Source of the DNA: Armatimonadota bacterium
GTDB lineage: Bacteria > Armatimonadota > Fimbriimonadia > Fimbriimonadales > ATM1
DNA length: 64,000 nt
Assembly (NCBI GenBank): GCA_003577165.1
Contig: QEUM01000002.1
Coordinates: 1 to 64,000 of the forward strand
Direction: 5' to 3'
This document shows, piece by piece, positions 1-64,000 of this stretch. The first letter of the stretch is position 1. Each line of letters starts with the position of its first letter. Under the pieces are notes generated by a model that ran no database searches, was not told the origin of the DNA, and saw only the letters and a program-made list of their open reading frames with translations. A program made the position numbers and the translations under genes.

Positions 1-50
1 CGGGTCTGATGCTCTTGGGGCATCGCTACTACGACCCCTCGACGGGCCTG

Positions 51-69
51 CCCCGATGCAAGATCGGGG
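51..69. repeat. Short perfect inverted repeat at the RHS frame break
   Basis: CCCCGAT and ATCGGGG form a perfect 7-bp stem around the loop GCAAG. The element lies exactly where the conserved RHS core switches reading frame: YYDPSTG is read upstream in one frame and PIKDGRNWYVY downstream in another. It looks like a small palindromic insertion or a scar. I saw no second copy in the window. Confidence 0.5.
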
Positions 70-646
70 TCCGATCAAGGACGGGAGGAACTGGTATGTG
101 TACTGCGGGAACAACCCGGTGAGCCAGGTCGACGACGGCGGGCTCGCTGGCCGTATCATTGAGCCAAATGAGCCCGATAATCTTTATCTCCGATATGGCG
201 CGGACGGACGGCCGTACAAGTGGGGTCGAACCGTGGACCCTACAACCAGGTATCCCAGCCCCACGCGCACGAAGGTGGTTCAGAAGGGGCGCCATAGTCG
301 CATCCGGGCTCTGGAACGGGAACTGGAAGAACACCTGCCACTTCCAGGCAACCGCGTCAGGTGGGCGGGACGGCGAGCTGGACTCCCGCTGCCGAAGCAT
401 CTCCATCGGTTCCTGAAGCATCTCAAGGTGATCAGACCAATCGCAATTGCCATGGCAGTATTCGAGGGTCCCGAGGCCTTCGCGCGAAGCATTGTCTTTG
501 CAGATGAAATCGAAGCAATAGGTGGTGTGATAAAGCGCGCCGGGCGACGAGCTATCGAGAATGAGCAGGAGAAAGTTGCACGCAAGTACCGATCTGGGGG
601 CGGATTTAGAGATGATGAACTCGCGGAGTACGGGCTAAATTACTGA
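56..646 (+). CDS. RHS repeat-associated core end with variable toxin-like C-terminal tip (frame-disrupted, 5' end outside window)
   Basis: The start of this frame holds the end of an RHS core: GPIKDGRNWYVYCGNNPVS followed by QVDDGGL. The usual preceding part of the core, HRYYDPSTG, is present at positions 21-47 but in a different frame, so the reading frame breaks within about 20 nt at a short palindrome. After the core comes a tip of about 165 residues containing YLRYGADGRPYKWGRTVDP and later RALERELEEHLP. That arrangement resembles GIY-YIG-like tips of polymorphic toxins (KWG-T-P, then R, then E-rich helix), but the match is by eye only. The likely role is a contact-dependent or secreted toxin tip. 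The next gene starts 8 nt later and is the candidate immunity partner. The frame break means this copy is either an orphan tip displaced from a complete RHS gene or a pseudogene. Confidence 0.6.
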   Translation: MQDRGPIKDGRNWYVYCGNNPVSQVDDGGLAGRIIEPNEPDNLYLRYGADGRPYKWGRTVDPTTRYPSPTRTKVVQKGRHSRIRALERELEEHLPLPGNRVRWAGRRAGLPLPKHLHRFLKHLKVIRPIAIAMAVFEGPEAFARSIVFADEIEAIGGVIKRAGRRAIENEQEKVARKYRSGGGFRDDELAEYGLNY

Positions 647-654
647 GAGTCGCG

Positions 655-1134
655 ATGGACCCCCAGCTGTCGGATCACAAGCTGTTTATCGGGTTCCAAA
701 TTGGCCCTGAGCCGAGGGGCTCATCGTTTGACCACTTCATGGACTGCCTGAGCTTGCTAATTCAGTCCACAAGAGAGCACCTGCGAAAGAGTTACACGCG
801 ACCAGAAACTCTGTTCGTACTAAGTTTCCGCGCTCCCGGTGACTTCAGGAATCAGTGGCGTTGGTTCTCGGAGGGGGTATTCGGCGTGAGGCACAGCCGG
901 ATTCAGTCAATGGTATCTGCTAGCATCGGTGTTCCGAATGCAGTGGGACTCAGCAATGACGCAACAACGATCGCCGCCTTCGTCGCAGAGAAAGTACGCG
1001 AAGCGATGCGCGCGGTGATTGACAGAGCAGAAAGTGGAGGAATTGCTGTCGAGGAGGATGCGCTTTTTCATGACCTGGAGATGGCACTTGACCATTTCGA
1101 GCGCCGAGCTGCATCAAGTCGGAAACGCAAGTGA
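655..1134 (+). CDS. Hypothetical protein, candidate immunity protein for the RHS tip
   Basis: A soluble 159-aa protein with no signal peptide or membrane segment, starting 8 nt after the RHS tip ends. Position, size and lack of recognisable enzyme motifs fit an immunity protein, but I recognise no family. The last 11 residues (ERRAASSRKRK) look compositionally unlike the rest. In another frame the same DNA continues as SSAELHQVGNASEVLRSIK and ends at a TAG near 1194, which reads more like natural protein. A frameshift near 1095-1105 is therefore possible. Function is inferred from context only. Confidence 0.5.
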   Translation: MDPQLSDHKLFIGFQIGPEPRGSSFDHFMDCLSLLIQSTREHLRKSYTRPETLFVLSFRAPGDFRNQWRWFSEGVFGVRHSRIQSMVSASIGVPNAVGLSNDATTIAAFVAEKVREAMRAVIDRAESGGIAVEEDALFHDLEMALDHFERRAASSRKRK

Positions 1135-1203
1135 GGTACTTCGGTCGATCAAGCGTAAGAGGGATGAAGCAGCCTTCCAGACGATCGGCTAGTGACTGTT
1201 CTT

Positions 1204-1871
1204 ATGATAGATGAAGAAACAATAGCGGAGGAGGTTCACCTGGCAGTTGCCCGCCGAGTCACGAGCAGGGCCGGACTCGACCGGACAACAAGCATCGGTA
1301 TGAATTGACGGCACGCGGGATTCAATTGCGACCCGCATGGGGGAGCAAGTATCAGGACAAGGAGTGCATCGTCAGTGTAATTCAGCTTGACTCTGAGGGT
1401 CGGAGGCGCATTGGCGCGGTGGAGTTCACTTGCATTTTGGGGGCGGCGAAGCGCGAACGAGATCACATCAGGCCGCCCGCAGCAATTGGAAGGCCTGCAA
1501 ACACGTTGGACGAGATCGAGAACCTAGCCGTAGGTCTGGCGTTTGAGATTCGGCAGTGTGGGGGATCGGGTGGCGAGAGGGACGGAGCACGACATCGCGA
1601 TAGCGATTTTGACGTTCGCCCCGTGGGGGGTGATCCTTTGTTCTGGGTCAGTATGCACAAAGAGGCGGACTCGGATTCAGGTTCGAAGGGGTTGCGCAAT
1701 CAAGGGATTTGTACAAAATTCGCCCAGCGGAGCTGTACCGCGGACTGCGGGTACGCGGGAAGCGCACGGATGAGGAATGAAACCGGTAGATTGAGGCGGA
1801 TGCGAGATCCCGTGAGCTATCCTCATGGGCGTGTCGTTGGACGCGGTGAAGGAGATCGCGAAAACAGATAG
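1204..1871 (+). pseudogene. Degenerate ORF region downstream of the RHS tip
   Basis: A 34-codon frame from ATG 1204 (MIDEETIAEEVHLAVARRV...) stops at 1308. A second frame, open from about 1281 and with TTG at 1305, continues with plausible coding sequence (YELTARGIQLRPAWG, VSVIQLDSEGRRRIGAVEF, DEIENLAVGLAFEIRQ). After about 1550 composition becomes erratic (many Arg, Gly, Ser), as in out-of-frame reading. The pattern suggests one gene broken by at least one and probably two frameshifts, such as an old immunity or effector gene in an RHS cassette. A single intact 188-aa protein from TTG 1305 is the alternative. No family recognised. Confidence 0.3.
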
Positions 1872-1890
1872 GCAGGGGGAGTCTAAGGTG

Positions 1891-2214
1891 ATGTTGGCAG
1901 TTGTCACGGCGGGCGCGTGGGCGCTGTTCGGGATTGCGGCGATCGCATCTGCGACGAGAATGTTGAAGCGCGACTGGCACAAGGCGACCTTCCTTGTGCA
2001 CTTGCTCACGTGGTGTGTGTTCTTCTCCTTTGCCGCGCTCTTCTTTTGGCCTCTAGGCGCACCGCTGCCGCCAATTCCGATCGGGATCTTCGCGGCCGTC
2101 GTCGTCTCTTGTTCCGCCGCTGAGCGAAACAGCGTCGCGTTCGCCCGAACGCTGGCGTTGATGGTCTTCATTACCTTGGCGTGCATTTCTGTGCTTGCGA
2201 AGCTTGTATCCTGA
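1891..2214 (+). CDS. Small multi-pass membrane protein
   Basis: A 107-aa very hydrophobic protein with about four membrane segments near residues 2-21, 31-53, 60-74 and 84-105, and short basic or acidic connectors (RMLKRDWHK, SAAERN). I chose ATG 1891 because the first segment begins at once and a purine-rich stretch lies just upstream. An in-frame ATG at 1825 would add a charged N-terminus of 22 residues. No family recognised. It sits at the end of the RHS-associated accessory block, so a membrane-acting immunity protein is possible but unproven. Confidence 0.5.
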   Translation: MLAVVTAGAWALFGIAAIASATRMLKRDWHKATFLVHLLTWCVFFSFAALFFWPLGAPLPPIPIGIFAAVVVSCSAAERNSVAFARTLALMVFITLACISVLAKLVS

Positions 2215-2365
2215 GGAGGACGAAGACGTGACAGGTCGGCAGCAATGATGCCTGATGGCCCGTGTGCAGTTCTTCGCTGAGCGAGCCCCCGTTTACCGCG
2301 CACTCTCCCGATCTCGTGCGAGCGAAACGGGCTTGGCGGAGCGGAAACTCGGTTGTGTAAATAGA

Positions 2366-2395
2366 GCGCGGCCGGATGTTTTCATCCGGCCGCGC
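2366..2395 (-). terminator. Intrinsic terminator of the repeat-protein gene
   Basis: A perfect 13-bp stem (GCGCGGCCGGATG with its complement) closes a TTTT loop. Read on the minus strand it lies 23 nt after the stop codon at 2419 and is followed by TCTATTT, a weak U-tract. Confidence 0.75.
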
Positions 2396-2418
2396 GGGGA
2401 TTGGATCGCTGCTCGGGC

Positions 2419-3849
2419 TTAGTCGAGATACGGTCGATAACTGCTCGTTCCCGCTTCGACGATGACGAACTGACCGTTGATTTGGTCGAACGTGAAGGTC
2501 ATCCACACGGTCTGCCGCCGATTCCACGCGTCAATGAAGTCGTGGCGCGCAACGGCTCTGACTTCGCGTCCTTTCGTCCGGCGTACATCCACGAAGTCGA
2601 AGTTCGTCGTGTAGACGCTCGTGATGAGGTCCGCGGTCATGTCGTAGTAGTCATCCGACGAGAGGGTGTAACTGTAACGCCCCTCGATGTAGATGTCCAC
2701 CGAGCCTCGGCGTGGTAGGAAGTAGTCGAGTTTTCGAGGCTCGCTGTATAGGAACGCGTCCACGAGGTCGCTCAGCGCTCGATCCATGCTCGAGAAGCCG
2801 CGGTCGTTGTAGTAGTAGCCTCCGTAGTAACTCGTCTGCCAACCGATGCCGCAATACGACCATCGGATCGGATCGCCGATCACGATGATGATTCGCGGAG
2901 AGGAGTAACTCACACGTCGGTAGCTGATGTATCCGGGAACGCACCAGTACCAATAGTAAGGCGAGAAGCATGTCTGCCAGGGAACGGGATCGAAGAAGTA
3001 GAAGCCGTATCCAAAGTGGCAGTCGCTCCAATAGGGATCGTAGTGAACGTATCCGCGGCGGAGTTCGCCGACCCGGTAGTCCTCCATCCGAGTCACTTGG
3101 AATCCGATCGAGCCTCGGTCGTCGGACGTTCTCGTGGACCTTGTGTCCTGTTGCCTGGGGATCACGTTGGTGCCGACCACGATGTCCGGAGAGGCGCCTT
3201 TGCGGAGGAGGTTGTTGTTCGCCTCCGTTCTTCCGGGGCCGGAGCGAGGATTGAAGATGGGGCCTTTGTCCGTGCGCCTCTGCACTCGGAAGTAGTCGTC
3301 CATGGAGGGCGTGCGGCTCAGGTAGTCGCGCCCCTGCTGTTTGTACGCGGAGCCGGGGCCTGCGCCGTAGCTGGGGCCGGAGGAGCCGCCGTACGGTTTC
3401 GGGCCGGTGGAAGGCTTGGGGCCCTTGTCACCACCGGGCTTGGGGCCGGTGCTCGGCTTCGGTCCGCCGTCGCCGCCGGGTTTAGGGCCGGTGCTTGGCT
3501 TGGGTCCGCCGTCGCCGCCGGGCTTGGGGCCGGTGCCTGGCTTCGGGCCTTGGTCGCCACCGGGCTTGGGGCCGGTGCCTGGCTTCGGGCCTTGGTCGCC
3601 GCCGGGCTTGGGGCCGGTGCCTGGCTTCGGGCCCTGGTCGCCTCCAGGTTTGGGGCCGGTGCCCGGCTTCGGGCCTTGGTCGCCCTGTTTCGGGCTGCCA
3701 TCTCCGCCGGAGCCTTTGCCTGGCCCTTTTTCGGGGCCCTGTTTGGCGTTGGTCTCTGGCGACTTGTCGAGGATGCCGCCGAACGAAGTGGCGGACAGGC
3801 CGAACGCGATCGCCGTGGCGAGCGCCAGGAAACCAGATGTGCGCTTCAT
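2419..3849 (-). CDS. Secreted protein with Gly-Pro-Lys-Pro repeat stalk and aromatic C-terminal domain
   Basis: A 476-aa protein. From ATG 3849 it begins MKRTSGFLALATAIAFGLSA, a clear signal peptide; a start 10 codons upstream would spoil it, and GGAGGG lies just before 3849. After a short linker come seven 14-residue repeats of the type GDQGPKPGTGPKPG, drifting to GDGGPKPSTGPKPG. Then follows a Tyr/Arg/Gly-rich stretch with many YY and WY pairs, and a C-terminal region ending DFIDAWNRRQTVWMTFTF...FVIVEAGTSSYRPYLD. The Pro/Lys repeat is probably an extended wall-spanning or surface linker. I recognise no enzymatic motif. It is a single-gene unit with its own terminator. A TACAAT -10 candidate is at 3903-3908 (minus). 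Confidence 0.8.
   Translation of the reverse strand: MKRTSGFLALATAIAFGLSATSFGGILDKSPETNAKQGPEKGPGKGSGGDGSPKQGDQGPKPGTGPKPGGDQGPKPGTGPKPGGDQGPKPGTGPKPGGDQGPKPGTGPKPGGDGGPKPSTGPKPGGDGGPKPSTGPKPGGDKGPKPSTGPKPYGGSSGPSYGAGPGSAYKQQGRDYLSRTPSMDDYFRVQRRTDKGPIFNPRSGPGRTEANNNLLRKGASPDIVVGTNVIPRQQDTRSTRTSDDRGSIGFQVTRMEDYRVGELRRGYVHYDPYWSDCHFGYGFYFFDPVPWQTCFSPYYWYWCVPGYISYRRVSYSSPRIIIVIGDPIRWSYCGIGWQTSYYGGYYYNDRGFSSMDRALSDLVDAFLYSEPRKLDYFLPRRGSVDIYIEGRYSYTLSSDDYYDMTADLITSVYTTNFDFVDVRRTKGREVRAVARHDFIDAWNRRQTVWMTFTFDQINGQFVIVEAGTSSYRPYLD
3391..3684 (-). repeat. Seven tandem 42-bp repeats encoding GDxGPKPxTGPKPx
   Basis: Seven head-to-tail copies of a 42-bp unit. The first four copies encode nearly identical peptides with Q and GT; the last three change to G or K and to ST, so expansion or homogenisation seems recent at the N-terminal side. 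Such arrays commonly vary in copy number between strains. Confidence 0.85.
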
Positions 3850-4006
3850 CTCAATAAGCCCTCCGGTCGGCCACTCCATGCGGAGCGGTCGACTTCAAAT
3901 ACATTGTACGGGAAGTTCTGCCCGCCGAACGGGCGAAGTTCGCCATTTGATTAAAAAGACGTGCGAGGGGTGGGGCGTGTTACTGGCGGCAGGGCAGTCG
4001 AGGCGA

Positions 4007-4738
4007 CTACCTGTTGAGCGATACCAGGCCGGACTTCGCGGCGTCCGTTCGGGTTGAGAGCAGCGCTTTCGTTTGGGCGATCTGCGAGCGCACCATCCGG
4101 CGGAACTCCCGGACGGACTCGGCTTCTTCTTGGCTGATCCTGGAGAAGGGGTTGCCAAGAAGAACGGGGCCCATGATGCGGTTCATCTCTCGGGTGTCGC
4201 CGAGGCCGAGGGCGTGACCGAGTTCATGCGCGGTGATGTGCACAATCTCATCTCCGGTCATGTAGCGCTGGCCGGCGGTCGAGACGACGTCGATCTCCGC
4301 CGTGAACTCGAAGTAGTGGACTTCCTGATTCCACTGGATGCGGCGCTTCGAGCGGATTTCGCCCTTGTGGAAGGACGCTCCGTCCTGCAGAGTCTCGACG
4401 AAGCGGACCTGGATTGCTGCCCCGTTGGGAGACTGGCTCAGTCTGAAGGGGAGGTCGGCGCCGAGGGCATCCTGCCAGAGCGCGAAGCCGCGCTCGATGC
4501 CTTCTCGGAACGACTCACGTTGCGCTGGCGGCGCTGTCGCGTAGTCCACAAAGACCGTCGTGGTTTTGGGCAAGAGGAGCAGCGAGAACATGGCGAGCGA
4601 CTTCTGGTACTCGCCGCCCTCACGCGCTGCGACGGCCCTGCCGTAGTAGCCGACCAACTGGGGATCGATGAGGCGCGGAGGCGCTTCGGCGGGGGGCGAC
4701 CCAACCAACAAAACTCCCACCAGGGCAGCAGTAATCAT
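4007..4738 (-). CDS. Matrixin-like secreted metalloprotease
   Basis: A 243-aa protein with a hydrophobic N-terminus (MITAALVGVLLVGSPPAEA) and a metzincin zinc site HELGHALGLGD near residues 170-180: two His, catalytic Glu, Gly turn and Asp as third ligand. The NRIMGPVL that follows can supply the Met-turn. Upstream, VQVRFVETL and the YFEFTAEIDVVS strands match the matrixin/M10A fold. About 40 residues before the catalytic part (SLAMFSLLLLPK, QRESFREGIERGFALWQDAL) resemble the pro-region found in many bacterial matrixin-like proteins. It is likely exported and acts on secreted or wall protein; the substrate is unknown. A second family member is at 61436-62155. Confidence 0.8.
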   Translation of the reverse strand: MITAALVGVLLVGSPPAEAPPRLIDPQLVGYYGRAVAAREGGEYQKSLAMFSLLLLPKTTTVFVDYATAPPAQRESFREGIERGFALWQDALGADLPFRLSQSPNGAAIQVRFVETLQDGASFHKGEIRSKRRIQWNQEVHYFEFTAEIDVVSTAGQRYMTGDEIVHITAHELGHALGLGDTREMNRIMGPVLLGNPFSRISQEEAESVREFRRMVRSQIAQTKALLSTRTDAAKSGLVSLNR

Positions 4739-4839
4739 CGAATTCCCCGAACGCAGACGGCGCTCACATTAACTCCTTCCTCAACCGTCAGGGGCCTCAG
4801 CCAGCAATTGTTCCTGCTGGAGACCTCAAAAGTCCATGC

Positions 4840-5088
4840 GTGCCAGAATCGGACGTGGGCCGCTACCGAGTATTCGTCACGTTAAAGCCTGGTTTGCTCG
4901 ACTCTGCAGGGCGCGCCGTTGGCGAGTCCCTCAAGACTCTTGGGTTCGGAGACGTTCAGCAGGTTCGCATCGGTAAGTTGATCGAACTGGAGTTGGCCGA
5001 CGGTTCGAAAGCCGAGGTGGAAGAGATGTGCAAGAAACTGCTGGCGAATCCCGTCATCGAGGAGTACACGGTAGAGGAACAGCAGTGA
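4840..5088 (+). CDS. purS: Phosphoribosylformylglycinamidine synthase subunit PurS
   Basis: An 82-aa small subunit of the three-part FGAM synthase (PurS-PurQ-PurL), which converts FGAR to FGAM in purine synthesis. The family signature is plain: RYRVFVTLKPGLLDSAGRA, GFGDVQQVRIGKLIELEL and the C-terminal LLANPVIEEYTVE. Start choice is uncertain: GTG 4840 or GTG 4855; the shorter form begins five residues before the conserved first strand. The stop overlaps purQ by 4 nt, so translation is probably coupled. purL is not in the window. Confidence 0.95.
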   Translation: MPESDVGRYRVFVTLKPGLLDSAGRAVGESLKTLGFGDVQQVRIGKLIELELADGSKAEVEEMCKKLLANPVIEEYTVEEQQ

Positions 5089-5768
5089 GAGTAGCCGTCA
5101 TCCAGACACCCGGCAGCAACTGCGATCAGGACGCATACTTCTCGTTGCGCGATTACTTGGGGGCGGATGCCGAGTACGTTTGGCACCGTGAGACTTCGCT
5201 CGAAGGGTTCGACGCAGTGGTGCTTCCAGGCGGATTCACTTACGGAGATTATCTGCGGGGAGGGGCGATCGCGGCGCAGTCGCCGGTGCTCTTCGAGGTC
5301 AAACGGTTTGCCCACGAGGGCAAGCCGGTGATTGGAATCTGCAACGGATTTCAAATCCTCACTGAGTCGGGAATCCTCCCTGGAGCGCTCGTGCGGAACG
5401 AGAACCGAAGGTTTTTGTGCAAGAAGGTGTTTATCAAGCGCGTGAACGCGACGAGTTTTTGGACGGAAGGGGTACCAGAGGTGATGGCTGTTCCGATCGC
5501 CCACAACGAGGGGCGCTACATCGCTGACGAAGTGACGCTAAACCAGTTGGAGGCCGAAGATCGGATCGCTTTCGTCTATTGCGATCAGGACGGCAATGTC
5601 ACGCCGGCGGCGAATCCGAACGGAGCGTCGCGCAACATTGCTGGAATCCTCAACGCGGGCGGAAACGTGCTTGGGATGATGCCGCATCCGGAGCGAGTCG
5701 TTTCTGAATTGATCGGTGGAAGTGACGGCAGGCGCCTGCTCGCGCGCCTTGCTGTGCCGACGTGGTAG
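5085..5768 (+). CDS. purQ: Phosphoribosylformylglycinamidine synthase subunit PurQ (glutaminase)
   Basis: A 227-aa class I glutamine amidotransferase that releases ammonia for FGAM formation. Seen: N-terminal VAVIQTPGSNCDQD, the oxyanion loop GGFTYGDYLRGGAIA, nucleophile Cys in GICNGFQILTE, and the His-Glu pair in MMPHPERVVSELIGG. GTG 5085 overlaps the purS stop (GTGA) and starts the protein exactly at the first beta strand; longer frames read purS sequence. The length is normal for free-standing PurQ. Confidence 0.96.
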   Translation: MRVAVIQTPGSNCDQDAYFSLRDYLGADAEYVWHRETSLEGFDAVVLPGGFTYGDYLRGGAIAAQSPVLFEVKRFAHEGKPVIGICNGFQILTESGILPGALVRNENRRFLCKKVFIKRVNATSFWTEGVPEVMAVPIAHNEGRYIADEVTLNQLEAEDRIAFVYCDQDGNVTPAANPNGASRNIAGILNAGGNVLGMMPHPERVVSELIGGSDGRRLLARLAVPTW

Positions 5769-5774
5769 TCGAAG

Positions 5775-6560
5775 ATGCGAATCGGATCGAGCATTCGACT
5801 GGCCTACCTTGCAAGCGCGCTGTTTGCAGGGGGGGCGGTTTTCGCGCAAGGCGGCGAGACGAGCCAGAGCGGAAAGCCGGACGTTGTGATCCGGGTGGAG
5901 CGCGCACTTCCCGGCGTGCAATACGTTTACGTTCAGCTCGTTCGCAAAGACTATCCGCCTCAACTGCTGTCGGAGCAGTGTCAGGCCGTGGGCGCGGCAT
6001 TGAACCAAGACATCCGAGGATTGGAACTTTCGACGTCTGCGATTGCCATGGGAAGCTCGGATTACGGCTCGCCAGGCACCATGTCGATTTTGAGGGCGCG
6101 CTTCGCGATCAACGGCCTTGTGGACGAATCCGCGGGCGTCTTGCGGCTCGTTCCGTTCGCGAAGGCGTTCGCGGGCGCCGAAGAGCCCCACACGGTCCGC
6201 AACCTGATGATCCTTTACGTTGGCTACGAACCTGTCAAGGACTCCACCCTGAGTTCCGTGGAGACGGATGTGGTGAAGGTGACGGGTCGCGTGGACTACG
6301 CATCCATGTCCGACGGGAGCCTGAAGCCGATGGTGGAGTACCGGGTGGAACTGAAGACCCAGGACCCTGCCCAACTGGAGTTTCCCGAGGCTGCATCCAA
6401 GCCAACGAAACCGGCTGAGAACCCGTCTACAGGTACGGTCGACTGGCGGCTGTTGGGCATCGTGTTGGCCGCGGCTCTGCCCGTAGGGCTACTGGTATAC
6501 TTCGCCCTGCGTCCGCGGAGGGGCCGTCGGACTGCCAGCCGACGTCACGAGAAGAGGTAG
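5775..6560 (+). CDS. Membrane-anchored exported protein of unknown function
   Basis: A 261-aa protein with a signal peptide (residues 1-25, cleavage near FAQG), an extracytoplasmic region of about 195 residues, and a C-terminal membrane helix (about 224-245, WRLLGIVLAAALPVGLLVYFAL region) followed by an Arg-rich tail (RPRRGRRTASRRHEKR). This is a type I topology with the bulk outside. It starts 6 nt after purQ and ends 10 nt before the first pilT. Linkage to the pilus motors suggests a surface or pilus role, but I recognise no domain. Confidence 0.7.
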   Translation: MRIGSSIRLAYLASALFAGGAVFAQGGETSQSGKPDVVIRVERALPGVQYVYVQLVRKDYPPQLLSEQCQAVGAALNQDIRGLELSTSAIAMGSSDYGSPGTMSILRARFAINGLVDESAGVLRLVPFAKAFAGAEEPHTVRNLMILYVGYEPVKDSTLSSVETDVVKVTGRVDYASMSDGSLKPMVEYRVELKTQDPAQLEFPEAASKPTKPAENPSTGTVDWRLLGIVLAAALPVGLLVYFALRPRRGRRTASRRHEKR

Positions 6561-6570
6561 CGAATCACCC

Positions 6571-7650
6571 ATGTCCAAAATCGCAAACGCGACGCTTCAC
6601 GAACTGCTCGAGATCGCCTTTGGAGAGAAGGCATCCGACCTATTCATCAAAGCCGGTTCCGTTCCCAAAATCCGACAGCACGCTCTGGTCAAGCCGTTGC
6701 CTGGCGAGTGGGAAGAGATCACTGAGGATGACGCCCGTAGGCTGATTCTCAGCACGATGAACCAGCATCAGGCCGCGGAGTTCGAACGCAATTTGGAAAT
6801 GGACCTTGCGTTCGGCGTCGGCGGAAAGATGCGGATTCGCGCGAACCTCTATTTCCAGCGCGGCTCGTATGCCGGCGTATTCCGACTGATCCCATTGGAG
6901 ATATTGAGCGTTGAGCAGTTGGGGCTTCCCCCGGTCTTGAACGAGTTCGCAAAGTATCGCCAAGGGCTCGTCCTCTTTACGGGGCCGACGGGATCCGGTA
7001 AGACGACCTCTCTCGCGGCGATTCTCGACCTGGTGAACCGTACACGCCAGTGCCACATCGTCACGATCGAGGACCCGCTGGAGTTTGTGCATGCCGATAA
7101 GGCGGCGTACATCTCACAGCGCGAAGTTCACATCGACACGAAAGACTTCTTCATCGCGATGCGCGCTGCCGTTCGTGAGGCGCCGGACGTGATCCTCGTC
7201 GGCGAGATGCGCGACGTCGAAACAATGAACGTCGCACTGCAGGCAGGCGAAACGGGACACTTGGTCTTCTCGACCGTGCACACTCCGAGTTGCGCCGAGA
7301 CGCTGGACCGTGTTGTCAACATGTTCCCGCCGCACGAGAAGAATCACTTGTGCATGAGGTTGGCGGGTTCGCTACGCGCGGTCGTTTCGCAGAAACTGGT
7401 GCCTCGCGCCGATGGGCAAGGCCGCGTTTGCGCTTGTGAAGTAATGATTTGTACACCTACGGTGAGCAAACTCATCGAAGATGGACACTTCGGCGAACTG
7501 TACCACGCGATTAGCGAAGGACATTTCTGGGGAATGCAGACAATGAACCAGAGCCTGGTGAAGTACGTCAAGGCTGGAGTCATTACGGAGGAAACGGCAC
7601 TCAGCTACGCAGGCATCATTTCAGAGCTTCGCCAGCTGCTTCGCCGATAG
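6571..7650 (+). CDS. PilT-family type IV pilus ATPase, divergent paralogue (PilU-like)
   Basis: A 359-aa GspE/PilT-family hexameric ATPase, acting at the cytoplasmic base of type IV pili. Walker A GPTGSGKT is at 138-145; the Asp box is TIEDPLEFVH, Walker B DVILVGEMRD and the His box GETGHLVFSTVHT. The region equal to the PilT signature AIRNLIRE is degenerate here (TVSKLIEDGHF), as in PilU-type proteins; the two following paralogues keep it. It is the first of three tandem copies, 6 nt before the second. It probably modulates retraction instead of driving it alone. That role is inference. Confidence 0.85.
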   Translation: MSKIANATLHELLEIAFGEKASDLFIKAGSVPKIRQHALVKPLPGEWEEITEDDARRLILSTMNQHQAAEFERNLEMDLAFGVGGKMRIRANLYFQRGSYAGVFRLIPLEILSVEQLGLPPVLNEFAKYRQGLVLFTGPTGSGKTTSLAAILDLVNRTRQCHIVTIEDPLEFVHADKAAYISQREVHIDTKDFFIAMRAAVREAPDVILVGEMRDVETMNVALQAGETGHLVFSTVHTPSCAETLDRVVNMFPPHEKNHLCMRLAGSLRAVVSQKLVPRADGQGRVCACEVMICTPTVSKLIEDGHFGELYHAISEGHFWGMQTMNQSLVKYVKAGVITEETALSYAGIISELRQLLRR

Positions 7651-7656
7651 TCGTCA

Positions 7657-8748
7657 ATGCGAGTCTCCATTGACGACCTGCTTCGTGAATTAGTAAGCCG
7701 GGAAGCAAGCGACCTACACATCAAGGCTGGCTTGCCGCCAGTGATGCGCATTCACGGCAAGCTGATCCACACGGATCACCAGGCGTTGTCGGACGAGGAG
7801 ACGGAGGAACTTCTTCGCACCGTTCTCAACGATGAAAGGTGGGCTCGACTCGAGAGTTTCAAGGAATTAGACCTCTCGTACGAAGTCCACGGACTGAGCC
7901 GGTTTCGCGTCAACATGTTTTGGGCGAGGGGGAGCCTTGGCGCAGTCTTTCGAGTGATCCCGTTCAAGGTCAAGACGATCGACGAACTGGGAATCCCGTC
8001 GGTGACTAAGAAACTCTCGCTGCTTCCACGCGGGCTCATTCTCGTGACGGGGCCCACCGGCTCAGGAAAGAGCACGACGCTGGCTGCGATGGTGGATCAC
8101 ATCAACATGCACCGTCGGCTGCACATCATGACGATCGAAGACCCGATCGAGTACATGCACACCGACAAGGTGAGCGTCATCAATCAGAGGGAACTCGGCG
8201 TCGACACGCACAGTTTCGCGGACGCGCTTCGGCACGTGATGCGGCAGAACCCGGATGTGATTCTGGTTGGCGAGATGCGGGACCTGGAGACGATTCAGTT
8301 GGCCATCACTGCCGCCGAAACCGGACACCTCGTGATGTCCACACTTCACACGACGGATGCCGCCCAGACCATCGACAGAATGGTGGACGTTTTCCCGCCC
8401 GACCAGCAGGCGCAAATCCGCACTCAAGTGTCGGTGACGCTGCAGGCAGTCATCAGTCAGACGTTGGTTCCGACGAAGGACGGGCATGGTCGGATTGCAG
8501 CATTCGAAGTTTTGGTGGCGACGCCCGCCGTTCGCACGCTCATTCGCGACGGGAAGACGCACCAACTTTACATGGACATTCAGACAGGGGCGGAGCACGG
8601 CATGCAAACGCTCGACGGGCACCTGCTCGGTCTTCTGAAAGACGGAGTCATAGACTACGAGAACGCGATCGCGAAGAGCCAAGCCCCTGCGGAGTTCCAA
8701 CGGCGCGCAATCAACCTCGGACTCTTGGAGGCGCCCGCGAGTGGGTAG
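7657..8748 (+). CDS. pilT: Type IV pilus retraction ATPase PilT
   Basis: A 363-aa ATPase with N-terminal PAS-like domain (ASDLHIKAGLPPVMRIHG), Walker A GPTGSGKS at 132-139, Asp box TIEDPIEYMH, Walker B DVILVGEMRD, His box ETGHLVMSTLHT and a retraction signature AVRTLIRDGK close to AIRNLIRE. This is the most canonical PilT of the three. Its end overlaps the next gene by 8 nt, so the pair is translationally coupled. No pilB, pilC or pilM-Q gene is nearby; the rest of the machine must be encoded elsewhere. Confidence 0.92.
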   Translation: MRVSIDDLLRELVSREASDLHIKAGLPPVMRIHGKLIHTDHQALSDEETEELLRTVLNDERWARLESFKELDLSYEVHGLSRFRVNMFWARGSLGAVFRVIPFKVKTIDELGIPSVTKKLSLLPRGLILVTGPTGSGKSTTLAAMVDHINMHRRLHIMTIEDPIEYMHTDKVSVINQRELGVDTHSFADALRHVMRQNPDVILVGEMRDLETIQLAITAAETGHLVMSTLHTTDAAQTIDRMVDVFPPDQQAQIRTQVSVTLQAVISQTLVPTKDGHGRIAAFEVLVATPAVRTLIRDGKTHQLYMDIQTGAEHGMQTLDGHLLGLLKDGVIDYENAIAKSQAPAEFQRRAINLGLLEAPASG

Positions 8749-9802
8749 GGTCGACGATCTACTTCGCCGCACCGTCGCGAGCGACGCGAGCGACCTGCAT
8801 ATCAAGGCAGGCACGAAACCGTACCTGCGCATTCACGGAGAACTCATCCCGCTCGAAGACGAGGAAAGTTTCACTCGCGACGGCGCGAGGGTGGCCATCT
8901 ACGAGGTGTTGTCGGAGGCGCAGCATCGTCGCTTCGAGAAGGAACTCGAACTCGACTTCGCTTATGAGATCCCAGGTCTCGCTCGCTTTCGCGGAAACGT
9001 GTATCAGCAAAGGCAAAGCGTCCAAGCCGCTTTCCGAGTGATTCCCTTACGAATCCAAACGCTTGAAGAGTTGGAACTGCCACCCATCGTGCGGAATTTC
9101 TGCGACCGGCCGAGGGGGCTCGTCTTGGTGACCGGGCCGGCGGGAAGCGGCAAGTCCACGACGCAGGCGGCGTGCCTGGATTACATCAACCACAACCATC
9201 CCGTTCACATCGTCACGGTCGAGGACCCCATCGAGTTCATCCATTCCGATCACATCGCCCTGGTCCGGCAGAGGGAGTTGGATTTCGACACCTTGAGTTT
9301 TGCCAATGCACTCAAGTACGTTTTGCGCCAAGACCCGGACGTGATTCTTGTGGGTGAAATGCGCGACCTGGAGACGATCCAACTCGCGATCACAGCCTCT
9401 GAAACGGGGCACTTAGTGTTTGGAACGCTGCACACGGTGGATGCCGTTCAGACGGTAGACCGGATTATTGACGTGTTCCCGATCCACCAGCAGCAGCAGA
9501 TCAGGATGCAACTATCAGTGAACTTGATCGGGGTGATCTCTCAGACTTTGATCAAGAAAGCCGATGGACAGGGAAGGGTGGCCGCTTACGAGACGCTCAA
9601 TTGCGTGGGCGCCGTTCGAAACCTCATCCGAGAGAACAAGACGTATCAGATCAGTTCGATCGTGCAGACGGGCGCGCGCATGGGGATGCAGACGTTAGAT
9701 CAGGCGCTTGCAAAGTTGGTGCTCGAAAAGAAGGTAACCCACGAGGACGCGGCCTTCAAGGCCAAGGACCGGTCCGAATTCGAGCGGCTTGTGAACGTCT
9801 GA
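8741..9802 (+). CDS. Type IV pilus retraction ATPase PilT, third tandem paralogue
   Basis: A 353-aa protein starting at GTG 8741 inside the end of the previous gene. The N-terminal domain has SDLHIKAGTKPYLRIHG. Walker A is GPAGSGKS (132-139), with Ala in place of the usual Thr. Asp box TVEDPIEFIH, Walker B DVILVGEMRD, His box ETGHLVFGTLHT and signature AVRNLIRENK are present. All ATPase boxes are intact, so it should be active. Three tandem motor paralogues suggest hetero-hexamers or distinct pilus systems sharing one operon. Confidence 0.9.
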   Translation: MGRVDDLLRRTVASDASDLHIKAGTKPYLRIHGELIPLEDEESFTRDGARVAIYEVLSEAQHRRFEKELELDFAYEIPGLARFRGNVYQQRQSVQAAFRVIPLRIQTLEELELPPIVRNFCDRPRGLVLVTGPAGSGKSTTQAACLDYINHNHPVHIVTVEDPIEFIHSDHIALVRQRELDFDTLSFANALKYVLRQDPDVILVGEMRDLETIQLAITASETGHLVFGTLHTVDAVQTVDRIIDVFPIHQQQQIRMQLSVNLIGVISQTLIKKADGQGRVAAYETLNCVGAVRNLIRENKTYQISSIVQTGARMGMQTLDQALAKLVLEKKVTHEDAAFKAKDRSEFERLVNV

Positions 9803-9807
9803 GCCAC

Positions 9808-11103
9808 TCAGGCGATCGAGGCTTCGGTTACAGGTTCCTCCGTCTCAGTCGGCTCATTTGAGTTCGATCCCAGTTTTCGCAGGCTCTTTCCAAAGAGGAG
9901 GGCGATGACTCCGACGACGAGGACGACCCCCCCTCCGATTCGGAAAGCGGTCATGAGCCCGAGCCTTTCGCTGACGGTTCCGAACGCGAGCGCGCCGACC
10001 GGGCTGAGGCCAGCGAGAGACCACGCGTGAACCGAGATGACTCTGCCTCGAAGGTGGTACGGCGAGAAGTACTGGAGCGTCGTATTCGTTCCGACCATCT
10101 GGCCCGATCCGAATAGCCCCATGAGGCCCATGCAGATCATCGCCTGCCAGAGCTGCGAGCAGAAGGAGAGCGCGATGAGCGACGATCCGACGCCCACCAT
10201 GGATACCAAGGGCGCGAGGCCTTTGCGCGGGTTGTGGCTGATCACGGCGAGAGTGAGAATCCCGAGCACGGCGCCGACGCCGGTCGAGATGAACAGGGCT
10301 GCGTATCCGGACTCGTCCGCATGGAGCACGGTGGTCGCGAGGGGGGAGACCTGAGAGATGTAGAAGAGACCGAACACCGCGGTCGTCATCATCATCGAAA
10401 CCACGGTCCGAAACGCGGGGTTACTGAAGACGTATGAGATGCCTTCGAAGAGGGACTCGCGAAGGCTTGCGGAGCGATCGCCGGTGGAGCGCAGATCCGC
10501 GCGAATCGCCAGGGCGGCAAAGATGATGGCCGCGAAACTGATGCCATTGAGCAGATAGCAGGGCGCGACACCGAGATACTGCAGAACCGCGCCTCCTATC
10601 GCGGGGCCGACGATGCGCGCGGAGTTGAAGGTCATTGCGTTCAGGGGGACCGCGTTCGCGAGGTCTTCGGGCGGCACGATCTCGCTGATGATTGATTGCC
10701 GAGTCGGAATCTCGATGACGGAAATGCACCCACCGAAGAACGCGAGGAGCGCGATCAGCCAGAACGATACGAACCCGAACTGCACGGACGCAGCAAGGAT
10801 GAAAGCGGAGAGGGAAAGACCCGCGGAGGCAAAGATGAGCACCGCGCGTTTATTCGACCTGTCCGCGAGCCATCCGCCGAACGGACTCAGGAAGAACATC
10901 GGCGAGGCTCCGATAAAGGTGATCAGGCCGAGAGCCTGTTCGCTGCGGGTGATGTCGTAGACGAGCCACTGCTGGCCCGTGGTTTGGACCCAACTGCCGA
11001 CGAACGAGAAGAACGCTCCCAGCCAAAAAAGGCGGAAGTCCCTGTGTCTCAGGGCCCTCAGAGCGTTGGGCAGGGCCGGCCGTCGCCGCAGACTAGCCGG
11101 CAT
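9808..11103 (-). CDS. MFS transporter, EntS-like (MFS_3) exporter
   Basis: A 431-aa integral membrane protein with about 12 helices. It begins with the family hallmark ALRHRDFRLFWLGAFFSFVGSW and has the A-motif GGWLADRSNKRAV between TM2 and TM3, then IEIPTRQSIISEIVP, typical of the MFS_3 / enterobactin-exporter group. Substrate cannot be told. It converges on the third pilT (5 nt apart) and diverges from the cyclophilin lipoprotein gene. A second member of this family is at 35377-36624. Confidence 0.88.
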   Translation of the reverse strand: MPASLRRRPALPNALRALRHRDFRLFWLGAFFSFVGSWVQTTGQQWLVYDITRSEQALGLITFIGASPMFFLSPFGGWLADRSNKRAVLIFASAGLSLSAFILAASVQFGFVSFWLIALLAFFGGCISVIEIPTRQSIISEIVPPEDLANAVPLNAMTFNSARIVGPAIGGAVLQYLGVAPCYLLNGISFAAIIFAALAIRADLRSTGDRSASLRESLFEGISYVFSNPAFRTVVSMMMTTAVFGLFYISQVSPLATTVLHADESGYAALFISTGVGAVLGILTLAVISHNPRKGLAPLVSMVGVGSSLIALSFCSQLWQAMICMGLMGLFGSGQMVGTNTTLQYFSPYHLRGRVISVHAWSLAGLSPVGALAFGTVSERLGLMTAFRIGGGVVLVVGVIALLFGKSLRKLGSNSNEPTETEEPVTEASIA

Positions 11104-11138
11104 CAGGGACGAACAGCCTCCGTGCTTCGCACCAGCGG

Positions 11139-11144
11139 TATTAT
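11139..11144 (+). promoter_or_regulatory. -10 box TATTAT, short-leader promoter of the cyclophilin gene
   Basis: GGTATTAT ends 9 nt before ATG 11154, so the transcript would begin almost at the start codon. No Shine-Dalgarno sequence fits in between. Confidence 0.55.
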
Positions 11145-11153
11145 GCTCGCTCG

Positions 11154-11768
11154 ATGAAACGCAATTGGACCCTTGTCATTGCCGCGCTCTCCGCGCTCGC
11201 GCTGGTCGCCTGCTCCGGCTCTCAGCAGCCGGACAAGAGTGGCACCGAGGGCGGCACCCAACCAACGGAGGAGAGCAAGCCAGTGGAAACGGAACGCGGA
11301 AAGATCGTTTTGGAATTGGATTCGACGAAGGCGCCGAAGACGGTGGCGCAAATTACAAGGTTGATCAAGTCCGGGTTTTACGATGGGCAAAGGATACACA
11401 GAGTCGAAGACTGGGTCATTCAGTGGGGCGACCCTCAGTCGAAGCAGGACGATTTCCTGCAAGTGGCCGTCGGAACGCAGGGGTCGGGCAATCCGCTGGA
11501 TTTCGAAGACAGCGGCATTCCTCACATCCGGGGAGTTTTGTCCATGGCGAGCACTGGCGAGAAAGTCGGTGGCGACTCGCAGATGTTCATTTTGCGAAAA
11601 GACTCGCAGTTTCTGGATGGCAACTATGCGTCGTTCGGCAAGGTCCTCGAAGGGATGGACGTCGTCGACAACATCCAGCAGTGGGATAAGGTCTACATGA
11701 AGGTGGACAGCGAAGAGGGCGGCAAAATTAAGGTGACGATGACCGTCACTTTCATGAAGGCCCCGTAG
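11154..11768 (+). CDS. Cyclophilin-type peptidyl-prolyl isomerase lipoprotein
   Basis: A 204-aa protein with lipoprotein signal ALALVAC (lipidated Cys20), a Ser/Gly/Glu linker, then a cyclophilin domain: GKIVLELDSTKAPKTVAQI, GFYDGQRIHRVEDWVIQWGD, HIRGVLSMAS, DSQMFILRKDSQFLDGNYASFGKV, and the closing MDVVDNIQ. It catalyses cis-trans Pro isomerisation of exported proteins outside the cytoplasm. The usual catalytic FHR is IHR here and the usual F-Q-GGD pattern is IQWGD, so activity may be modest. Its last 17 nt overlap the convergent UbiA gene. Lnt at 45626-47101 would complete its lipidation. Confidence 0.9.
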   Translation: MKRNWTLVIAALSALALVACSGSQQPDKSGTEGGTQPTEESKPVETERGKIVLELDSTKAPKTVAQITRLIKSGFYDGQRIHRVEDWVIQWGDPQSKQDDFLQVAVGTQGSGNPLDFEDSGIPHIRGVLSMASTGEKVGGDSQMFILRKDSQFLDGNYASFGKVLEGMDVVDNIQQWDKVYMKVDSEEGGKIKVTMTVTFMKAP

Positions 11769-12639
11769 TCGGCTTCATCAGCACGTCCGCAAGGCAGAAG
11801 AGGAAGAACCCGACGGAAACGTAGCCGTTCAGGGTGAAGAATGCGAGATTCAGGTTGGTGAGGTCATCCGGCCTCACCAACGACTGCTCATAGAGAAGCA
11901 GCCCGGCGACGAAGACGGTTCCGAAGAAGTAGGACGGACCTGCTCCGACGACGATGCCGGCCGCGACAAGCGCCGTCACTGCAATCACATGAAAAGCGCG
12001 GCTGACGAAGATCGCGCGTGACTTGCCGATCCATGCCGGGATGCTGTGAATTCCATGCGCTCGATCGAACTCCTCGTCCTGGAGCGCATACAACACGTCG
12101 AATCCTGCCGTCCAAAACGTCACTGAGGCGATCCAGAGCGCTGGGGTCCATGAGAACTCGCCGGTGACTGCGACCCAGGCTGCCGCTGGAGCAAGTCCGA
12201 GCGAGAGGCCGACGAACAGGTGGCAGAGCGACGTGAAACGCTTCGTGTAGGAGTATCCCAAGAGCACGACGAGCGCGATCGGCGAGAGATAGAGCGTCAG
12301 TTCATTCAGCAGCGCGGCGGCGAGAAAGAAGAGTCCGCAGGAAATCACGAGGAAGAGTCCCGCCCGACTCAGCGAAATGCGGCCGGTCGGGAGTTCGCGG
12401 GCCGCGGTTCGGGGGTTCATCGCGTCGATGTGGCGATCTGCGATGCGGTTGAAGGCCATGGCGGCGCTTCGTGCGCTCACCATCGCGAGGACGATGAGGA
12501 TAAACACGCGCCATCCCGGCCACCCTGTTGGAGGGGCGTACATCATGCCCACCATGGCGAAGGGAAGTGCGAACACGGAGTGCTCGACCTTAATCATCGA
12601 GAGGTAGGCGCGAAGGGCGCTCGTCGAGGTGGAAGCCAT
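11752..12639 (-). CDS. UbiA-family prenyltransferase (MqnP/UbiA-like)
   Basis: A 295-aa polytopic enzyme that joins a prenyl chain to an aromatic acid in menaquinone or ubiquinone synthesis. The first Asp motif is NRIADRHIDAMNPRTAARELP and the second is DEEFDRAHGIHSIP; about eight membrane helices surround them. ATG 12639 is chosen because the family start (LRAYLSMIKVEHSVFALPFA) follows directly and a CATAAT box lies 10 nt upstream. Sequence style resembles the futalosine-pathway enzyme MqnP as much as UbiA; no other quinone gene is here to decide. Confidence 0.88.
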   Translation of the reverse strand: MASTSTSALRAYLSMIKVEHSVFALPFAMVGMMYAPPTGWPGWRVFILIVLAMVSARSAAMAFNRIADRHIDAMNPRTAARELPTGRISLSRAGLFLVISCGLFFLAAALLNELTLYLSPIALVVLLGYSYTKRFTSLCHLFVGLSLGLAPAAAWVAVTGEFSWTPALWIASVTFWTAGFDVLYALQDEEFDRAHGIHSIPAWIGKSRAIFVSRAFHVIAVTALVAAGIVVGAGPSYFFGTVFVAGLLLYEQSLVRPDDLTNLNLAFFTLNGYVSVGFFLFCLADVLMKPTTGPS

Positions 12640-12649
12640 GAGCCGTCGG

Positions 12650-12655
12650 ATTATG
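12650..12655 (-). promoter_or_regulatory. -10 box CATAAT before the UbiA-family gene
   Basis: On the minus strand CATAAT ends 10 nt before ATG 12639, again with essentially no leader. It faces the ScoB promoter at 12704-12709 across about 48 bp. Confidence 0.45.
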
Positions 12656-12703
12656 GTTCGGAACCGAGGGGGCCGACGGGCGGACGCGGCTGTGCTGTGG
12701 CGG

Positions 12704-12709
12704 TATGCT
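12704..12709 (+). promoter_or_regulatory. -10 box TATGCT before scoB
   Basis: GGTATGCT ends 10 nt before ATG 12720. It belongs to the same GGTAnnnT short-leader class seen at many genes in this window. Confidence 0.45.
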
Positions 12710-12719
12710 CGGCGGACGA

Positions 12720-13376
12720 ATGGACGCAAGAGAGATCATCGTTCGCCGGGCGGCGAGGGAACTCCGCGAGGGCATGTACGTGAATCTGGGGATCGGCATG
12801 CCGACGCTTATCGCCAATCACATCCCCGCCGGGATGGAGGTCATCCTTCAGTCGGAGAACGGCCTTCTGGGCATCGGCCCCTTCCCGACGGACGACGAAG
12901 TCGACCCGGATCTCATCAACGCAGGGAAGCAGACCGTGACGGCAGTTCCAGGTGCGAGTTTCTTCAGTAGCGCGGACTCGTTCGCCATGATACGCGGCGG
13001 CCACATCGACCTCTCGATCCTCGGTGGGATGGAAGTGAGCGTCAACGGGGACCTTGCAAATTACATGATCCCGGGCAAGATGGTGAAGGGGATGGGAGGC
13101 GCGATGGACCTCGTCGCGAGTGCGCGATATGTGGTCGTTATCCAGACTCACACCGCGAAGGATGGATCGCCGAAGATACTTGAAGAGTGCTCGCTTCCTC
13201 TCACCGGAAAACGCGTGGTGAACCGGATCATCACGGAGAAGGCGGTTTTCGACGTGAAGCCCGAAGGCGGACTCGTTCTGATGGAGGTTCACCCGGACGA
13301 AACCGTCGAATCGCTGCGCGCATGCACGGCTCCGTTTGAAGTTTCGCCCAGCCTGAAGCCGATGACACTGGACTAA
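12720..13376 (+). CDS. scoB: 3-oxoacid CoA-transferase subunit B
   Basis: A 218-aa beta subunit of a class I CoA-transferase (succinyl-CoA:3-ketoacid or acetate-type). The active-site Glu motif [10 protein letters not shown] is near residue 45, preceded by [15 protein letters not shown] and followed by the nucleotide-like glycine motifs [14 protein letters not shown] and GMGGAMDLV. The partner A subunit is normally encoded directly upstream; here the upstream gene is a divergent prenyltransferase, so the A subunit must lie elsewhere. ATG 12720 gives the family N-terminus [20 protein letters not shown]. Confidence 0.9.
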
Positions 13377-13394
13377 CTGGGGCAATTATGAGGT

Positions 13395-13433
13395 GGAGGC
13401 CCCGGCTTGTGAGGGGCTGTTGCCGGGGCCTCC
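13395..13433. terminator. Strong hairpin after scoB
   Basis: GGAGGCCCCGGC pairs perfectly with GCCGGGGCCTCC (12 bp) around a 15-nt loop, starting 18 nt after the scoB stop. There is no T-run, so it is a stable transcript end or a Rho-assisted terminator, not a textbook intrinsic one. Confidence 0.5.
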
Positions 13434-13602
13434 AGGGAGGAGAGGGGCTATGGAGGGATTTCTGTAGTTCGGCTAATTATTTGAACGCCTGGGGCGTCCC
13501 CGAAGTTCCTACGATTTGTAGGCAAATTTGGGGGGGCGAGCCTTTCTACCCCCATTTTTTGGGGGGGCGATCCGGGCGGACCGCGCCGGCCGTCTGCACA
13601 TC

Positions 13603-13875
13603 ATGGAACGTAAGACCGTTACTGCTTTCTCCCTGGGATTCGTGCTTTGTGCAGGGATGGGGGCGCTAATCTCCGGGCCGCTTTACGCTCAGCAAACGTC
13701 GCCCGTTCAGATTCCCAAGTCCGCAGAGACCGGGAGCACGAAGTGTGATTGCGGCTGCTTGGTTGCGATCTACGCGGGGCAGGACTTCATCGTCGTTGAT
13801 TCTCACAACTCAACGATCATTGGCGGTGAAATCCAGTACCCGGCTTCGGTTACGATCAAATCTTACGCGCGCTAA
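13603..13875 (+). CDS. Small secreted protein with a CDCGC motif
   Basis: A 90-aa protein with signal peptide (residues 1-29, cleavage at YAQ/Q) and a 60-residue mature part. Three cysteines sit close together as KCDCGC (48-52), followed by beta-rich sequence LVAIYAGQDFIVVDSHNSTIIGG. A longer frame to 13528 exists but reads G-rich leader DNA, so ATG 13603 is preferred. The 13434-13602 leader is odd: poly-G runs and a CCCCCA-TTTTTT-GGGGG hairpin at 13549-13566. The tight Cys cluster could bind metal or form a disulfide. Unknown family. Confidence 0.6.
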   Translation: MERKTVTAFSLGFVLCAGMGALISGPLYAQQTSPVQIPKSAETGSTKCDCGCLVAIYAGQDFIVVDSHNSTIIGGEIQYPASVTIKSYAR

Positions 13876-13920
13876 CTCTCGCGACGAGGGTTTCAGGCTG
13901 AGCGTTGTGAGTCGTTAGGC

Positions 13921-15819
13921 TCATGCGCTGGGAGAAGCCGCGCGGCGAAGGTGGCCGATGAGGATTGCGACATCGGTCGGTCGGATGCCCGGAACGCGGG
14001 ATGCCTGGCCGACGGAAGTCGGCCGGACGCGAGTGAGTTTCTCCTTCGCTTCGTGACTCAATCCGCGCACGCTCTGGAAGTCGAAGTTTGCGGGGATCTG
14101 CATCTCCTGAAGCCTACGGTGCTGCTCGATCTCCGCTAACTGCCTCTTCAAGAAGCCGTCGTATTTGGCGAGCACTTCCGCCTGCTCCCTCGCTTCGGCT
14201 TCGACTCGACCAATGTCGCGATCGCGCTGAGCGTTACCTATGCACGCCGCGTGGGCCGATTCGACCGTCTCAAATCGAACTCCCGGACGCTTCAGCAGGT
14301 CGAATCCGGATGCCTTCTTGCGAACGGGCGCGAGACCGAGGTTCTCGAGAGTTTCATTGTCGCGCACGCTGAATGAAATCTCACTGAGCCACTGTAAGTG
14401 GCCTTCTAACCTGCTCCTCTTGTCTTCGAATCGGTTCCACCGTTCGTCGTTTACCAAGCCTACTTCGCGCCCGGTCGGCGTGAGCCTCATGTCTGCGTTG
14501 TCGTGGCGGAGGTGAAGGCGATACTCGCTTCGGCCCGTCAACATCCGGTAGGGGTCTTCGACCCCTTTCGTGACGAGGTCGTCGACTAGCACGCCGATGA
14601 AACTGTTGTCTCGAGTGAGCGTGAGGGGGGGGCGTCCTTCGGCGGCGAGGGCTGCATTGATGCCGGCGACGATGCCTTGGGCGGCGGCTTCTTCGTATCC
14701 GCTCGTTCCGTTGATTTGGCCAGCAAGGAAGAGTCCGCGGCAAAGTTTGCTCTGCAGCGTCGGCTCGAGTTGGAGCGGGTCCACCATGTCGTATTCGACT
14801 GCGTAACCCGGTCGGATCATCTCCACGCTTTCGAGCCCCGGCATCGTTTTGAGAAACGCCATCTGAACTTCGGCCGGAAGACTCGTACTCGTCCCTTGAA
14901 CGTACACGGACTCGCCGTCCCATTCCTCCCGTTCGAGGAAGACCGGGTGCGAAGTCTTGTCGGGGAACCGAACGATCTTGTCCTCTATGCTCGGGCAGAA
15001 GCGCGGTCCTGTTCCCTCGATCCTCTTCCCATAGACGGCGCTTAAGTGGATGTTCTCCGCGATGATCCGGTGGGTTTCTTCGGTCGTGTGGGTGGCGAAG
15101 CAGTCATACATCCTGCCGCGAGGCATGGGAGCATCGTGGAGGAAGGAAAAGGGGGCCGGTTCTTCGGCGCAGGGCTGGATTTCGACTCGATCGAGATCGA
15201 TGGAGGCGAGCGCGATGCGAGGGGTGGTCCCGGTCTTGAACCTGCGGATATTCGCGCCGATTCGGCGTAGGAATCCGCTGATGCCGGAGGTGGCGACATC
15301 GCCGTGGCGAGCGGCGAGGGTTCGGTTCATGCCCTCATGGCAGACGCCGTTTAAGAACGTGCCGGCGGTGACGACGACGCACTTCGCAGCGAGTCGCAGC
15401 CCCCCCTCCAACTCGACGCCGCAAACTGAGTCGCCCTCGGTGAGGATGTTGGACACGTGCGCTTCGAGGAGTTCGAGGTTCGGCTGTTCCATCATCACCT
15501 GCTGCATACGCAGTGGATAGAGGGACTTGCAGGCATGAGCGCGCAGGGTCTGCACCGCGGGGCCCTTTCCGTCGCCGACAACGCGGACGTGCGTCAAGGC
15601 GTAGTCGGTCGTCACCGCCATTTGCCCGCCCAAGGCGTCCACCTCCCGCGCGAGGTGTCCCTTCGCGGGCCCGCCGATGGAGCAATTGCAGGGCATGTGG
15701 CCGATGCGGTCGAGGCGCAGAGTGACGCAAGCGGTTCTGGCGCCGATGCGCGCGGATGCGAGGGCTGCCTCGATTCCGGCATGCCCTCCTCCGATCACAA
15801 TGACGTCGAACTCTCGCAC
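13921..15819 (-). CDS. mnmG: tRNA uridine-5-carboxymethylaminomethyl(34) synthesis enzyme MnmG
   Basis: A 632-aa FAD enzyme that, with the GTPase MnmE, builds the cmnm5 group on U34 of tRNAs. N-terminal FAD motif [50 protein letters not shown]; the [12 protein letters not shown] and [12 protein letters not shown] signatures; [22 protein letters not shown] in several short parts; and C-terminal [15 protein letters not shown] with [11 protein letters not shown]. Length is normal. GTG 15819 fits both the family start ([11 protein letters not shown]) and a TACACT box 8 nt upstream. mnmE is not in the window. Confidence 0.96.
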
Positions 15820-15827
15820 GGGCGGAG

Positions 15828-15833
15828 AGTGTA
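15828..15833 (-). promoter_or_regulatory. -10 box TACACT of mnmG
   Basis: Minus-strand GGTACACT ends 8 nt before GTG 15819, so mnmG is probably transcribed without a leader. The divergent asnS box (15846-15851) starts only 12 bp away. Confidence 0.55.
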
Positions 15834-15845
15834 CCGGGGCTTCGG

Positions 15846-15851
15846 TAGAAT
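15846..15851 (+). promoter_or_regulatory. -10 box TAGAAT of asnS
   Basis: GGTAGAAT ends 8 nt before ATG 15860. The whole mnmG-asnS gap is 40 bp, so each promoter's upstream half must lie in the other gene's beginning. Confidence 0.55.
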
Positions 15852-15859
15852 CCCGGCGG

Positions 15860-17248
15860 ATGGACTACCGCCGCACGTACATACGCGACCTTCTCGATTC
15901 CGAGCCGCCGAGGGAGGCCTCGGCTTTCGGATGGGTGAAGACGCGCCGCGACAGCAAGGGAATTCACTTCGTCCAGGTGAACGACGGCAGTTGCTTTCAG
16001 GACCTTCAGGCGGTCATCCAGGAGGGGGTTCTCGACGAAGAGACGGTGAAGCAGATTACGACGGGCGCGTGCGTTCGGCTGGACGGAGAACTCGTCGAGT
16101 CGCCTGCCCCTGGGCAGAAGGTCGAACTCCAGGTGCGATCGGTGGAGGTGTTCGGGCCCGCCGACCCTGCGACCTATCCGCTCCAGAAGAAGGGCGCGTC
16201 GTTCGAGTTTTTGCGCGAGATCTCGCACTTGCGCGTGCGCGGCAACACGTTCGGCGCGGTGTTTCGCGTTCGAAATCAGGTGTCGTGGGCGACGCACAAG
16301 TTCTTTCAGGATCGTGGATTCCTGTACGTGCACACGCCGATCATCTCGGCGAGCGACTGTGAAGGCGCGGGCGCGATGTTCATGGTCACGACGCTCGACC
16401 TGGACAACCTTCCGCGGATTGATGGGAAGGTGGACTTCTCCCAGGATTTCTTCGGCAGGCAGGCTTACTTGACGGTTTCGGGCCAACTCAACGTCGAGTG
16501 CTTCGCGGAGGCCTTCACGAACGTGTACACGTTTGGGCCGACGTTCCGCGCGGAGAACAGCAGCACAGCACGGCACCTTGCAGAGTTTTGGATGATCGAG
16601 CCGGAGCAGGCGTTTTGCGACATCGAAGGCAACATGAACCTCGCCGAGGAGTACTTGAAGTATCTCATCGGCCATGTTCTGGAGCACTGCTCTGCGGACC
16701 TCGAATTTTTCCGGCAGAGGATCGAGCCGACCGTCGTGGAGACTTTGCAGCATGTTCTGACAAGCCCGTTCGAGAGAATCACTTACACCGATGCGATCAA
16801 GATGCTGGAATCGAGCGGCGAGTCGTTCGAGTTCCCGGTGTTCTGGGGCTGCGACCTGCAGAGCGAGCACGAGCGATATTTGACCGAAAAGAAGATCGGC
16901 AGGCCGGTCATCGTCACCGACTATCCGAAGGAGATCAAGGCGTTCTATATGCGCATCAACGACGACGAGAAGACGGTGCGAGCGATGGACGTGTTGGTTC
17001 CGCGCATCGGCGAGATCATCGGGGGGTCGCAGAGAGAGGATCGGCATGACGTTTTGTTGCGACGCATCCGCGAGGCGGGGCTCGACGAAGAGCCGTATTG
17101 GTGGTATTTAGATTTGCGCCGGTTCGGCAGCGTTCCGCACTCGGGTTTCGGCCTCGGGCTCGAGAGGTTCGTGATGTACGTTACGGGGATGAAGAACATC
17201 CGCGACGTGGTGCCCTTCTACCGCGTGCCCGGCAGCGCGGAGTTCTAA
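15860..17248 (+). CDS. asnS: Asparaginyl-tRNA synthetase
   Basis: A 462-aa class IIb synthetase charging tRNA-Asn. OB-fold anticodon domain (about 1-110, [20 protein letters not shown]), then the class II core: motif 1 region [21 protein letters not shown], cut here into its known parts, motif 2 [21 protein letters not shown] in two pieces, and motif 3 [27 protein letters not shown] is typical of AsnS over AspS. A much longer frame runs back into mnmG antisense; ATG 15860 matches the normal length and has its own promoter box. Confidence 0.96.
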
Positions 17249-17309
17249 GCGCAAGGCCCTCTGGCCGAGTTGCCGGAGCGACCGACAAAACTGGTATAAA
17301 TACCAGGGA

Positions 17310-17335
17310 CTCTCTCTCTCTCTCTTCTGTACAAT
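17310..17335 (+). promoter_or_regulatory. CT-dinucleotide repeat next to a TACAAT -10 box
   Basis: C(TC)7 at 17310-17324 is followed by TTCTG and TACAAT at 17330-17335. The repeat fills the spacer where a -35 to -10 distance would be set. Upstream is a small hairpin CTGGTA-TAAA-TACCAG (17291-17306), probably the end of asnS transcription. It would drive the 17355-19631 cluster. Confidence 0.45.
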
Positions 17336-17354
17336 GCTATTCAGAGGCTTAGGT

Positions 17355-17906
17355 ATGGGAAGGGACCACCCCGAACAACCGAAGCAGATCGGGAACAGCG
17401 GACGCGACCTTCGCGGCTGGGCGATCCTTGTTGTCGGTGTTCCGCTCATTTATATCGGAGCAACCTACACGGCTCAGCCGTCACACCGAGCAGATTCAAC
17501 CCCCCATCCTGCTGATGGTACACATTCCTGGAATAATGAGTTAGTGGGGACTCAGGTCCAAGTTCCGCTCCACGACAGTCAGGGATATGGAATCTCGCGG
17601 AACGGAGACCGCATGACGATTGTAGCAGTATCTTGCTTCTCATGCTCGGACTACCTGTCGGCCCTTGAGCACTCGGATCGGAGGCCGTTGATCGTCTTCG
17701 TCGATAGTGAACTAGTGGATGTCCCGGCTTCGCTACGAGGTCGCCCCTCGGATTATCTGCTCATCTGTCGTTCGGCGTGGCCGAAGGAGAACTCGATGCT
17801 GTACACGGAGATGCCGCAGGCTGCGGAGGTTGACAAGAGGCTCACCGTTATTCGGGTGCCAGAGGAGGACCAATCTCTCGCTGGGTTTTTGAAAGGCGGT
17901 TCATAG
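17355..17906 (+). CDS. Single-pass membrane protein with a CxxC thioredoxin-like region
   Basis: A 183-aa protein. One membrane helix near residues 22-40 follows a polar N-terminus, so the remainder is likely extracytoplasmic. At 90-97 the strand TIVAVSCFSC carries C94xxC97, then a helix and the strand PLIVFVDS; this beta-CxxC-alpha-beta order is thioredoxin-like, but the usual cis-Pro strand is not obvious. One more Cys is at 138. It ends at the base before the pseudopilin gene, so the two are surely cotranscribed. Possible role: disulfide handling for the Cys-rich protein two genes on. Low homology confidence. Confidence 0.55.
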   Translation: MGRDHPEQPKQIGNSGRDLRGWAILVVGVPLIYIGATYTAQPSHRADSTPHPADGTHSWNNELVGTQVQVPLHDSQGYGISRNGDRMTIVAVSCFSCSDYLSALEHSDRRPLIVFVDSELVDVPASLRGRPSDYLLICRSAWPKENSMLYTEMPQAAEVDKRLTVIRVPEEDQSLAGFLKGGS

Positions 17907-18551
17907 ATGGTCTTGGGGAACAGGCGCATGTTTTCGACAGGCCTCACCATGATGGAGGCGCTCGTCGCGTTGGTGATCATTGCTGTCCTAACTGGCATAT
18001 TGACGCCAGTATTCTTGAAAGCAAAGCGATCAATTCAGGTGTCGAATTCCGTCGCGAAGCTTAGGGAACTGCACGTGGCCCTCGAAGTATACAGAGCGAA
18101 TTGGGACGCAAAGGAGTCGTATTCGACTTTCGACTCCTACTATGCTCTCGCGCTTCCGCCTAGTGGCGGCAGGTTTAGCTGGGACGACTTAGGTGTTGGT
18201 CAGGGATTCTGGGAGAGTCCTTGCGGTAGAGACCGAACAATCTTCGATACGGGGCTGAATCTCGTTGAAGGATGGGTCACCCCAACGTATGTGTTCTATG
18301 ATCCAGCGAACTTTGGAACACCGGGCGACAGGTCAGGGAACTACATGGATTACAAGGATTACTTGCCGACGTACAGGGAGAATGTGGTCACGTTCGTTGA
18401 TCCATACTGCAATCCGCCAGGAACGAGCTTTGCTGACCCGACGTCGCGCAAGCGAGGGATCGCGATGACGCTAGGAGGCCAGCTCTTTAACAGAGTGCGC
18501 GTAGGTATCGCTAATCGGCTGCAGTGGTTTTCCGACCCCCCAGATTACTAA
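17907..18551 (+). CDS. Prepilin-like protein (type IV pilin / type II pseudopilin N-terminus)
   Basis: A 214-aa protein with a class III signal: MVLGNRRMFSTG then LTMMEALVALVIIAVLTGIL. Cleavage is expected after Gly12, leaving Glu at mature position 5 in a 20-residue hydrophobic helix. The C-terminal part is Tyr/Pro/Gly-rich with two Cys, like the DUF1559-like or H-x9-DG-type minor pilins of this bacterial group, though I see no exact signature. Processing needs a PilD peptidase encoded elsewhere. Directly abuts the upstream gene. Confidence 0.8.
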   Translation: MVLGNRRMFSTGLTMMEALVALVIIAVLTGILTPVFLKAKRSIQVSNSVAKLRELHVALEVYRANWDAKESYSTFDSYYALALPPSGGRFSWDDLGVGQGFWESPCGRDRTIFDTGLNLVEGWVTPTYVFYDPANFGTPGDRSGNYMDYKDYLPTYRENVVTFVDPYCNPPGTSFADPTSRKRGIAMTLGGQLFNRVRVGIANRLQWFSDPPDY

Positions 18552-18628
18552 CCCAGAGGACCTAGAGGAAGTCTTCCATGCAGGTTGTCGATTTGTCCCA
18601 GAAGCTATTGTAAGAGGAGGAAAAACTC

Positions 18629-18976
18629 ATGAAAACGCGTATGTGGCTGTTGTGTTGTATTTGTCTCGTTGTCGCTACTGCTCTAGCATCGGTGGCTGCG
18701 TTTGCGGGCGACGGCGGTGGCGGCGTCCCTCCAACTTGCGGAGGACAGACCGAGTCTGGACTCCCCAACTGCGGGAGCTCTCCGAACTGCTTTGAAGATG
18801 AAGAACCTTGCCCAGGCAGTCATTACGGCGCATTGTACAAATACTGTTGCAACGACGAGGAGTTGCCTTGTCGATACTCTTGGGGCCGCTGGAAGTGTTG
18901 CAACAACGTTTGGACTAGGTATTGCAAGGTCTTCGTGGGGCAGTCAGCCTGCGGCACGGACAACAAGTGCATGTGA
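18629..18976 (+). CDS. Small Cys-rich secreted protein
   Basis: A 115-aa protein with signal peptide (MKTRMWLLCCICLVVATALASVAAF region, cut here, cleavage near AFA/G) and a mature chain of about 88 residues with 12 Cys, including two CC pairs (KYCCND, WKCCNN). Even Cys number suggests a disulfide-knotted extracellular protein. A good ribosome site (AGGAGGAAAAACTC before ATG) supports the start. It follows a pseudopilin and a CxxC membrane protein. No known toxin or bacteriocin family recognised. Confidence 0.7.
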   Translation: MKTRMWLLCCICLVVATALASVAAFAGDGGGGVPPTCGGQTESGLPNCGSSPNCFEDEEPCPGSHYGALYKYCCNDEELPCRYSWGRWKCCNNVWTRYCKVFVGQSACGTDNKCM

Positions 18977-19004
18977 CGACCGCGAAGGGGAGGAAGGGTG
19001 ACCC

Positions 19005-19631
19005 ATGGCTCGAGGACGGACGAAGAAGTTGAGTCTGATCGTGGTTGCGCTCCTGGTCCCCCCAACGGTTCTTTATCTGTGCCGGAGCACCCCGACGGCA
19101 AGGGAGGTGGCAACTCGAAGCATTTCAGACATCATTGATGGAGACTGCTCATACGCCATTCGCTTCGTTCGCGACGAGGAGTACCGCGCTGCCAAGGTGG
19201 GTAGCGACGGCATGCTCCGGTATCTTCGGGAATATGTGAAGGCAACTCTGATGCCGTTTCGCCAGGTGGGACCCATCGTGGTGGAAGAGTACCCGCAGCA
19301 GAACCTCGTTACTGCTCGCGCCGTGCTACAAGAGCAAACGGGTCGCGAAACGTATCTCTTCGTAACAGTCTCCGAGACCGACGACGGGCCGCGGCATTTG
19401 TCCCTGATGCACAATACATTTATGGCGTGCCTCTTGTCGCACTGGGATAAGGGGCCTCCGCTTCCGAGGGGGGCAAGTCGTCTCCGGTTCTTTTCAGAAA
19501 CCGTGGTAAAGGAGGCTGGCCGTTTGGAGGGGCTAGGCCTCCCGGGACTGGCGCTGTATGACATGAGAGAGGATGCGTTTAGGCACGCGCCATGGACGGC
19601 TGTGGCCAAGTTCTTCCTGCCTAAGCCCTGA
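19005..19631 (+). CDS. Membrane-anchored hypothetical protein
   Basis: A 208-aa protein with an N-terminal signal-anchor (LSLIVVALLVPPTVLYLC, residues 9-26) and a soluble alpha/beta domain. The RDEEYRAAKVGSDGMLRYLREYV stretch and later LFVTVSETDD resemble NTF2-like or DUF4878-type fold proteins, but I cannot assign it. It starts 28 nt after the Cys-rich gene and is the last of this four-gene group; the convergent oxidoreductase ends 11 nt away. Confidence 0.6.
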   Translation: MARGRTKKLSLIVVALLVPPTVLYLCRSTPTAREVATRSISDIIDGDCSYAIRFVRDEEYRAAKVGSDGMLRYLREYVKATLMPFRQVGPIVVEEYPQQNLVTARAVLQEQTGRETYLFVTVSETDDGPRHLSLMHNTFMACLLSHWDKGPPLPRGASRLRFFSETVVKEAGRLEGLGLPGLALYDMREDAFRHAPWTAVAKFFLPKP

Positions 19632-19642
19632 CAAGAGCAGGG

Positions 19643-20800
19643 TCAACAGGTGCCGATCCAGGAACGCGATGCGCTGCTGCGCTCGACGGCGTCGAGGACC
19701 CTCTGGTTTCTCAGCCCGTCCTCGAAATCCGGGGACGGGTTTTCGCCCTTCGCCATCTTGGAAAGGCCGTCGGCGACGAGGTGCACGAAGGTGTGCTCGT
19801 ATCCGATGATGTGGCCGACGGGCCACCAGTTTGCGCAGTAAGGGTGCGAGGCGTCGGTGGCCTGAATGCAGCGGAAGCCACGGAGGTCCTCGGGGTCTTC
19901 GGCGCTGTAATACTCCAACTCGTTCATTCGCTCGAGATTGAAGACAAGGGATCCTTTCGAGCCGTTGATCTCGAATCGGTTGTGGTTCTTTCTTCCCACG
20001 GCGAAGCGCGTGGCTTCGAAGGTGCCCAGCGCTCCGTTCTGGAAGCGCGCGAGGAACATGGCCGCGTCGTCCACCGTCACATCGCCCATCTCCTTCGAAG
20101 CGACACCGCCGAGGCGATCGTCCACGGCTGCGAGTTTCGGGCGCTGCTTGACAAAGGTCTCCAGATGGCCTGACACCTCGGCGATTTCTCCGACGAGAAG
20201 CCGGGCGAGGTCAATGATGTGCGCGTTAATGTCGCCGTGCGCACCTGATCCGGCAAACTGCTTTTCGAGCCTCCAGACAAGAGGGAAGTTGGGATCTGCG
20301 ATCCAGTCTTGAAGATACACGGCGCGGAAGTGGTAAATGCGGCCCAGGTCGCCGTTGTCGATCATCTTCTTGGCGAGGGCGGTCGCGGGAGCGAAGCGAT
20401 AGTTGTGGAAGAGCGCATGGGGCACCTTCGCATTCGCGACGGCGTCGCGCATCTGCATCGCTTCGTCGAGGGTGTTCGCGAGGGGTTTTTCGCACCAGAC
20501 TGCCTTCCCGTTTTGGGCGGCGGCGATGGCGATCGGCGCGTGCATGTGCCCGGGGGTGGACACGTCTATCAGGTCGACGTCTTCGCGCTCGACGAGCCGA
20601 CGCCAGTCGGTCTCGACTTCCGCCCATCCGAACTTCTCGGCGGCGGCTCGCAACGGGCCTTCGGAGCGGCCACAGATCACGGCGAGTTCGGGTTCCCAGT
20701 CCAGGTCGAAAAACCGGGGCGCCTGTCTGTAGGCGTTGGAGTGGGCTTTGCCCATGAACTGATAACCGACGAGTCCGATCCGAACTTTGCGCTTGGCCAT
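19643..20800 (-). CDS. Gfo/Idh/MocA-family oxidoreductase
   Basis: A 385-aa NAD(P)-dependent sugar or inositol dehydrogenase-type enzyme. The Rossmann motif is [35 protein letters not shown] and the hallmark [12 protein letters not shown] (EKP) follow; the C-terminal domain has [21 protein letters not shown], with the family's catalytic D..H pair. [15 protein letters not shown] in the last third is typical of the LevU-like/GFO-IDH-MocA C-terminal extensions. The substrate is not deducible. A monocistronic unit between the Cys-rich cluster and tmRNA. Confidence 0.9.
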
Positions 20801-20878
20801 GTGAAGATTGGATTCGACGTCAGGCGCTTCGTCCCTTCGGGCTCACCGTTCGGAACCGGCCGCCCCGTCCTGGTGTTG

Positions 20879-20884
20879 TATACT
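20879..20884 (+). promoter_or_regulatory. -10 box TATACT of tmRNA
   Basis: TATACT ends 14 nt before the mature 5' end of tmRNA, leaving a short leader to be removed by RNase P. No clear TTGACA-like -35. Confidence 0.6.
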
Positions 20885-20898
20885 TGTAGACCAATCTT

Positions 20899-21247
20899 GG
20901 GGGCGACCGGTTTCGACAGAGCCGTTAGTTGCCACGGTTGCGAGCCGAGGCGCCGCTGGCCTCGTAAAAAGCGGCAAACAAAGGAAAAGCGAACAACTAC
21001 GCTTACGCTGCCTAATTAGCGCAGCCGTCCTAAGGACCCGATCCGGTAGGGTCCCCTCAGGGCGTCGACAAATCCGGATAGCCCAGGGAGCCACTGCTCG
21101 AGGCGACACGGGCGAATTCAATCGAGCTGGCCGCGGAGCAGCCTGCCTGCCGGAGAGCCTCGCGGTGAGAGAGATGCGCAGGCTACGCTCGTAGTAGCCG
21201 GGTGACGGCGACTTTGGAAGGGGGTTCAATTCCCCCCGCCTCCACCA
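20899..21247 (+). ncRNA. ssrA: Transfer-messenger RNA
   Basis: A one-piece tmRNA of 349 nt that rescues stalled ribosomes and tags their products. The 5' end GGGGGCGACCGGTTTCGAC and the 3' end CGCCTCCACCA form the tRNA-Ala-like acceptor stem (7 pairs with one G-U), with T-arm GGGGGTTCAATTCCCCC and encoded CCA. The tag frame at 20971-21015 reads AANKGKANNYAYAA then TAA; resume codon is GCG or the following GCA. The tag ends AYAA, not the usual ALAA. Confidence 0.95.
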
Positions 21248-21286
21248 GTCTTTTGTGAACCGCGGCGATCTCGGCGGTCTCAGCGG

Positions 21287-21841
21287 TCACCAGAACTTCC
21301 ACCAGGGTTTTTTGGGTTGCGCCTGGTTTGCGAACTGCGCTTGGGCCTTCTGCACGACGTTGCGATACCGTGATGTGACCTCCTCGATGTCGGAGGACAA
21401 GTCGAGCCAGCGGTCGAGTTGCGGGTCGTAGGTCTTGTACTCGGTGTTCCGCTCGATGACTTGGAGGTATCCCCAGACTTCCTGCATGAATTCGGACGCG
21501 CGTTCGTCGTGCCAATAGGGAATCGTAACCATCGCGCCGTCTTCATAGATTTCGATTTGGATTCCGGAGGGGTCGTCCTCCGGGACGTTGAGTTCCACGT
21601 TGTTGCACTGCCTCTTCGCCTCGTCGAGGGAAACCGACATCTGCTTCGCGTACTCTTCCGGATCGGGTAGGAAGAGCTCGAGTTTCGGGCTGCTCATGAC
21701 GAGGGCTTCCGCGAGTTCCCGTCTACGCGCGTCAGCCTTGGTGTCGGGTGAGGCCTCCGGGCTTGGAGCACAGATCCTCTCCATCATCTCATCCGCATCC
21801 TCACCTTCGCGGGGAACCGCTAAGTAGAAGTCATAACTCAT
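21287..21841 (-). CDS. Hypothetical acidic protein (MSYDFYLAVPR type)
   Basis: A 184-aa soluble protein. ATG 21841 has a strong AGGAGG upstream and gives the start MSYDFYLAVPREGEDADEMM; a longer frame lacks such a site. The MSYD-Y/F start is common to small uncharacterised proteins linked to immunity or stress, and the part PSGIQIEIYEDGAMVTIPYW is a beta-rich core. The tail KKPWWKFW is a short Trp/Lys-rich end seen in diverse bacterial proteins. No function can be given. Confidence 0.65.
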   Translation of the reverse strand: MSYDFYLAVPREGEDADEMMERICAPSPEASPDTKADARRRELAEALVMSSPKLELFLPDPEEYAKQMSVSLDEAKRQCNNVELNVPEDDPSGIQIEIYEDGAMVTIPYWHDERASEFMQEVWGYLQVIERNTEYKTYDPQLDRWLDLSSDIEEVTSRYRNVVQKAQAQFANQAQPKKPWWKFW

Positions 21842-22004
21842 CGCGTCGTCGCTCCTCCTGTACCTGCAGAGTCGAGAAATTATGCCCAACTGGGAAGCGC
21901 TCCGTCACCTCGGCGGGGGTGGGCCGTGCGGTCAGGGAGCCGGCCCGCTACTGCCATCCGGCCGGTGAACGAAACCCACGGCGAGGTTCGTCCCAACACT
22001 GGGT

Positions 22005-23798
22005 ATGAGCCCGCGGCTTTTGCGGCTCCTGAAGGTAGGTTCGGTGGTTCTCGGGCTGTCGCCGCTGTTGCTCTACGTCATTCCGCAGACTCGCTGGCTT
22101 CCGAGGGTGCAGGCCGATGCCGCTTGGTCGCAATGGTCGAGCAGGGGAGTCTTTTCCTTCTGTGGCACTTGCGCGGCGTACGACGCGATGCCGGCCGTTG
22201 TCTGGCCTGAAGTGTACGACCCGTACTTGGAGATTGTCCAGGCAGATGGAAGTCGGAGTGACTTGTTTACTCGCGCGTGCGCCGTGAGCGATCGCTATCC
22301 GGTCAACGAGATCCTCTCCGAGGCGGCGATTCGAATCGGAGTCATGGCGCTCCGACGACCGTACGAGGACCGAGATGCAAAACGGAGGTTGCGGCACGAT
22401 TCAGAGGGAGCAAAGATCGCGAAATCGCTACTGGTCCGATGTCGTGATGCACGGAGCCGTTGGGGGGAGAACGGCATCTACTGGCTGGGATCCGCTATCG
22501 CTCACGATGTTCTTGGCGACATCCCTGCGCGCAACGATGCGCTCCGAAGAGCGGTGCGTGCACCACGATTTCAGACAACCGCGCCGGAATATGCACAGGC
22601 GGTACAACGTGTGTTCCGATCTTGTAACCCATACGCTGGCATTGAGTATGACGAGCACTTGAAGTTTGCTCCCGCGGCATCTGCCCTGGGATGGGGAGCC
22701 GAGTGGTTGATGTTAGACATCGCCAAATTCGAACCCGACGCCTATGACGTTCGCAGGATGGGGGCCTTCCTCGCACTTCGCTTTGCTTCTCATCCCTCGT
22801 GGGAGCAGGGCTTCGCGGCTGGTCAGAGGCTCTTTATCGCCGCGACGTACCCGAGGAAAGAGGGGCGGGTGTTTGACTCGCGAGAGGAAGAACTAGTTCA
22901 CCATGCAGAGGAACTCAGTGCTGCGATGAAGTCCGCCGGCTTGGATAGTGAGTCCGGAGGTCTTCGCGAGGCTGCGCAGGTCCTCGGAGCTGCCAACGAT
23001 GACTACAATAGGGGGATAGAGAGATTCGGCCTCGGATGGATGGAAATCTACTTTTCGGCATCAACGATCGCTGGATTCGTGTTCGTTGCTCAACTCCTGC
23101 TTGGATTGGGCATCCTCTACGTCATCCTCCGATGGAGTTGGGCGCCTGAACTCAACCCGGCTCTCGCGGGCGCGATCTTCTCTACTGTCATCTTCTTCGT
23201 CGAGGAGAGAACATGGATGCCAGGATTCGTTATTCTCATGTTCGGGTTCTTATCGTCTGCGATACTGGCATGCTCTGCATCGTTCCGCCGCTTGTCCGCG
23301 GCCGCCGTAGCTGTTAGCGCGGTTGGTGCGCTGGCAATCACAGAAATTGAGGATTTCCAGATCGTAATGATGCCTGTTGTTGTGTATGCCGCGGGCCTCA
23401 TGATACTGGCTTGGAAGCGGCGTCGGGGGGGCGAGCCGAAGTTGCTCTGGGTGCCCGGTTTAATACTCATGATGGCAGCGGTAGAGGCTGTTGGGGAGAC
23501 CAACTCCTCCTGGGGCTCCGAGTTTCTGTTTTGGACTGTGCTGCCTGTTGTATTCGTGGCGGTGTTGCAGTGTGTCTCGGTTCGCATCGCCGCCCTTCAG
23601 TTGCTTCGCTGTTGGCCCGTGGCCGTCGCGCTTTACGGTGGCTGGTATCTCGGCGAAGCGTGGACATCCTATCGCACGGACGCGAGCGCTGCCGAAACGC
23701 TTCGCCGCAACGAATCGTTGCGCAGGGAGATCGCGCTGAGGGTTGCGGGACAGACAGTTGCTTTCCGGGAGGCGATCGGAGTCACAGGCGATGATTAG
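22005..23798 (+). CDS. Large membrane protein with N-terminal exported domain and C-terminal multi-helix domain
   Basis: A 597-aa protein. An N-terminal signal-anchor (LLKVGSVVLGLSPLLLYVIP) precedes about 330 mostly polar residues rich in short helices (TPR-like spacing in DVLGDIPARNDALRRAVRAP and the EEELVHHAEELSAAMKS part). From about residue 350 there are roughly eight membrane helices with acidic residues between them (EERTWMP, EIEDFQ). No enzymatic motif seen. The 1842-2004 leader region upstream carries no gene. It may form a unit with the DUF5671 pair that starts 111 nt later. Confidence 0.6.
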   Translation: MSPRLLRLLKVGSVVLGLSPLLLYVIPQTRWLPRVQADAAWSQWSSRGVFSFCGTCAAYDAMPAVVWPEVYDPYLEIVQADGSRSDLFTRACAVSDRYPVNEILSEAAIRIGVMALRRPYEDRDAKRRLRHDSEGAKIAKSLLVRCRDARSRWGENGIYWLGSAIAHDVLGDIPARNDALRRAVRAPRFQTTAPEYAQAVQRVFRSCNPYAGIEYDEHLKFAPAASALGWGAEWLMLDIAKFEPDAYDVRRMGAFLALRFASHPSWEQGFAAGQRLFIAATYPRKEGRVFDSREEELVHHAEELSAAMKSAGLDSESGGLREAAQVLGAANDDYNRGIERFGLGWMEIYFSASTIAGFVFVAQLLLGLGILYVILRWSWAPELNPALAGAIFSTVIFFVEERTWMPGFVILMFGFLSSAILACSASFRRLSAAAVAVSAVGALAITEIEDFQIVMMPVVVYAAGLMILAWKRRRGGEPKLLWVPGLILMMAAVEAVGETNSSWGSEFLFWTVLPVVFVAVLQCVSVRIAALQLLRCWPVAVALYGGWYLGEAWTSYRTDASAAETLRRNESLRREIALRVAGQTVAFREAIGVTGDD

Positions 23799-23909
23799 CG
23801 TCGCTTAGCAAGGGAGCGAAAACGTCAGCCCTCGACTGGGGGGTACAGTCCGAGTGCAGATCGGAGTTGATTCTGCGACTGAGTCGGCGACCGCGAGGAG
23901 GTGGGTCCG

Positions 23910-24545
23910 ATGACAGAACTAACGCAGTTCGTGCGTGACGCGCTGGCGCAAGGCAGTAAGCGCGAAGATGTTCAGGAGGCGCTTCGATCTGCGGGCTGGC
24001 CCGACGACGAAATTCAGGATGCGCTTTCAAGGTTTGCGGACCTCGAGTTTCCCGTTCCCGTTCCACGCAGAAGACATTCGGTGTCTGCAAAAGAGGCGCT
24101 CGGCTATTTGGTGACCTTCTTCGCCCTTTGGGTGAGTGCGATCTCGCTCGGGAATTTGCTGTCTGCGTTCATCGAAACGGCATTTCCCGATCCTGCCTAC
24201 GACAGCCGTTACTACAATTACGACTATGCGATGGAGTCGGTGCGATGGTTCATCGCTTCGCTGGTCGTCGCATTCCCCTTGTACTTGATCTTGACAATCA
24301 GGAATCTGAGAGCGATTTCGCGTGATCCGGCTTTGAGAGAGTCTCCAGTGCGAAAGTGGTTGATCTCCCTCACGCTCTTCGCCGCGGCGTGCGTTGCGCT
24401 GACGACGCTCATTGTCGTCGTGGCAAACGGCCTCGGCGGAGATATGGGGATACGATTCGTGCTCAAGTGCCTCGTAGTCCTTGCGATCTCAGGCGGGGTC
24501 TTCGGCTTCTACATTTCTGAACTTCGGCGCGGCGAGGCGAAGTAA
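23910..24545 (+). CDS. DUF5671-type membrane protein
   Basis: A 211-aa protein. The N-terminal 45 residues form a helical domain (LTQFVRDALAQGSKREDVQEAL, split here as seen) typical of proteins that carry DUF5671. Four membrane segments follow, with conserved DYAMESVRWFIASLVVAFPLY, ESPVRKWL, and the end GIRFVLKCLVVLAISGGVFGFY. ATG 23910 is chosen for the GAGGAGG 9 nt upstream. The stop overlaps the next ATG by one base (TAATG). Function unknown in all members known to me. Confidence 0.75.
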   Translation: MTELTQFVRDALAQGSKREDVQEALRSAGWPDDEIQDALSRFADLEFPVPVPRRRHSVSAKEALGYLVTFFALWVSAISLGNLLSAFIETAFPDPAYDSRYYNYDYAMESVRWFIASLVVAFPLYLILTIRNLRAISRDPALRESPVRKWLISLTLFAAACVALTTLIVVVANGLGGDMGIRFVLKCLVVLAISGGVFGFYISELRRGEAK

Positions 24546-24976
24546 TGGGTCGTTGGCCGGCGGTGCTCGGCTGGATCACGGCGCTCGTCGTGGCCGGTGC
24601 TGTCGTCGGGGGCATCTGGCACGTGGGTGGGCCATTTGCGGCTCGCAGGGCAAAACTGGACGCGGAGAGAGTGGACCGTATCGTGGAACTCGTCTGGGCT
24701 GTGCGGCAGCACTTTGACGAGGGAAAGCAACTCGCAACGAGCCTCGACGAAGTTGATCGGTACTTGTGGGGAGGCAGCGACAGCCGGGTGGATCCAGAGA
24801 CGTCGAGGCGGTTTGAGTATCGGAAGGTCGGGGAGAAGCAGTTCGAGATTTGCGCCGTCTTCGATACGGATGCCAGCAAAGAACGACGAGGTTACTCCAC
24901 CGACGCAGAGTTCTCCGCCCTGTATCAGCACCGCGCAGGGAGGCAGTGTTTCCGGTTTACCGTCGGCACCAATTGA
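24545..24976 (+). CDS. Membrane-anchored partner of the DUF5671 protein
   Basis: A 143-aa protein with one N-terminal helix (residues 7-28) and a soluble domain. The order RVDRIVELVWAVRQHFDEGKQLATSL then DPETSRRFEYRKVGEKQFEICAVFDT (shown in part) matches the small pseudopilin-like protein commonly encoded right after DUF5671 genes (D-xTG-x-YEYR...YELCA pattern). Translation is coupled through TAATG. It likely forms a membrane complex with its partner. Confidence 0.65.
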   Translation: MGRWPAVLGWITALVVAGAVVGGIWHVGGPFAARRAKLDAERVDRIVELVWAVRQHFDEGKQLATSLDEVDRYLWGGSDSRVDPETSRRFEYRKVGEKQFEICAVFDTDASKERRGYSTDAEFSALYQHRAGRQCFRFTVGTN

Positions 24977-25029
24977 TCACGTCGGGCGAACGCTTTTGCC
25001 TGAGCAATGTGGGGGATGCGGAGTGCGAG

Positions 25030-25035
25030 TAAAGT
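25030..25035 (+). promoter_or_regulatory. -10 box TAAAGT before the VOC gene
   Basis: TAAAGT ends 6 nt before ATG 25042, another short-leader arrangement. It would also transcribe the SelW-like gene downstream. Confidence 0.4.
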
Positions 25036-25041
25036 GTTCGC

Positions 25042-25413
25042 ATGGCGAGGCTGAGCGATCCGTGGCACGTGCTTGCGGTGAAGAGCGCGGCGAGGACAAG
25101 CGAGTACTTTCAGTCCAAACTTGGTTTTGAAGAGTTCTTAAAAGTCGAAGAGGACGGGTGGCGTTTCGTGAGGCGAGATTCCTGCGTCATCATGCTTGGG
25201 ACTTGTCCCGATGACGTTGACGCAAGAGAGACGGGGTGTCACAGCTATTTCGCGTACTGGCACGTGGACGATCCGGATGCTCTGTTCGAGGAGTGGAGCG
25301 CGTCCGGCGCGATGCTCATGGGCGAGCCAGCGGACAAAGAGTGGGGGATGCGCGAGTTCGGAGTTACCACGCCCGACGGTCACAGGATCATGGTCGGCAA
25401 GTCCATCCGGTGA
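25042..25413 (+). CDS. VOC-family (glyoxalase/bleomycin-resistance-like) protein
   Basis: A 123-aa single VOC fold with two beta-alpha-beta-beta-beta modules: HVLAVKSAARTSEYFQSKLGF then FVRRDSCVIMLGT, and YFAYWHVDDPDALFEEW then REFGVTTPDGHRIMVG. The pattern WGMREFGVTTPDGHRI is typical of the metal-binding second module (Glu in REF). The protein could be a lyase, dioxygenase or binding protein; no substrate can be inferred. It precedes the SelW-like gene by 58 nt. Confidence 0.85.
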   Translation: MARLSDPWHVLAVKSAARTSEYFQSKLGFEEFLKVEEDGWRFVRRDSCVIMLGTCPDDVDARETGCHSYFAYWHVDDPDALFEEWSASGAMLMGEPADKEWGMREFGVTTPDGHRIMVGKSIR

Positions 25414-25471
25414 CGGAACCGGCGCAGGTGCGTGGTTGTGGAGCCGCGCGTGGAGGGTACAAAGCGACGCA

Positions 25472-25720
25472 ATGAGAATTTCGATCGAGTTCTGCGTGCC
25501 TTGAGACTACACAGACCGCGCCGCCAGTTTGGCGGCCGCCCTGGTGAACGCATTCAAGGAGCCCGTGGGTAAGAAGTCGCTCGTCGAGGAGATCGTGCTC
25601 ATTCCGTCCGGCGCCGGGCGGTTTGAGGTGATTGTGGATGGCAGGCTGATCTTCTCAAAGGCCGCTACCGGCCGGCATCCGACAGCCGACGAGATCATTG
25701 CGCTGATCCGGAAGGGCTAA
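25472..25720 (+). CDS. SelW/Rdx-family selenoprotein (UGA at 25502 read as Sec)
   Basis: Reading through one TGA, the frame from ATG 25472 to TAA 25718 gives 82 residues: MRISIEFCVP-U-DYTDRAASLAA, then VEEIVLIPSGAGRFEVIVDG and RLIFSKAATGRHPTADEI. This is a complete SelW/SelT/SelH (Rdx) protein of normal length, with the redox motif C8-V-P-U11 where homologues have CxxC or CxxU. Without read-through only a 10-residue peptide and a headless fragment remain, while the family homology runs evenly across the TGA. A SECIS-like hairpin follows the TGA. Rdx proteins have a thioredoxin-like fold and a redox role, substrate unknown. Requires selA, selB, selC and selD, none seen in this window. A conventional gene caller would miss or truncate it. 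Confidence 0.88.
25520..25536 (+). promoter_or_regulatory. Bacterial SECIS-like hairpin
   Basis: GCCGCCA and TGGCGGC form a 7-bp perfect stem with loop GTT. The stem base is 15 nt and the loop G is 22 nt after the TGA. Bacterial SECIS elements are short stems inside the coding region just downstream of UGA with G in the apical loop, which this matches. Confidence 0.75.
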
Positions 25721-25723
25721 ACC

Positions 25724-27367
25724 TCAGTCCGTTCCGTACACCTTTTTGCCCTCAACATACACAGCGAACGGCTTGACGTTTGGCCAGTTGGGTTCTGCGT
25801 TCGGCATCACGTCGAGGATCACGAAGTCTGCCCTCAAACCTTCCGCGAGCCTGCCGATCTCCTTCTCCGCGAAGGCCGCGTATGCGCCGTTCGACGTGTA
25901 GCAGCGGAGGGCTTCCGCCATCGTGAGGTTCTCTTGGGTCTGCCAGTACTTCCCGTCGAGCGTTTTGCCGGTGACGGCTGCTTCGATACCGAGGAAGGGG
26001 TTGATCGTCACAACGGGCCAATCGGATCCGAACGCCACGATCGCGCCCGCTCTCAGAAGAGAGCGAAACGCGTAACTCGACTTGCACCGCTCCGCGCCGA
26101 TGTACGATTCGGCGTACCTTCCATCGTCGGCTTTATGATACGGCTGCATCGAGGCGATCACGCCGAGTTGCGCGAAGCGCGCGATGTCATTCGGAAGGAG
26201 GTGCTGTGTATGTTCGCTTCGACAGCGCGCGGTCTTCAAATTAGGATATGCGCGCGAGAGCATGTCGAGGAGCATGTGATTTGCTTCGTCTCCGATCGCG
26301 TGAGCGATGGACTGTTTGTTGGCGGCTGCGGCGGCTTTGAAGTTCTTCTCGATCTTCCCATCTTCCACGCCTTCACGAAGCAGGCCTCTCCAATTCGTTT
26401 GGTCTGCTGGGTTGTTGTTGAAGGGGGCGCGCATGTAGGCGGTGCGAGATCCAAGGCTTCCATCCATGTAGGCCTTGAAGCCTTTCAACTCGATCCACCC
26501 CGACTTGCCGCGAAATCTGTGCCGCACGGCTTCCGTCCAATCTTCGGCTGTCGGATAGAGGAAGAAGCGGACGGAAATCCCCTCAAGTTTCGCGAGGTCT
26601 TCGTAGACAGGCAGGTCTGCAAACGGCGGGATGTCGCTGACTGCGGTGATGCCGTTCGCGTTCGCTTCGCGCATGGCGCGAACGAGCGCTGCCAGTTTCT
26701 CCTCTCGGGTGGGGGGAGGGATGAGGCGAGAGACGAGGCCCATCGCGGACTCCCTGAGGATGCCCGTGGGTTCGCCCGTGGCTGGGTCGCGGTCAATGAC
26801 TCCTCCCTCGGGGTTGGGTGGGCCTGTCTTCGTGATGCCGGCCAGTTTTAGGGCTGCGGAGTTCACGAGGGCGCTGTGACCGTCCATCCGAGGGAGATAG
26901 AGAGGCCGGGGGCCCGTGACGGGGTCGACCCACTCCTTGGTCGGCTGCTCCGGCGTGGCCCAACTCTCCGTCGACCACCTGCCGCCAAGCACCCATTTGC
27001 CCTCGGGAAGGGACTTCGCCCACTCGCCGACCTTACGGATGAAATCATCCTTGTCTTTGGCGTCGCGCAGGAGGAGTTGAGACAGGCCGAGGCCGCCGTT
27101 GAGCATGTGAACGTGTGAGTCGATCAGCCCTGGGATGACGAGTCGGCCTCGGGCGTCGATTCGCTCCGTACCTGGGCCGATGAAGTCTGGGTCGGGGGCT
27201 CCGACGTAGACGAATCGGCCGTCGGTGATGGCCGCGAAGGTCGCCTGGCCCGTGAGACCGTCGGACCAGATGCGGGCGTTTTCCACAACCAGATCGGCGG
27301 GAGGAACCTGCGGCGCGGCATCTCGTACTGCGGCGCCGATCAGGAGTAGTGCAACAGGATTCAGCAT
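25724..27367 (-). CDS. Exported amidohydrolase (YtcJ-like, amidohydrolase_3)
   Basis: A 547-aa metal-dependent hydrolase with a short hydrophobic N-terminus (LNPVALLLIGAAVRDAAP) that may be a signal peptide. The metal motif HxH is in PGLIDSHVHMLNGG; other family blocks are GRWSTESW, PLYLPRMDGHSALVNSAAL, GGVIDRDPATGEPTGILRE, HAIGDEANHMLLD and the late FGSDWPVV with its metal Asp. Such proteins hydrolyse amide or imide bonds of small molecules; substrate unknown. TAAACT lies 8 nt before ATG 27367. It ends 3 nt from the SelW-like gene, convergent. Confidence 0.88.
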   Translation of the reverse strand: MLNPVALLLIGAAVRDAAPQVPPADLVVENARIWSDGLTGQATFAAITDGRFVYVGAPDPDFIGPGTERIDARGRLVIPGLIDSHVHMLNGGLGLSQLLLRDAKDKDDFIRKVGEWAKSLPEGKWVLGGRWSTESWATPEQPTKEWVDPVTGPRPLYLPRMDGHSALVNSAALKLAGITKTGPPNPEGGVIDRDPATGEPTGILRESAMGLVSRLIPPPTREEKLAALVRAMREANANGITAVSDIPPFADLPVYEDLAKLEGISVRFFLYPTAEDWTEAVRHRFRGKSGWIELKGFKAYMDGSLGSRTAYMRAPFNNNPADQTNWRGLLREGVEDGKIEKNFKAAAAANKQSIAHAIGDEANHMLLDMLSRAYPNLKTARCRSEHTQHLLPNDIARFAQLGVIASMQPYHKADDGRYAESYIGAERCKSSYAFRSLLRAGAIVAFGSDWPVVTINPFLGIEAAVTGKTLDGKYWQTQENLTMAEALRCYTSNGAYAAFAEKEIGRLAEGLRADFVILDVMPNAEPNWPNVKPFAVYVEGKKVYGTD

Positions 27368-27437
27368 TGCCCATTAGTTTAGCCACCTGACACAATAGTC
27401 CGGTGAGGTCTGCAATGGTCGCCATGGGGAGGAAGAT

Positions 27438-29063
27438 GTGAGCCGCAGCAAGGAGAGGGGACCAATTTATCTCGAGCCCATCGAAGGGTCTATTGGATCG
27501 TTTCGCCTGATGTGGTCGGGCCGCGAACTCACGCGCGGCTTTATGTATGAGAGGGGCGAGAAGCACACGCTAGTCGACTTGATGCGCCCGTGGTCAGAAC
27601 AGGGAATCACACCGCGCGATGTAAAGATTCGGCTGTCCGTCGCAGGGGCCGAAGGTTACGAGATTAGAATCTTCAAGAGAGGTAGAGCAGAACCTGTTCG
27701 TGGTGAGTGGGTGTCAGGTTACAAGTTTGAAGTCTTCGACAAGGTGAGTGGTGACGGTGCGATCTTCGCTCTTTGGAGGGGAACCGATACTCCAGACTTG
27801 CCTGTCGACTCTCTGCACACCCATCTAAGAACCGGGCCTGACGAGTCCGAGTTGTTCGAACTGTCAAACGGCCGCTACAGCTTTCCGCGTCATGCGATCC
27901 TTGCTCCGAATTCGGCGGCGTCGGCTGAATTGAGTGCGCAGGAGGAAGCCGAGTTTCTGCGTGTGGTTGCCTCCGAGTTGCTCAGAACCTCCTCGGTTCC
28001 CTCAAGGGAGCTATCGAAGACGTTGGGCGAAGTCGCCGCGAGGAATGTCGGCTATTGGTTATTATGGCTGGAACTGGATTCAGGTGCGCTCAGGGAAAGC
28101 ACGGAGTTCCCATCCGCCCACGATTCATTTGAGCGTGCCCGAAGAATGGTTGTCGCAGACGTTAGGCGTACATCACTCTACAAACCCGAGGACGAACTCT
28201 TCCGAGACTCCCGCGCGACGGGCGAAAGCGCCCTCATACATACCAAAGCAAAATCCGAAAGCGACAACATAGCTAAAGAGGATTACACGGAGCGAAGTGT
28301 CCAAGAGGTTCTGGAAGATGCGCGGATCTGTCTTCCAGTACATCACCTGTTATGGTCGATTCCAGTGGATCTTGCGCGCCGGCACGCGTTCGAGTGCGAA
28401 CTCAATTACGAACTCAGTCCAGTGGATGACCTGGTGATTGCGGTTGCTGCCCATTGGGTCGACGTGTCGAGCCACGTTGAACGGGTACCGACAGTGGATT
28501 CGCACCAGGGGGAAAAGAGCAAGAGCCTGCACGTGTACAGAGCCCTGGAGCAAATGGCTTCGATACCGCAAGATCGATTTGTGACCGTGCTGGCCGACAC
28601 TCTGCGCCAGCGCGCTCCGAGAGCCTTCGAGGTATGCAGTGAGGTCTGCGAGGTCCTTGAGTCAGACCTCGAGGAATACGTTTGGCATGGGAGCTCGGAG
28701 CGAATAGAGGGCGCCATTGGCGACTTCAGAGCGAGAATCGACGCTGAATTTGAAGAAGAATTCGATCGATACGCCTCGTCTTATGACCCGGATACTGACT
28801 CGTCTGTGCCGGGCAGCGGATTCACTTCGGGCGACTATATGCGAGTCCAAGAAGACCATTTGGATTTGGAGGAGGAAGCTGAGTTCCTGACCTCAGCACC
28901 GGACGTGGGAGCCCTGTACCGGTATGTAACGGCCGTGAAGCGGGCCGGTCTGGCGAATCCGGAGTCGGGTCGCATGCCCTGGCTGACCGAGTTCTCAGGT
29001 GAATTCTGCAGGCTGCATTTCGCGGTGGAGTCCCTGGAAGGCGACCCGACAGCGTCGGTATAA
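27438..29063 (+). CDS. Hypothetical protein, 541 aa, no recognised domain
   Basis: A soluble acidic protein starting at GTG 27438, a few bases after GGGGAGGA. It has no signal peptide or membrane segment. Composition is Glu/Ser/Arg rich. The first 130 residues look beta-rich (PIYLEPIEGSIGSFRLMWSG, GYKFEVFDKVSGDGAIFALW), the rest helical with acidic stretches (DLEEEAEFL). Codon use resembles neighbours, though the Glu-rich, motif-free make-up suggests an accessory gene. Alone between an amidohydrolase (divergent) and the E1 gene. Confidence 0.6.
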   Translation: MSRSKERGPIYLEPIEGSIGSFRLMWSGRELTRGFMYERGEKHTLVDLMRPWSEQGITPRDVKIRLSVAGAEGYEIRIFKRGRAEPVRGEWVSGYKFEVFDKVSGDGAIFALWRGTDTPDLPVDSLHTHLRTGPDESELFELSNGRYSFPRHAILAPNSAASAELSAQEEAEFLRVVASELLRTSSVPSRELSKTLGEVAARNVGYWLLWLELDSGALRESTEFPSAHDSFERARRMVVADVRRTSLYKPEDELFRDSRATGESALIHTKAKSESDNIAKEDYTERSVQEVLEDARICLPVHHLLWSIPVDLARRHAFECELNYELSPVDDLVIAVAAHWVDVSSHVERVPTVDSHQGEKSKSLHVYRALEQMASIPQDRFVTVLADTLRQRAPRAFEVCSEVCEVLESDLEEYVWHGSSERIEGAIGDFRARIDAEFEEEFDRYASSYDPDTDSSVPGSGFTSGDYMRVQEDHLDLEEEAEFLTSAPDVGALYRYVTAVKRAGLANPESGRMPWLTEFSGEFCRLHFAVESLEGDPTASV

Positions 29064-29064
29064 T
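29059..29064 (+). promoter_or_regulatory. -10 box TATAAT for the E1 fusion gene
   Basis: A perfect GGTATAAT overlaps the stop codon of the upstream gene, 66 nt before ATG 29130. A CGAGGG/CCCTCG hairpin (29078-29097) lies in the resulting leader. Confidence 0.5.
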
Positions 29065-29129
29065 CCGGTCAGCCGCACGAGGGTGATGACGCCCTCGAAA
29101 CCGCGAACGATGAGGTTCCGATAGCGAAG

Positions 29130-31103
29130 ATGGCAAGCCTTACCACGCCCCAGACCTACAACAAACTCGACCTGCTGCGATTGATGTTCCTGAGCCGCGA
29201 AGGGGACCGGCGCGAAGCCGTTCTCTTACGGCAGAGCAAGGGATGGTTCCAAGTTCCCGGCATGGGACATGAGGCGCTTGCGGCGGTCGCCTATCACCTT
29301 CGGGACGACGACTTCATCTTTCCGCACTATCGAGATCGGGGGCTGATGCTCGCGCGGGGCATGACGAACATGGACCTCGCCTACGCGTTTTTCGCGAAGC
29401 GCGACAGCAACTCCGGTGGACGCCAGATGCCGGCGCACTACAGTTTTCGACAGCGCAACGTATGGAGCGTCCCGACGCCGACGGGAGGCAACCTGCTTCC
29501 CGCAGTGGGCGCTGCGTGGGGAATGAAACTGAGAGGGACGGACAGCGTCGTCGTCGCTTCTTTCGGCGATGCGGCGAGTCGGCAAGGCGAGGTGTACGAG
29601 GCGATTTCATTCGCGGTGCAGGAGCGCCTTCCGGTCGTGTTCATGATGGAGGACAACCAGTACGGCATCAGCACGAACACGGAGAGGATGAACCCGTACA
29701 AGATCGGGGTGCTCGGCGAGAGAGATCTCGTCCGCGTCAATGCGCGACATCCGGACAACGTGTATGAGGCGGCGCGTGCGGCCGTCGAAAAGGCTCGCTC
29801 GGGTGGGGGGCCGACGATTCTGTGGTGCGAACTGGACCGCCTGAGCAGTCACACGTCGAGCGACGACCACAGGGTGTACCGAACGGAAGACGACATCAAG
29901 GAGATGATGTCGCGCGATCCGATCGTGCAACTCGTACAGGAGTTGATTAAGGCCGGGGAATTGACGGAGCAGGACTGGGAGGCCATTCAAGACGAAATCC
30001 GAGACCAGGTGGATCGAGAGTACATCGAAGCCGAGAACTCGGAAGATCCACGTGGCGACGAGGTGATGGACCACCTTTACGGCGAACTGCCGAAGGCGAC
30101 GCCCCCCCCGTTGGAAGGCGGTCGCAAGTGGCGAATGGTGGACGCGCTGAATCAGGTCTTCAAGGTTGCCCTCAGTGAAGATCGAAACTACGTGTTCTTC
30201 GGCGAGGACATCGAAGATCCGAAGGGAGGCGTGTTCAAACTCACCGACGGGCTTTCGACGCTCCATCCTGATCGCGTCTTTAACTCGCCGCTTGCGGAGG
30301 CGACGATTCTCGGCGTCGCGTGCGGGCTTGCCTGCTATGGCATGAAGCCAGTGTTCGAACTTCAGTTCATTGACTTCGTCGGCCCGGCGTGGAGCCAACT
30401 CGTGAACAACCTCGCCACCATCCGGTGGCGCAGCAACGGAACTTGGACTTGCCCGGCGATCATCTACGCGCCCTATGGAGCGTATCTCCCAGGCGGTTCG
30501 ATCTGGCACAGCCAAGCGAACGAAGGGGCGATCGCGCACTTCCCGGGGCTTCGCATCATGATTCCGAGCAATCCGCAGGATGCTGCGGCGATGATGTGGA
30601 CGGCACTGAAGGCCGATGATCCGACGGTGTTCTTGATCCCGAAGCACCTGTTCCGTATGAACGTGGACGTGTCGGAGGACATCGAGCCGGTCGGCTTCGG
30701 CGAGGCGAAGGTTGTGCGCGAGGGCAGCGACGTCACGATCGTGACGTGGGGCAACTGCATCGAGCAGGCCACCGAAGCCGCAGACGAATTGGAGGGCGAG
30801 GTTTCCTGCGAGATCATCGATCTGAGGTCGATCGTCCCGCTCGACTATGAGACGATCAAGAGGTCCATTGAGAAGACGGGCCGGCTGATCGTCATCCAGG
30901 AGGACACTCGGACTTGCAGCATCGGCCAAGCGATCATCCAGGAACTCACGTCGAACTCGGACACTTGGGGTCACTTCATCTCGCCGCCGCAACTCGTGTC
31001 GAAGTCCGACGTGTACATCGGCTTCAACCCGATCTACGAATACGCTGCGCTTCCCGACACCAAGCGGGTTGTCGAGGCGATCCGCCTCGTGATGGAAGAT
31101 TAG
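29130..31103 (+). CDS. 2-oxoacid dehydrogenase E1, fused alpha and beta subunits
   Basis: A 657-aa ThDP enzyme. Residues 1-325 are the alpha part: PGMGHEALAAVAYHL, RDRGLMLARGM, VASFGDAASRQGEVYEA (ThDP-binding GD..N), EDNQYGISTN, SHTSSDDHRVYR. Residues 330-657 are the beta part: RMVDALNQVFKVALSED, GEDIEDPKGGVFKLT, FNSPLAEATILGVACGLA, FELQFIDFVGPAWSQL, HSQANEGAIAHFPGLRIMIP, DLRSIVPLDYETI. The fusion joins what are usually two genes. The SHTSSDDHRVYR and oxidative decarboxylase blocks point to the branched-chain or general 2-oxoacid type. It supplies acyl groups to an E2 such as 33076-34296. Confidence 0.93.
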   Translation: MASLTTPQTYNKLDLLRLMFLSREGDRREAVLLRQSKGWFQVPGMGHEALAAVAYHLRDDDFIFPHYRDRGLMLARGMTNMDLAYAFFAKRDSNSGGRQMPAHYSFRQRNVWSVPTPTGGNLLPAVGAAWGMKLRGTDSVVVASFGDAASRQGEVYEAISFAVQERLPVVFMMEDNQYGISTNTERMNPYKIGVLGERDLVRVNARHPDNVYEAARAAVEKARSGGGPTILWCELDRLSSHTSSDDHRVYRTEDDIKEMMSRDPIVQLVQELIKAGELTEQDWEAIQDEIRDQVDREYIEAENSEDPRGDEVMDHLYGELPKATPPPLEGGRKWRMVDALNQVFKVALSEDRNYVFFGEDIEDPKGGVFKLTDGLSTLHPDRVFNSPLAEATILGVACGLACYGMKPVFELQFIDFVGPAWSQLVNNLATIRWRSNGTWTCPAIIYAPYGAYLPGGSIWHSQANEGAIAHFPGLRIMIPSNPQDAAAMMWTALKADDPTVFLIPKHLFRMNVDVSEDIEPVGFGEAKVVREGSDVTIVTWGNCIEQATEAADELEGEVSCEIIDLRSIVPLDYETIKRSIEKTGRLIVIQEDTRTCSIGQAIIQELTSNSDTWGHFISPPQLVSKSDVYIGFNPIYEYAALPDTKRVVEAIRLVMED

Positions 31104-31114
31104 GCCAGTCTGAG

Positions 31115-32395
31115 TTACGCGGGCAGGGATGACACGTCGCGGGCGGCGCGTTCCGCGCTCTCGAGCGCGCCTTCGATGAAGCCTTTCCATGTCGCCGTGT
31201 GGTCTCCGGCGAACACGACCCTTCCGTGTCGCAGCGGGATGTTGGCGAGGTGCCGATTCATGTATCCGGGGGGGAGATAGCAGAAGCCACCCCGGCTCCA
31301 CTCGTCTGCGACCCAGTCATGGAAGTTTCCCTTCATGAAGTTTCGCTTCGCGCCGGGGAAGGTCGCTTCGATCATCTCCACCGCCGTGCCCACCGGATCC
31401 GACTGGCGTCTCCAGAAGTCGCAGTTGTTTCCGCAGACGTAGCAGATCAATACTGGCGTCGGAGAGGTCGGCGCGGTCCAAGTTTGTTGGACGGGTGAAT
31501 CCGTGTGGAGGAAGCCCGACCATCCGGACTGCTCCCAAAACGGCTCGCGGAACGCGAGCATGATCTTGATGGTTCGCGACATCGGCATGCTGCGGATCGC
31601 GTCGAGTTGAGGATTCGGGAGAGGCGGATCGAAGGACACGCAGGCGACTTGCGGCGGCGGCATCGTTAGGATGCACGCGCCGGCGTCGACGGTGAGTCCA
31701 TCGAAGTGCAAGCGCACGCTGTGCTCGCGCTGCGCGACTGCGAGAAGGCGCGCGTTGGGAGTGAACGGAGATTCGAGCGTGTCCGCCGCTCGTCGAATGA
31801 GGGCGCCCATGCCTCCTTCGACGCGAAACGCGCTCGATTCGAGTCCTTCACGGTGCACGTAGTTTCCAAAACCGAGGAGCCACTCCTGCAGTCCGACGCG
31901 GTCGAGGTCTTCACCTTCGTCGGAGCGATAGATCGCTGTTGCAAGAAGCCGTCCGAGCGGGCTGCGGCAAACCTCTGAAATGGCGTCCGCGACGGATTTG
32001 CCTGCGTGCTGCGTCGCGTCTGGATCGGCTGCAGTAGCGAGCGAAGCGACCTGTTCGCGCGCCCATGCTTCGAGGCTTTGAAGATCGGATTTCGCTTCTT
32101 CCCATTCGGCGCCTTCTTTCCGCATCTCGCCTTGCAGCGCGAAGGTGTAAGGCTCGGACTCTTGTCGCGAGTAGAGCCTTCCACCGAGGTCGGCAACCAG
32201 CTCAAGGGCGCGCTTGTGATCGGCGTCGATCCACTCGCCGCCGGCATCGTAGACAAGGCCCTCCGATTCGATGGTGTGGAGCCTGCCCCCAACGCGGTCC
32301 CTGGCGTCGAAGAGTTCCAGGCTGTGGCCTTTCGCTTCGAGGATTCGGGCGGCTTGAATTCCCGCCGCGCCCATTCCCACCACCGCGACTCTCAT
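31115..32395 (-). CDS. Flavin-containing amine oxidase
   Basis: A 426-aa FAD enzyme of the monoamine oxidase/phytoene desaturase class: dinucleotide motif VVGMGAAGIQAARILEAKG, GGR in DARDRVGGRLHTIES, EWIDADHKRALELV, mid-part GGMGALIRRAADTLE, and the C-terminal FAD site GRVVFAGDHTATWKGFIEGALESAERAA (seen as FAGDHT and GFIEGALES). It oxidises amines or related C-N bonds; substrate unknown. Much longer frames exist but read antisense of the next gene; ATG 32395 has TACGCT 8 nt upstream. Confidence 0.88.
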   Translation of the reverse strand: MRVAVVGMGAAGIQAARILEAKGHSLELFDARDRVGGRLHTIESEGLVYDAGGEWIDADHKRALELVADLGGRLYSRQESEPYTFALQGEMRKEGAEWEEAKSDLQSLEAWAREQVASLATAADPDATQHAGKSVADAISEVCRSPLGRLLATAIYRSDEGEDLDRVGLQEWLLGFGNYVHREGLESSAFRVEGGMGALIRRAADTLESPFTPNARLLAVAQREHSVRLHFDGLTVDAGACILTMPPPQVACVSFDPPLPNPQLDAIRSMPMSRTIKIMLAFREPFWEQSGWSGFLHTDSPVQQTWTAPTSPTPVLICYVCGNNCDFWRRQSDPVGTAVEMIEATFPGAKRNFMKGNFHDWVADEWSRGGFCYLPPGYMNRHLANIPLRHGRVVFAGDHTATWKGFIEGALESAERAARDVSSLPA

Positions 32396-32403
32396 CGGGC
32401 GGG

Positions 32404-32409
32404 AGCGTA
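32404..32409 (-). promoter_or_regulatory. -10 box TACGCT of the amine oxidase gene
   Basis: Minus-strand GGTACGCT ends 8 nt before ATG 32395; leaderless class. Confidence 0.5.
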
Positions 32410-32452
32410 CCGCCGCCTGCTGACACCATAATGCGCCGGAGGCGAAAAAGAC

Positions 32453-33019
32453 ATGAAATCGGCAAATTTGGTGGTGTTGGCCGCGACCTTGGTACTGGTG
32501 GCGTGCTCTCGAACGGTGTACTCGGACTCGGAGGGGAACACGGTCAAGCAGAACGCTGACGGCACGATGACGGTGGAAACCGATGAGGGGACTGCCACGA
32601 TTCAAGGCGACGGATCGAAGATGACGATCAAGACCGACGATGGAGAGAGCGTCGAGGTCGAAGGAAATACCGAGGGGGGGACGATCAAATCCTCCGACGG
32701 CGGGACCGTCACCTATGGGAAGGGCTTGAGCGAGTCCGAGTTGGGCGTGAAGTTCTACCCTGGGAGCAAGGAAACCGCCGGTGGCGGCACCTACACCATG
32801 GAAGGCGCGACAGTGTCCACTTCGGTCCGAGAGACCTCGGATGAACCGGACGCAGTTGCAACTTTCTATAGGAAGGAACTTGGCAAGCCTTCGGTCGAGA
32901 CGACGCAGGCAGATGCAACTACGCTCATATGGCAGAAGGGCAACAGCACCGTGACCGTGGTCGCGGGCCGCGATAGCGGAAAGACGATCGTTTCCATCAC
33001 AGTCGCGAACAAAGGCTAA
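32453..33019 (+). CDS. Lipoprotein with repetitive Thr/Gly/Asp strands
   Basis: A 188-aa protein with lipobox LVLVAC (Cys18). The middle part has short repeating strands (EGNTVKQNADGTMTVETDEG, TATIQGDGSKMTIKTDDGES), a beta-solenoid-like rhythm, then KFYPGSKETAGGGTYTMEG and a domain VRETSDEPDAVATFYRKELGK. That last region resembles a C-terminal module seen in other exported lipoproteins, where a short peptide hormone-like fold follows; I cannot name it. A strong terminator follows. Divergent from the amine oxidase. Confidence 0.75.
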   Translation: MKSANLVVLAATLVLVACSRTVYSDSEGNTVKQNADGTMTVETDEGTATIQGDGSKMTIKTDDGESVEVEGNTEGGTIKSSDGGTVTYGKGLSESELGVKFYPGSKETAGGGTYTMEGATVSTSVRETSDEPDAVATFYRKELGKPSVETTQADATTLIWQKGNSTVTVVAGRDSGKTIVSITVANKG

Positions 33020-33025
33020 AACCAA

Positions 33026-33055
33026 TTGCGGGCAGCGGCTTGCCGCTGCCCGCAA
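33026..33055. terminator. Bidirectional terminator between the lipoprotein and E2 genes
   Basis: TTGCGGGCAGCGGC pairs perfectly over 14 bp with GCCGCTGCCCGCAA around TT. It lies 7 nt after the lipoprotein stop and 20 nt after the end of E2 on the other strand; flanking AAAACCAA and its complement serve each direction. Confidence 0.8.
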
Positions 33056-33075
33056 CTCGAAATGTTGGTTCGATC

Positions 33076-34296
33076 CTAATCGGGCAGTATGAACTGCTCG
33101 ATGTTCTGTTTGACTTCGTTGATGAAGTTCGCCGCGCCGACGCCGTTGATCACACGGTGATCGAAAGTGAGGGAGAGGTTCACCATGCGAACGAAGTCCC
33201 AACCTCCCATCTTGGGAATGGGATGCCAGTAGGCTTCTCCCAAGAAGAGGGTGGCTACTGCCGGTGAGACGACGACCGGCACAGCATCGTGCAGTCCGAA
33301 CGACGACATGTTCGTGATGCTGAGCGTCGTCGCTTCGGTCGCCTGATCGCGGCCGTTGCGAGCGAGTTCGATCTGCTGTCTCGCCGCATTCGCGAACTCC
33401 ATCCAAGAGAGTGAGTCCGCATTGGGAACCATCGCCGTGACGAGTTCGTCGCCTGGAAGGGCGACTGCGATTCCGAGATTGACTCCCCGGAAGGTTCGCA
33501 GAGTGGAGTCATTCGGCATGGTGCTTCTAAACTTCGGATGGTTCTTCATCGCCTGCACAACGGACCACGCCATCATCGTGAAAGCGCTGGGCTGGAAGTC
33601 CGAACCGGAGTTCTTCACTTGCTCTCGCGCGGCTTCGATGGCGTCCCATCGGCATTGCACTTTGATCGTGCCGGGAACACATAACTGGGCCCCTCGGCCG
33701 AGGCGATAACTGAGCGTCTTCTGACGCGCGCTGAGGGCGAACTCATCGTATTCCGTGGTGGACTTCAGAGCGACTGGCGCCGGCGCGGGTTTGGCAACCG
33801 CCGCGACGCCACCGCTGAGGTACGCGTCCACGTCCTCAGGCGTCAACTTGGATCCCTTGGCTGGAATCTGGAGCGCGACAGCCAGGAGGCCCTTCTGCTT
33901 CAGGTACCGGCGAGTCCGCGGTGGGATCTGACGATTCCGGGGCGGGCCTTCCGGCTCGGCGACCGCGACGGGCAGCGGCGCGGGTTCCGGCTGCGCCTGA
34001 GTTTCGGCCGGCTTCGGGGGCGGGCCGTGTCCGGCGGCCATCTCCTTGACCCCCTCGGCCACTTCCATCTTGGCGATCTCGGTGCCGATCGGCAGGATCG
34101 CGCCCTCCTCGGCGGTCCACTCCACCAGGGTCCCTTCGTAGGGCGACTCGACGTCCATGACCGCCTTGTCGGTCTCCATCTGATAGAGCGGCTCGTCCCG
34201 CTTGACTTTGTCGCCCGACTTCTTCAGGAAGCCGACCAGGCGCGCCTCCTGTAGGCCCTCGCCCATCTGTGGAATTCGTACTGAAATAACTGGCAT
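33076..34296 (-). CDS. 2-oxoacid dehydrogenase E2 (lipoyl acyltransferase)
   Basis: A 406-aa protein. Lipoyl domain 1-80 with lipoyl Lys44 in ETDKAVMDVESP; linker rich in Pro/Ala; E1/E3-binding domain PPRTRRYLKQKGLLAVALQI (seen in part); catalytic domain from about 185 with FDHRVINGVGAANF near the end. The usual DHRxxDG has Asn in place of Asp here. ATG 34296 starts at the first lipoyl strand (MPVISVRIPQMGEG). The gene is separate from the E1 fusion and no E3 is present, so the complex is encoded in scattered units. Leader upstream carries TAGAAT. Confidence 0.92.
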   Translation of the reverse strand: MPVISVRIPQMGEGLQEARLVGFLKKSGDKVKRDEPLYQMETDKAVMDVESPYEGTLVEWTAEEGAILPIGTEIAKMEVAEGVKEMAAGHGPPPKPAETQAQPEPAPLPVAVAEPEGPPRNRQIPPRTRRYLKQKGLLAVALQIPAKGSKLTPEDVDAYLSGGVAAVAKPAPAPVALKSTTEYDEFALSARQKTLSYRLGRGAQLCVPGTIKVQCRWDAIEAAREQVKNSGSDFQPSAFTMMAWSVVQAMKNHPKFRSTMPNDSTLRTFRGVNLGIAVALPGDELVTAMVPNADSLSWMEFANAARQQIELARNGRDQATEATTLSITNMSSFGLHDAVPVVVSPAVATLFLGEAYWHPIPKMGGWDFVRMVNLSLTFDHRVINGVGAANFINEVKQNIEQFILPD

Positions 34297-34498
34297 AGGG
34301 TTCTCTCGCCGTTGAGGGTGCCCTCCCGTGCTCGCGGCTATTCTATCACTCCGGCTCCGTACCTGGCGCGATCGGCCCGTGGCCGCTTCGGGATGCCGGC
34401 TTGCGGCAGGACCCGAAGGGCTTCCTGAGGTTCTCACACTCCCAAACTTCGGGGGTTTTGTGAGGTTTAGCCTCGAACTGCCGAGAATTCAGATTGGA

Positions 34499-35521
34499 AT
34501 GAAGACTCGGACTTCGCTTCAGAGGGCGGTTCGGGCGGCGATGATGAGCAGGACATCGCGGGGGCTTGTTGCCGCCGGGTCGGTGCTCGTGCTGATCTTC
34601 GCTTTGGATGCGCTCATCGGCTACCAGGAGAGCCTTCGCGCGTTTTACATCGTGCCGATCTGGGTCGGCGTGCGCGTGGCGGGGCTGACTTGTGGCGCGG
34701 TGATGGTTGGGCTGACGACAATCGTGCTCACTCACATGACGCTGATGACGCGAGAACTGCCGTCCGGGGAGCTGTTCGGCAACTTCATCTTGCGACTGGG
34801 GTCTCTCACCGGCATCATGTTCTTCATTTGGAAGGTCGAGACCGGACTCCGGCATGCGGTACGCCAAGCGCTGCACGATCCTCTAACGGGGGTCTTGAAT
34901 CGAAGGGCCGCAAATCAATTCGCGAACTACGCGATCGAACGAGCCAATCGCCACCGTGAGCCGCTTACGGTCGCTGCGGTGGACTGCGATGGTTTCAAAC
35001 GGCTGAACGACATGCACGGACACGCTTTCGGCGACTCCATCCTCAAGTACTTGGCTCGCGAATTGGAATACGGCACGAGGCCGGATGGCGTCGTTGCGAG
35101 AGCCGGGGGGGATGAATTCATCGTCATCCTGCGCAACCGCGATGGCGAGGATGCGGCCCGACTCATGGAGTCGATTCTGCCGAACTTCGTCCAGGCGACG
35201 CGCGATCTCGGCGTGCCTACGACCTTCAGTTACGGAATCGCCGAATTGGGTGTGCGACGGCAGACGCTCGAACACTTGGTGGACGCGGCAGACCGCGACA
35301 TGTACGCGAAGCGTCGGACGAAGTCCGTTCCGGACAAGGCGGTCGTGGACATCGGCGAAGTCATCGCGAGAGGCCGTCAACCGGTTGGCAACTCGGGCGC
35401 GTCGAATTTGACGAGAGGCGACGACTTTCTCCATTTCGCCGCAAGCAGGAGGCAAACGGATCCACCGATGACGACGGAGATTCGTTCGCCGCACAGCCTT
35501 CCCACGAGGCCGGCTTCGTAG
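34499..35521 (+). CDS. Membrane-bound diguanylate cyclase (GGDEF)
   Basis: A 340-aa protein with about four N-terminal membrane helices (GLVAAGSVLVLIFALDAL ... SLTGIMFFIWKVE), like the DUF4118/MHYT-free sensors, then a GGDEF domain: HDPLTGVLNRRAANQF, AAVDCDGFKRLND, active site AGGDEFIVIL, ending ADRDMYAKRR. It makes cyclic di-GMP, fitting the pilus motors in this genome. No RxxD inhibition site is seen before the loop (the region is ELEYGTRPD). Its last 145 nt overlap the convergent MFS gene. Start at ATG 34499 or ATG 34541. Confidence 0.85.
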   Translation: MKTRTSLQRAVRAAMMSRTSRGLVAAGSVLVLIFALDALIGYQESLRAFYIVPIWVGVRVAGLTCGAVMVGLTTIVLTHMTLMTRELPSGELFGNFILRLGSLTGIMFFIWKVETGLRHAVRQALHDPLTGVLNRRAANQFANYAIERANRHREPLTVAAVDCDGFKRLNDMHGHAFGDSILKYLARELEYGTRPDGVVARAGGDEFIVILRNRDGEDAARLMESILPNFVQATRDLGVPTTFSYGIAELGVRRQTLEHLVDAADRDMYAKRRTKSVPDKAVVDIGEVIARGRQPVGNSGASNLTRGDDFLHFAASRRQTDPPMTTEIRSPHSLPTRPAS

Positions 35522-36624
35522 TCTCCCAACTGCGGGCCCGAGATTTGGAAGATCATGCTGAAGGACGTCATTCGCCCTCGCATGTTGTCCGGCGTCGCGA
35601 GTTGGCGAATGGTCTGACGTAGGACGGTGCTGACCATGTCCGCTGCGCCTGTTGCAGCAAGAAGAACGCAGGCGATCGCCATATTCGTGCTCAGACCGAA
35701 GAGGATGGTCGCGAGTCCGTATGCGGCGACGGCATACAGAACCCACAGCCCTTGGGATCTTCTCGGCGGATGAAAAGCCATCGAGACGGCGCCGATGAGC
35801 GCGCCAACGGCGATCGATGATCCGAGCACGCCGAATCCTGAGCCTCCAAGTTGGAAGATGTCTCCCGCGAATGCGGGAAGAAGCGCGTCCGCGGTGGAGA
35901 AGAAGGTCGCCCAAAAGTCCAGCAGGAGCGCGGCTCGAACGACGTCGTTCTTCCAAACGAATCTCGCTCCGTCGGCGATGAACCCGCCGAGGCCCCGCAG
36001 ACCGGTTAGACGCGACTCCGGTTCCTCCCGGGGGGGAGAGGGGAGGAGGAGAAGGGAGACGATGATGGCCGCGAATGAAACGGCATTGAAGGCGTAGCAC
36101 ACGGACACGCCACTCTCGAATCGCGTGATAAAGAACCCGGTGATGAGGGGACCCAGGACGTCGGCAAGCCGCCACGAGACGCCGGATACACGCACCGCGC
36201 TTGCGAAGTCGCGCTCCGGCACGAGATTCACCAGCAGCGACTGCCGAGCCGGGCCGTCGAAGGCTCGCACCGACGCATGGAGGGAAACGAGAACATAGAT
36301 GATCCACACCGTCAGAAGACCGGAACTGGAGAGCGACCAGAGGACGATGGAAACGAGCGCCATTCCTCCCTGAGTTGCGAGCATGATCTTCCTTCTGTCG
36401 ACTCGGTCGGCCACGACGCCGCCGAGGAGAGAGAAGGCAATGAGTGGTACGACGCGAGCCAGACCGAGGGCCCCGACCATCGCGGAACTCTCCGTGAGTT
36501 CCCAAACGTGCCACATGATCGCCCACTGCTGAACTTGGCTGCCGACGACGGACAGAAACCAGCCGATCATGTAGACCCGAAAGTGCCTGTGCCGCAGGGC
36601 TTGCAGGCTTCGGGTAAGACGCAC
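35377..36624 (-). CDS. MFS transporter, EntS-like (MFS_3)
   Basis: A 415-aa paralogue of the exporter at 9808-11103: start ALRHRHFRVYMIGWFLSVVGSQ, motif A GGVVADRVDRRKIM, and AFDGPARQSLLVNLVPERD, which is the IEIPTRQS equivalent. About 12 helices. GTG 36624 is supported by TATAATCGCCCC directly upstream. The final 48 residues overlap the diguanylate cyclase gene on the other strand. Substrate unknown. Confidence 0.86.
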   Translation of the reverse strand: MRLTRSLQALRHRHFRVYMIGWFLSVVGSQVQQWAIMWHVWELTESSAMVGALGLARVVPLIAFSLLGGVVADRVDRRKIMLATQGGMALVSIVLWSLSSSGLLTVWIIYVLVSLHASVRAFDGPARQSLLVNLVPERDFASAVRVSGVSWRLADVLGPLITGFFITRFESGVSVCYAFNAVSFAAIIVSLLLLPSPPREEPESRLTGLRGLGGFIADGARFVWKNDVVRAALLLDFWATFFSTADALLPAFAGDIFQLGGSGFGVLGSSIAVGALIGAVSMAFHPPRRSQGLWVLYAVAAYGLATILFGLSTNMAIACVLLAATGAADMVSTVLRQTIRQLATPDNMRGRMTSFSMIFQISGPQLGDYEAGLVGRLCGERISVVIGGSVCLLLAAKWRKSSPLVKFDAPELPTG

Positions 36625-36630
36625 GGGGCG

Positions 36631-36636
36631 ATTATA
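36631..36636 (-). promoter_or_regulatory. -10 box TATAAT of the second MFS gene
   Basis: A perfect minus-strand TATAAT ends 6 nt before GTG 36624; no room for a ribosome site. Confidence 0.6.
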
Positions 36637-36683
36637 AACGCGCAGCCTCGCGACGATGCGCGGATCGGCCCAAAGAGCGAGCG

Positions 36684-37493
36684 ATGCAGTCCAGTCCGAG
36701 AAAGAGATGGATGGTCACGGCGAGGAAGTCCTGCCTTGGATGCGGCCTCGTCCTGGTGCTGCTGATTCCGCTGCTATGGATTCGATACCGGACGGCGTGG
36801 ACCGCCACCCCCGAAGTCGCGCTCGCGAACGGACGGCAGTTGCTAAGCCACAAGCGCGTGCTCGCGATTGCTGCGCATCCAGACGACTTGGAGTGGTATG
36901 TCGCAGGCACGCTTCGCAGATTCGTCGAGAGTGGGGCAGAGGTCGAAGTCATCGTCGCGAGTTTCGGCGAACTTGGGCCGAATCGGAACGGCTCCCCCGA
37001 TCTCGCATCAGCAAGGAAGAGGGAGCAGACGGCAGCGGGAGAGATCATCGGCTATCGCAAGATTCGGTTCTTGGGGCTGCCAGACAGGGACGTTTCCGAA
37101 GGCGACGCCCTCGCGGAGGGCGTCAAGGATGCGATTGAGGAGTTTCGCCCCGACGTGCTCCTCACCTTCGATCCTGATTTCCCGTCATTGCCGTATCTTC
37201 ATGAGGATCATCAAGGCACAGGCCGAGTGGTGAAGCGCGTTTGGGAATCGCTCGGCGGTGATCGCCCGAACCTGTGGTTTTGGCAGTCTCGGCGGCCTGA
37301 TACGGCCGTTGACACGAGCGACGTGATCGAAACCAAAGTCAAAGCGCTTTCCGCGCACGAGTCTCAAGGACTCGGACAAGGAGCGACTCGCGCCCGGGGT
37401 TTCAACAGCCGGACTGGAGAGTACGTTGGCGCGGCCTTCGCGGAGTCGTTCCGGATGGCCGCGCCAGTCAAAGGTGAGTCGTCAGGGCAGTAG
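36684..37493 (+). CDS. PIG-L / LmbE-type deacetylase, membrane-anchored
   Basis: A 269-aa protein with an N-terminal anchor (CLGCGLVLVLLIPLLWI) and a zinc deacetylase domain: AIAAHPDDLEWYVAGTL (metal AHPDD), ASFGELGPNR, KREQTAAGEIIGY, LGLPDRDVSEG and HEDHQGTGRVV, with the second metal His pair. It removes N-acetyl groups from sugar conjugates; facing out of the membrane it may act on envelope sugars. Stand-alone unit next to a divergent MFS gene. Confidence 0.87.
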   Translation: MQSSPRKRWMVTARKSCLGCGLVLVLLIPLLWIRYRTAWTATPEVALANGRQLLSHKRVLAIAAHPDDLEWYVAGTLRRFVESGAEVEVIVASFGELGPNRNGSPDLASARKREQTAAGEIIGYRKIRFLGLPDRDVSEGDALAEGVKDAIEEFRPDVLLTFDPDFPSLPYLHEDHQGTGRVVKRVWESLGGDRPNLWFWQSRRPDTAVDTSDVIETKVKALSAHESQGLGQGATRARGFNSRTGEYVGAAFAESFRMAAPVKGESSGQ

Positions 37494-37545
37494 CGCAGTG
37501 AGTCGCGCGAGGTCGTACGACTGTGGGGCCATACAAAAGTAAAGA

Positions 37546-37563
37546 GGCCGCCAGGAGGCGGCC
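37546..37563 (-). terminator. Intrinsic terminator of the ferritin gene
   Basis: GGCCGCC-AGGA-GGCGGCC stem; on the minus strand it is followed by TCTTTACTTTTG. The plus-strand side has no T-run, so it serves the ferritin gene ending at 37673. Confidence 0.65.
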
Positions 37564-37672
37564 CGATACGTTGAGATTGCGAGTTTTCAAAGAGTTTGGA
37601 TTGGACGCGTGCGAGACGAGAAGCGACCCAGTCGGATTCGAGACGGGGCTTCCTCGATTCGGTGCGATTAGA

Positions 37673-38155
37673 TCAGCCTTCGCACTCCTCTTCACCGACA
37701 TCTTCCTGTTGATAGAGGTCAGTGCCGCTTCCGACGATCTGGACCAACTTGCCCATTTTGGCTTCCTCTTCGACCTGCTCTTGGATGAACCACTGGAGAA
37801 ATTGGAAACTTGTGAAGTCCTTCTCCGATATCGCGGCGGCGGCCATGTCGTTAAATTGCTTTGTGACTTTCTGTTCGTTCGCGAGCGCGGCCTTGACGGC
37901 GTCGAGAGGCGACTTGAACTTCGTTTTTGCAGGCGGGACAGAAGGCAAATCGAATTCGACACCCACGTCCACGAGGAAGTCAACGATTTTGCGAGCGTGC
38001 ATTCTCTCTTCGTCGGACTGCTCCGAGAATATCTGCTTCCACTTATCGAGTCCCATGCGGCCGAAGTATGCCGCGCCGGCGAGGTAGAACTGGCTGGCGC
38101 CGAATTCGTACCCCACTTGTTCCGTCAACATCGAGGTTAGTTTCTTGCTAATCAC
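37673..38155 (-). CDS. ftnA: Ferritin
   Basis: A 160-aa iron-storage protein. Helix 1 SKKLTSMLTEQVGYEFGASQ, ferroxidase residues Glu18, Glu50 and His53 (DEERMHARKIVDF), then helix 3 DAVKAALANEQKVTKQFND with Glu, and EQVEEEAKMG. GTG 38155 (VISKKL) matches the normal ferritin start and has GGAGC upstream; longer frames read noise. It diverges from the M14 peptidase gene across a 184-bp gap containing a 16-bp palindrome. Iron regulation is plausible but unproven. Confidence 0.9.
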   Translation of the reverse strand: MISKKLTSMLTEQVGYEFGASQFYLAGAAYFGRMGLDKWKQIFSEQSDEERMHARKIVDFLVDVGVEFDLPSVPPAKTKFKSPLDAVKAALANEQKVTKQFNDMAAAAISEKDFTSFQFLQWFIQEQVEEEAKMGKLVQIVGSGTDLYQQEDVGEEECEG

Positions 38156-38310
38156 GATTCTTTGCTCCAATCGGAGCGTACCCCAACCGACCGACGAAAG
38201 GTGACGCGCAACGGACATAGAGCGGCCGGAATTCACCTTCGCTCCTGAGCGCTTGCGCCTGCTATCGCCTGAGTCGCCGGCAACCTGCTCGCCGGCGTGA
38301 ATCGCGCAAT

Positions 38311-38326
38311 CGCGATCCGGATCGCG
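38311..38326. promoter_or_regulatory. Perfect 16-bp palindrome, candidate operator
   Basis: CGCGATCCGGATCGCG reads the same on both strands. It ends at the start of GGTAAACA, a weak -10-like box 6 nt before ATG 38340, so a repressor bound here would cover the promoter of the peptidase gene. Confidence 0.45.
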
Positions 38327-38339
38327 GTAAACAGGGCCC

Positions 38340-39950
38340 ATGCGCTGGATTGGCATTGTTTGCCTGGCACTCTTCACAGCCGCTGGATTCGGTCAGTTGA
38401 GTCCGCTTACGCGCGCGGAGGCCACGGAGTACGCCGAGACTTCCCGCTACGAGGACGTGGTGCAGTCCCTGCGGTCACTTCAGTCCACAGGGCATTCGAT
38501 TCTCGTGCAAAACGTCGGCGTAAGCGACGGAGGCCGTCCGATTCCGTTGGTCGTCGCATCGCGTGGTGGAATCGTGACACCAGTGGAGGCGCGGCGCGAG
38601 GGCAGGCTCGTTGTCTACATTCAAGCAAACATCCACGGGGGGGAGGTCGAAGGCAAGGAAGCGATCTTGATGCTGTTGAGGGACCTGTTACAGGGGGCCT
38701 CGCCCGCGATCCTCGACAAGTGCGTGCTTCTCATCGCTCCGATTTACAACATTGATGGCAACGAGAAGTGGGGAGATGGGATGCGAAATCGGCCATCGCA
38801 GGACGGCCCGGCGACGATTGGAGAACGGGCGAATGGAAAGGGTCTCGACCTCAATCGCGACTGCATGAAGGCGGAATCGCCAGAGATGCGGGCGATCCTG
38901 AAGCACGTCTACGGCACGTGGGATCCCGAAGTCGTCATGGACCTTCATACGACGAACGGCACTCGACACGGGTTCGATCTGACTTACTCCCCCCCGCTGA
39001 ATCCGGGGATGTCGGACGGAGTCCTGCGATATACGAGGGACAAGTTGCTTCCGCAGATCCGCAAGAAGCTGGCTGAGGAGACGGGAATTCGGCTTTTCGA
39101 CTATGGAAATCTGTCGGCGGGCCAGCCGCCACAGTGGAGGACATTCGGATTCGAGCCGCGTTACGTGACCAACTACGCCGGGGTTAGGAACCGCATCGCA
39201 ATCCTCTCCGAAGCCACGAGTTACTTGCCTTTCCGAGACCGGGTTCGTGTCACCTACGAGTTCGTGCTGGCTCTGTTGAGTGAATTCGCGAAGAATCCGG
39301 AGGAAGTGATCCGCATTGTGCGAGCGGCCGATGCGGAAGTGCGCGCGTGGGGGACTGCTGCAGCGCGTCCCAGCTTGGGAGTTCGATTCGAGATGGAGTC
39401 TCGGGGCGAAGAGGCGATTCCGATCGAAGTGCCAAACCCGAAGGAACCCGTCGCGAGGAACAAGAGGCCGCAGGAACTGCAAGACGTTCGGGCGCAGATC
39501 CTCGATCGCTTCCGTGCAAATCGAAGCCGCGAGGTGCCAGCTGCCTATGTGATTCCCGCATCGGAAACGGGAGTCGTCGAATTGCTGCTGCTGCATGGGG
39601 TGATCATCGAGCGACTGGAAGCAGCAGTCAGCGCAGAGGCTGACATCTTCAATGTGTCGGAAGTCGCAGTCGCGCAGAATGCATTTCAGGGCCATCGTCT
39701 CGTGCGGTTGGAGGGGGACTTTCGGCGAGAGGTTGCGCAGCTCGCCGACGGTTCCTTCGTCGTGAGAATCGGACAGCCGTTAGCGTGTTTAGCGTTCCAC
39801 TTCCTCGAGCCGGAGTCGCTGGACGGAGTCGTCGCCTGGGGATTCCTGACGCAAACCCCCGAAGTTGGCAAGCCGTATTCGATATCGAAACTCACTGCAG
39901 TTCCATCTGCGCCCATGACTCGCGTGTTGTCAGTGTCTTCGGGAAGTTAG
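38340..39950 (+). CDS. Exported M14-family zinc carboxypeptidase
   Basis: A 536-aa protein with signal peptide (IVCLALFTAAGFGQ). Zinc motif HGGEVEGKEA (HxxE) near residue 99, LLIAPIYNIDGNEKWG, catalytic-loop GLDLNRDCMKAES, third ligand in VVMDLHTTNGTRHG, and the general-base Glu in AILSEATSYLPF. This is the family of exported bacterial proteins with an extra C-terminal domain of about 200 residues (YVIPASETGVVELLLLHGV). It cuts C-terminal residues from peptides outside the cell. Confidence 0.9.
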   Translation: MRWIGIVCLALFTAAGFGQLSPLTRAEATEYAETSRYEDVVQSLRSLQSTGHSILVQNVGVSDGGRPIPLVVASRGGIVTPVEARREGRLVVYIQANIHGGEVEGKEAILMLLRDLLQGASPAILDKCVLLIAPIYNIDGNEKWGDGMRNRPSQDGPATIGERANGKGLDLNRDCMKAESPEMRAILKHVYGTWDPEVVMDLHTTNGTRHGFDLTYSPPLNPGMSDGVLRYTRDKLLPQIRKKLAEETGIRLFDYGNLSAGQPPQWRTFGFEPRYVTNYAGVRNRIAILSEATSYLPFRDRVRVTYEFVLALLSEFAKNPEEVIRIVRAADAEVRAWGTAAARPSLGVRFEMESRGEEAIPIEVPNPKEPVARNKRPQELQDVRAQILDRFRANRSREVPAAYVIPASETGVVELLLLHGVIIERLEAAVSAEADIFNVSEVAVAQNAFQGHRLVRLEGDFRREVAQLADGSFVVRIGQPLACLAFHFLEPESLDGVVAWGFLTQTPEVGKPYSISKLTAVPSAPMTRVLSVSSGS

Positions 39951-40123
39951 CGGAAGGCGGCGCTCCAGGTCTCAGGGGGGGGCCTCGTCCCCGCTTTGTC
40001 GCCATGTGGATCGTGGCGGGGGGCGGGAGCGAACTGCTTTGGCCCGCAAAGTGCGCTGCGCGACCTCTTCGTGGGACGCAGAGCGCGAAGCGCGCCAAAG
40101 GCGAGGATCAAGGGTGCGCGAGG

Positions 40124-40129
40124 TATAAC
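40124..40129 (+). promoter_or_regulatory. -10 box TATAAC of tRNA-Cys
   Basis: GGTATAAC ends 11 nt before the mature 5' end of tRNA-Cys. The 39951-40123 region upstream holds only G-rich sequence with no gene that I can see. Confidence 0.5.
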
Positions 40130-40140
40130 AACGTGCCCGA

Positions 40141-40216
40141 GGCGCGGTACCCAAGTGGCTAAGGGAAGGGTCTGCAAAACCCTCATTCAGCGGTTCGAAT
40201 CCGCTCCGCGCCTCCA
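40141..40216 (+). tRNA. tRNA-Cys (GCA)
   Basis: Acceptor GGCGCGG pairs with CCGCGCC, anticodon stem AGGGT/ACCCT holds loop CTGCAAA with anticodon GCA, T-arm AGCGGTTCGAATCCGCT, discriminator U and encoded CCA. Confidence 0.95.
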
Positions 40217-40221
40217 ACTCC

Positions 40222-41688
40222 TCAAGTTTTGCCGACTTCGATTGCGAGCGTCTTTCTGACGGGCTTGGCTGTCGGATCCTGATCACGAACCTCGACGGTC
40301 AGCCGGTATACGCCCTTGGCCGACGGAGTACCCGCGAATTCTCCAGTGAAACTGTCGAGCGCGACTCCCGGCGGAAGGCTGCCGGAGGCGACAGAGAACC
40401 GATATGTCGGAACTCCCCCGGAAGCCGTTAGCGCCAGGCCCGAAGGCTTGCCAACAGACATCTTCAGTGAAGCCGGCGCAAGGAGGCGCAGCGTCTGGAA
40501 AGGCGTCGTCTCCCGCAGGAGCCAGCCCATCGCTTTGAGCGCCAGCAGGTCAAACTTGGTGATGATCCATCTCTTCCGCGGGAAATCTCCGCCGTATTCG
40601 TTCCCGAACACGCCAACGCGACTCACCGGGTCGATCGTGTCGTAAAAGTGCTCGACCTCGGCCACCGCCGGATTTCGCCCGAGGTAGTCCGATAAGACGC
40701 GACTGACGATCTGTCGATTGCGCTCGAGGCGCGAGAGCGCCGGGTGAACTCGGTGAAATGCGATCGCGTGGCCGATCTCGTGTCGCACGATGGAATAGAA
40801 ATCGTGCTGCATGGCGCGTTGATTCCCCGATCGTTCGTAATGCTCGTCGGGCTGCAGGAACTGCCATCCCAACTCGTTCCAATTCCCTGTTACTTCGATC
40901 GAGATCGTGCCTGATCTGCGAAGGCCTGTCGGTTCGCCTGCTCGCGTGTGGATGCCGCTTCTGTCGCTTGCAATGCCCCCCGATCTCTTTTCCCGTCCAC
41001 GGATGCCGTGAATGAACAGAAGGGTTCCTTCGACTCCCTGAGCCACGACTATTTCCCTTCCGCTCGTGAATGCGTTATCTAAGTCCCAAATCCAAGCCTT
41101 CTCCGATCCTGGCGCAACGGGATCGAATTTCTGATCGGCCAAGAAGTAAGCCCAATCGTCCGCGGCCCTTTGCGTCAGTTGCTTCGCGGTCGAATTCTCG
41201 AAGAAGCCCGACTGGTCGTGCGAAAAGTCGCAGACGATCTTGTAGTCCAGGTTTCTTGTTTGGTCTTGGTCGAGGACGTGGATGGGAACGTCGAGCCGGA
41301 ACTCGTGCTCGTTCGCGTCTTCGATTCGGATCGTGAGCGAGTGGGCCTCATCCTGTCCGTTGTAGTCCGGGAAGATCGTGATCCAGATGTCGGCTGCCGG
41401 CGAGGCCTTCGTCAAGGACACCACCTTGGAGGGCCCTGCTTCGGTGAGTCGCGACGGTAGGTCGAAGGCGATGCGAGCGTTGGACGCAGCAAGGTCGATT
41501 CTGGCCGGGAGCTGAAGTTCAGGTCGAGCCTTGAGAGAGAGGCGGATTGCAGGATTGGCGATGTGGCCTTCCCAGTCGGTCAGGGTCACCCCCCGGCTTG
41601 TGATCTCTCGATCAAAGACGTCGTGAACGGAAATCGGAGCCGTTTGAGCCGAAGTCAAGGCTGCGGCCGTCAAGACTGCAAGCGACAT
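40222..41688 (-). CDS. Secreted zincin-like protein with C-terminal putative Ig module
   Basis: A 488-aa protein. ATG 41688 (MSLAVLTAAALTSAQT) gives a clean signal peptide. The middle has HEIGHAIAFH: the HExxH of zinc proteases, without the Gly and third His at metzincin spacing, so the third ligand must come from elsewhere. Later DYLGRNPAVAEVEHFYDT and WIITKFDLLALKAMGW frame the catalytic part. The last 90 residues (GVPTYRFSVASGSLPPGVAL, FAGTPSAKGVYRLTVEVRDQD) form a He_PIG-type Ig-like domain. Probably a secreted protease; substrate unknown. Confidence 0.75.
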   Translation of the reverse strand: MSLAVLTAAALTSAQTAPISVHDVFDREITSRGVTLTDWEGHIANPAIRLSLKARPELQLPARIDLAASNARIAFDLPSRLTEAGPSKVVSLTKASPAADIWITIFPDYNGQDEAHSLTIRIEDANEHEFRLDVPIHVLDQDQTRNLDYKIVCDFSHDQSGFFENSTAKQLTQRAADDWAYFLADQKFDPVAPGSEKAWIWDLDNAFTSGREIVVAQGVEGTLLFIHGIRGREKRSGGIASDRSGIHTRAGEPTGLRRSGTISIEVTGNWNELGWQFLQPDEHYERSGNQRAMQHDFYSIVRHEIGHAIAFHRVHPALSRLERNRQIVSRVLSDYLGRNPAVAEVEHFYDTIDPVSRVGVFGNEYGGDFPRKRWIITKFDLLALKAMGWLLRETTPFQTLRLLAPASLKMSVGKPSGLALTASGGVPTYRFSVASGSLPPGVALDSFTGEFAGTPSAKGVYRLTVEVRDQDPTAKPVRKTLAIEVGKT

Positions 41689-41748
41689 GCGGTAAGTTTG
41701 GTCTCTCCCGGCGGCCAGACCCGCCCGGCCACACGCGCTGCGAACCGA

Positions 41749-42507
41749 ATGAACCGGAAATCTGCCCCAGAAGAGCAAGAGACACTGACGCCGGGTGGCA
41801 TAGCCGTTCCCCCGCCGCTCCGAATTGAGTCGGCCGCCTTCACTGGCTCACTGGCAACTCTTTTCCACCTGGCCCGAGACGGGCGAATCGACCTGACCGG
41901 AGTGCCTCTTTCGCCTGTTTGCTCCGCATATCTTGAGTACATCCGGACGACGGAGCAACTGGACGTGGATGCAGCGGGCGCCGCTCTGTTGGCGCTCGCG
42001 TACCTGGTGGAGCGGAAGGCGTGGGCGCTCCTTCCGATCGCCGATCCCCCGCCACCTCAGGAACTACCGGAACTTCCGGAACCCACAGCCCACGAATTCG
42101 CATTCGCCGTCGACACGCTCGATGAGTGGCAGCGTGAGCGCGGCGACATCTTCTTCCGTGCCGCAGAAGCGGACGGAGTCTACGAACTCCCGTTCGACGT
42201 CGGGAAGGTTACGGCGGCCGATCTCGCTCGCGCCTTCGAGCGGATCATGGAGCGGGCCAGGCCAGTGGACGTGACTCCGCTCGCCAAGCCGCGGCCATCC
42301 CTGCAGGAAGTCATGGCGAGCGTGCTCGCGATTGCGAGAACTACGAGCGAGGCGCTCCCGCTCGAGGCTTTCCTTCCGGAGGATTACACGCGGCTGGATG
42401 CGGTGTTCGTGTTTCTCGCCGTCTTGGAGTTGCTCCGCATCGGGACTCTGACCGCAGAATTGGTCGAGGGTGACGTTCGGTTTGGGCTGAAGGGCGGGCA
42501 GAGATGA
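41749..42507 (+). CDS. scpA: Segregation and condensation protein A
   Basis: A 252-aa kleisin subunit of the SMC-ScpAB chromosome condensation complex. Family blocks: FTGSLATLFHLARDGRIDLTGVPLSPV, EYIRTTEQLDVDAAGAALLALAYLVERKAWALLP (seen in pieces) and the C-terminal winged helix FLPEDYTRLDAVFVFLAVLELLRIG. ATG 41749 is chosen from the normal family start; a longer frame reads into the divergent protease gene. The stop overlaps scpB by 4 nt. Confidence 0.9.
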   Translation: MNRKSAPEEQETLTPGGIAVPPPLRIESAAFTGSLATLFHLARDGRIDLTGVPLSPVCSAYLEYIRTTEQLDVDAAGAALLALAYLVERKAWALLPIADPPPPQELPELPEPTAHEFAFAVDTLDEWQRERGDIFFRAAEADGVYELPFDVGKVTAADLARAFERIMERARPVDVTPLAKPRPSLQEVMASVLAIARTTSEALPLEAFLPEDYTRLDAVFVFLAVLELLRIGTLTAELVEGDVRFGLKGGQR

Positions 42508-43031
42508 CGCGTACTCTCGAAGGCGCCATCGAGAGCGTGCTGTTCGTCGCCCAGTTGCCAGTGACCTTGGACGAACTCTGCGAGGTGACTTCTGCGAAGA
42601 AGTCCGAAGTGACGGAAGCCCTGGAGCGCATCGGCGCGCGCCTGCAAACAGGCAGCGGTCTTCAACTTGTCAGGATCGCCGGCGGCTATCAGTTGTGCAC
42701 GCGGCGCGAGTACGCGGACTCAGTCGCGAAGTACCTTAAGCCGCAGAAGCGGAAGTTGACGAGGTCCGCCCTCGAGGTGTTGGCAATTGTCGCGTATCGG
42801 CAACCGATTACGGGACTCGACATCCAGGTCATTCGAGGAGTGCAGAGCGAGCATGCGATTCGCACTCTCGTAGATCGAGGGCTCATTGCAGAGATTGGAA
42901 GAAAGAACTCTCCGGGGCGGCCAATTTTGTATGGCACAACCCAGGAGTTCCTCCACCACTTCAAACTCAACGACTTATCCGAACTTCCGCCCGTCGAAGG
43001 CGCGGAGGGCCTTCAAGAGATCGGGGCATGA
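42504..43031 (+). CDS. scpB: Segregation and condensation protein B
   Basis: A 175-aa protein with two winged-helix domains: LEGAIESVLFVAQLPVTLDEL and KLTRSALEVLAIVAYRQPIT, with GLDIQVIRGVQSEHAIRTLVDRGLI and ending GRPILYGTTQEFLHHFKLNDL. It partners ScpA and SMC. ATGA overlap with scpA and with the dacF-type gene gives a tightly coupled series. Confidence 0.95.
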   Translation: MTRTLEGAIESVLFVAQLPVTLDELCEVTSAKKSEVTEALERIGARLQTGSGLQLVRIAGGYQLCTRREYADSVAKYLKPQKRKLTRSALEVLAIVAYRQPITGLDIQVIRGVQSEHAIRTLVDRGLIAEIGRKNSPGRPILYGTTQEFLHHFKLNDLSELPPVEGAEGLQEIGA

Positions 43032-44182
43032 CGAAGCCGTTCGTCTCCCTCGCTCTCCTCTGCTCCGCCGTCTGCGGCTTTGCATCGAAGTTCCCCCTGA
43101 TTACAGCGAAGTCCGCCATTGTAATGGACGCTGAAACGGGCGCGGTTCTGTACGGCCTCAACGAGCGCGAAGCGCGGTATCCAGCGAGCACGACGAAAGT
43201 CATGACGGCGCTCCTGCTCATCGAGAAGTGTGAGCCGAGCGAGATGATCATGGCGCCGCATGACGTGGAGCAGATCGAAGCCTCCAGCCTCCACCTCGCA
43301 CCGTTCGAAAGGCTGTCTGCGGAAGACATGTTGTATGCGCTGATGTTGAGGAGCGCGAACGATGCGGCGCACGCGGTCGCCTGTCACATAGGAGGCAATG
43401 ACGAAGGATTCGCCAAACTGATGAACGGGCGTGCCGCACAAATCGGCTGCACCGACACCCATTTCACGAATCCCCACGGTCTGAAGGACCCGCTGCACAA
43501 GACTTCTGCTTACGATCTCGCGCTGATCACACGGGAGGCGATGAAGCACGAGCGATTTCGCTCTGCTGCCGGGTCGAAGAAGAAGTGGCTGATTCGCACG
43601 GGAAATCCTGCGGATCAATTGCTCGTCAGCAAAAACAAGTTTCTCGACGAGCCCGGCGCAGAGGGGGTCAAGACGGGGTGGACGATCCCAGCGGGCCGAT
43701 GCTTCGTCGGCTCGAAGTCTGTGGACGGTTGGAGGCTGATCGTCGTCGTGTTGGGATCCGAGGACTGGCTGCAGGACACCAAGGCTCTGTACGACTACGC
43801 GTTCTCGACGTTCCGGCGAGAAAAGGCGCTCTCGAAGGGAGATCGCGTAGGAGATGCGAGCGTGACTCGCGGATCGAAGGAGTTGGTTCGAGGCGTCGTA
43901 CGTCAGGACGTGACTGTGATCCTAGGAAGCAGTGGACCGCCGAATTTGCAGGTTACTTGGAACGAAGTTCACGCTCCCGTCGCGGCGGGCGAGATCATCG
44001 GCCGAGTTGTCGTTACCGATCCGGTCGCGGGGACGTCCGCGGAAGCGGATGTCGTTGCGGCGGAGGCCGTTGACGTGGAAGTTCCGATGACGAAGGGAGC
44101 GCTCATCCTGGCGGCGTTGCTCGGAATCGTGATTGTCGGAGCGCTCGCGATCGTCGCCGGGCGCAGAACGCGTCATGGGTGA
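43028..44182 (+). CDS. D-alanyl-D-alanine carboxypeptidase (peptidase S11)
   Basis: A 384-aa penicillin-binding protein trimming peptidoglycan pentapeptides. Signal peptide SLALLCSAVCGFA; motifs SxxK in YPASTTKVMTALLL, SxN in RSANDAAHAVA, and KTG in GVKTGWTIPAG. A beta-rich C-terminal domain follows, and the last 30 residues form a membrane helix (ALILAALLGIVIVGALAIVAG). Translationally coupled to scpB and to the pseudouridine synthase. Confidence 0.93.
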   Translation: MTKPFVSLALLCSAVCGFASKFPLITAKSAIVMDAETGAVLYGLNEREARYPASTTKVMTALLLIEKCEPSEMIMAPHDVEQIEASSLHLAPFERLSAEDMLYALMLRSANDAAHAVACHIGGNDEGFAKLMNGRAAQIGCTDTHFTNPHGLKDPLHKTSAYDLALITREAMKHERFRSAAGSKKKWLIRTGNPADQLLVSKNKFLDEPGAEGVKTGWTIPAGRCFVGSKSVDGWRLIVVVLGSEDWLQDTKALYDYAFSTFRREKALSKGDRVGDASVTRGSKELVRGVVRQDVTVILGSSGPPNLQVTWNEVHAPVAAGEIIGRVVVTDPVAGTSAEADVVAAEAVDVEVPMTKGALILAALLGIVIVGALAIVAGRRTRHG

Positions 44183-44927
44183 GCGACTCCAGAAGATACT
44201 GGCAACCGCTGGGGTCTGCAGTCGACGGGATGCCAAGCAACTCATCCGCGACGGCGTCGTGAAGGTGGACGGTTGCGTCGTCACAGACACGGGCTTTCGC
44301 GTCGACTCGCAAGATGCTGTCATCACGGTGAGAGGGAAGAGGGTGCGAACTCCTCGGATGATGTACGTGATGATGAACAAGCCGAAGGGGTACGTCACCA
44401 CGCTTTCCGATCCTCAGAGACGAAGGACGGTTGCCGAGTTGCTTCCGAGGACCCCGGAGCGGCTCAAGCCGGTCGGCCGCCTGGACTTCGCCTCGGAAGG
44501 GTTGCTGCTGTTCACCAATGACGGCGACCTGATCCAGCGCCTCACGCATCCCTCCTTCGGCGTCTGGAAGGTCTACCGCGTCGAGGTATTCGGGTCGCTT
44601 CCTGAGAAGTCGATCGCGAGGCTGGAGCGAGGCGTCGTCATCGAGGGAAGGAGGACGGCGCCGGCCCGCGTTCGCGTCTTTTCGCACGATCCGAAGAAGG
44701 GTCGAACGACGCTAGAAGTGTCTGTACACGAGGGGAGGAAGCACCAGGTGCGCAACATGCTGGCGGCAGTCGGAGCCACGGTGGTGAGTCTGCGAAGGAC
44801 GAAGGTGGGTCCGCTCACCCTCCGGGGGCTGGGGCCCGGCCAGTGCAGGGCTCTCACCCGGGAGGAGGTCGCCAGGCTGAAGCAGGCGACGGAAAACGCG
44901 CCGCGGCGACCGGCGGGGAACCGTTAG
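44175..44927 (+). CDS. 23S rRNA pseudouridine synthase, RsuA/RluB family
   Basis: A 250-aa enzyme: N-terminal S4 domain (ERLQKILATAGVCSRRDAKQLI) and catalytic core with MNKPKGYVTTL, active Asp in GRLDFASEGLLLFTNDGDL, YRVEV, HEGRKHQVRNMLAAVG and LRRTKVGPL. ATG 44175 overlaps the upstream stop by 8 nt; earlier in-frame starts read upstream coding DNA. RluB (U2605 of 23S rRNA) is the closest assignment; RsuA cannot be excluded. Confidence 0.9.
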   Translation: MGERLQKILATAGVCSRRDAKQLIRDGVVKVDGCVVTDTGFRVDSQDAVITVRGKRVRTPRMMYVMMNKPKGYVTTLSDPQRRRTVAELLPRTPERLKPVGRLDFASEGLLLFTNDGDLIQRLTHPSFGVWKVYRVEVFGSLPEKSIARLERGVVIEGRRTAPARVRVFSHDPKKGRTTLEVSVHEGRKHQVRNMLAAVGATVVSLRRTKVGPLTLRGLGPGQCRALTREEVARLKQATENAPRRPAGNR

Positions 44928-44955
44928 CGCCGCTACCTTGTATAGTAGGTTTGTC

Positions 44956-45519
44956 ATGACTACAGGCAAGACCCTGGCAGTCCTTTCAGCGGCGGCCGCC
45001 GCCTGCCTCGCCATCGCGCTGGTCCCTCAGTCGAAGGATCACATCCCGGTTGGCGAGACCGCCCCTGCGTTTGAGCTGCAGGGCGCGGACGGGAAGCAGT
45101 ACGCGCTGAAAGACCTTACGGGCAAGCAGCCCGTCTTCGTCCTTTTCTGGAAGGAACGGTGTCCGCACAACGGGCGCGCATCGGCCCTTTACAACAACCT
45201 GTTCGCCGCCTACGCTGGAAAGGTCCAGTTCCTCGGCGTCGTCACATCGACCGTCGACGGAGCGAAGAAGTGGGCCGAGAGTTTCGGATTGAAGTATCCG
45301 CTGCTTTCGGACAGCACGCGCAGCGCGATCTCCGCATTCCAATTGAAGAAGTCCATCTGCGTCATCGAAATTGGGACTGACGGAAAGATCGCCGCTGTGT
45401 ATCCTGGATATGGCGCCGACTCACTCAATGCCCTCAATCAGGCTCTTGCCAAGGCTGCGGGCACGTCGGCCGTTCAAGTGGACCTCTCCTCAGCGCCGGG
45501 AGGCCTGACATGGGGGTGA
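44956..45519 (+). CDS. Exported redoxin (AhpC/TSA-type) with single Cys
   Basis: A 187-aa protein with signal or anchor (LAVLSAAAAACLAIALV) and a thioredoxin-like redoxin domain: PVGETAPAFELQGADGKQYAL, VFVLFWKERCPHNGRAS, FLGVVTSTVDGAKKWAESFG, and FVLK-type end GTDGKIAAVYPGY. The active site is RCPHN; the second Cys of CxxC is Asn, so it should act by a one-Cys mechanism. TATAGT (44941-44946) ends 9 nt before ATG 44956. Confidence 0.82.
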   Translation: MTTGKTLAVLSAAAAACLAIALVPQSKDHIPVGETAPAFELQGADGKQYALKDLTGKQPVFVLFWKERCPHNGRASALYNNLFAAYAGKVQFLGVVTSTVDGAKKWAESFGLKYPLLSDSTRSAISAFQLKKSICVIEIGTDGKIAAVYPGYGADSLNALNQALAKAAGTSAVQVDLSSAPGGLTWG

Positions 45520-45562
45520 GCGTTCTAAGCAAGTGCTTCCTGGTCAGGAAGCGATGTGGTTG

Positions 45563-45598
45563 AAGGCTCGCTGCTTGCGAGCCTTTCTCCTTTTTGTC
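45563..45598 (+). terminator. Intrinsic terminator of the redoxin gene
   Basis: AAGGCTCGC pairs over 9 bp with GCGAGCCTT around TGCTT and is followed by TCTCCTTTTTG. Confidence 0.8.
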
Positions 45599-45625
45599 TG
45601 AAGTCGCCGTACCGTTGGGCTCGCG

Positions 45626-47101
45626 CTAAGGGCTGTCCGCATTCCGGGATGTGAACCGGAACAGGATGGACGCAACTAACGCGAGCAGCGCAACCCAGCG
45701 CGCGATCTCATGGATCAGCGGCAAAACGCGTGACGGCTGTCCGAGGACAACGTCGGCTCGCGCGATCGCCGGCTGGTCCGGTTCCGTTTGTGCGACGATG
45801 CGTCCGAGCGCATCGATGACGACGCTGCGACCCAAAGGCGAACTGCGAACAAGTGGGAGCCGATTCTCGACGGCGCGCAGCACAGCCGCCGCCTCGAGGT
45901 TTCCGATAGCGCCGGTTCCGTGATACCAGTCATCCATGCTGATGACCGCGAGGAGATTTGCGCCATCGGCCGCATGATGGCGAGCAACTTCCTCGAAAAG
46001 GGCCTCGAAGCAAACGAGCCCGCCGACACGGAGTTTCCCGATCGTAAGCGTCTTTGGTTCCGTCGCTGCGATCAGATCGCCACTCGGGATGTTGAAACTG
46101 TCGACAAATCCCAAACTGTCTCGGAATGGGACGTACTCGCCGAAGATGACGAGCCGGACCTTGTCCGCGTACTGCCATGTCTTCCCATCCCAAGCGTAAA
46201 GGCTCTGATACGAGCCAACTTCGGCATGGCGTTGTGCGCCGACGAGGACGGGGGTGCTGCCGGACACTTCAAAGGGAAGCACCGGAGCCTTCTCGCCGTA
46301 CGCAGTACCGATTCCTTCGGGAAGCACGATCAAATCGCGATGGGACGCTTCCCCCACCCGGAGCAGATCAGGAACGGACTCCGACAGTCTGCGCATCTGC
46401 TCATCTTTTGGCAAGTAAGCCAGGTCCACTCCGGGCTGTGCAGCGATCACATTCGCCGTCGGACCAGAGGGGGGGGCGAGGAACGACAGGATCGAGGCAA
46501 CCGCCACTCCAACACCGACAAGCACGTATCGCCGCGTTGTCTTGGCGGCCTCCGCTTTCATCATCATCGCTGCGATGACGTTGATCCAGCAGATCCAAGC
46601 CGAGAGCATGTAGGGCCCGAACCACCACGCGGGCTGCAGCAAGGGGGGCAAGGGAACAAGGGCCGACGCGGACAACGCCCATGGGAAATAGAGGTACGGA
46701 ATCATGGAGCGGAACGCCTCGACGCCCGCCCACACCAAGGGGATCGCCCAGTACGCTTTGACGGCGATGAGTTTCTGACTCGCGTAGGCGAAGAGTCCGA
46801 AGTAAAGGGCGAAGAGAGCGACGACGATCAGCCAAGGGACCGAACCGAGCCACGGAGAGTGAGTCCACTTCGTCACAAATTGCGCGAGCCAGAAGATGTT
46901 CACCGATCCGAAGCCAAGTCCGTAAAGGTAGCCCCGCGCGAACGCGGCCCTGCCGCTCGCTCCATCCAAACCGAGCAAGAGCGGCACAAGGCTTACGAAG
47001 CAGAGGAGAAACAGATTGAATGGCGGGAGGGCCAGCGCGCCAAGAACCCCGCCGAGAAACGGGAAGCCGATCGCGCGAAGACGTCCGCCCTTCTTAGCCA
47101 A
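45626..47101 (-). CDS. lnt: Apolipoprotein N-acyltransferase
   Basis: A 491-aa membrane enzyme adding the third acyl chain to lipoproteins. Six or more N-terminal helices, then the nitrilase-like domain with the catalytic set: Glu in LIVLPEGIGTAYG, Lys in YADKVRLVIFGEYVPF, Cys in GGLVCFEALFEE. The start is uncertain: TTG 47101 overlaps the upstream gene by 8 nt and gives a family-normal length; upstream codons are all inside the phosphatase gene. Its presence implies a diderm-type envelope and matches the several lipoproteins here. Confidence 0.9.
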   Translation of the reverse strand: MAKKGGRLRAIGFPFLGGVLGALALPPFNLFLLCFVSLVPLLLGLDGASGRAAFARGYLYGLGFGSVNIFWLAQFVTKWTHSPWLGSVPWLIVVALFALYFGLFAYASQKLIAVKAYWAIPLVWAGVEAFRSMIPYLYFPWALSASALVPLPPLLQPAWWFGPYMLSAWICWINVIAAMMMKAEAAKTTRRYVLVGVGVAVASILSFLAPPSGPTANVIAAQPGVDLAYLPKDEQMRRLSESVPDLLRVGEASHRDLIVLPEGIGTAYGEKAPVLPFEVSGSTPVLVGAQRHAEVGSYQSLYAWDGKTWQYADKVRLVIFGEYVPFRDSLGFVDSFNIPSGDLIAATEPKTLTIGKLRVGGLVCFEALFEEVARHHAADGANLLAVISMDDWYHGTGAIGNLEAAAVLRAVENRLPLVRSSPLGRSVVIDALGRIVAQTEPDQPAIARADVVLGQPSRVLPLIHEIARWVALLALVASILFRFTSRNADSP

Positions 47102-47732
47102 GGCCCGCCGCTTCCGAAGGAACTGCCTCGAGGTGTTCCACGTCGTTGAATCGGACCAGGCGGCGCCTGCCGTTGTCGTCGATTTCGATCTCCGTAACGC
47201 TGCAGTTCGGAACGCGGATGCACGCGGCAGTCTTTGGAGTGCCGTGCAAGAGAGCCGCACACATCGCTGCAATCACGCCTCCATGTGCGACGATCGCAAT
47301 GGAGCCTTCGCGGTGAGCATCTAGGAGGTCGAAGAGAAAGTGGCTGGCCCGCATGAACACCTCGATCCCTGACTCTCCGCCTGGCGGCGAATGAAGTGAG
47401 GGATCTTGCCGATAGGCTTTCCATTCTCCGGGGTGCGTCCTCTCGGCGTCGTCGGCCGTGATGCCCTCCCATTCGCCGTAGTCCCTCTCGCGGAGACGGG
47501 TGTCCACCTTCGGCTGGAGGTTCGTCAGCGCCCCGAGGGTGGCCGCGGTTTGGAGGCAGCGGCCGAGGTCGCTCGAGTAGATGTCCGTGAGGCCGAGGGA
47601 TGCCAGATGCTCGGCCAGGCATTGGCTTTGGAGCGCACCTACTGCGTCGAGGGGGGAGTCGCCTTGTCCCTGGTTTCGCCCTTCCTGATTCCAGACGGTT
47701 CGCCCGTGACGGGCCAGGTAGAGGCGGAGCAT
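47094..47732 (-). CDS. Histidine phosphatase (phosphoglycerate-mutase-like)
   Basis: A 212-aa protein with RHG motif LYLARHGRTVWNQEGR, acid Glu in RERDYGEWEG, and second His in SIAIVAHGGVIAAM. Such proteins dephosphorylate small metabolites (for example CobC- or GpmB-type); the substrate is not clear. ATG 47732 has GGTATAAA 6 nt upstream and a clean start LRLYLARHG. Overlaps lnt. Confidence 0.9.
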   Translation of the reverse strand: MLRLYLARHGRTVWNQEGRNQGQGDSPLDAVGALQSQCLAEHLASLGLTDIYSSDLGRCLQTAATLGALTNLQPKVDTRLRERDYGEWEGITADDAERTHPGEWKAYRQDPSLHSPPGGESGIEVFMRASHFLFDLLDAHREGSIAIVAHGGVIAAMCAALLHGTPKTAACIRVPNCSVTEIEIDDNGRRRLVRFNDVEHLEAVPSEAAGLG

Positions 47733-47738
47733 GGCGGG

Positions 47739-47744
47739 TTTATA
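47739..47744 (-). promoter_or_regulatory. -10 box TATAAA of the histidine phosphatase-lnt unit
   Basis: Minus-strand GGTATAAA ends 6 nt before ATG 47732. It lies in the end of the upstream Clp1-like gene. Confidence 0.5.
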
Positions 47745-48693
47745 CCTGCCAGGGTTTGAGTTCACCGATCGGCTGGAAGCCCTCGCCGAGCCTGGTCCGA
47801 CCGAGCCGAACCCTGTGAACTGGAAGCGGCGCCTCAGCGGGGGATCGCAGAATCAGCGCGCCCCGATCGAAGTCGATTCGGACGAGAAGGCCGAGCGCGA
47901 AGCAGGTGCCCATGCGGTCCTCGAGTCCGCACACGATCCCTGCGAAGTCCTGCGGGTCGCAGGTGACGAGGGTGGCGCATGCGAAGTGGCGAAGCGCCAA
48001 TGAGACGGTTTCGTCCCCCGGCCATCCGGGTGTTACGACGTACAACACGTTGTGGGCGACCTCTGCGTAGTGCGCGGAGATGAAGCCCAGGTCGCGAAGT
48101 TCCGCGAGTTCGGTCGGCTCCAGGGGCAGGCCGCTTCCGAACCGCGCGCCCATGACGCTGATCCCTTCGAGAGAGACCTCATGCGTCTGCGAGCCTTCGA
48201 AGGCCGTCGCCCAGGCTGCCTTCTGGCGCACGGAAAGACCAGCCTTGCTCCTGAGCGGCGCGGTGTCCGGTTCGAGGCTTTGCACCTCGCAGCCGGGCTT
48301 CAATTGGAGGAGGCTCTGCGGCTCCTGAATGCCGATAGCGATGCACGAGGTGGGCTCCAGCACGTTGGCGACGGCCCGCGAGACGTGCACGTGAAGGGAG
48401 GTTGGAGTCTGTACGGGCCACTCGACGACGAGGTCGACGTCTCTAGCCTGGTCGGCAGCCCAGGCGAGCGCCTCCATCGCGGCGAGCGGGTCCTGGGAAG
48501 GAGTGAGGGAGCCGATGAAGCGGAACCCCATCGGGGCCATGCCCGGCCCGTAGAGTGAGGCGCATCCGGGGGGGTTGGGGGACTGGCGGGCTGGGTCGAG
48601 GTTTAGGAACCAGGCGCCCTGGCGGCAGCGTTCCGAGGCCACGGCGGTCTTGCCGGTCTGGCTCGGTCCGATGATGAGGGTGCGCCGGCCCAT
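47740..48693 (-). CDS. Clp1/Grc3-like P-loop protein
   Basis: A 317-aa protein with Walker A GPSQTGKT (residues 9-16), then [37 protein letters not shown] and [17 protein letters not shown]. That order matches the Clp1/Grc3 polynucleotide 5'-kinase group (NLD-xGQ, P-GC-SL, yFIG-tsP, D-DG). The second half is less familiar and ends [22 protein letters not shown] 48693 or TTG 48705. Possible role in RNA or DNA 5'-end repair; inference only. Confidence 0.75.
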
Positions 48694-48723
48694 GGGCTCA
48701 CTCAAGTACGGGGAGATTCAAGT

Positions 48724-48800
48724 TGGTCGGGGCGGGCAGATTTGAACTGCCGACCTCTGCGTCCCGAACGCAGCGCTCTACCAGGCTGAGCCACGCCCCG
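48724..48800 (-). tRNA. tRNA-Pro (CGG)
   Basis: Acceptor CGGGGCG pairs with CGCCCCG, anticodon stem CTGCG/CGCAG holds loop TTCGGGA with anticodon CGG, T-arm GGCAGTTCAAATCTGCC, discriminator A and encoded CCA. It follows the small basic ORF on the same strand. Confidence 0.95.
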
Positions 48801-48825
48801 ACGACCGGCGGATTATACCGACGGC

Positions 48826-48996
48826 CTATTCGGCTACCGGCTCTTCCTTCTTCTTGGTCGCCCTCTTCTTGGGTTTCTCCGGTGCGGTCGGAGCCTGCTC
48901 GGAAGGCAGGATGAAAACCGACTTTTGCCGGCCTTTCAGTCGCTGTTGGATCGTGCGGCGGCGCTTCGGTTTACGGTCGTTGCGTTCGATTCCCAT
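48826..48996 (-). CDS. Small basic protein, 56 aa
   Basis: Reads MGIERNDRKPKRRRTIQQRL then KGRQKSVFIL, PSEQAPTAPEK and a KKRATKKKEEPVAE tail; very basic with a charged Lys/Glu end. AAGGA lies 11 nt before ATG 48996, and GGTATCCT at 49025-49030 (minus) could be the promoter. The tRNA-Pro gene starts 26 nt after the stop, so they may share a transcript. Nucleic-acid or ribosome binding is likely from composition. I recognise no family. Confidence 0.6.
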   Translation of the reverse strand: MGIERNDRKPKRRRTIQQRLKGRQKSVFILPSEQAPTAPEKPKKRATKKKEEPVAE

Positions 48997-49137
48997 TGGC
49001 GTGGCGTCCTTGATTGCGGCGGCGAGGATACCCGAAGGCGGTGGACGCTCCCGCTATACTGGGAGAAGGACGGATGCGGGGGAACGAATCTGAACCCGCA
49101 TACGTTCAAAACATACATCTTTTGTCAGAGGTGAAAT

Positions 49138-50088
49138 TTGGGTCCTCATGAAGTGTCCAGCCGCGCCAAGCAGATGGCCGCGGAGGTTCAGCGCGTCATC
49201 CTTGGGAAGCCGGAAACGATCGAGCGGGCGATTCTGGCGCTCCTTTGCAACGGCCACATCCTCCTGGAGGACATCCCCGGCGTAGGCAAGACCACTCTGT
49301 CGAAGGCGCTGGCCCGTACCATCGGCGGCGAGTTTCGGCGGATCCAGTTCACTCCCGACCTTCTCCCAGCAGACATTACAGGGACGAGCGTCTTCAATCA
49401 GAAAACGATGGAGTTCGTATTCCGGGAGGGGCCGATCTTCGGCAACGTGGTGCTCGCGGATGAAATCAACCGCGCTACTCCGAAGACGCAGGCGGCGCTT
49501 CTGGAGGCCATGGAAGAGAGGCAGGTCACGACGGACGGCACTACAAGGAAACTGCCCGATCCTTTCTTCGTCATCGCGACCCAGAACAACGTCGAATTGA
49601 CCGGAACCTATCCGCTTCCGGAAGCTCAGTTGGACCGGTTCTTTGCGAAACTGTCCATCGGATATCCAGATCGGGCGACGGAAATCGAAATCCTGAAGTC
49701 TCAGCAAACTCAGCATCCGATCGAGGCAGTGCAGCAGGTCGTATCGCCGCACGAGCTCAAGGAGATGCAAGGCGCCGTTCGAGAGATCTACGTTCACGAC
49801 TCGATTCGCGATTACATCGTTTCGATTGTGTCTGCGACTCGCGAAACGAACCAGATCCTCCTGGGAGCCAGCCCGCGTGGTTCGCTGCTTTTGATGCAAG
49901 CGGCCCAGGCTCATGCAGCGTTCCATGGCAAGGAGTTCGTGAGGCCGGACGATGTGAAGATGATGGCTTCGTCGGTGCTTGCCCACCGCGTGATTCCGAG
50001 GGCCGATCTTCGTTCGCGCGGCGTAGAGGTCGACGAACTCATCGAAACGCTCGTTGACGGAGTGCGCGCTCCAGTTCCGGTCGCATAG
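49138..50088 (+). CDS. MoxR-family AAA+ ATPase
   Basis: A 316-aa ATPase: Walker A GVGKTTL in EDIPGVGKTTLSKALART, family block QFTPDLLPADITGTSVF, Walker B VLADEINRATPKTQAALLEAM, sensor ATQNNVELTGTYPLPEAQLDRF. It remodels or activates partner proteins, often via a VWA or DUF58 subunit, which follows directly. Start is TTG 49138 with GAGGTG just upstream, or ATG 49174 at the MAAEVQRV stretch. Confidence 0.92.
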   Translation: MGPHEVSSRAKQMAAEVQRVILGKPETIERAILALLCNGHILLEDIPGVGKTTLSKALARTIGGEFRRIQFTPDLLPADITGTSVFNQKTMEFVFREGPIFGNVVLADEINRATPKTQAALLEAMEERQVTTDGTTRKLPDPFFVIATQNNVELTGTYPLPEAQLDRFFAKLSIGYPDRATEIEILKSQQTQHPIEAVQQVVSPHELKEMQGAVREIYVHDSIRDYIVSIVSATRETNQILLGASPRGSLLLMQAAQAHAAFHGKEFVRPDDVKMMASSVLAHRVIPRADLRSRGVEVDELIETLVDGVRAPVPVA

Positions 50089-51306
50089 ATGCGACGCTAC
50101 GCCGTACTCACGCTTTCTGTTTCTGCCATCTTCCTGATGGCCGTCGGCGTGCTCGCGAACAGCAAAACGCTCTTCATCATGTGCACGCTCATGATGATGA
50201 CGTTGGTCGCGATGCGCCTGCAGGCGATGTTAGCGACGCGGGGACTGAAGTTTGAGAGGATCGCTCCAACCGTCATGGTCGCCGGTGAGCTCGTTTCGAT
50301 TCGCCTGCGCGTGTGGTCGTTGATCCGCCTGAGAAGGCCGCTGCTCATCATCACGGATGTGCTCCCTCCCAAGCTCGCTTCCGAGACTGACCTTCGCCCG
50401 CTCCCCGTCGCGCCCAATTTTGAGGAGGCGGTCGAAACGCGATATGAGATTCGACCGCTGAAGCGGGGCATCTTCCGGTGGTCGCGGGTGCGCGTGACGA
50501 GCACGGACTCTTTGGGGCTGATCATGGTGACGCGGGAATACGAAACGGAGCCCTTCGAGGTCGTGATTCACCCTGCCAAGATTCCGTTCGGCGCGGACAT
50601 GCTCGCACTCAGCGGCTGGGGCGCGAACCAATCCGACGAAGGGCGGAATCGGGGTGTCGGCATCGAGCCTCGGGGCGTGCGCGAGTTCATGCCCGGCGAT
50701 TCACTTCGGCAGGTGCATTGGAAGTCCACGGCGCGAACTGGTGTTCTTCAGGTGAAGGAGTTCGACACAGGTTTCAACACGAACCTCCTGATGATGGTTC
50801 AGCAGACGGACGGGACCGAAGCGGGCGATGGGGCGCTCACGACGCTTGAGGCGATGTGCGGACATGCTGCGTTCCTCGCAGACGTCATGTTGAATCGCGG
50901 GAGTACCGTTTCGTTACCGAATCTGGAGTCGCCGCAAGTCACACCAGCGAATTCGAGCGCAGTGAGATTCCGACAGGTTTGCGACGCATTGTCGGCAGCC
51001 AACGCGGATCGTCACCATTCGTTTGCGTCGGAATTCGATTCCGTTCTTCAGAAACTGCGAGGCGGTTCGACTCTTGTGCTGTTCCTTTCGGCGGCAGAGC
51101 CCGGACTCTCGGACGCGATTCGTCGCGCTGCCAACCATGCGCAGGTCGTTTGCCTGGTTTACGACGCTCCTTCCTACGCGGGCACTCCGCTTGCCAAGGG
51201 CCGCATCCCTGCGACGGATCCCGACTTTCTTGCAGCAATATCCATGCCCGGCGTGACCATCAAGATGATGGCAAACCCGTTCCACAGCGATGAGAAAGCG
51301 GCTTAG
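50089..51306 (+). CDS. DUF58 domain protein
   Basis: A 405-aa protein with two N-terminal helices (AVLTLSVSAIFLMAVGVLAN; TLFIMCTLMMMTLVAM) and a soluble part with the DUF58 signature GIEPRGVREFMPGDSLRQVHWK then STARTGVLQVKEFD. It is the standard partner of MoxR ATPases, forming a VWA-like platform. Directly abuts moxR and overlaps the next gene by 17 nt. Confidence 0.9.
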   Translation: MRRYAVLTLSVSAIFLMAVGVLANSKTLFIMCTLMMMTLVAMRLQAMLATRGLKFERIAPTVMVAGELVSIRLRVWSLIRLRRPLLIITDVLPPKLASETDLRPLPVAPNFEEAVETRYEIRPLKRGIFRWSRVRVTSTDSLGLIMVTREYETEPFEVVIHPAKIPFGADMLALSGWGANQSDEGRNRGVGIEPRGVREFMPGDSLRQVHWKSTARTGVLQVKEFDTGFNTNLLMMVQQTDGTEAGDGALTTLEAMCGHAAFLADVMLNRGSTVSLPNLESPQVTPANSSAVRFRQVCDALSAANADRHHSFASEFDSVLQKLRGGSTLVLFLSAAEPGLSDAIRRAANHAQVVCLVYDAPSYAGTPLAKGRIPATDPDFLAAISMPGVTIKMMANPFHSDEKAA

Positions 51307-53386
51307 CGCGGCACAGCAGCTTCAGTTGCTCGAAGCGAGCGGCACTGACTATTTGCTGCTCGCAGCCGCCTGCGCGATACCCTTGTTTACGGCCGGCGCG
51401 TCGGTTCTGCAGCCGTTCCTCGGCCTGTTCTTCGTCGGCGTCGCCGCTACAGGGATCCTGTTCAGCTTCCTGTTCCGAAAGGTCATGCCGAAGGGGCCGT
51501 GGTCGAAACATCTCGGCTGGCTGTTGGCGGCCGTCGCGATCGTCGTGGCGTTCAACATCGTGCGTCTGAACCGCGCTTTGCCCAATGAAGGGTTTGAGAT
51601 CGAGTTCATCCACATGTCGTTCCTGTGCTGGCTGATGTCGCTGAGCGCTTTCTTCCTATGGAACGACGGATCCATGCTCTTCCAAACGGTGCCGGGAATC
51701 GCGCTGTTTGGAATCATCAGTTGGCTCGACACCACTCAGTTCTTCGAGATCAGCCTCATCCTGTTCAGCGTTACTATCGCCGTGCTGCTTACTCGCCTGC
51801 ATACGAGGCGCATGTACGCGATGGCGCGGGCGGCTGGATTCGTGGACATTGACGATCTGCGACGCGGCCCATGGAAGGCGATGGCAGGGCCGCTTCTCGC
51901 GATCGCTTCGATGCTCGTCGTCGCGGGGATTGCGCACTTGGCGGGCCCGGGCATCGGGGGGGCGGTGCGAACGCTTGCCGGTTCGCCGCAGATCTCTTTC
52001 ACCCCGCCGGTCCGGGCGACTCGCGCGTCGTTCGGCATCGTGGACCGTCCGATTGGAGCGGGCCCTGCGATCAGCAGCGACGCGCCGGTCATGCGCGTTC
52101 AGGTGAGGGGCCCCGCTCGGTACCTCCGAGCGCATGCCTACCAGGTGTATCGTGGAAATGGTTGGGTGTTGGTGTCCCGCGTCGGCAGCCTGTTTCCTTC
52201 GTCGGAAACGCCCGTCTCCAGAGTTCCTGATGCGAAAGTCTATCGCCTCAACCCGCTTTACGAACTGAAGCAGTTTCAGACGACTCGAATTCTCGTAGAA
52301 AGTCAGTCGAGAAGGCACACGTACTTCTACAGCCCTGGCAGCACGCTTCGCATCGAGTATCCGGGCAACGTGTCGGTGTTTCGCGACGAGTTCCCGATGA
52401 TGGGCGACCAGTTCGGTCCGGGCGAACTCTATTATCTCGAGGCGGCGGTTCCAGAGCCGACGGCTGCCGACCTGCGAGCCGCGCCGCAGGCCGATCGGAC
52501 GACGTTTCGTTCCGGCTATCTTCAGAACGACCTTTACGACAAGGACGTGCAGGCGCTCGCTACGAAGTTGGCCCAGGGACAGAAGACCGACTACGACGTA
52601 GCGAAGACGATCACAGACTACGTCGCGTCGAACTGCAAGTACAACCTCGCAGCGGAGCGCATCACAGGTGATCGTGACCGAGTTGCGGCGTTCCTCTTCG
52701 ATACGAAGGAAGGGTACTGCGATCTGTTCGCCAGCGCTGTCGCAGTGCTCTGCAGGAGCAACGGAATTCCCGCTCGCGTGGTGGTGGGTTATCGGCTCGA
52801 CAATGAGAGCCTTCGCAATGGCTGGTATGAGATTCAAGATCGCCACGCGCACATGTGGACCGAGGTGTGGTTCCAGGACTACGGTTGGGTCCCGTTCGAC
52901 GCGACCGACAACGCGGAAGCGGTTCCAGGCTACGGGGTTGGCGCGTTACTCGACACGACGGGTGGCGACGTGTTCCGCTTGGTCGCGATTTCCGCAGGTG
53001 CGCTCCTCGGCGGCGTTGGACTGGTGTTGGCGATTGCCGCCCTCGTGAACTGGCGTCGGAATCGGCGGCTTTACTCGCCCGCGCTCCGCAGGCTGCGAGG
53101 CCCATACGTCGCCTTCATTGCGCACCTGCGTCGTCCGTTGCGGAGGCCGAAGAGGGCTGCCGAAACCCTGTCCGAGTACACGACCGCGTACTCGGAGGTG
53201 ATCGGCAATGGCGAAGTCGAACGGGAGATCGCGACTCAGTTCGAAATCGCTCTCTACGCCCAAGACGAGCCGAGCGATGAACAGGTAGCCTTGCTGAGAA
53301 GTGCCGTTGCCACGCTGAAGGCGAACGGCTCCGGCAAGAATGGAAATTCGCGAAACGGATCGAGTCGTACTTCTCAAGGGCACTGA
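51290..53386 (+). CDS. Membrane transglutaminase-like protein TgpA
   Basis: A 698-aa protein. About six N-terminal helices (DUF3488), an extracytoplasmic linker, then a transglutaminase-like domain with the triad: Cys in TKEGYCDLFASAVAVL, His in HAHMWTEVWF and Asp in PFDATDNAE. One more helix (LVAISAGALLGGVGLVLAIAAL) and a cytoplasmic C-terminal tail (DUF4129-like) follow. The moxR-DUF58-tgpA trio is widespread; its biochemical role is not settled. Confidence 0.9.
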   Translation: MRKRLSAAQQLQLLEASGTDYLLLAAACAIPLFTAGASVLQPFLGLFFVGVAATGILFSFLFRKVMPKGPWSKHLGWLLAAVAIVVAFNIVRLNRALPNEGFEIEFIHMSFLCWLMSLSAFFLWNDGSMLFQTVPGIALFGIISWLDTTQFFEISLILFSVTIAVLLTRLHTRRMYAMARAAGFVDIDDLRRGPWKAMAGPLLAIASMLVVAGIAHLAGPGIGGAVRTLAGSPQISFTPPVRATRASFGIVDRPIGAGPAISSDAPVMRVQVRGPARYLRAHAYQVYRGNGWVLVSRVGSLFPSSETPVSRVPDAKVYRLNPLYELKQFQTTRILVESQSRRHTYFYSPGSTLRIEYPGNVSVFRDEFPMMGDQFGPGELYYLEAAVPEPTAADLRAAPQADRTTFRSGYLQNDLYDKDVQALATKLAQGQKTDYDVAKTITDYVASNCKYNLAAERITGDRDRVAAFLFDTKEGYCDLFASAVAVLCRSNGIPARVVVGYRLDNESLRNGWYEIQDRHAHMWTEVWFQDYGWVPFDATDNAEAVPGYGVGALLDTTGGDVFRLVAISAGALLGGVGLVLAIAALVNWRRNRRLYSPALRRLRGPYVAFIAHLRRPLRRPKRAAETLSEYTTAYSEVIGNGEVEREIATQFEIALYAQDEPSDEQVALLRSAVATLKANGSGKNGNSRNGSSRTSQGH

Positions 53387-54407
53387 GCCCCTGCTGATCA
53401 GCACGACGATCGCGGATATCCTCGACAAGGCGGGTGTTTCCCAAGAGGACTCGTTCGACCACTCGGTCGTGGAGGCCTCCGACCTGACGGTGGCTGCCAT
53501 CGTGGATGCTGTCCAGACAACACCCTTTCTTTCGCCCAGGCGCAGCCTCGTGGCGAGGCGAGTCAATCGCCTAAAGAAGGAGGAGTGCGAGAGGCTCGCG
53601 GAGTTGGTCGGGGGCGTGCCGGATTTCGGCCTTCTCATCCTGACGTTCGAGCCCGTGGAAGAGGGCGATGGGGAGCGATGGACGGTCCTTTCGAAGGCCA
53701 TCAAGCCGATCGGATTCGTCCACGACACGAACTCGGACCGGGAAAGAGGAGGTCCGAAGTTGCTGGTTGATCAGGCAACGAAGGCCGGCGTCACACTGGA
53801 CTCCAGAATCGCAGAGGAACTCATCGCTCGCGTTGGGGGCCATCTGAGCGAGGCGTCGCTCGAACTCGAGAAGTTGATCGCCGTCGCCGATCCAGGCGGC
53901 CAGGTAACGAGAGAACTGGTGACGGAGTTGGTCCCAGAGTCTGCGGAGTGGAAGATCTGGAACCTGCTGAACGGCCTCTTAGACGGCAACGTCGAGGAAG
54001 CGCTGAAGCAGTACCGCTCTCTCGTGCGAGGTACGAGCGAGATCGAGAAAGCGTTCTACCGTGACATTCTGCCGCTGATGCGAGGCCAATTGCGTCTGAT
54101 ATGGCAGGCCGTCGCACTTCGCGAAGCCGGACTGCGGGTGGAGAGCGAAGAAGCGAAGCGGTTCATTCCGTCGAAGTCGTCCCTCACTGAGGTGGCGAAA
54201 AGAAGAAACTACCGCTACACGCGGATCATGGAAATGGGGCGAAAGGCGACGTTCGATCATCTCACTCGTCTCATGCGAATACTCGCCGAAGCGGACCTTC
54301 GCTCCAAGGGGGGGCTGGCTGGTTCCGATGAACGGGAGACGCTTGAGAGAATGATCGCTGAATTGTGTGAAGCATCGAGGAAAAGAACAGCGGGCGCGAG
54401 GCGCTGA
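53340..54407 (+). CDS. holA: DNA polymerase III subunit delta
   Basis: A 355-aa clamp-loader subunit. Blocks seen: VVLLKGTEPLLISTTIADIL, VVEASDLTVAAIVDAVQTTPFLSPRRSLVARRV, LISRVGG-type GGHLSEASLELEKLIAV, EWKIWNLLNGLLDGNVEEALKQY and the helical end EADLRSKGGLAGSDERETLERM. It opens the beta clamp together with the tau and delta' subunits. It overlaps the tgpA end by 47 nt, so its expression is tied to the envelope cluster. Confidence 0.88.
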   Translation: MEIRETDRVVLLKGTEPLLISTTIADILDKAGVSQEDSFDHSVVEASDLTVAAIVDAVQTTPFLSPRRSLVARRVNRLKKEECERLAELVGGVPDFGLLILTFEPVEEGDGERWTVLSKAIKPIGFVHDTNSDRERGGPKLLVDQATKAGVTLDSRIAEELIARVGGHLSEASLELEKLIAVADPGGQVTRELVTELVPESAEWKIWNLLNGLLDGNVEEALKQYRSLVRGTSEIEKAFYRDILPLMRGQLRLIWQAVALREAGLRVESEEAKRFIPSKSSLTEVAKRRNYRYTRIMEMGRKATFDHLTRLMRILAEADLRSKGGLAGSDERETLERMIAELCEASRKRTAGARR

Positions 54408-54426
54408 CGACGATCCATGCAGATGG

Positions 54427-54432
54427 TAGACT
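54427..54432 (+). promoter_or_regulatory. -10 box TAGACT before the sdh operon
   Basis: GGTAGACT ends 33 nt before ATG 54466. Unlike the leaderless cases, the leader holds a strong AAGGAGGGGG ribosome site. Confidence 0.5.
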
Positions 54433-54465
54433 ACGCTTGCCTGAATTCAATTCCAAGGAGGGGGA

Positions 54466-55275
54466 ATGGCCACGACGATTCGTGATAGCCGGGGCTCCGG
54501 CAAGACCGCTCGCAGGGACGCCTGGTGGCTTCAGCCGTTGCTCACTGCGACCGTTCTAACCGCCTTCATTATCTACGCTACATTTCGGACTTTCGAGAAC
54601 GACAACTTTCTTCCAGAACTGAGTCGCAACGCGTCGGCTCTGTGGGAATCCGGAAGAGTCGGCCACCTGCTGAGCCCGTTCTATTCGCCCCTGTTCTTGG
54701 TGGATTGGCAGGTGATGGGATACCACGTCTCACCTGCAATTTTGATCTTGCCGTTTCCTCTGAGTTTCCGACTGACCTGTTACTACTACCGAAAAGCGTA
54801 CTACCGATCCTTCTTCATGGCGCCGCCTGCGTGTGCGGTTCAGGGAACCACCAAGAAGACTTATCGTGGTGAGCAGGTGTTCCCGTTCGTGATTCAGAAC
54901 CTGCATCGGTTCGCGTTCTACGCGGCATTCATCTTCATCTTCATACTCGCGTACGACGTCGTCCTTTCGATGAAGTACGTCGACGGTTGGGGGATCAGCC
55001 TCGGGACATTCGTGTTGCTCCTCAACGTGCTGCTGCTCGCAGGATACACGCTCGGCTGCCACTCACTCAGGCACCTGGTCGGCGGAAAACTCAATTGTTA
55101 CTCTTGCTCACTCGCAGCGAAGACCAGGCACGGCTTGTGGAAGAAGGTGACCTTCCTGAATGAGCGTCATGCGCTTTACGCTTGGGTGAGCCTGTTCGGC
55201 GTCGCGCTGGCGGACCTTTACGTTCGCTTTGTGTGTGCCGGCGTGATTACGGACTGGGTGTTGGTGAAGTTTTAG
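54466..55275 (+). CDS. Succinate dehydrogenase/fumarate reductase membrane subunit
   Basis: A 269-aa polytopic protein of about five helices, unrelated in look to E. coli SdhC/D. Family blocks: DAWWLQPLLTATVLTAFIIYATFR, YSPLFLVDWQVMGYHVSPAILILP, LTCYYYRKAYYRSFFMAPPACAV, and NLHRFAFYAAF with conserved His. A CxxC (NCYSC) sits in the loop before LNERHALYAWVSLFGVALADLYVRF. It anchors the catalytic pair and should bind quinone, probably with haem. It abuts sdhA. Confidence 0.82.
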   Translation: MATTIRDSRGSGKTARRDAWWLQPLLTATVLTAFIIYATFRTFENDNFLPELSRNASALWESGRVGHLLSPFYSPLFLVDWQVMGYHVSPAILILPFPLSFRLTCYYYRKAYYRSFFMAPPACAVQGTTKKTYRGEQVFPFVIQNLHRFAFYAAFIFIFILAYDVVLSMKYVDGWGISLGTFVLLLNVLLLAGYTLGCHSLRHLVGGKLNCYSCSLAAKTRHGLWKKVTFLNERHALYAWVSLFGVALADLYVRFVCAGVITDWVLVKF

Positions 55276-57060
55276 ATGCCGCAATACGATACGTTTGAGC
55301 ATGACGTTCTGATCGTCGGCGCAGGTGGCGCCGGACTGAGGGCGGCGATCGGAGCGGTTGAGAAGGGCTGCAGCGTCTGCGTTGTGACGAAGTCGCTTCT
55401 TGGCAAAGCGCACACGGTGATGGCGGAAGGCGGGGCCGCCGCCGCACTCGGTAACTTCGACAACCAAGACGGTTGGAAGGTGCACTTCCGCGACACGATG
55501 CGCGGCGGGAAGTTTCTGAACAACTGGCGGACCGTGCAGATCTTCGCGATGGAGGCCCCGGAGCGAATTCTGGAATTGGAGCGTTACGGGGCTGTGTTCG
55601 ACAGGACGCCCGAGGGACTGATTTCGCAGAGGGCCTTCGGCGGCCACAGGTACAGGCGTCTCGCTCACGTCGGTGACCGAACCGGACTGGAACTGATTCG
55701 CACGCTGCAAGACAAGGCGGTTTCGGTCGGAATCGACGTTCAAATGGAGGTGACGCTCACTCGACTGCTGACGGACGGCGGCCGAGTCACAGGAGCGGTC
55801 GGATATCGCCGCGAGGACGGCTCCATCGTGGTCTTCCGGGCGAAGGCGGTCGTTCTGTGCTCCGGCGGGTGGGGGCGGATGTTCCGATTCACCTCCAACT
55901 CATGGGAATCGACAGGCGACGGTGCCGTCATGGCGTACGAAGCGGGAGCAGAACTGCAGGACATGGAGATGGTGCAGTTTCATCCGACGGGCATGATTTG
56001 GCCGCCGGGTGTTCGCGGCGTGCTTGTGACGGAAGGAGTTCGCGGAGATGGCGGCGTCTTGAAGAACGGCGCGGGCGAACGGTTCATGTTCAATCACGTT
56101 CCCGAGTTCTATCGGGCGGAGACGGCGGAAACGCCGGAAGAGGCGCTCCGTTGGGTGAACGACAAGGTGAATAACCGGCGACCACCGGAACTGCTGCCGC
56201 GCGACGTGGTAGCGCGCGCCATCTACAAGGAGGTTGAGGCGGGGAGGGGGAGCGAGCACGGAGGCGCTTACCTCGACGTCTCGCATATGGGCGCAGAGTA
56301 CATCAAGCGCAAGTTACCGAGCATGTACGATCAGTTCCTTCACCTCGGGGACGTGGACATCACAAAGCAGCCGATGGAGGTCTATCCGACTGTCCACTAC
56401 ACCATGGGCGGTGTGCCCGCGGAACCTGAGTCCTGCGCCACATCTCTTCCGGGCCTCTATGCCGCGGGCGAATGCGCCTGCGGCCTGCATGGCGCGAACC
56501 GACTGGGCGGAAACTCGCTCACCGATTTGCTTGTGTTCGGGAAGCGAGCGGGCGAGGCGGCTGGCGACTTCGCCATCGCGGAAGGACCTGGATCGATCTC
56601 CGAAGCCGAAATCCAAGAGGAAGTCGAGACTCTCATGAAGCCGCTCGGAGGAAGCGGAGGCGAGAACCCGTATCAGATTCACGCGGAACTGCAGGAGCAG
56701 ATGCAATCGGGTGCGATGATCGCCCGAACGGAAGAGGGCCTTCGACAGACACTCGACAAGATTCATGAACTCCAGCGGCGTGCGGAAGACATTCGGGTTC
56801 CCGGCGACACAAAGTTCAATCCTGGTTGGCACGCTGCAAGGGACGTCAAGAATATGCTGGTGAGCAGCGAGATCATCGTGTTATCCGCGCTGGAGCGGAA
56901 GGAGAGCCGTGGTGCGCAGTGGCGCTTGGATTATCCCAATGAAGACGCGTATTGGGCGCGCAACAACGTCATCGCGAAGAAAATCGATGGAAAGGTGTCC
57001 ATATCCCACAGAGAAGTGCCGGAGCCGCCCAGCGAATTGAAGGAGCTCTTACAGGATTAG
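55276..57060 (+). CDS. sdhA: Succinate dehydrogenase/fumarate reductase flavoprotein
   Basis: A 594-aa FAD subunit. FAD motif VGAGGAGLRAAIGA; covalent-FAD His46 in AHTVMAEGG; FDRTPEGLISQRAFGGH; MVQFHPTG; active-site region and FAD end CATSLPGLYAAGECACGLHGANRLGGNSLTDLLVFG (seen in pieces). It oxidises succinate to fumarate or does the reverse with the SdhB iron-sulfur chain. No gap to the membrane subunit and 4 nt to sdhB: one operon. Confidence 0.95.
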   Translation: MPQYDTFEHDVLIVGAGGAGLRAAIGAVEKGCSVCVVTKSLLGKAHTVMAEGGAAAALGNFDNQDGWKVHFRDTMRGGKFLNNWRTVQIFAMEAPERILELERYGAVFDRTPEGLISQRAFGGHRYRRLAHVGDRTGLELIRTLQDKAVSVGIDVQMEVTLTRLLTDGGRVTGAVGYRREDGSIVVFRAKAVVLCSGGWGRMFRFTSNSWESTGDGAVMAYEAGAELQDMEMVQFHPTGMIWPPGVRGVLVTEGVRGDGGVLKNGAGERFMFNHVPEFYRAETAETPEEALRWVNDKVNNRRPPELLPRDVVARAIYKEVEAGRGSEHGGAYLDVSHMGAEYIKRKLPSMYDQFLHLGDVDITKQPMEVYPTVHYTMGGVPAEPESCATSLPGLYAAGECACGLHGANRLGGNSLTDLLVFGKRAGEAAGDFAIAEGPGSISEAEIQEEVETLMKPLGGSGGENPYQIHAELQEQMQSGAMIARTEEGLRQTLDKIHELQRRAEDIRVPGDTKFNPGWHAARDVKNMLVSSEIIVLSALERKESRGAQWRLDYPNEDAYWARNNVIAKKIDGKVSISHREVPEPPSELKELLQD

Positions 57061-57064
57061 GCCT

Positions 57065-57808
57065 ATGTCGAAAATCACCTTGTCGGTCTATCGAGGCGAC
57101 GCGAACGGTGGGGAGATGAAGACCTACACGGTCGACACTTTCCCTGGAATGGTGGTGCTCGATGCCATTCATCAGATCCAGGCCGAGCAGGACGGAACGC
57201 TCGCCTGTCGGTGGAACTGCAAAGCGGCGAAGTGTGGCTCCTGCAGCGCTGAAGTCAATGGGATGCCGAAGCTGATGTGCAAGACGCGCGTGGATGATTA
57301 TCCCGCCGACCAGCCGATCGTCGTTCATCCGCTCCGCACCTTTCCAATTGTCAAGGACTTAGTCGCCGACGTTTCTTGGAATTTCGAAGTTTCGAAGTCG
57401 ATCCCGATATTGAAACTCGCCGATGATGGTAGCGCCGAGCCACTCCGGATGCAGCAGGTCGATGTCGATCGGATTCAGGAATTCAGGAAGTGCATCGAGT
57501 GTTTCCTCTGCCAGACGGTGTGTCACGTGCTTCGGGACGGGGATAGAAAGGACATCTTCTTCGGCCCAAGGCAGATGGTGCGGCTCGCCTCGCTCGAGAT
57601 GCATCCTCTCGACGTGCTCGATCGCCGTCCGATGCTCAGGGAAACGGCCGGAGTGGGTATCTGCAATATCACGAAGTGCTGCACTGAGGTCTGCCCGGAG
57701 CACATCCACATTACGGACAACGCGATCATCCCGTTAAAAGAACGGGTGGCCGACACGTACTTCGATCCGGTCCAGAAGGTCCTTCGCTGGGTCGGCGGAC
57801 GCAAGTAA
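57065..57808 (+). CDS. sdhB: Succinate dehydrogenase/fumarate reductase iron-sulfur subunit
   Basis: A 247-aa protein with a plant-type [2Fe-2S] set (Cys52, Cys57, Cys60, Cys72; CKAAKCGSC spacing) and an extra Cys48. The C-terminal half carries CIECFLCQTVCHV and CNITKCCTEVCPEH, the ligands of the [4Fe-4S] and [3Fe-4S] or second [4Fe-4S] centres. It passes electrons from FAD to quinone. Confidence 0.95.
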   Translation: MSKITLSVYRGDANGGEMKTYTVDTFPGMVVLDAIHQIQAEQDGTLACRWNCKAAKCGSCSAEVNGMPKLMCKTRVDDYPADQPIVVHPLRTFPIVKDLVADVSWNFEVSKSIPILKLADDGSAEPLRMQQVDVDRIQEFRKCIECFLCQTVCHVLRDGDRKDIFFGPRQMVRLASLEMHPLDVLDRRPMLRETAGVGICNITKCCTEVCPEHIHITDNAIIPLKERVADTYFDPVQKVLRWVGGRK

Positions 57809-57874
57809 GAAGCGGGCCCCGCACCGACGGCGTTTCCTCGGCACCGGCCGCCGGCCTCTCCCGTTAAGGGGGGT

Positions 57875-58288
57875 GTGGAGGAAGATCGCACTCCGATGGA
57901 AGGGCTCCGCCAAGCGCCCGCCTCGGTGCAGGAGCGGCAGTCCGAAGCGTTGCAGAGCGAGACCGGGCCTGGCCCGCGGTTAGCGGTCGGTCCCCTCGTG
58001 GTGGACTTCGCAGCCAGAGACGCCTTCATCGGCGGGAAGCCCTGTGGCCTCACGGGTAAGGAGTTCGATGTCGTCGCCTACCTGGCGAACCACGCCGGAA
58101 GGGAGGTGAGCCGCCAGGAGTTGTTCAACAGCGTGTGGGGCTACGACATCGGCTTCAACACGAACAGCCTCGACGTCTACATCTACCGTGTCCGAAGGAA
58201 GATTGACGCGGACGGTTCGCGGCGGCTGCTGCAGACGAAACGAGGGCACGGTTATCGCCTCGTTCCGGATTCGACCGGCGAATCTTAG
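57875..58288 (+). CDS. OmpR/PhoB-type winged-helix protein without receiver domain
   Basis: A 137-aa protein. Residues 1-33 are unstructured (no receiver Asp or phospho-acceptor motif). Residues 34-135 are a Trans_reg_C winged helix: LVVDFAARDAFIGGKPCGLTGKEFDVVAYLANHAGREVSRQELF (in pieces), then NSLDVYIYRVRRKID and GHGYRLV. GTG 57875 with GGGGGG upstream, or ATG 57896. It probably binds DNA without phosphorylation control. The stop overlaps metG by 4 nt, convergent. Confidence 0.8.
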   Translation: MEEDRTPMEGLRQAPASVQERQSEALQSETGPGPRLAVGPLVVDFAARDAFIGGKPCGLTGKEFDVVAYLANHAGREVSRQELFNSVWGYDIGFNTNSLDVYIYRVRRKIDADGSRRLLQTKRGHGYRLVPDSTGES

Positions 58289-60177
58289 TGGACGGACGTG
58301 CCTTCGGGCGCTTCGCGATCCGGAACGACGAGGATCGCGCCACCGTCGCTCGCGTCGGCGGCCAAGATCATGCCTTGGCTTTCGAGGCCGCGAAGCCGCC
58401 TGGGCTTCAGGTTGGCCACAACCACCACCTGCTTACCGATGATGTCCTCGGGCGCGTACTGCTGCGCGATGCCCGCAAGGACCTGACGTCTTTCGTCGCC
58501 CACGATCAGGTCGAGTTTGAGCAGCTTGTCGGCGCCTTCGACGCGATGCGCGTCGAGAACGCGGGCGACTCGCAATTGAACCTTCATGAAGTCCTCGATC
58601 GTGATTTCGTTGACCACTGGTTCTGTCTTCTCCTTGACCTGAGTTTCGGACTGCTGCTTTTCGATGCGCAAGTAGATGGGCTTCGCGGCGGAGACTTCAT
58701 GTCCTGGCGCGATTCCGTGCCCGATGCCCTCCCACGATTCTGTCGCGGCGAGCCTCAGGAGGGAGGCGATGTCATCCGCGAAGACGGGAGTGATGGGGCG
58801 GAGCACGCCTTCTAAGACTCGCACCAGCCACGCGAGCGTGATCATCACGTCAGCGAGGCGCGCGTCTCCGTTCTTCCTCAAATCCCACGGCTTCTCGCGA
58901 TCGATCGTCTCGTTGAGGACCGTCCCCAAGCGCAGGACACCATCCATCGCCTTGTCGATCCTGAAGCGTTCGAGGTCTTCCGCTATGGCGGAGACCAAAC
59001 TCTCGGCAGCCGATTTCACCGATTCGATCACTTCGCCGTCCGGGATCCGACGATCGCAAAAACTTCCGAGCATCGAAACGACCCGGTGGATGCCGTTGGA
59101 CAGGTCGTTCACGAGTTCCGTGTTGTAGCGGAGTTCGAAATCTTCAAGAGTGAACGTCGTGTCGGTTTCGTACGGCATCATGCGCGCACAGTAGTAGCGA
59201 ACTGCGTCCACGGCGAGGTCTTTGCAGCCCCCCATGCTATTCGCGTATTGGGATGCGAGGTCGAGAGGCGCGATCACGTTGCCCTTCGATTTGCTGATCT
59301 TCTCGCCTCCCATCAGGAGCCAGCCGTGGCCGTAGAGCGTCTTCGGCAGAGGAAGTTCAAGGCCTAACAGAATCGCAGGCCAAAGAGTGGCGTGGAAGCG
59401 AACGAGAATGTCTTTCCCCATCCACTCGACGTCGGCAGGCCAGAACTCCTCCCAGTTGCCCTCCGGCCAGCCGATTGCCGAGATGTAATTGATCAGGGCG
59501 TCGAACCAGACGTAGACAACCTTCGAGTCGTCATCCGGAACGGGAATTCCCCAGCCCGTGTTCTTTCGCGTCACGCACGTATCTCGCAGCCCCTGTTTGA
59601 TAAATGCGATGACTTCGTTTCGGCGGACTTCCGGGAGTATGAAGTCGGGATGGGCCTCGATGTGCTCGAGCAACTGGTTCTGAAAAGCGGAAAGCCGGAA
59701 AAAGTAGTTCTCCTCTTCGACCCAGCGAACTTCGTTGCCATCCGGACTCTTGCCCTCGACCAACTCGGACTCTTTGTAAAACGTCTCTGTGGTGACGTCC
59801 CACCATCCCTCGTACTTGTCGAGATAGATGTGGCCCTTTTCCCTCAGGCGACGGAAAACCTCTTGCACGACCGCGCGATGGCGTTCCTCGGTGGTACGAA
59901 TGAAGTCGTCGTACTGAATGTTCATTCCGCGCCAGATCGCCTTGAACTGATCCGCGATCTCGTCGGTGAACGCGATGGGGGTCTTACCTGCGGCTGCCGC
60001 AGCCTCGGCCACTTTCGTCGCATGTTCGTCCGTCCCAGTGAGGAAGTGCGGCGTCTTTCCACGCATCCTCTGGAAGCGAGCCGTGATGTCACTCGCCAGA
60101 GTTGTCAACGTCGTTCCGATGTGCGGAAGTGCGTTGACGTAGTAGATGGGCGTGGTGATGTAGTACCGCTTTCCCAT
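58285..60177 (-). CDS. metG: Methionyl-tRNA synthetase
   Basis: A 630-aa class I synthetase. HIGH-type motif PIYYVNALPHIGTTLTT; CP domain with GWWDVTTETFYKESEL, where zinc-binding Cys are missing (zinc-free type); KISKSKGNV as KMSKS; WFDALINYIS; anticodon domain; and a C-terminal EMAP/Trbp111 tRNA-binding domain IEDFMKVQLRVARVLDA...QVVVVANLKPRRLRG. ATG 60177 follows TACTAT by 10 nt. Confidence 0.96.
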   Translation of the reverse strand: MGKRYYITTPIYYVNALPHIGTTLTTLASDITARFQRMRGKTPHFLTGTDEHATKVAEAAAAAGKTPIAFTDEIADQFKAIWRGMNIQYDDFIRTTEERHRAVVQEVFRRLREKGHIYLDKYEGWWDVTTETFYKESELVEGKSPDGNEVRWVEEENYFFRLSAFQNQLLEHIEAHPDFILPEVRRNEVIAFIKQGLRDTCVTRKNTGWGIPVPDDDSKVVYVWFDALINYISAIGWPEGNWEEFWPADVEWMGKDILVRFHATLWPAILLGLELPLPKTLYGHGWLLMGGEKISKSKGNVIAPLDLASQYANSMGGCKDLAVDAVRYYCARMMPYETDTTFTLEDFELRYNTELVNDLSNGIHRVVSMLGSFCDRRIPDGEVIESVKSAAESLVSAIAEDLERFRIDKAMDGVLRLGTVLNETIDREKPWDLRKNGDARLADVMITLAWLVRVLEGVLRPITPVFADDIASLLRLAATESWEGIGHGIAPGHEVSAAKPIYLRIEKQQSETQVKEKTEPVVNEITIEDFMKVQLRVARVLDAHRVEGADKLLKLDLIVGDERRQVLAGIAQQYAPEDIIGKQVVVVANLKPRRLRGLESQGMILAADASDGGAILVVPDREAPEGTSVH

Positions 60178-60187
60178 GGGGGCGTGA

Positions 60188-60193
60188 ATAGTA
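60188..60193 (-). promoter_or_regulatory. -10 box TACTAT of metG
   Basis: Minus-strand GGTACTAT ends 10 nt before ATG 60177; the divergent TAGAAT at 60210-60215 faces it from 16 bp away. Confidence 0.5.
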
Positions 60194-60221
60194 CCTTGCG
60201 GTCGGCGAGTAGAATCGCTTC

Positions 60222-60356
60222 ATGGCCCTGTGCGTTCGAAAACGGTCGGCGAGGCTCTCGTCCGCCGGTTTCGGCGACATGGTCATCCGGCTCATAGGAG
60301 GCTCGAATGCGGGCCAACGGAAAGTGAAGAAGGGGAGTGGAAAGTGTCGGAATTGA
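60222..60356 (+). CDS. Possible 44-aa upstream ORF overlapping galT
   Basis: ATG 60222 lies 6 nt after TAGAAT (60210-60215). It reads MALCVRKRSARLSSAGF, GDMVIRLIGG and a Lys-rich end, stopping at 60356, 13 nt inside galT. It may be a leader peptide coupling translation to galT, or chance. No family recognised. Confidence 0.3.
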   Translation: MALCVRKRSARLSSAGFGDMVIRLIGGSNAGQRKVKKGSGKCRN

Positions 60357-61294
60357 GGTGGCATCCGTTCCTTCGAGAGTGGGTCATCACGGCGACACAC
60401 AGACTGGAAAGGACGTTCTTTCCCCCGGATGACTACTGTCCCCTTTGCCCGACGCGTTCCGCCGAAGTTCCGACGGAGATACCTCGCGAAGATTACGAGA
60501 TCGCCGTCTTCGAAAATCGGTTCCCGAGCTTATGCATCCCACCACCCGAGCCGACGATTGAACCGTCGAACGTGGCCGACGTACGAGCGAGCGCAGGAAT
60601 CTGCGAAGTCGTCTGCTACTCTTCTTCTCACACGGCTACTTTGGCGGACCTCTCTGTGGATCAGGTACGGCGACTCGTTCGAGTGTGGAAGGAGCGCTAC
60701 TTGCGCCTCAGCGCAATGCCTGGAATCGAATACGTATACATTTTTGAAAACAAAGGCAAGGAAATTGGAGTCACGCTTTCCCACCCGCACGGTCAGATCT
60801 ACGCATATCCGTTCGTTCCGAGAGTGATCCAGAATCGCTTGGACGCTGAGCGAGAGCACGGTCTTTCAACGGGTCGTCGGCTGATTGACGATTGGATTGC
60901 GGACGAGATCGCGGATGGACGACGCATCGTATATGAAACACCGCGCTGGATTTGCATCGTCCCTCTGTTCGCCCGATACCCTTACGAAGTTCACGTTGCG
61001 CCGAAGTTCGGAGCGAGCGACATGCGAGCGCTGGACGACGCGGCCCTCGACGGGTTAGCAGACGCCGTGCAGACTGTCGCCAGGAAGTACGACCGGCTGT
61101 TCGGCTTCTCCATGCCCTACATCATGAGCGTCTTCCAGTTCCATGCCGACTACTCTGGGCTGGTCGTCGAGTTCACGCCCCCTTATCGCACAGCCGACAA
61201 ACTCAAGTATTTGGCCGGGAGCGAAGCCGGCTGCGGCGTGTTCATCAACGACACCTTGCCGGAAGAGACGGCCGAAGAGTTGCGTCTCGTCTGA
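60344..61294 (+). CDS. galT: Galactose-1-phosphate uridylyltransferase
   Basis: A 316-aa HIT-superfamily enzyme exchanging UMP between UDP-glucose and galactose-1-phosphate. N-terminal RWHPFLREWVITATHRLERT, zinc Cys pair CPLC (32-35), SHPHGQIYAYPFVPRVIQ with catalytic His in HPH, and HVAPKFGASDM with later VFQFHADYSGLVVEFTPP. GTG 60344 has AGGGGA 7 nt upstream and fits the family start. No other Leloir gene is nearby. Confidence 0.9.
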   Translation: MSELRWHPFLREWVITATHRLERTFFPPDDYCPLCPTRSAEVPTEIPREDYEIAVFENRFPSLCIPPPEPTIEPSNVADVRASAGICEVVCYSSSHTATLADLSVDQVRRLVRVWKERYLRLSAMPGIEYVYIFENKGKEIGVTLSHPHGQIYAYPFVPRVIQNRLDAEREHGLSTGRRLIDDWIADEIADGRRIVYETPRWICIVPLFARYPYEVHVAPKFGASDMRALDDAALDGLADAVQTVARKYDRLFGFSMPYIMSVFQFHADYSGLVVEFTPPYRTADKLKYLAGSEAGCGVFINDTLPEETAEELRLV

Positions 61295-61435
61295 CCCCCC
61301 AAATCTAAGAGTTTCCTTGAGGTTCGCTCGTCACGGCCTCCGGTTCTTTCGACGCAAAGCCGACCATCAGGAAGGGATGCGTGCGCGGTTTGCCGCTCAC
61401 GGGCTGCGAACGCCTCGCGCGCGCCCGGAGGTTGT

Positions 61436-62155
61436 ATGGTTCGAGCCGCTCTTGCTCTTTGCGCACTGTCACTGACCGCCGTCAACGCCTTTGGAGTGGT
61501 GGCAAACAACTCATTGCGTCGGCTCCATCCGTCAATTCAGAGACACCTTTCGCGCGCCGCGGAAGAGATCTCTTCCGGGAACGACGAGCGGGGCGTTGTG
61601 CTGGCCCGAGCGGCCATGGTTCCACGCCAGATCCGAGTGTCGTTCTCATTCAATGGCGTCCGTTCGTCCCGGAAGGGAATGCTCCTCGAGCAGGGAAGGC
61701 GGGCCCTCAAGAGTTGGAACGACGCGATCGGAGCGGAGGCGTTTGTCGAGGCTTCCGGACGGGCCGACATCCGCGTTATTTTCCAGTCCGAGGTCTACCA
61801 GGGCTCCCGCCGAGTCGCGGGCCTGACTTCCGTAAGCCGAGGCTACAACAGCCGGGGTGACAGTTGGGTGGCAGGAGAGGTCGCCATCTCGGACCGAGGC
61901 GTGAACGGAGCGGAGCTGACTGGAGCGCAGGTCAGGAAGATCCTCATGCACGAATTCGGACACGTCGCCGGCCTCGACGATGTGGGCAGTTCCTCCAAAA
62001 CCATGGGGAGCGTCCGCAGCGACGAGAGACATGTCGAAGTGGACGAGGAGTCGAAGGCGGCGTTGCGGACGCTGCAGGCGACCACCGAGGCTCTCCTGAG
62101 CACCGCGAGCGCGCCCACGAGCCGGGCGCCCGTCATCTTCAAGTTCCCGAACTAG
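61436..62155 (+). CDS. Secreted matrixin-like metalloprotease
   Basis: A 239-aa protein with signal peptide (LALCALSLTAVNAFG). Metzincin motif HEFGHVAGLDD with Asp as third ligand and Met in SSKTMGSV. Upstream DIRVIFQSEVYQ and VAGEVAISDRGV give the matrixin strands; GGAGGTTGT directly precedes ATG. It pairs with the similar gene at 4007-4738. A low-complexity Ser/Thr/Ala tail follows. Overlaps dinB-family gene by 4 nt, convergent. Confidence 0.8.
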   Translation: MVRAALALCALSLTAVNAFGVVANNSLRRLHPSIQRHLSRAAEEISSGNDERGVVLARAAMVPRQIRVSFSFNGVRSSRKGMLLEQGRRALKSWNDAIGAEAFVEASGRADIRVIFQSEVYQGSRRVAGLTSVSRGYNSRGDSWVAGEVAISDRGVNGAELTGAQVRKILMHEFGHVAGLDDVGSSSKTMGSVRSDERHVEVDEESKAALRTLQATTEALLSTASAPTSRAPVIFKFPN

Positions 62156-62637
62156 GACGGGAATTCCGGATGCTGCGTCAGCAGAACGATCTGGCCGGTG
62201 TGATAGCCTGCGTGCTGGGCTAAGCGAGCCAGGCCTGCAAGCCCGTCCACCGGATCACCAATCGGTGAGATCAGCGAGGCTGCTAATTGCTCCTGCGACG
62301 GTGCCGTGATGATGGGCCGGATCAGAGATCCTGAGTAGTCCAAGGCGTCCCTCACGCTCGAGACGGTGATTTCCTCATCCGAGAACTCAAAGGGTCCCTC
62401 GGCAAGAAAGCCGCCGAAGACGGCACGCTCTAACCGATCGGCAACCGGGCTCGGGGCGAGGCCCGCAGAGAGCCGCGTTGCCCAGTAACACTCAGCTCCG
62501 GCGACGTGGAGGGCGTACTCGCCGGCACTGTGTCCCGTGGGGAAGGGGCGGAAGCGGAGTTGCGCGTCGCTCAGGCCATCCAGGACGTCCGCCAACCTTT
62601 TGCGCGTGAACTGCCAGACGACGCCGAGTGGATACAT
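62152..62637 (-). CDS. DinB-family protein
   Basis: A 161-aa four-helix protein: LGVVWQFTRKRLADVLDGLSDAQLRFRP, HSAGEYALHVAGAECYWATRL with metal His, and C-terminal LARLAQHAGYHTGQIVLLTQ with the second His pair (YHTGQ). DinB/YfiT proteins bind a metal and often act as thiol-dependent transferases; role unknown. ATG 62637 follows GGTACCGT by 6 nt; longer frames cover the next gene antisense. Confidence 0.85.
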   Translation of the reverse strand: MYPLGVVWQFTRKRLADVLDGLSDAQLRFRPFPTGHSAGEYALHVAGAECYWATRLSAGLAPSPVADRLERAVFGGFLAEGPFEFSDEEITVSSVRDALDYSGSLIRPIITAPSQEQLAASLISPIGDPVDGLAGLARLAQHAGYHTGQIVLLTQHPEFPS

Positions 62638-62643
62638 GAATCT

Positions 62644-62649
62644 ACGGTA
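62644..62649 (-). promoter_or_regulatory. -10 box TACCGT of the dinB-family gene
   Basis: Minus-strand GGTACCGT ends 6 nt before ATG 62637. Confidence 0.4.
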
Positions 62650-62739
62650 CCCCAGTAATTTGGCGGGTGTCGGTTCACGCAATCGTGTGTTATTCTGAGG
62701 TTGATATTTGCCCGGGTGGCGGGCAGAAGGGAGAACAAG

Positions 62740-64000
62740 ATGGATAGGTTCAAATCGAGCCGACTGGCGCTCAGCGTGATCTTCGCTTGCTTCGTTGCGA
62801 CGCAGGCGGCAAGCCAGACGATCAACCTTGCCTCGTACTTCGTGGAGTTGTACACGACGGGGCTTTCGTTCCCGACGACCATGTGCAACATCGGTCCGAA
62901 CGAGTGGCTCGTCTGCGAGAAGAACACGGGCCAGGTGGAACGCGTTCTTAACGGGTCCATGGTCGGAGTTGCGCTCGACCTCGCGGTTTCGAACAACAGC
63001 GAGCGGGGTTTGCTGGGAATCACCAAGCACCCGAACTTCGCGAGCAACGGGTTCATCTATCTGTACTATTCCCGCGCGACAGTAGACGGAGGCACCTGGC
63101 TCGACAATCGTGTCGAGCGATTCGTCTACAGCGGCGGCTCGCTGACGTTCAACCAAACGATCATCATCTTTCCGTCCGACGCGTCGCAGGCGAACGGCGC
63201 CAACCATGACGGCGGAATTATCGAGTTCGGACCTGACGGGAAGTTGTACGTCATTACCGGCGACCTGAACCGAGGACGGTTCGCGAATCCGCGGATCGAG
63301 CAAAACACGAGCACTGTTGCCGTTGCAGGGGTGGGAGGAATTCATCGGCTGAACGATGACGGGACGATTCCTGCGGACAACCCGTTCATCGGTCACGCGG
63401 ACCCGAGGATCCAGGGGCTGTTTGCATACGGGATTCGCAACTCCTTCGGGTTGACCTTCGATCCCTTCACCAACAGGCTTTGGATTACCGAAAACGGCCC
63501 AAACGTCTACGACGAAGTGAACTACTGTCCGATGGGGTTCAACTCGGGTTGGCTCAAGATTATGGGCCCCGACTCGCGAAACGCAACTTACTCGGAGAAT
63601 GGAAACACTGCATACGATGCGAGTCAATTGACCGTTTTAGGTGGTTCGGCCTATCGTGATCCGGAGTTCAGCTGGCTTGCTCCCATCGGCGTCACGGCCA
63701 TTCTCTTCGCGCGAGGGCTTAAGTTCGAGGAAGGGGACAGAGGCAATGTCTTTATCGGCGCGAACAACACAGGCCAAATCTACTACTTCAATATGAACGC
63801 GACGCGGGATGGGTTCATCCTGGGCGGATCGCTGAGCGACAAGGTTGCAGACACGACAACGGAACGCAACATGAACGCGATCGGCACCGGGTGGGGCGTG
63901 ACGACGGACATGAAGATCGGCGCGGACGGATACCTGTATATCACGCACTTCACGAACGGCAGCGTGTATCGCGTGCGACCGGTATCAGAAGAGTGCGGAC
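62740..64000 (+). CDS. PQQ-type sugar (sorbosone/glucose) dehydrogenase, partial at window end
   Basis: The first 420 codons of a secreted beta-propeller dehydrogenase; no stop before the window edge. Signal peptide RLALSVIFACFVATQAASQ. Blade motifs: VELYTTGLSFPTTMCNIG, GLLGITKHPNFASNGFIYLYY, HDGGIIEFGPDGKLYVITGD, ADNPFIGHADPRIQGLFAYGIRN, FDPFTNRLWITENGPN with EVN, and DMKIGADGYLYITHFTNGSVYRV. The soluble glucose dehydrogenase (GDH-B) and sorbosone dehydrogenase groups share these. ATG 62740 has AGAAGGGA upstream. Confidence 0.85.
   Translation, partial: MDRFKSSRLALSVIFACFVATQAASQTINLASYFVELYTTGLSFPTTMCNIGPNEWLVCEKNTGQVERVLNGSMVGVALDLAVSNNSERGLLGITKHPNFASNGFIYLYYSRATVDGGTWLDNRVERFVYSGGSLTFNQTIIIFPSDASQANGANHDGGIIEFGPDGKLYVITGDLNRGRFANPRIEQNTSTVAVAGVGGIHRLNDDGTIPADNPFIGHADPRIQGLFAYGIRNSFGLTFDPFTNRLWITENGPNVYDEVNYCPMGFNSGWLKIMGPDSRNATYSENGNTAYDASQLTVLGGSAYRDPEFSWLAPIGVTAILFARGLKFEEGDRGNVFIGANNTGQIYYFNMNATRDGFILGGSLSDKVADTTTERNMNAIGTGWGVTTDMKIGADGYLYITHFTNGSVYRVRPVSEECG

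Follow-up and report, generated by a model that had tools for sequence, protein, structure and literature searches.

SelW-like selenoproteins form an established bacterial family, recognized from about 2005 onwards and found in Sargasso Sea data and in the Deltaproteobacteria (PMC1088965, PMC1794560), so that the gene described here is less novel than a first reading implied. It lies at 25472-25720, on the forward strand, in a window of 64,000 nucleotides, which is the whole stretch of DNA that was analysed. With the bacterial SelW-like selenoproteins (PF10262 / TIGR02174) it has in common the predicted fold, the CxxU motif and a TGA with a short SECIS hairpin downstream of it whose apical loop contains a G. 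It differs from them in its host phylum, the Armatimonadota; most Fimbriimonadales members also differ in an insertion of 6-9 residues between helix 1 and strand 2. The SECIS element of Escherichia coli fdhF is a hairpin placed directly after the UGA, with G then U in its apical loop and the loop G at position 23. The window hairpin is also directly after the UGA and also has G then U in the loop, but the sequence of its stem is different and, with the U of UGA taken as nucleotide 1, its loop G is nucleotide 26.

Translation from the ATG at 25472, with the TGA at 25502-25504 read as selenocysteine (U), renders a product of 82 residues (MRISIEFCVPUDYTDRAASLAAAL...LIRKG) with Sec as residue 11 and a TAA stop at 25718-25720; the 82-codon frame with a single TGA, including its start and its stop, is thus located exactly where the original prediction had placed it. 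That prediction had also held that standard annotation would call no more than a headless fragment of 63 amino acids, and under the standard code the locus gives just such a frame, starting with TTG (25529-25720). By eye, a possible ribosome-binding site, GGAGGG, can be recognized at 25452-25457 on the same strand, but it sits 14 nt before the ATG, which is a long spacing, and the start of the gene was therefore taken from relatives. The source genome is a 2.75-Mb assembly of 23 contigs with 97.5% completeness. The gene is flanked upstream by a glyoxalase-like gene and downstream by an amidohydrolase gene, neither of which had a tblastn match beside the Rdx genes of relatives, so that the gene context gives no functional hint.

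The product matches the Pfam Rdx family PF10262 with 69.3 bits (cut-off 22.6), through residues 2-81 and profile positions 1-74 of 74, which bears out the claim that homology to this family runs on both sides of the TGA. It also matches TIGR02174 (52.8 bits, cut-off 34.2), while for NF041051, the Campylobacter-type SelT/W/H equivalog, the score of 71.2 bits is below the 88-bit cut-off, and therefore the protein was assigned to the broader subfamily only. The active-site motif C8-V-P-U11 (TGC GTG CCT TGA, 25493-25504, forward strand) comes directly after strand 2-8, with the TGA at the second redox position. An AlphaFold2 model built from a 32-sequence input has a mean pLDDT of 97.5, and its best PDB matches are the bacterial SelW-related structures 2obk, 2fa8, 2ojl, 2p0g and 3dex (TM about 0.8-0.9); a profile search led to the same set of structures and, in addition, to mouse SelW. 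With high confidence, the modelled product is a bacterial SelW-like protein with a thioredoxin-like fold. The solved structures 2fa8, 2obk, 2p0g and 3dex, to which the predicted fold corresponds, presumably have Cys where the window gene has TGA.

Conservation of the TGA was analysed in a set of 151 genomes consisting of the source genome and 150 relatives. Rdx genes were found in 36 of the 151 genomes; 35 of these genes contain a single in-frame TGA and one, in genome G136, has Cys (CVPC), forming a Sec/Cys pair with the CVPU of the window gene. In the alignable genes (34/34), which belong to several families, the TGA falls in one and the same column, never replaced by TAA or TAG, and the Cys at position -3 is likewise invariant. 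These numbers exclude a chance origin of the in-frame TGA. An alignment of homologues at this position had been set beforehand as a check, and the relatives do retain both the TGA and the protein sequence downstream of it. Beyond this set, genome contigs were scanned with a profile of a 10-sequence subset, all 32 downstream proteins being too diverse for use as a profile, and C-x-x-TGA is found in 78 out of 80 named loci spanning many phyla, although these loci were chosen by similarity to Sec forms and are uninformative on the frequency of Cys forms. A search of viral contigs rendered no relative of the gene. As for the region 3' of the hairpin, dN/dS is 0.40 and 0.07 for the two closest pairs, and differences over comparable pairs accumulate at third codon positions (552, vs 350 and 275 at the other two), which is the pattern expected of a stretch that is translated after the TGA.

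The hairpin itself occupies positions 25520-25536 of the forward strand, and the claim of a 7-bp GC stem with loop GTT located 15 nt past the TGA holds to the letter: GCCGCCA (25520-25526) pairs with TGGCGGC (25530-25536) around the apical loop GUU (25527-25529), whose G at 25527 is invariant. The 48 nt that start at the TGA fold with an MFE of -20.4 kcal/mol (z -3.1, 200 shuffles). The bSECIS model asks for a loop of 3-9 nt with G in loop positions 1-2, an upper stem of 4-16 bp, a UGA-to-loop distance of 16-37 nt and an MFE <= -7.5 (PMC13188914); the window hairpin, with a 3-nt loop beginning with G, 7 bp, 22 nt and the folding energy given above, is within all of these limits and fits a bacterial SECIS. 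No Rfam family matched the region. In the 34 aligned relatives, 89.5% of the cells pair against 84.6% in shuffled alignments, and the covariation score is 0.245 against 0.141, values that were reached in 0 of 500 shuffles in either case. Versions of the hairpin slid along the alignment gave pairing of at most 61% but covariation of up to 0.216, so that the paired fraction is a better separator than the covariation score. The strongest pair, between columns 21 and 33, is a standard pair in 34/34 sequences and is realized in six different pair types; each of the two columns falls on the third position of a codon.

Codon choice within the hairpin points in the same direction. Ser at +8 is encoded by AGT in 13/13 cases vs 6/132 elsewhere (P 2e-14), and, unlike elsewhere in the same genes, Ala at +7 is always GCC (21/21, P 9e-9) and Leu at +9 always YTG, that is TTG or CTG (30/30, P 5e-9), these three P values being only indicative because the sequences are related. 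Moreover, the loop G is present in all 34 sequences and in 69 loci outside the Armatimonadota, and Chloroflexi, Gemmatimonadota, Verrucomicrobia and Neomarinimicrobiota share the SelW SECIS core GCCGYC-RGTYT-GGCGG (columns 19-35 from the TGA, L055-L134) in almost identical form; a variant, GCGAGTCTCGC, occurs in Bacillus loci. Taken as comparative sequence evidence, these data indicate that the hairpin is under selection at the RNA level.

A search of the genome for selA, selB, selC and selD had been proposed, with absence of selB and selC as the outcome that would speak against the prediction, and all four genes are present. The source genome encodes a tRNA-Sec with a UCA anticodon (76.4 bits; called tRNA-SeC by ARAGORN), SelB (376 bits, positions 2-578 of 581), a full-length SelA (491 bits) and SelD (355 bits). 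Two further matches to RF01852, barely above the cut-off, were rejected as tRNA-Ser. The selD gene has an in-frame TGA of its own, within a CAGU motif (L016:1531-1533, on G000:C18), making SelD a second likely selenoprotein. The best formate dehydrogenase alpha subunit (L137, at G000:C21:7559-9562), a protein that in bacteria is often a selenoprotein, has no in-frame TGA, and selenocysteine is therefore not reserved for FdhA in this organism. A covariance model of the SECIS searched against the same genome found no second strong copy (next match, E 2.1). Across the set, selA scores above the family cut-off in 86 of 151 genomes and is found in 33/35 of those with a TGA-containing Rdx gene vs 53/116 of the others (Fisher P 1e-7, indicative only, since the genomes are related). 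The two TGA-Rdx genomes whose assemblies contain neither selA nor tRNA-Sec are G007 (73% complete), with SelB-like frames below cut-off, and G132 (88%), with no SelB-like frame.

Genome G136, of the same phylum, contains in addition to an ordinary tRNA-Sec (UCA), SelA and SelB a tRNA-Sec-like gene with a GCA anticodon (L148:1500-1591, reverse strand; 92 nt, U73 end, 55.9 bits to RF01852), which looks like a selC* tRNA-Cys. Such tRNAs are known from Firmicutes, Thermodesulfobacteria, Nitrospirae and Proteobacteria (review PMC7609411). The Cys-form Rdx gene of G136 (L024:1501-1725, reverse strand) is located about 50 nt downstream of the GCA tRNA gene and has an 8-bp hairpin over its second Cys codon (TGC), in a region whose fold is not more stable than those of shuffled sequences (z -0.6). 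All other Rdx genes retrieved with the G136 query have TGA. With regard to gene order, in G077 selA (L054:1011-2381, forward strand) is ca. 0.6 kb from the selW-like gene (about 2986-3219, reverse strand), with one frame between them, and in G015 the two genes are about 6 kb apart.

The source genome thus combines the gene, its conserved TGA, a constrained hairpin and a complete decoding machinery, and 25472-25720 is almost certainly a selW-like selenoprotein gene in which SelB and the hairpin would direct the decoding of UGA as Sec, to give a CxxU redox protein. On meeting the UGA at 25502, the ribosome would find SelB with Sec-tRNA-Sec(UCA) held in place by the hairpin 15 nt downstream; Sec would be put in as the second redox residue of CxxU, and translation would proceed to the TAA at 25718. 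The product would be a small thioredoxin-like thiol/selenol oxidoreductase, operating most likely through a transient Cys-Sec selenenylsulfide, and family membership makes a thiol/selenol redox role the most likely one. Sec insertion, which the original prediction had inferred, gains support from the machinery, the conserved TGA and the selected hairpin together, and a search for the observations that would have spoken against it found none; judged from the sequence, there would be very little room for doubt.

A single in-frame stop within an otherwise intact family member is also what an Rdx pseudogene with a nonsense mutation would exhibit, but conservation of that TGA across genera, in the same column in 34/34 aligned genomes of several families and never as TAA or TAG, already refutes a pseudogene, and purifying selection after the TGA, synonymous constraint on the RNA hairpin and the Sec machinery of the genome add to this, so that we regard it as wholly improbable. 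We hold it just as improbable that TGA is a general sense codon in the source organism, for instance for Trp or Gly. No evidence in favour of this was found, and it is refuted by the fact that TGA serves as a normal stop codon here: TGA ends 9 of the 23 frames of at least 400 codons in the window, and also the glyoxalase-like gene just upstream (25411-25413). The formate dehydrogenase gene, moreover, is free of in-frame TGA, and the residue of the family at this site is Cys or Sec rather than Trp or Gly.

Programmed read-through of the TGA, or misinsertion of Cys independently of selenium with the hairpin acting as a stimulator, is very improbable as well, if less so than the two preceding explanations. 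The identity of the residue cannot be named from sequence alone, and Cys can enter Sec sites when thiophosphate replaces selenophosphate. Against this, however, SelA, SelB, SelD and tRNA-Sec are all encoded in the genome, selA accompanies the TGA-containing Rdx gene in all but two of the 35 genomes, and the hairpin carries a loop G of the SelB type.

A limited literature search found no report of selenocysteine or selenoproteins in Armatimonadota, Armatimonadetes or Fimbriimonas, its one match being a genome paper on Planctomycetes, and the phylum is absent from the main text of a 2016 survey of selenium use (PMC5029168). We propose tentatively, as a possibility that is rather doubtful in its full breadth, that the Armatimonadota (Fimbriimonadales) may be a largely unreported lineage of selenoprotein users in which Sec is carried not by formate dehydrogenase but by a SelW-like protein and by SelD, and in which the SelW SECIS core GCCGYC-RGUYU-GGCGG hardly differs from that in Chloroflexota, Gemmatimonadota, Verrucomicrobiota and Neomarinimicrobiota. 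The present reading corrects a gene that is truncated or lost under the standard code, and the 34-member alignment with its wobble covariation is a clean data set with which to define the SelW SECIS. It would also bring a poorly studied phylum, with selA in more than half of the genomes of the set, among the documented users of selenocysteine. If the proposal is true, the near identity of the SECIS core would point to a gene that has spread horizontally or, alternatively, to a strong constraint imposed by SelB.
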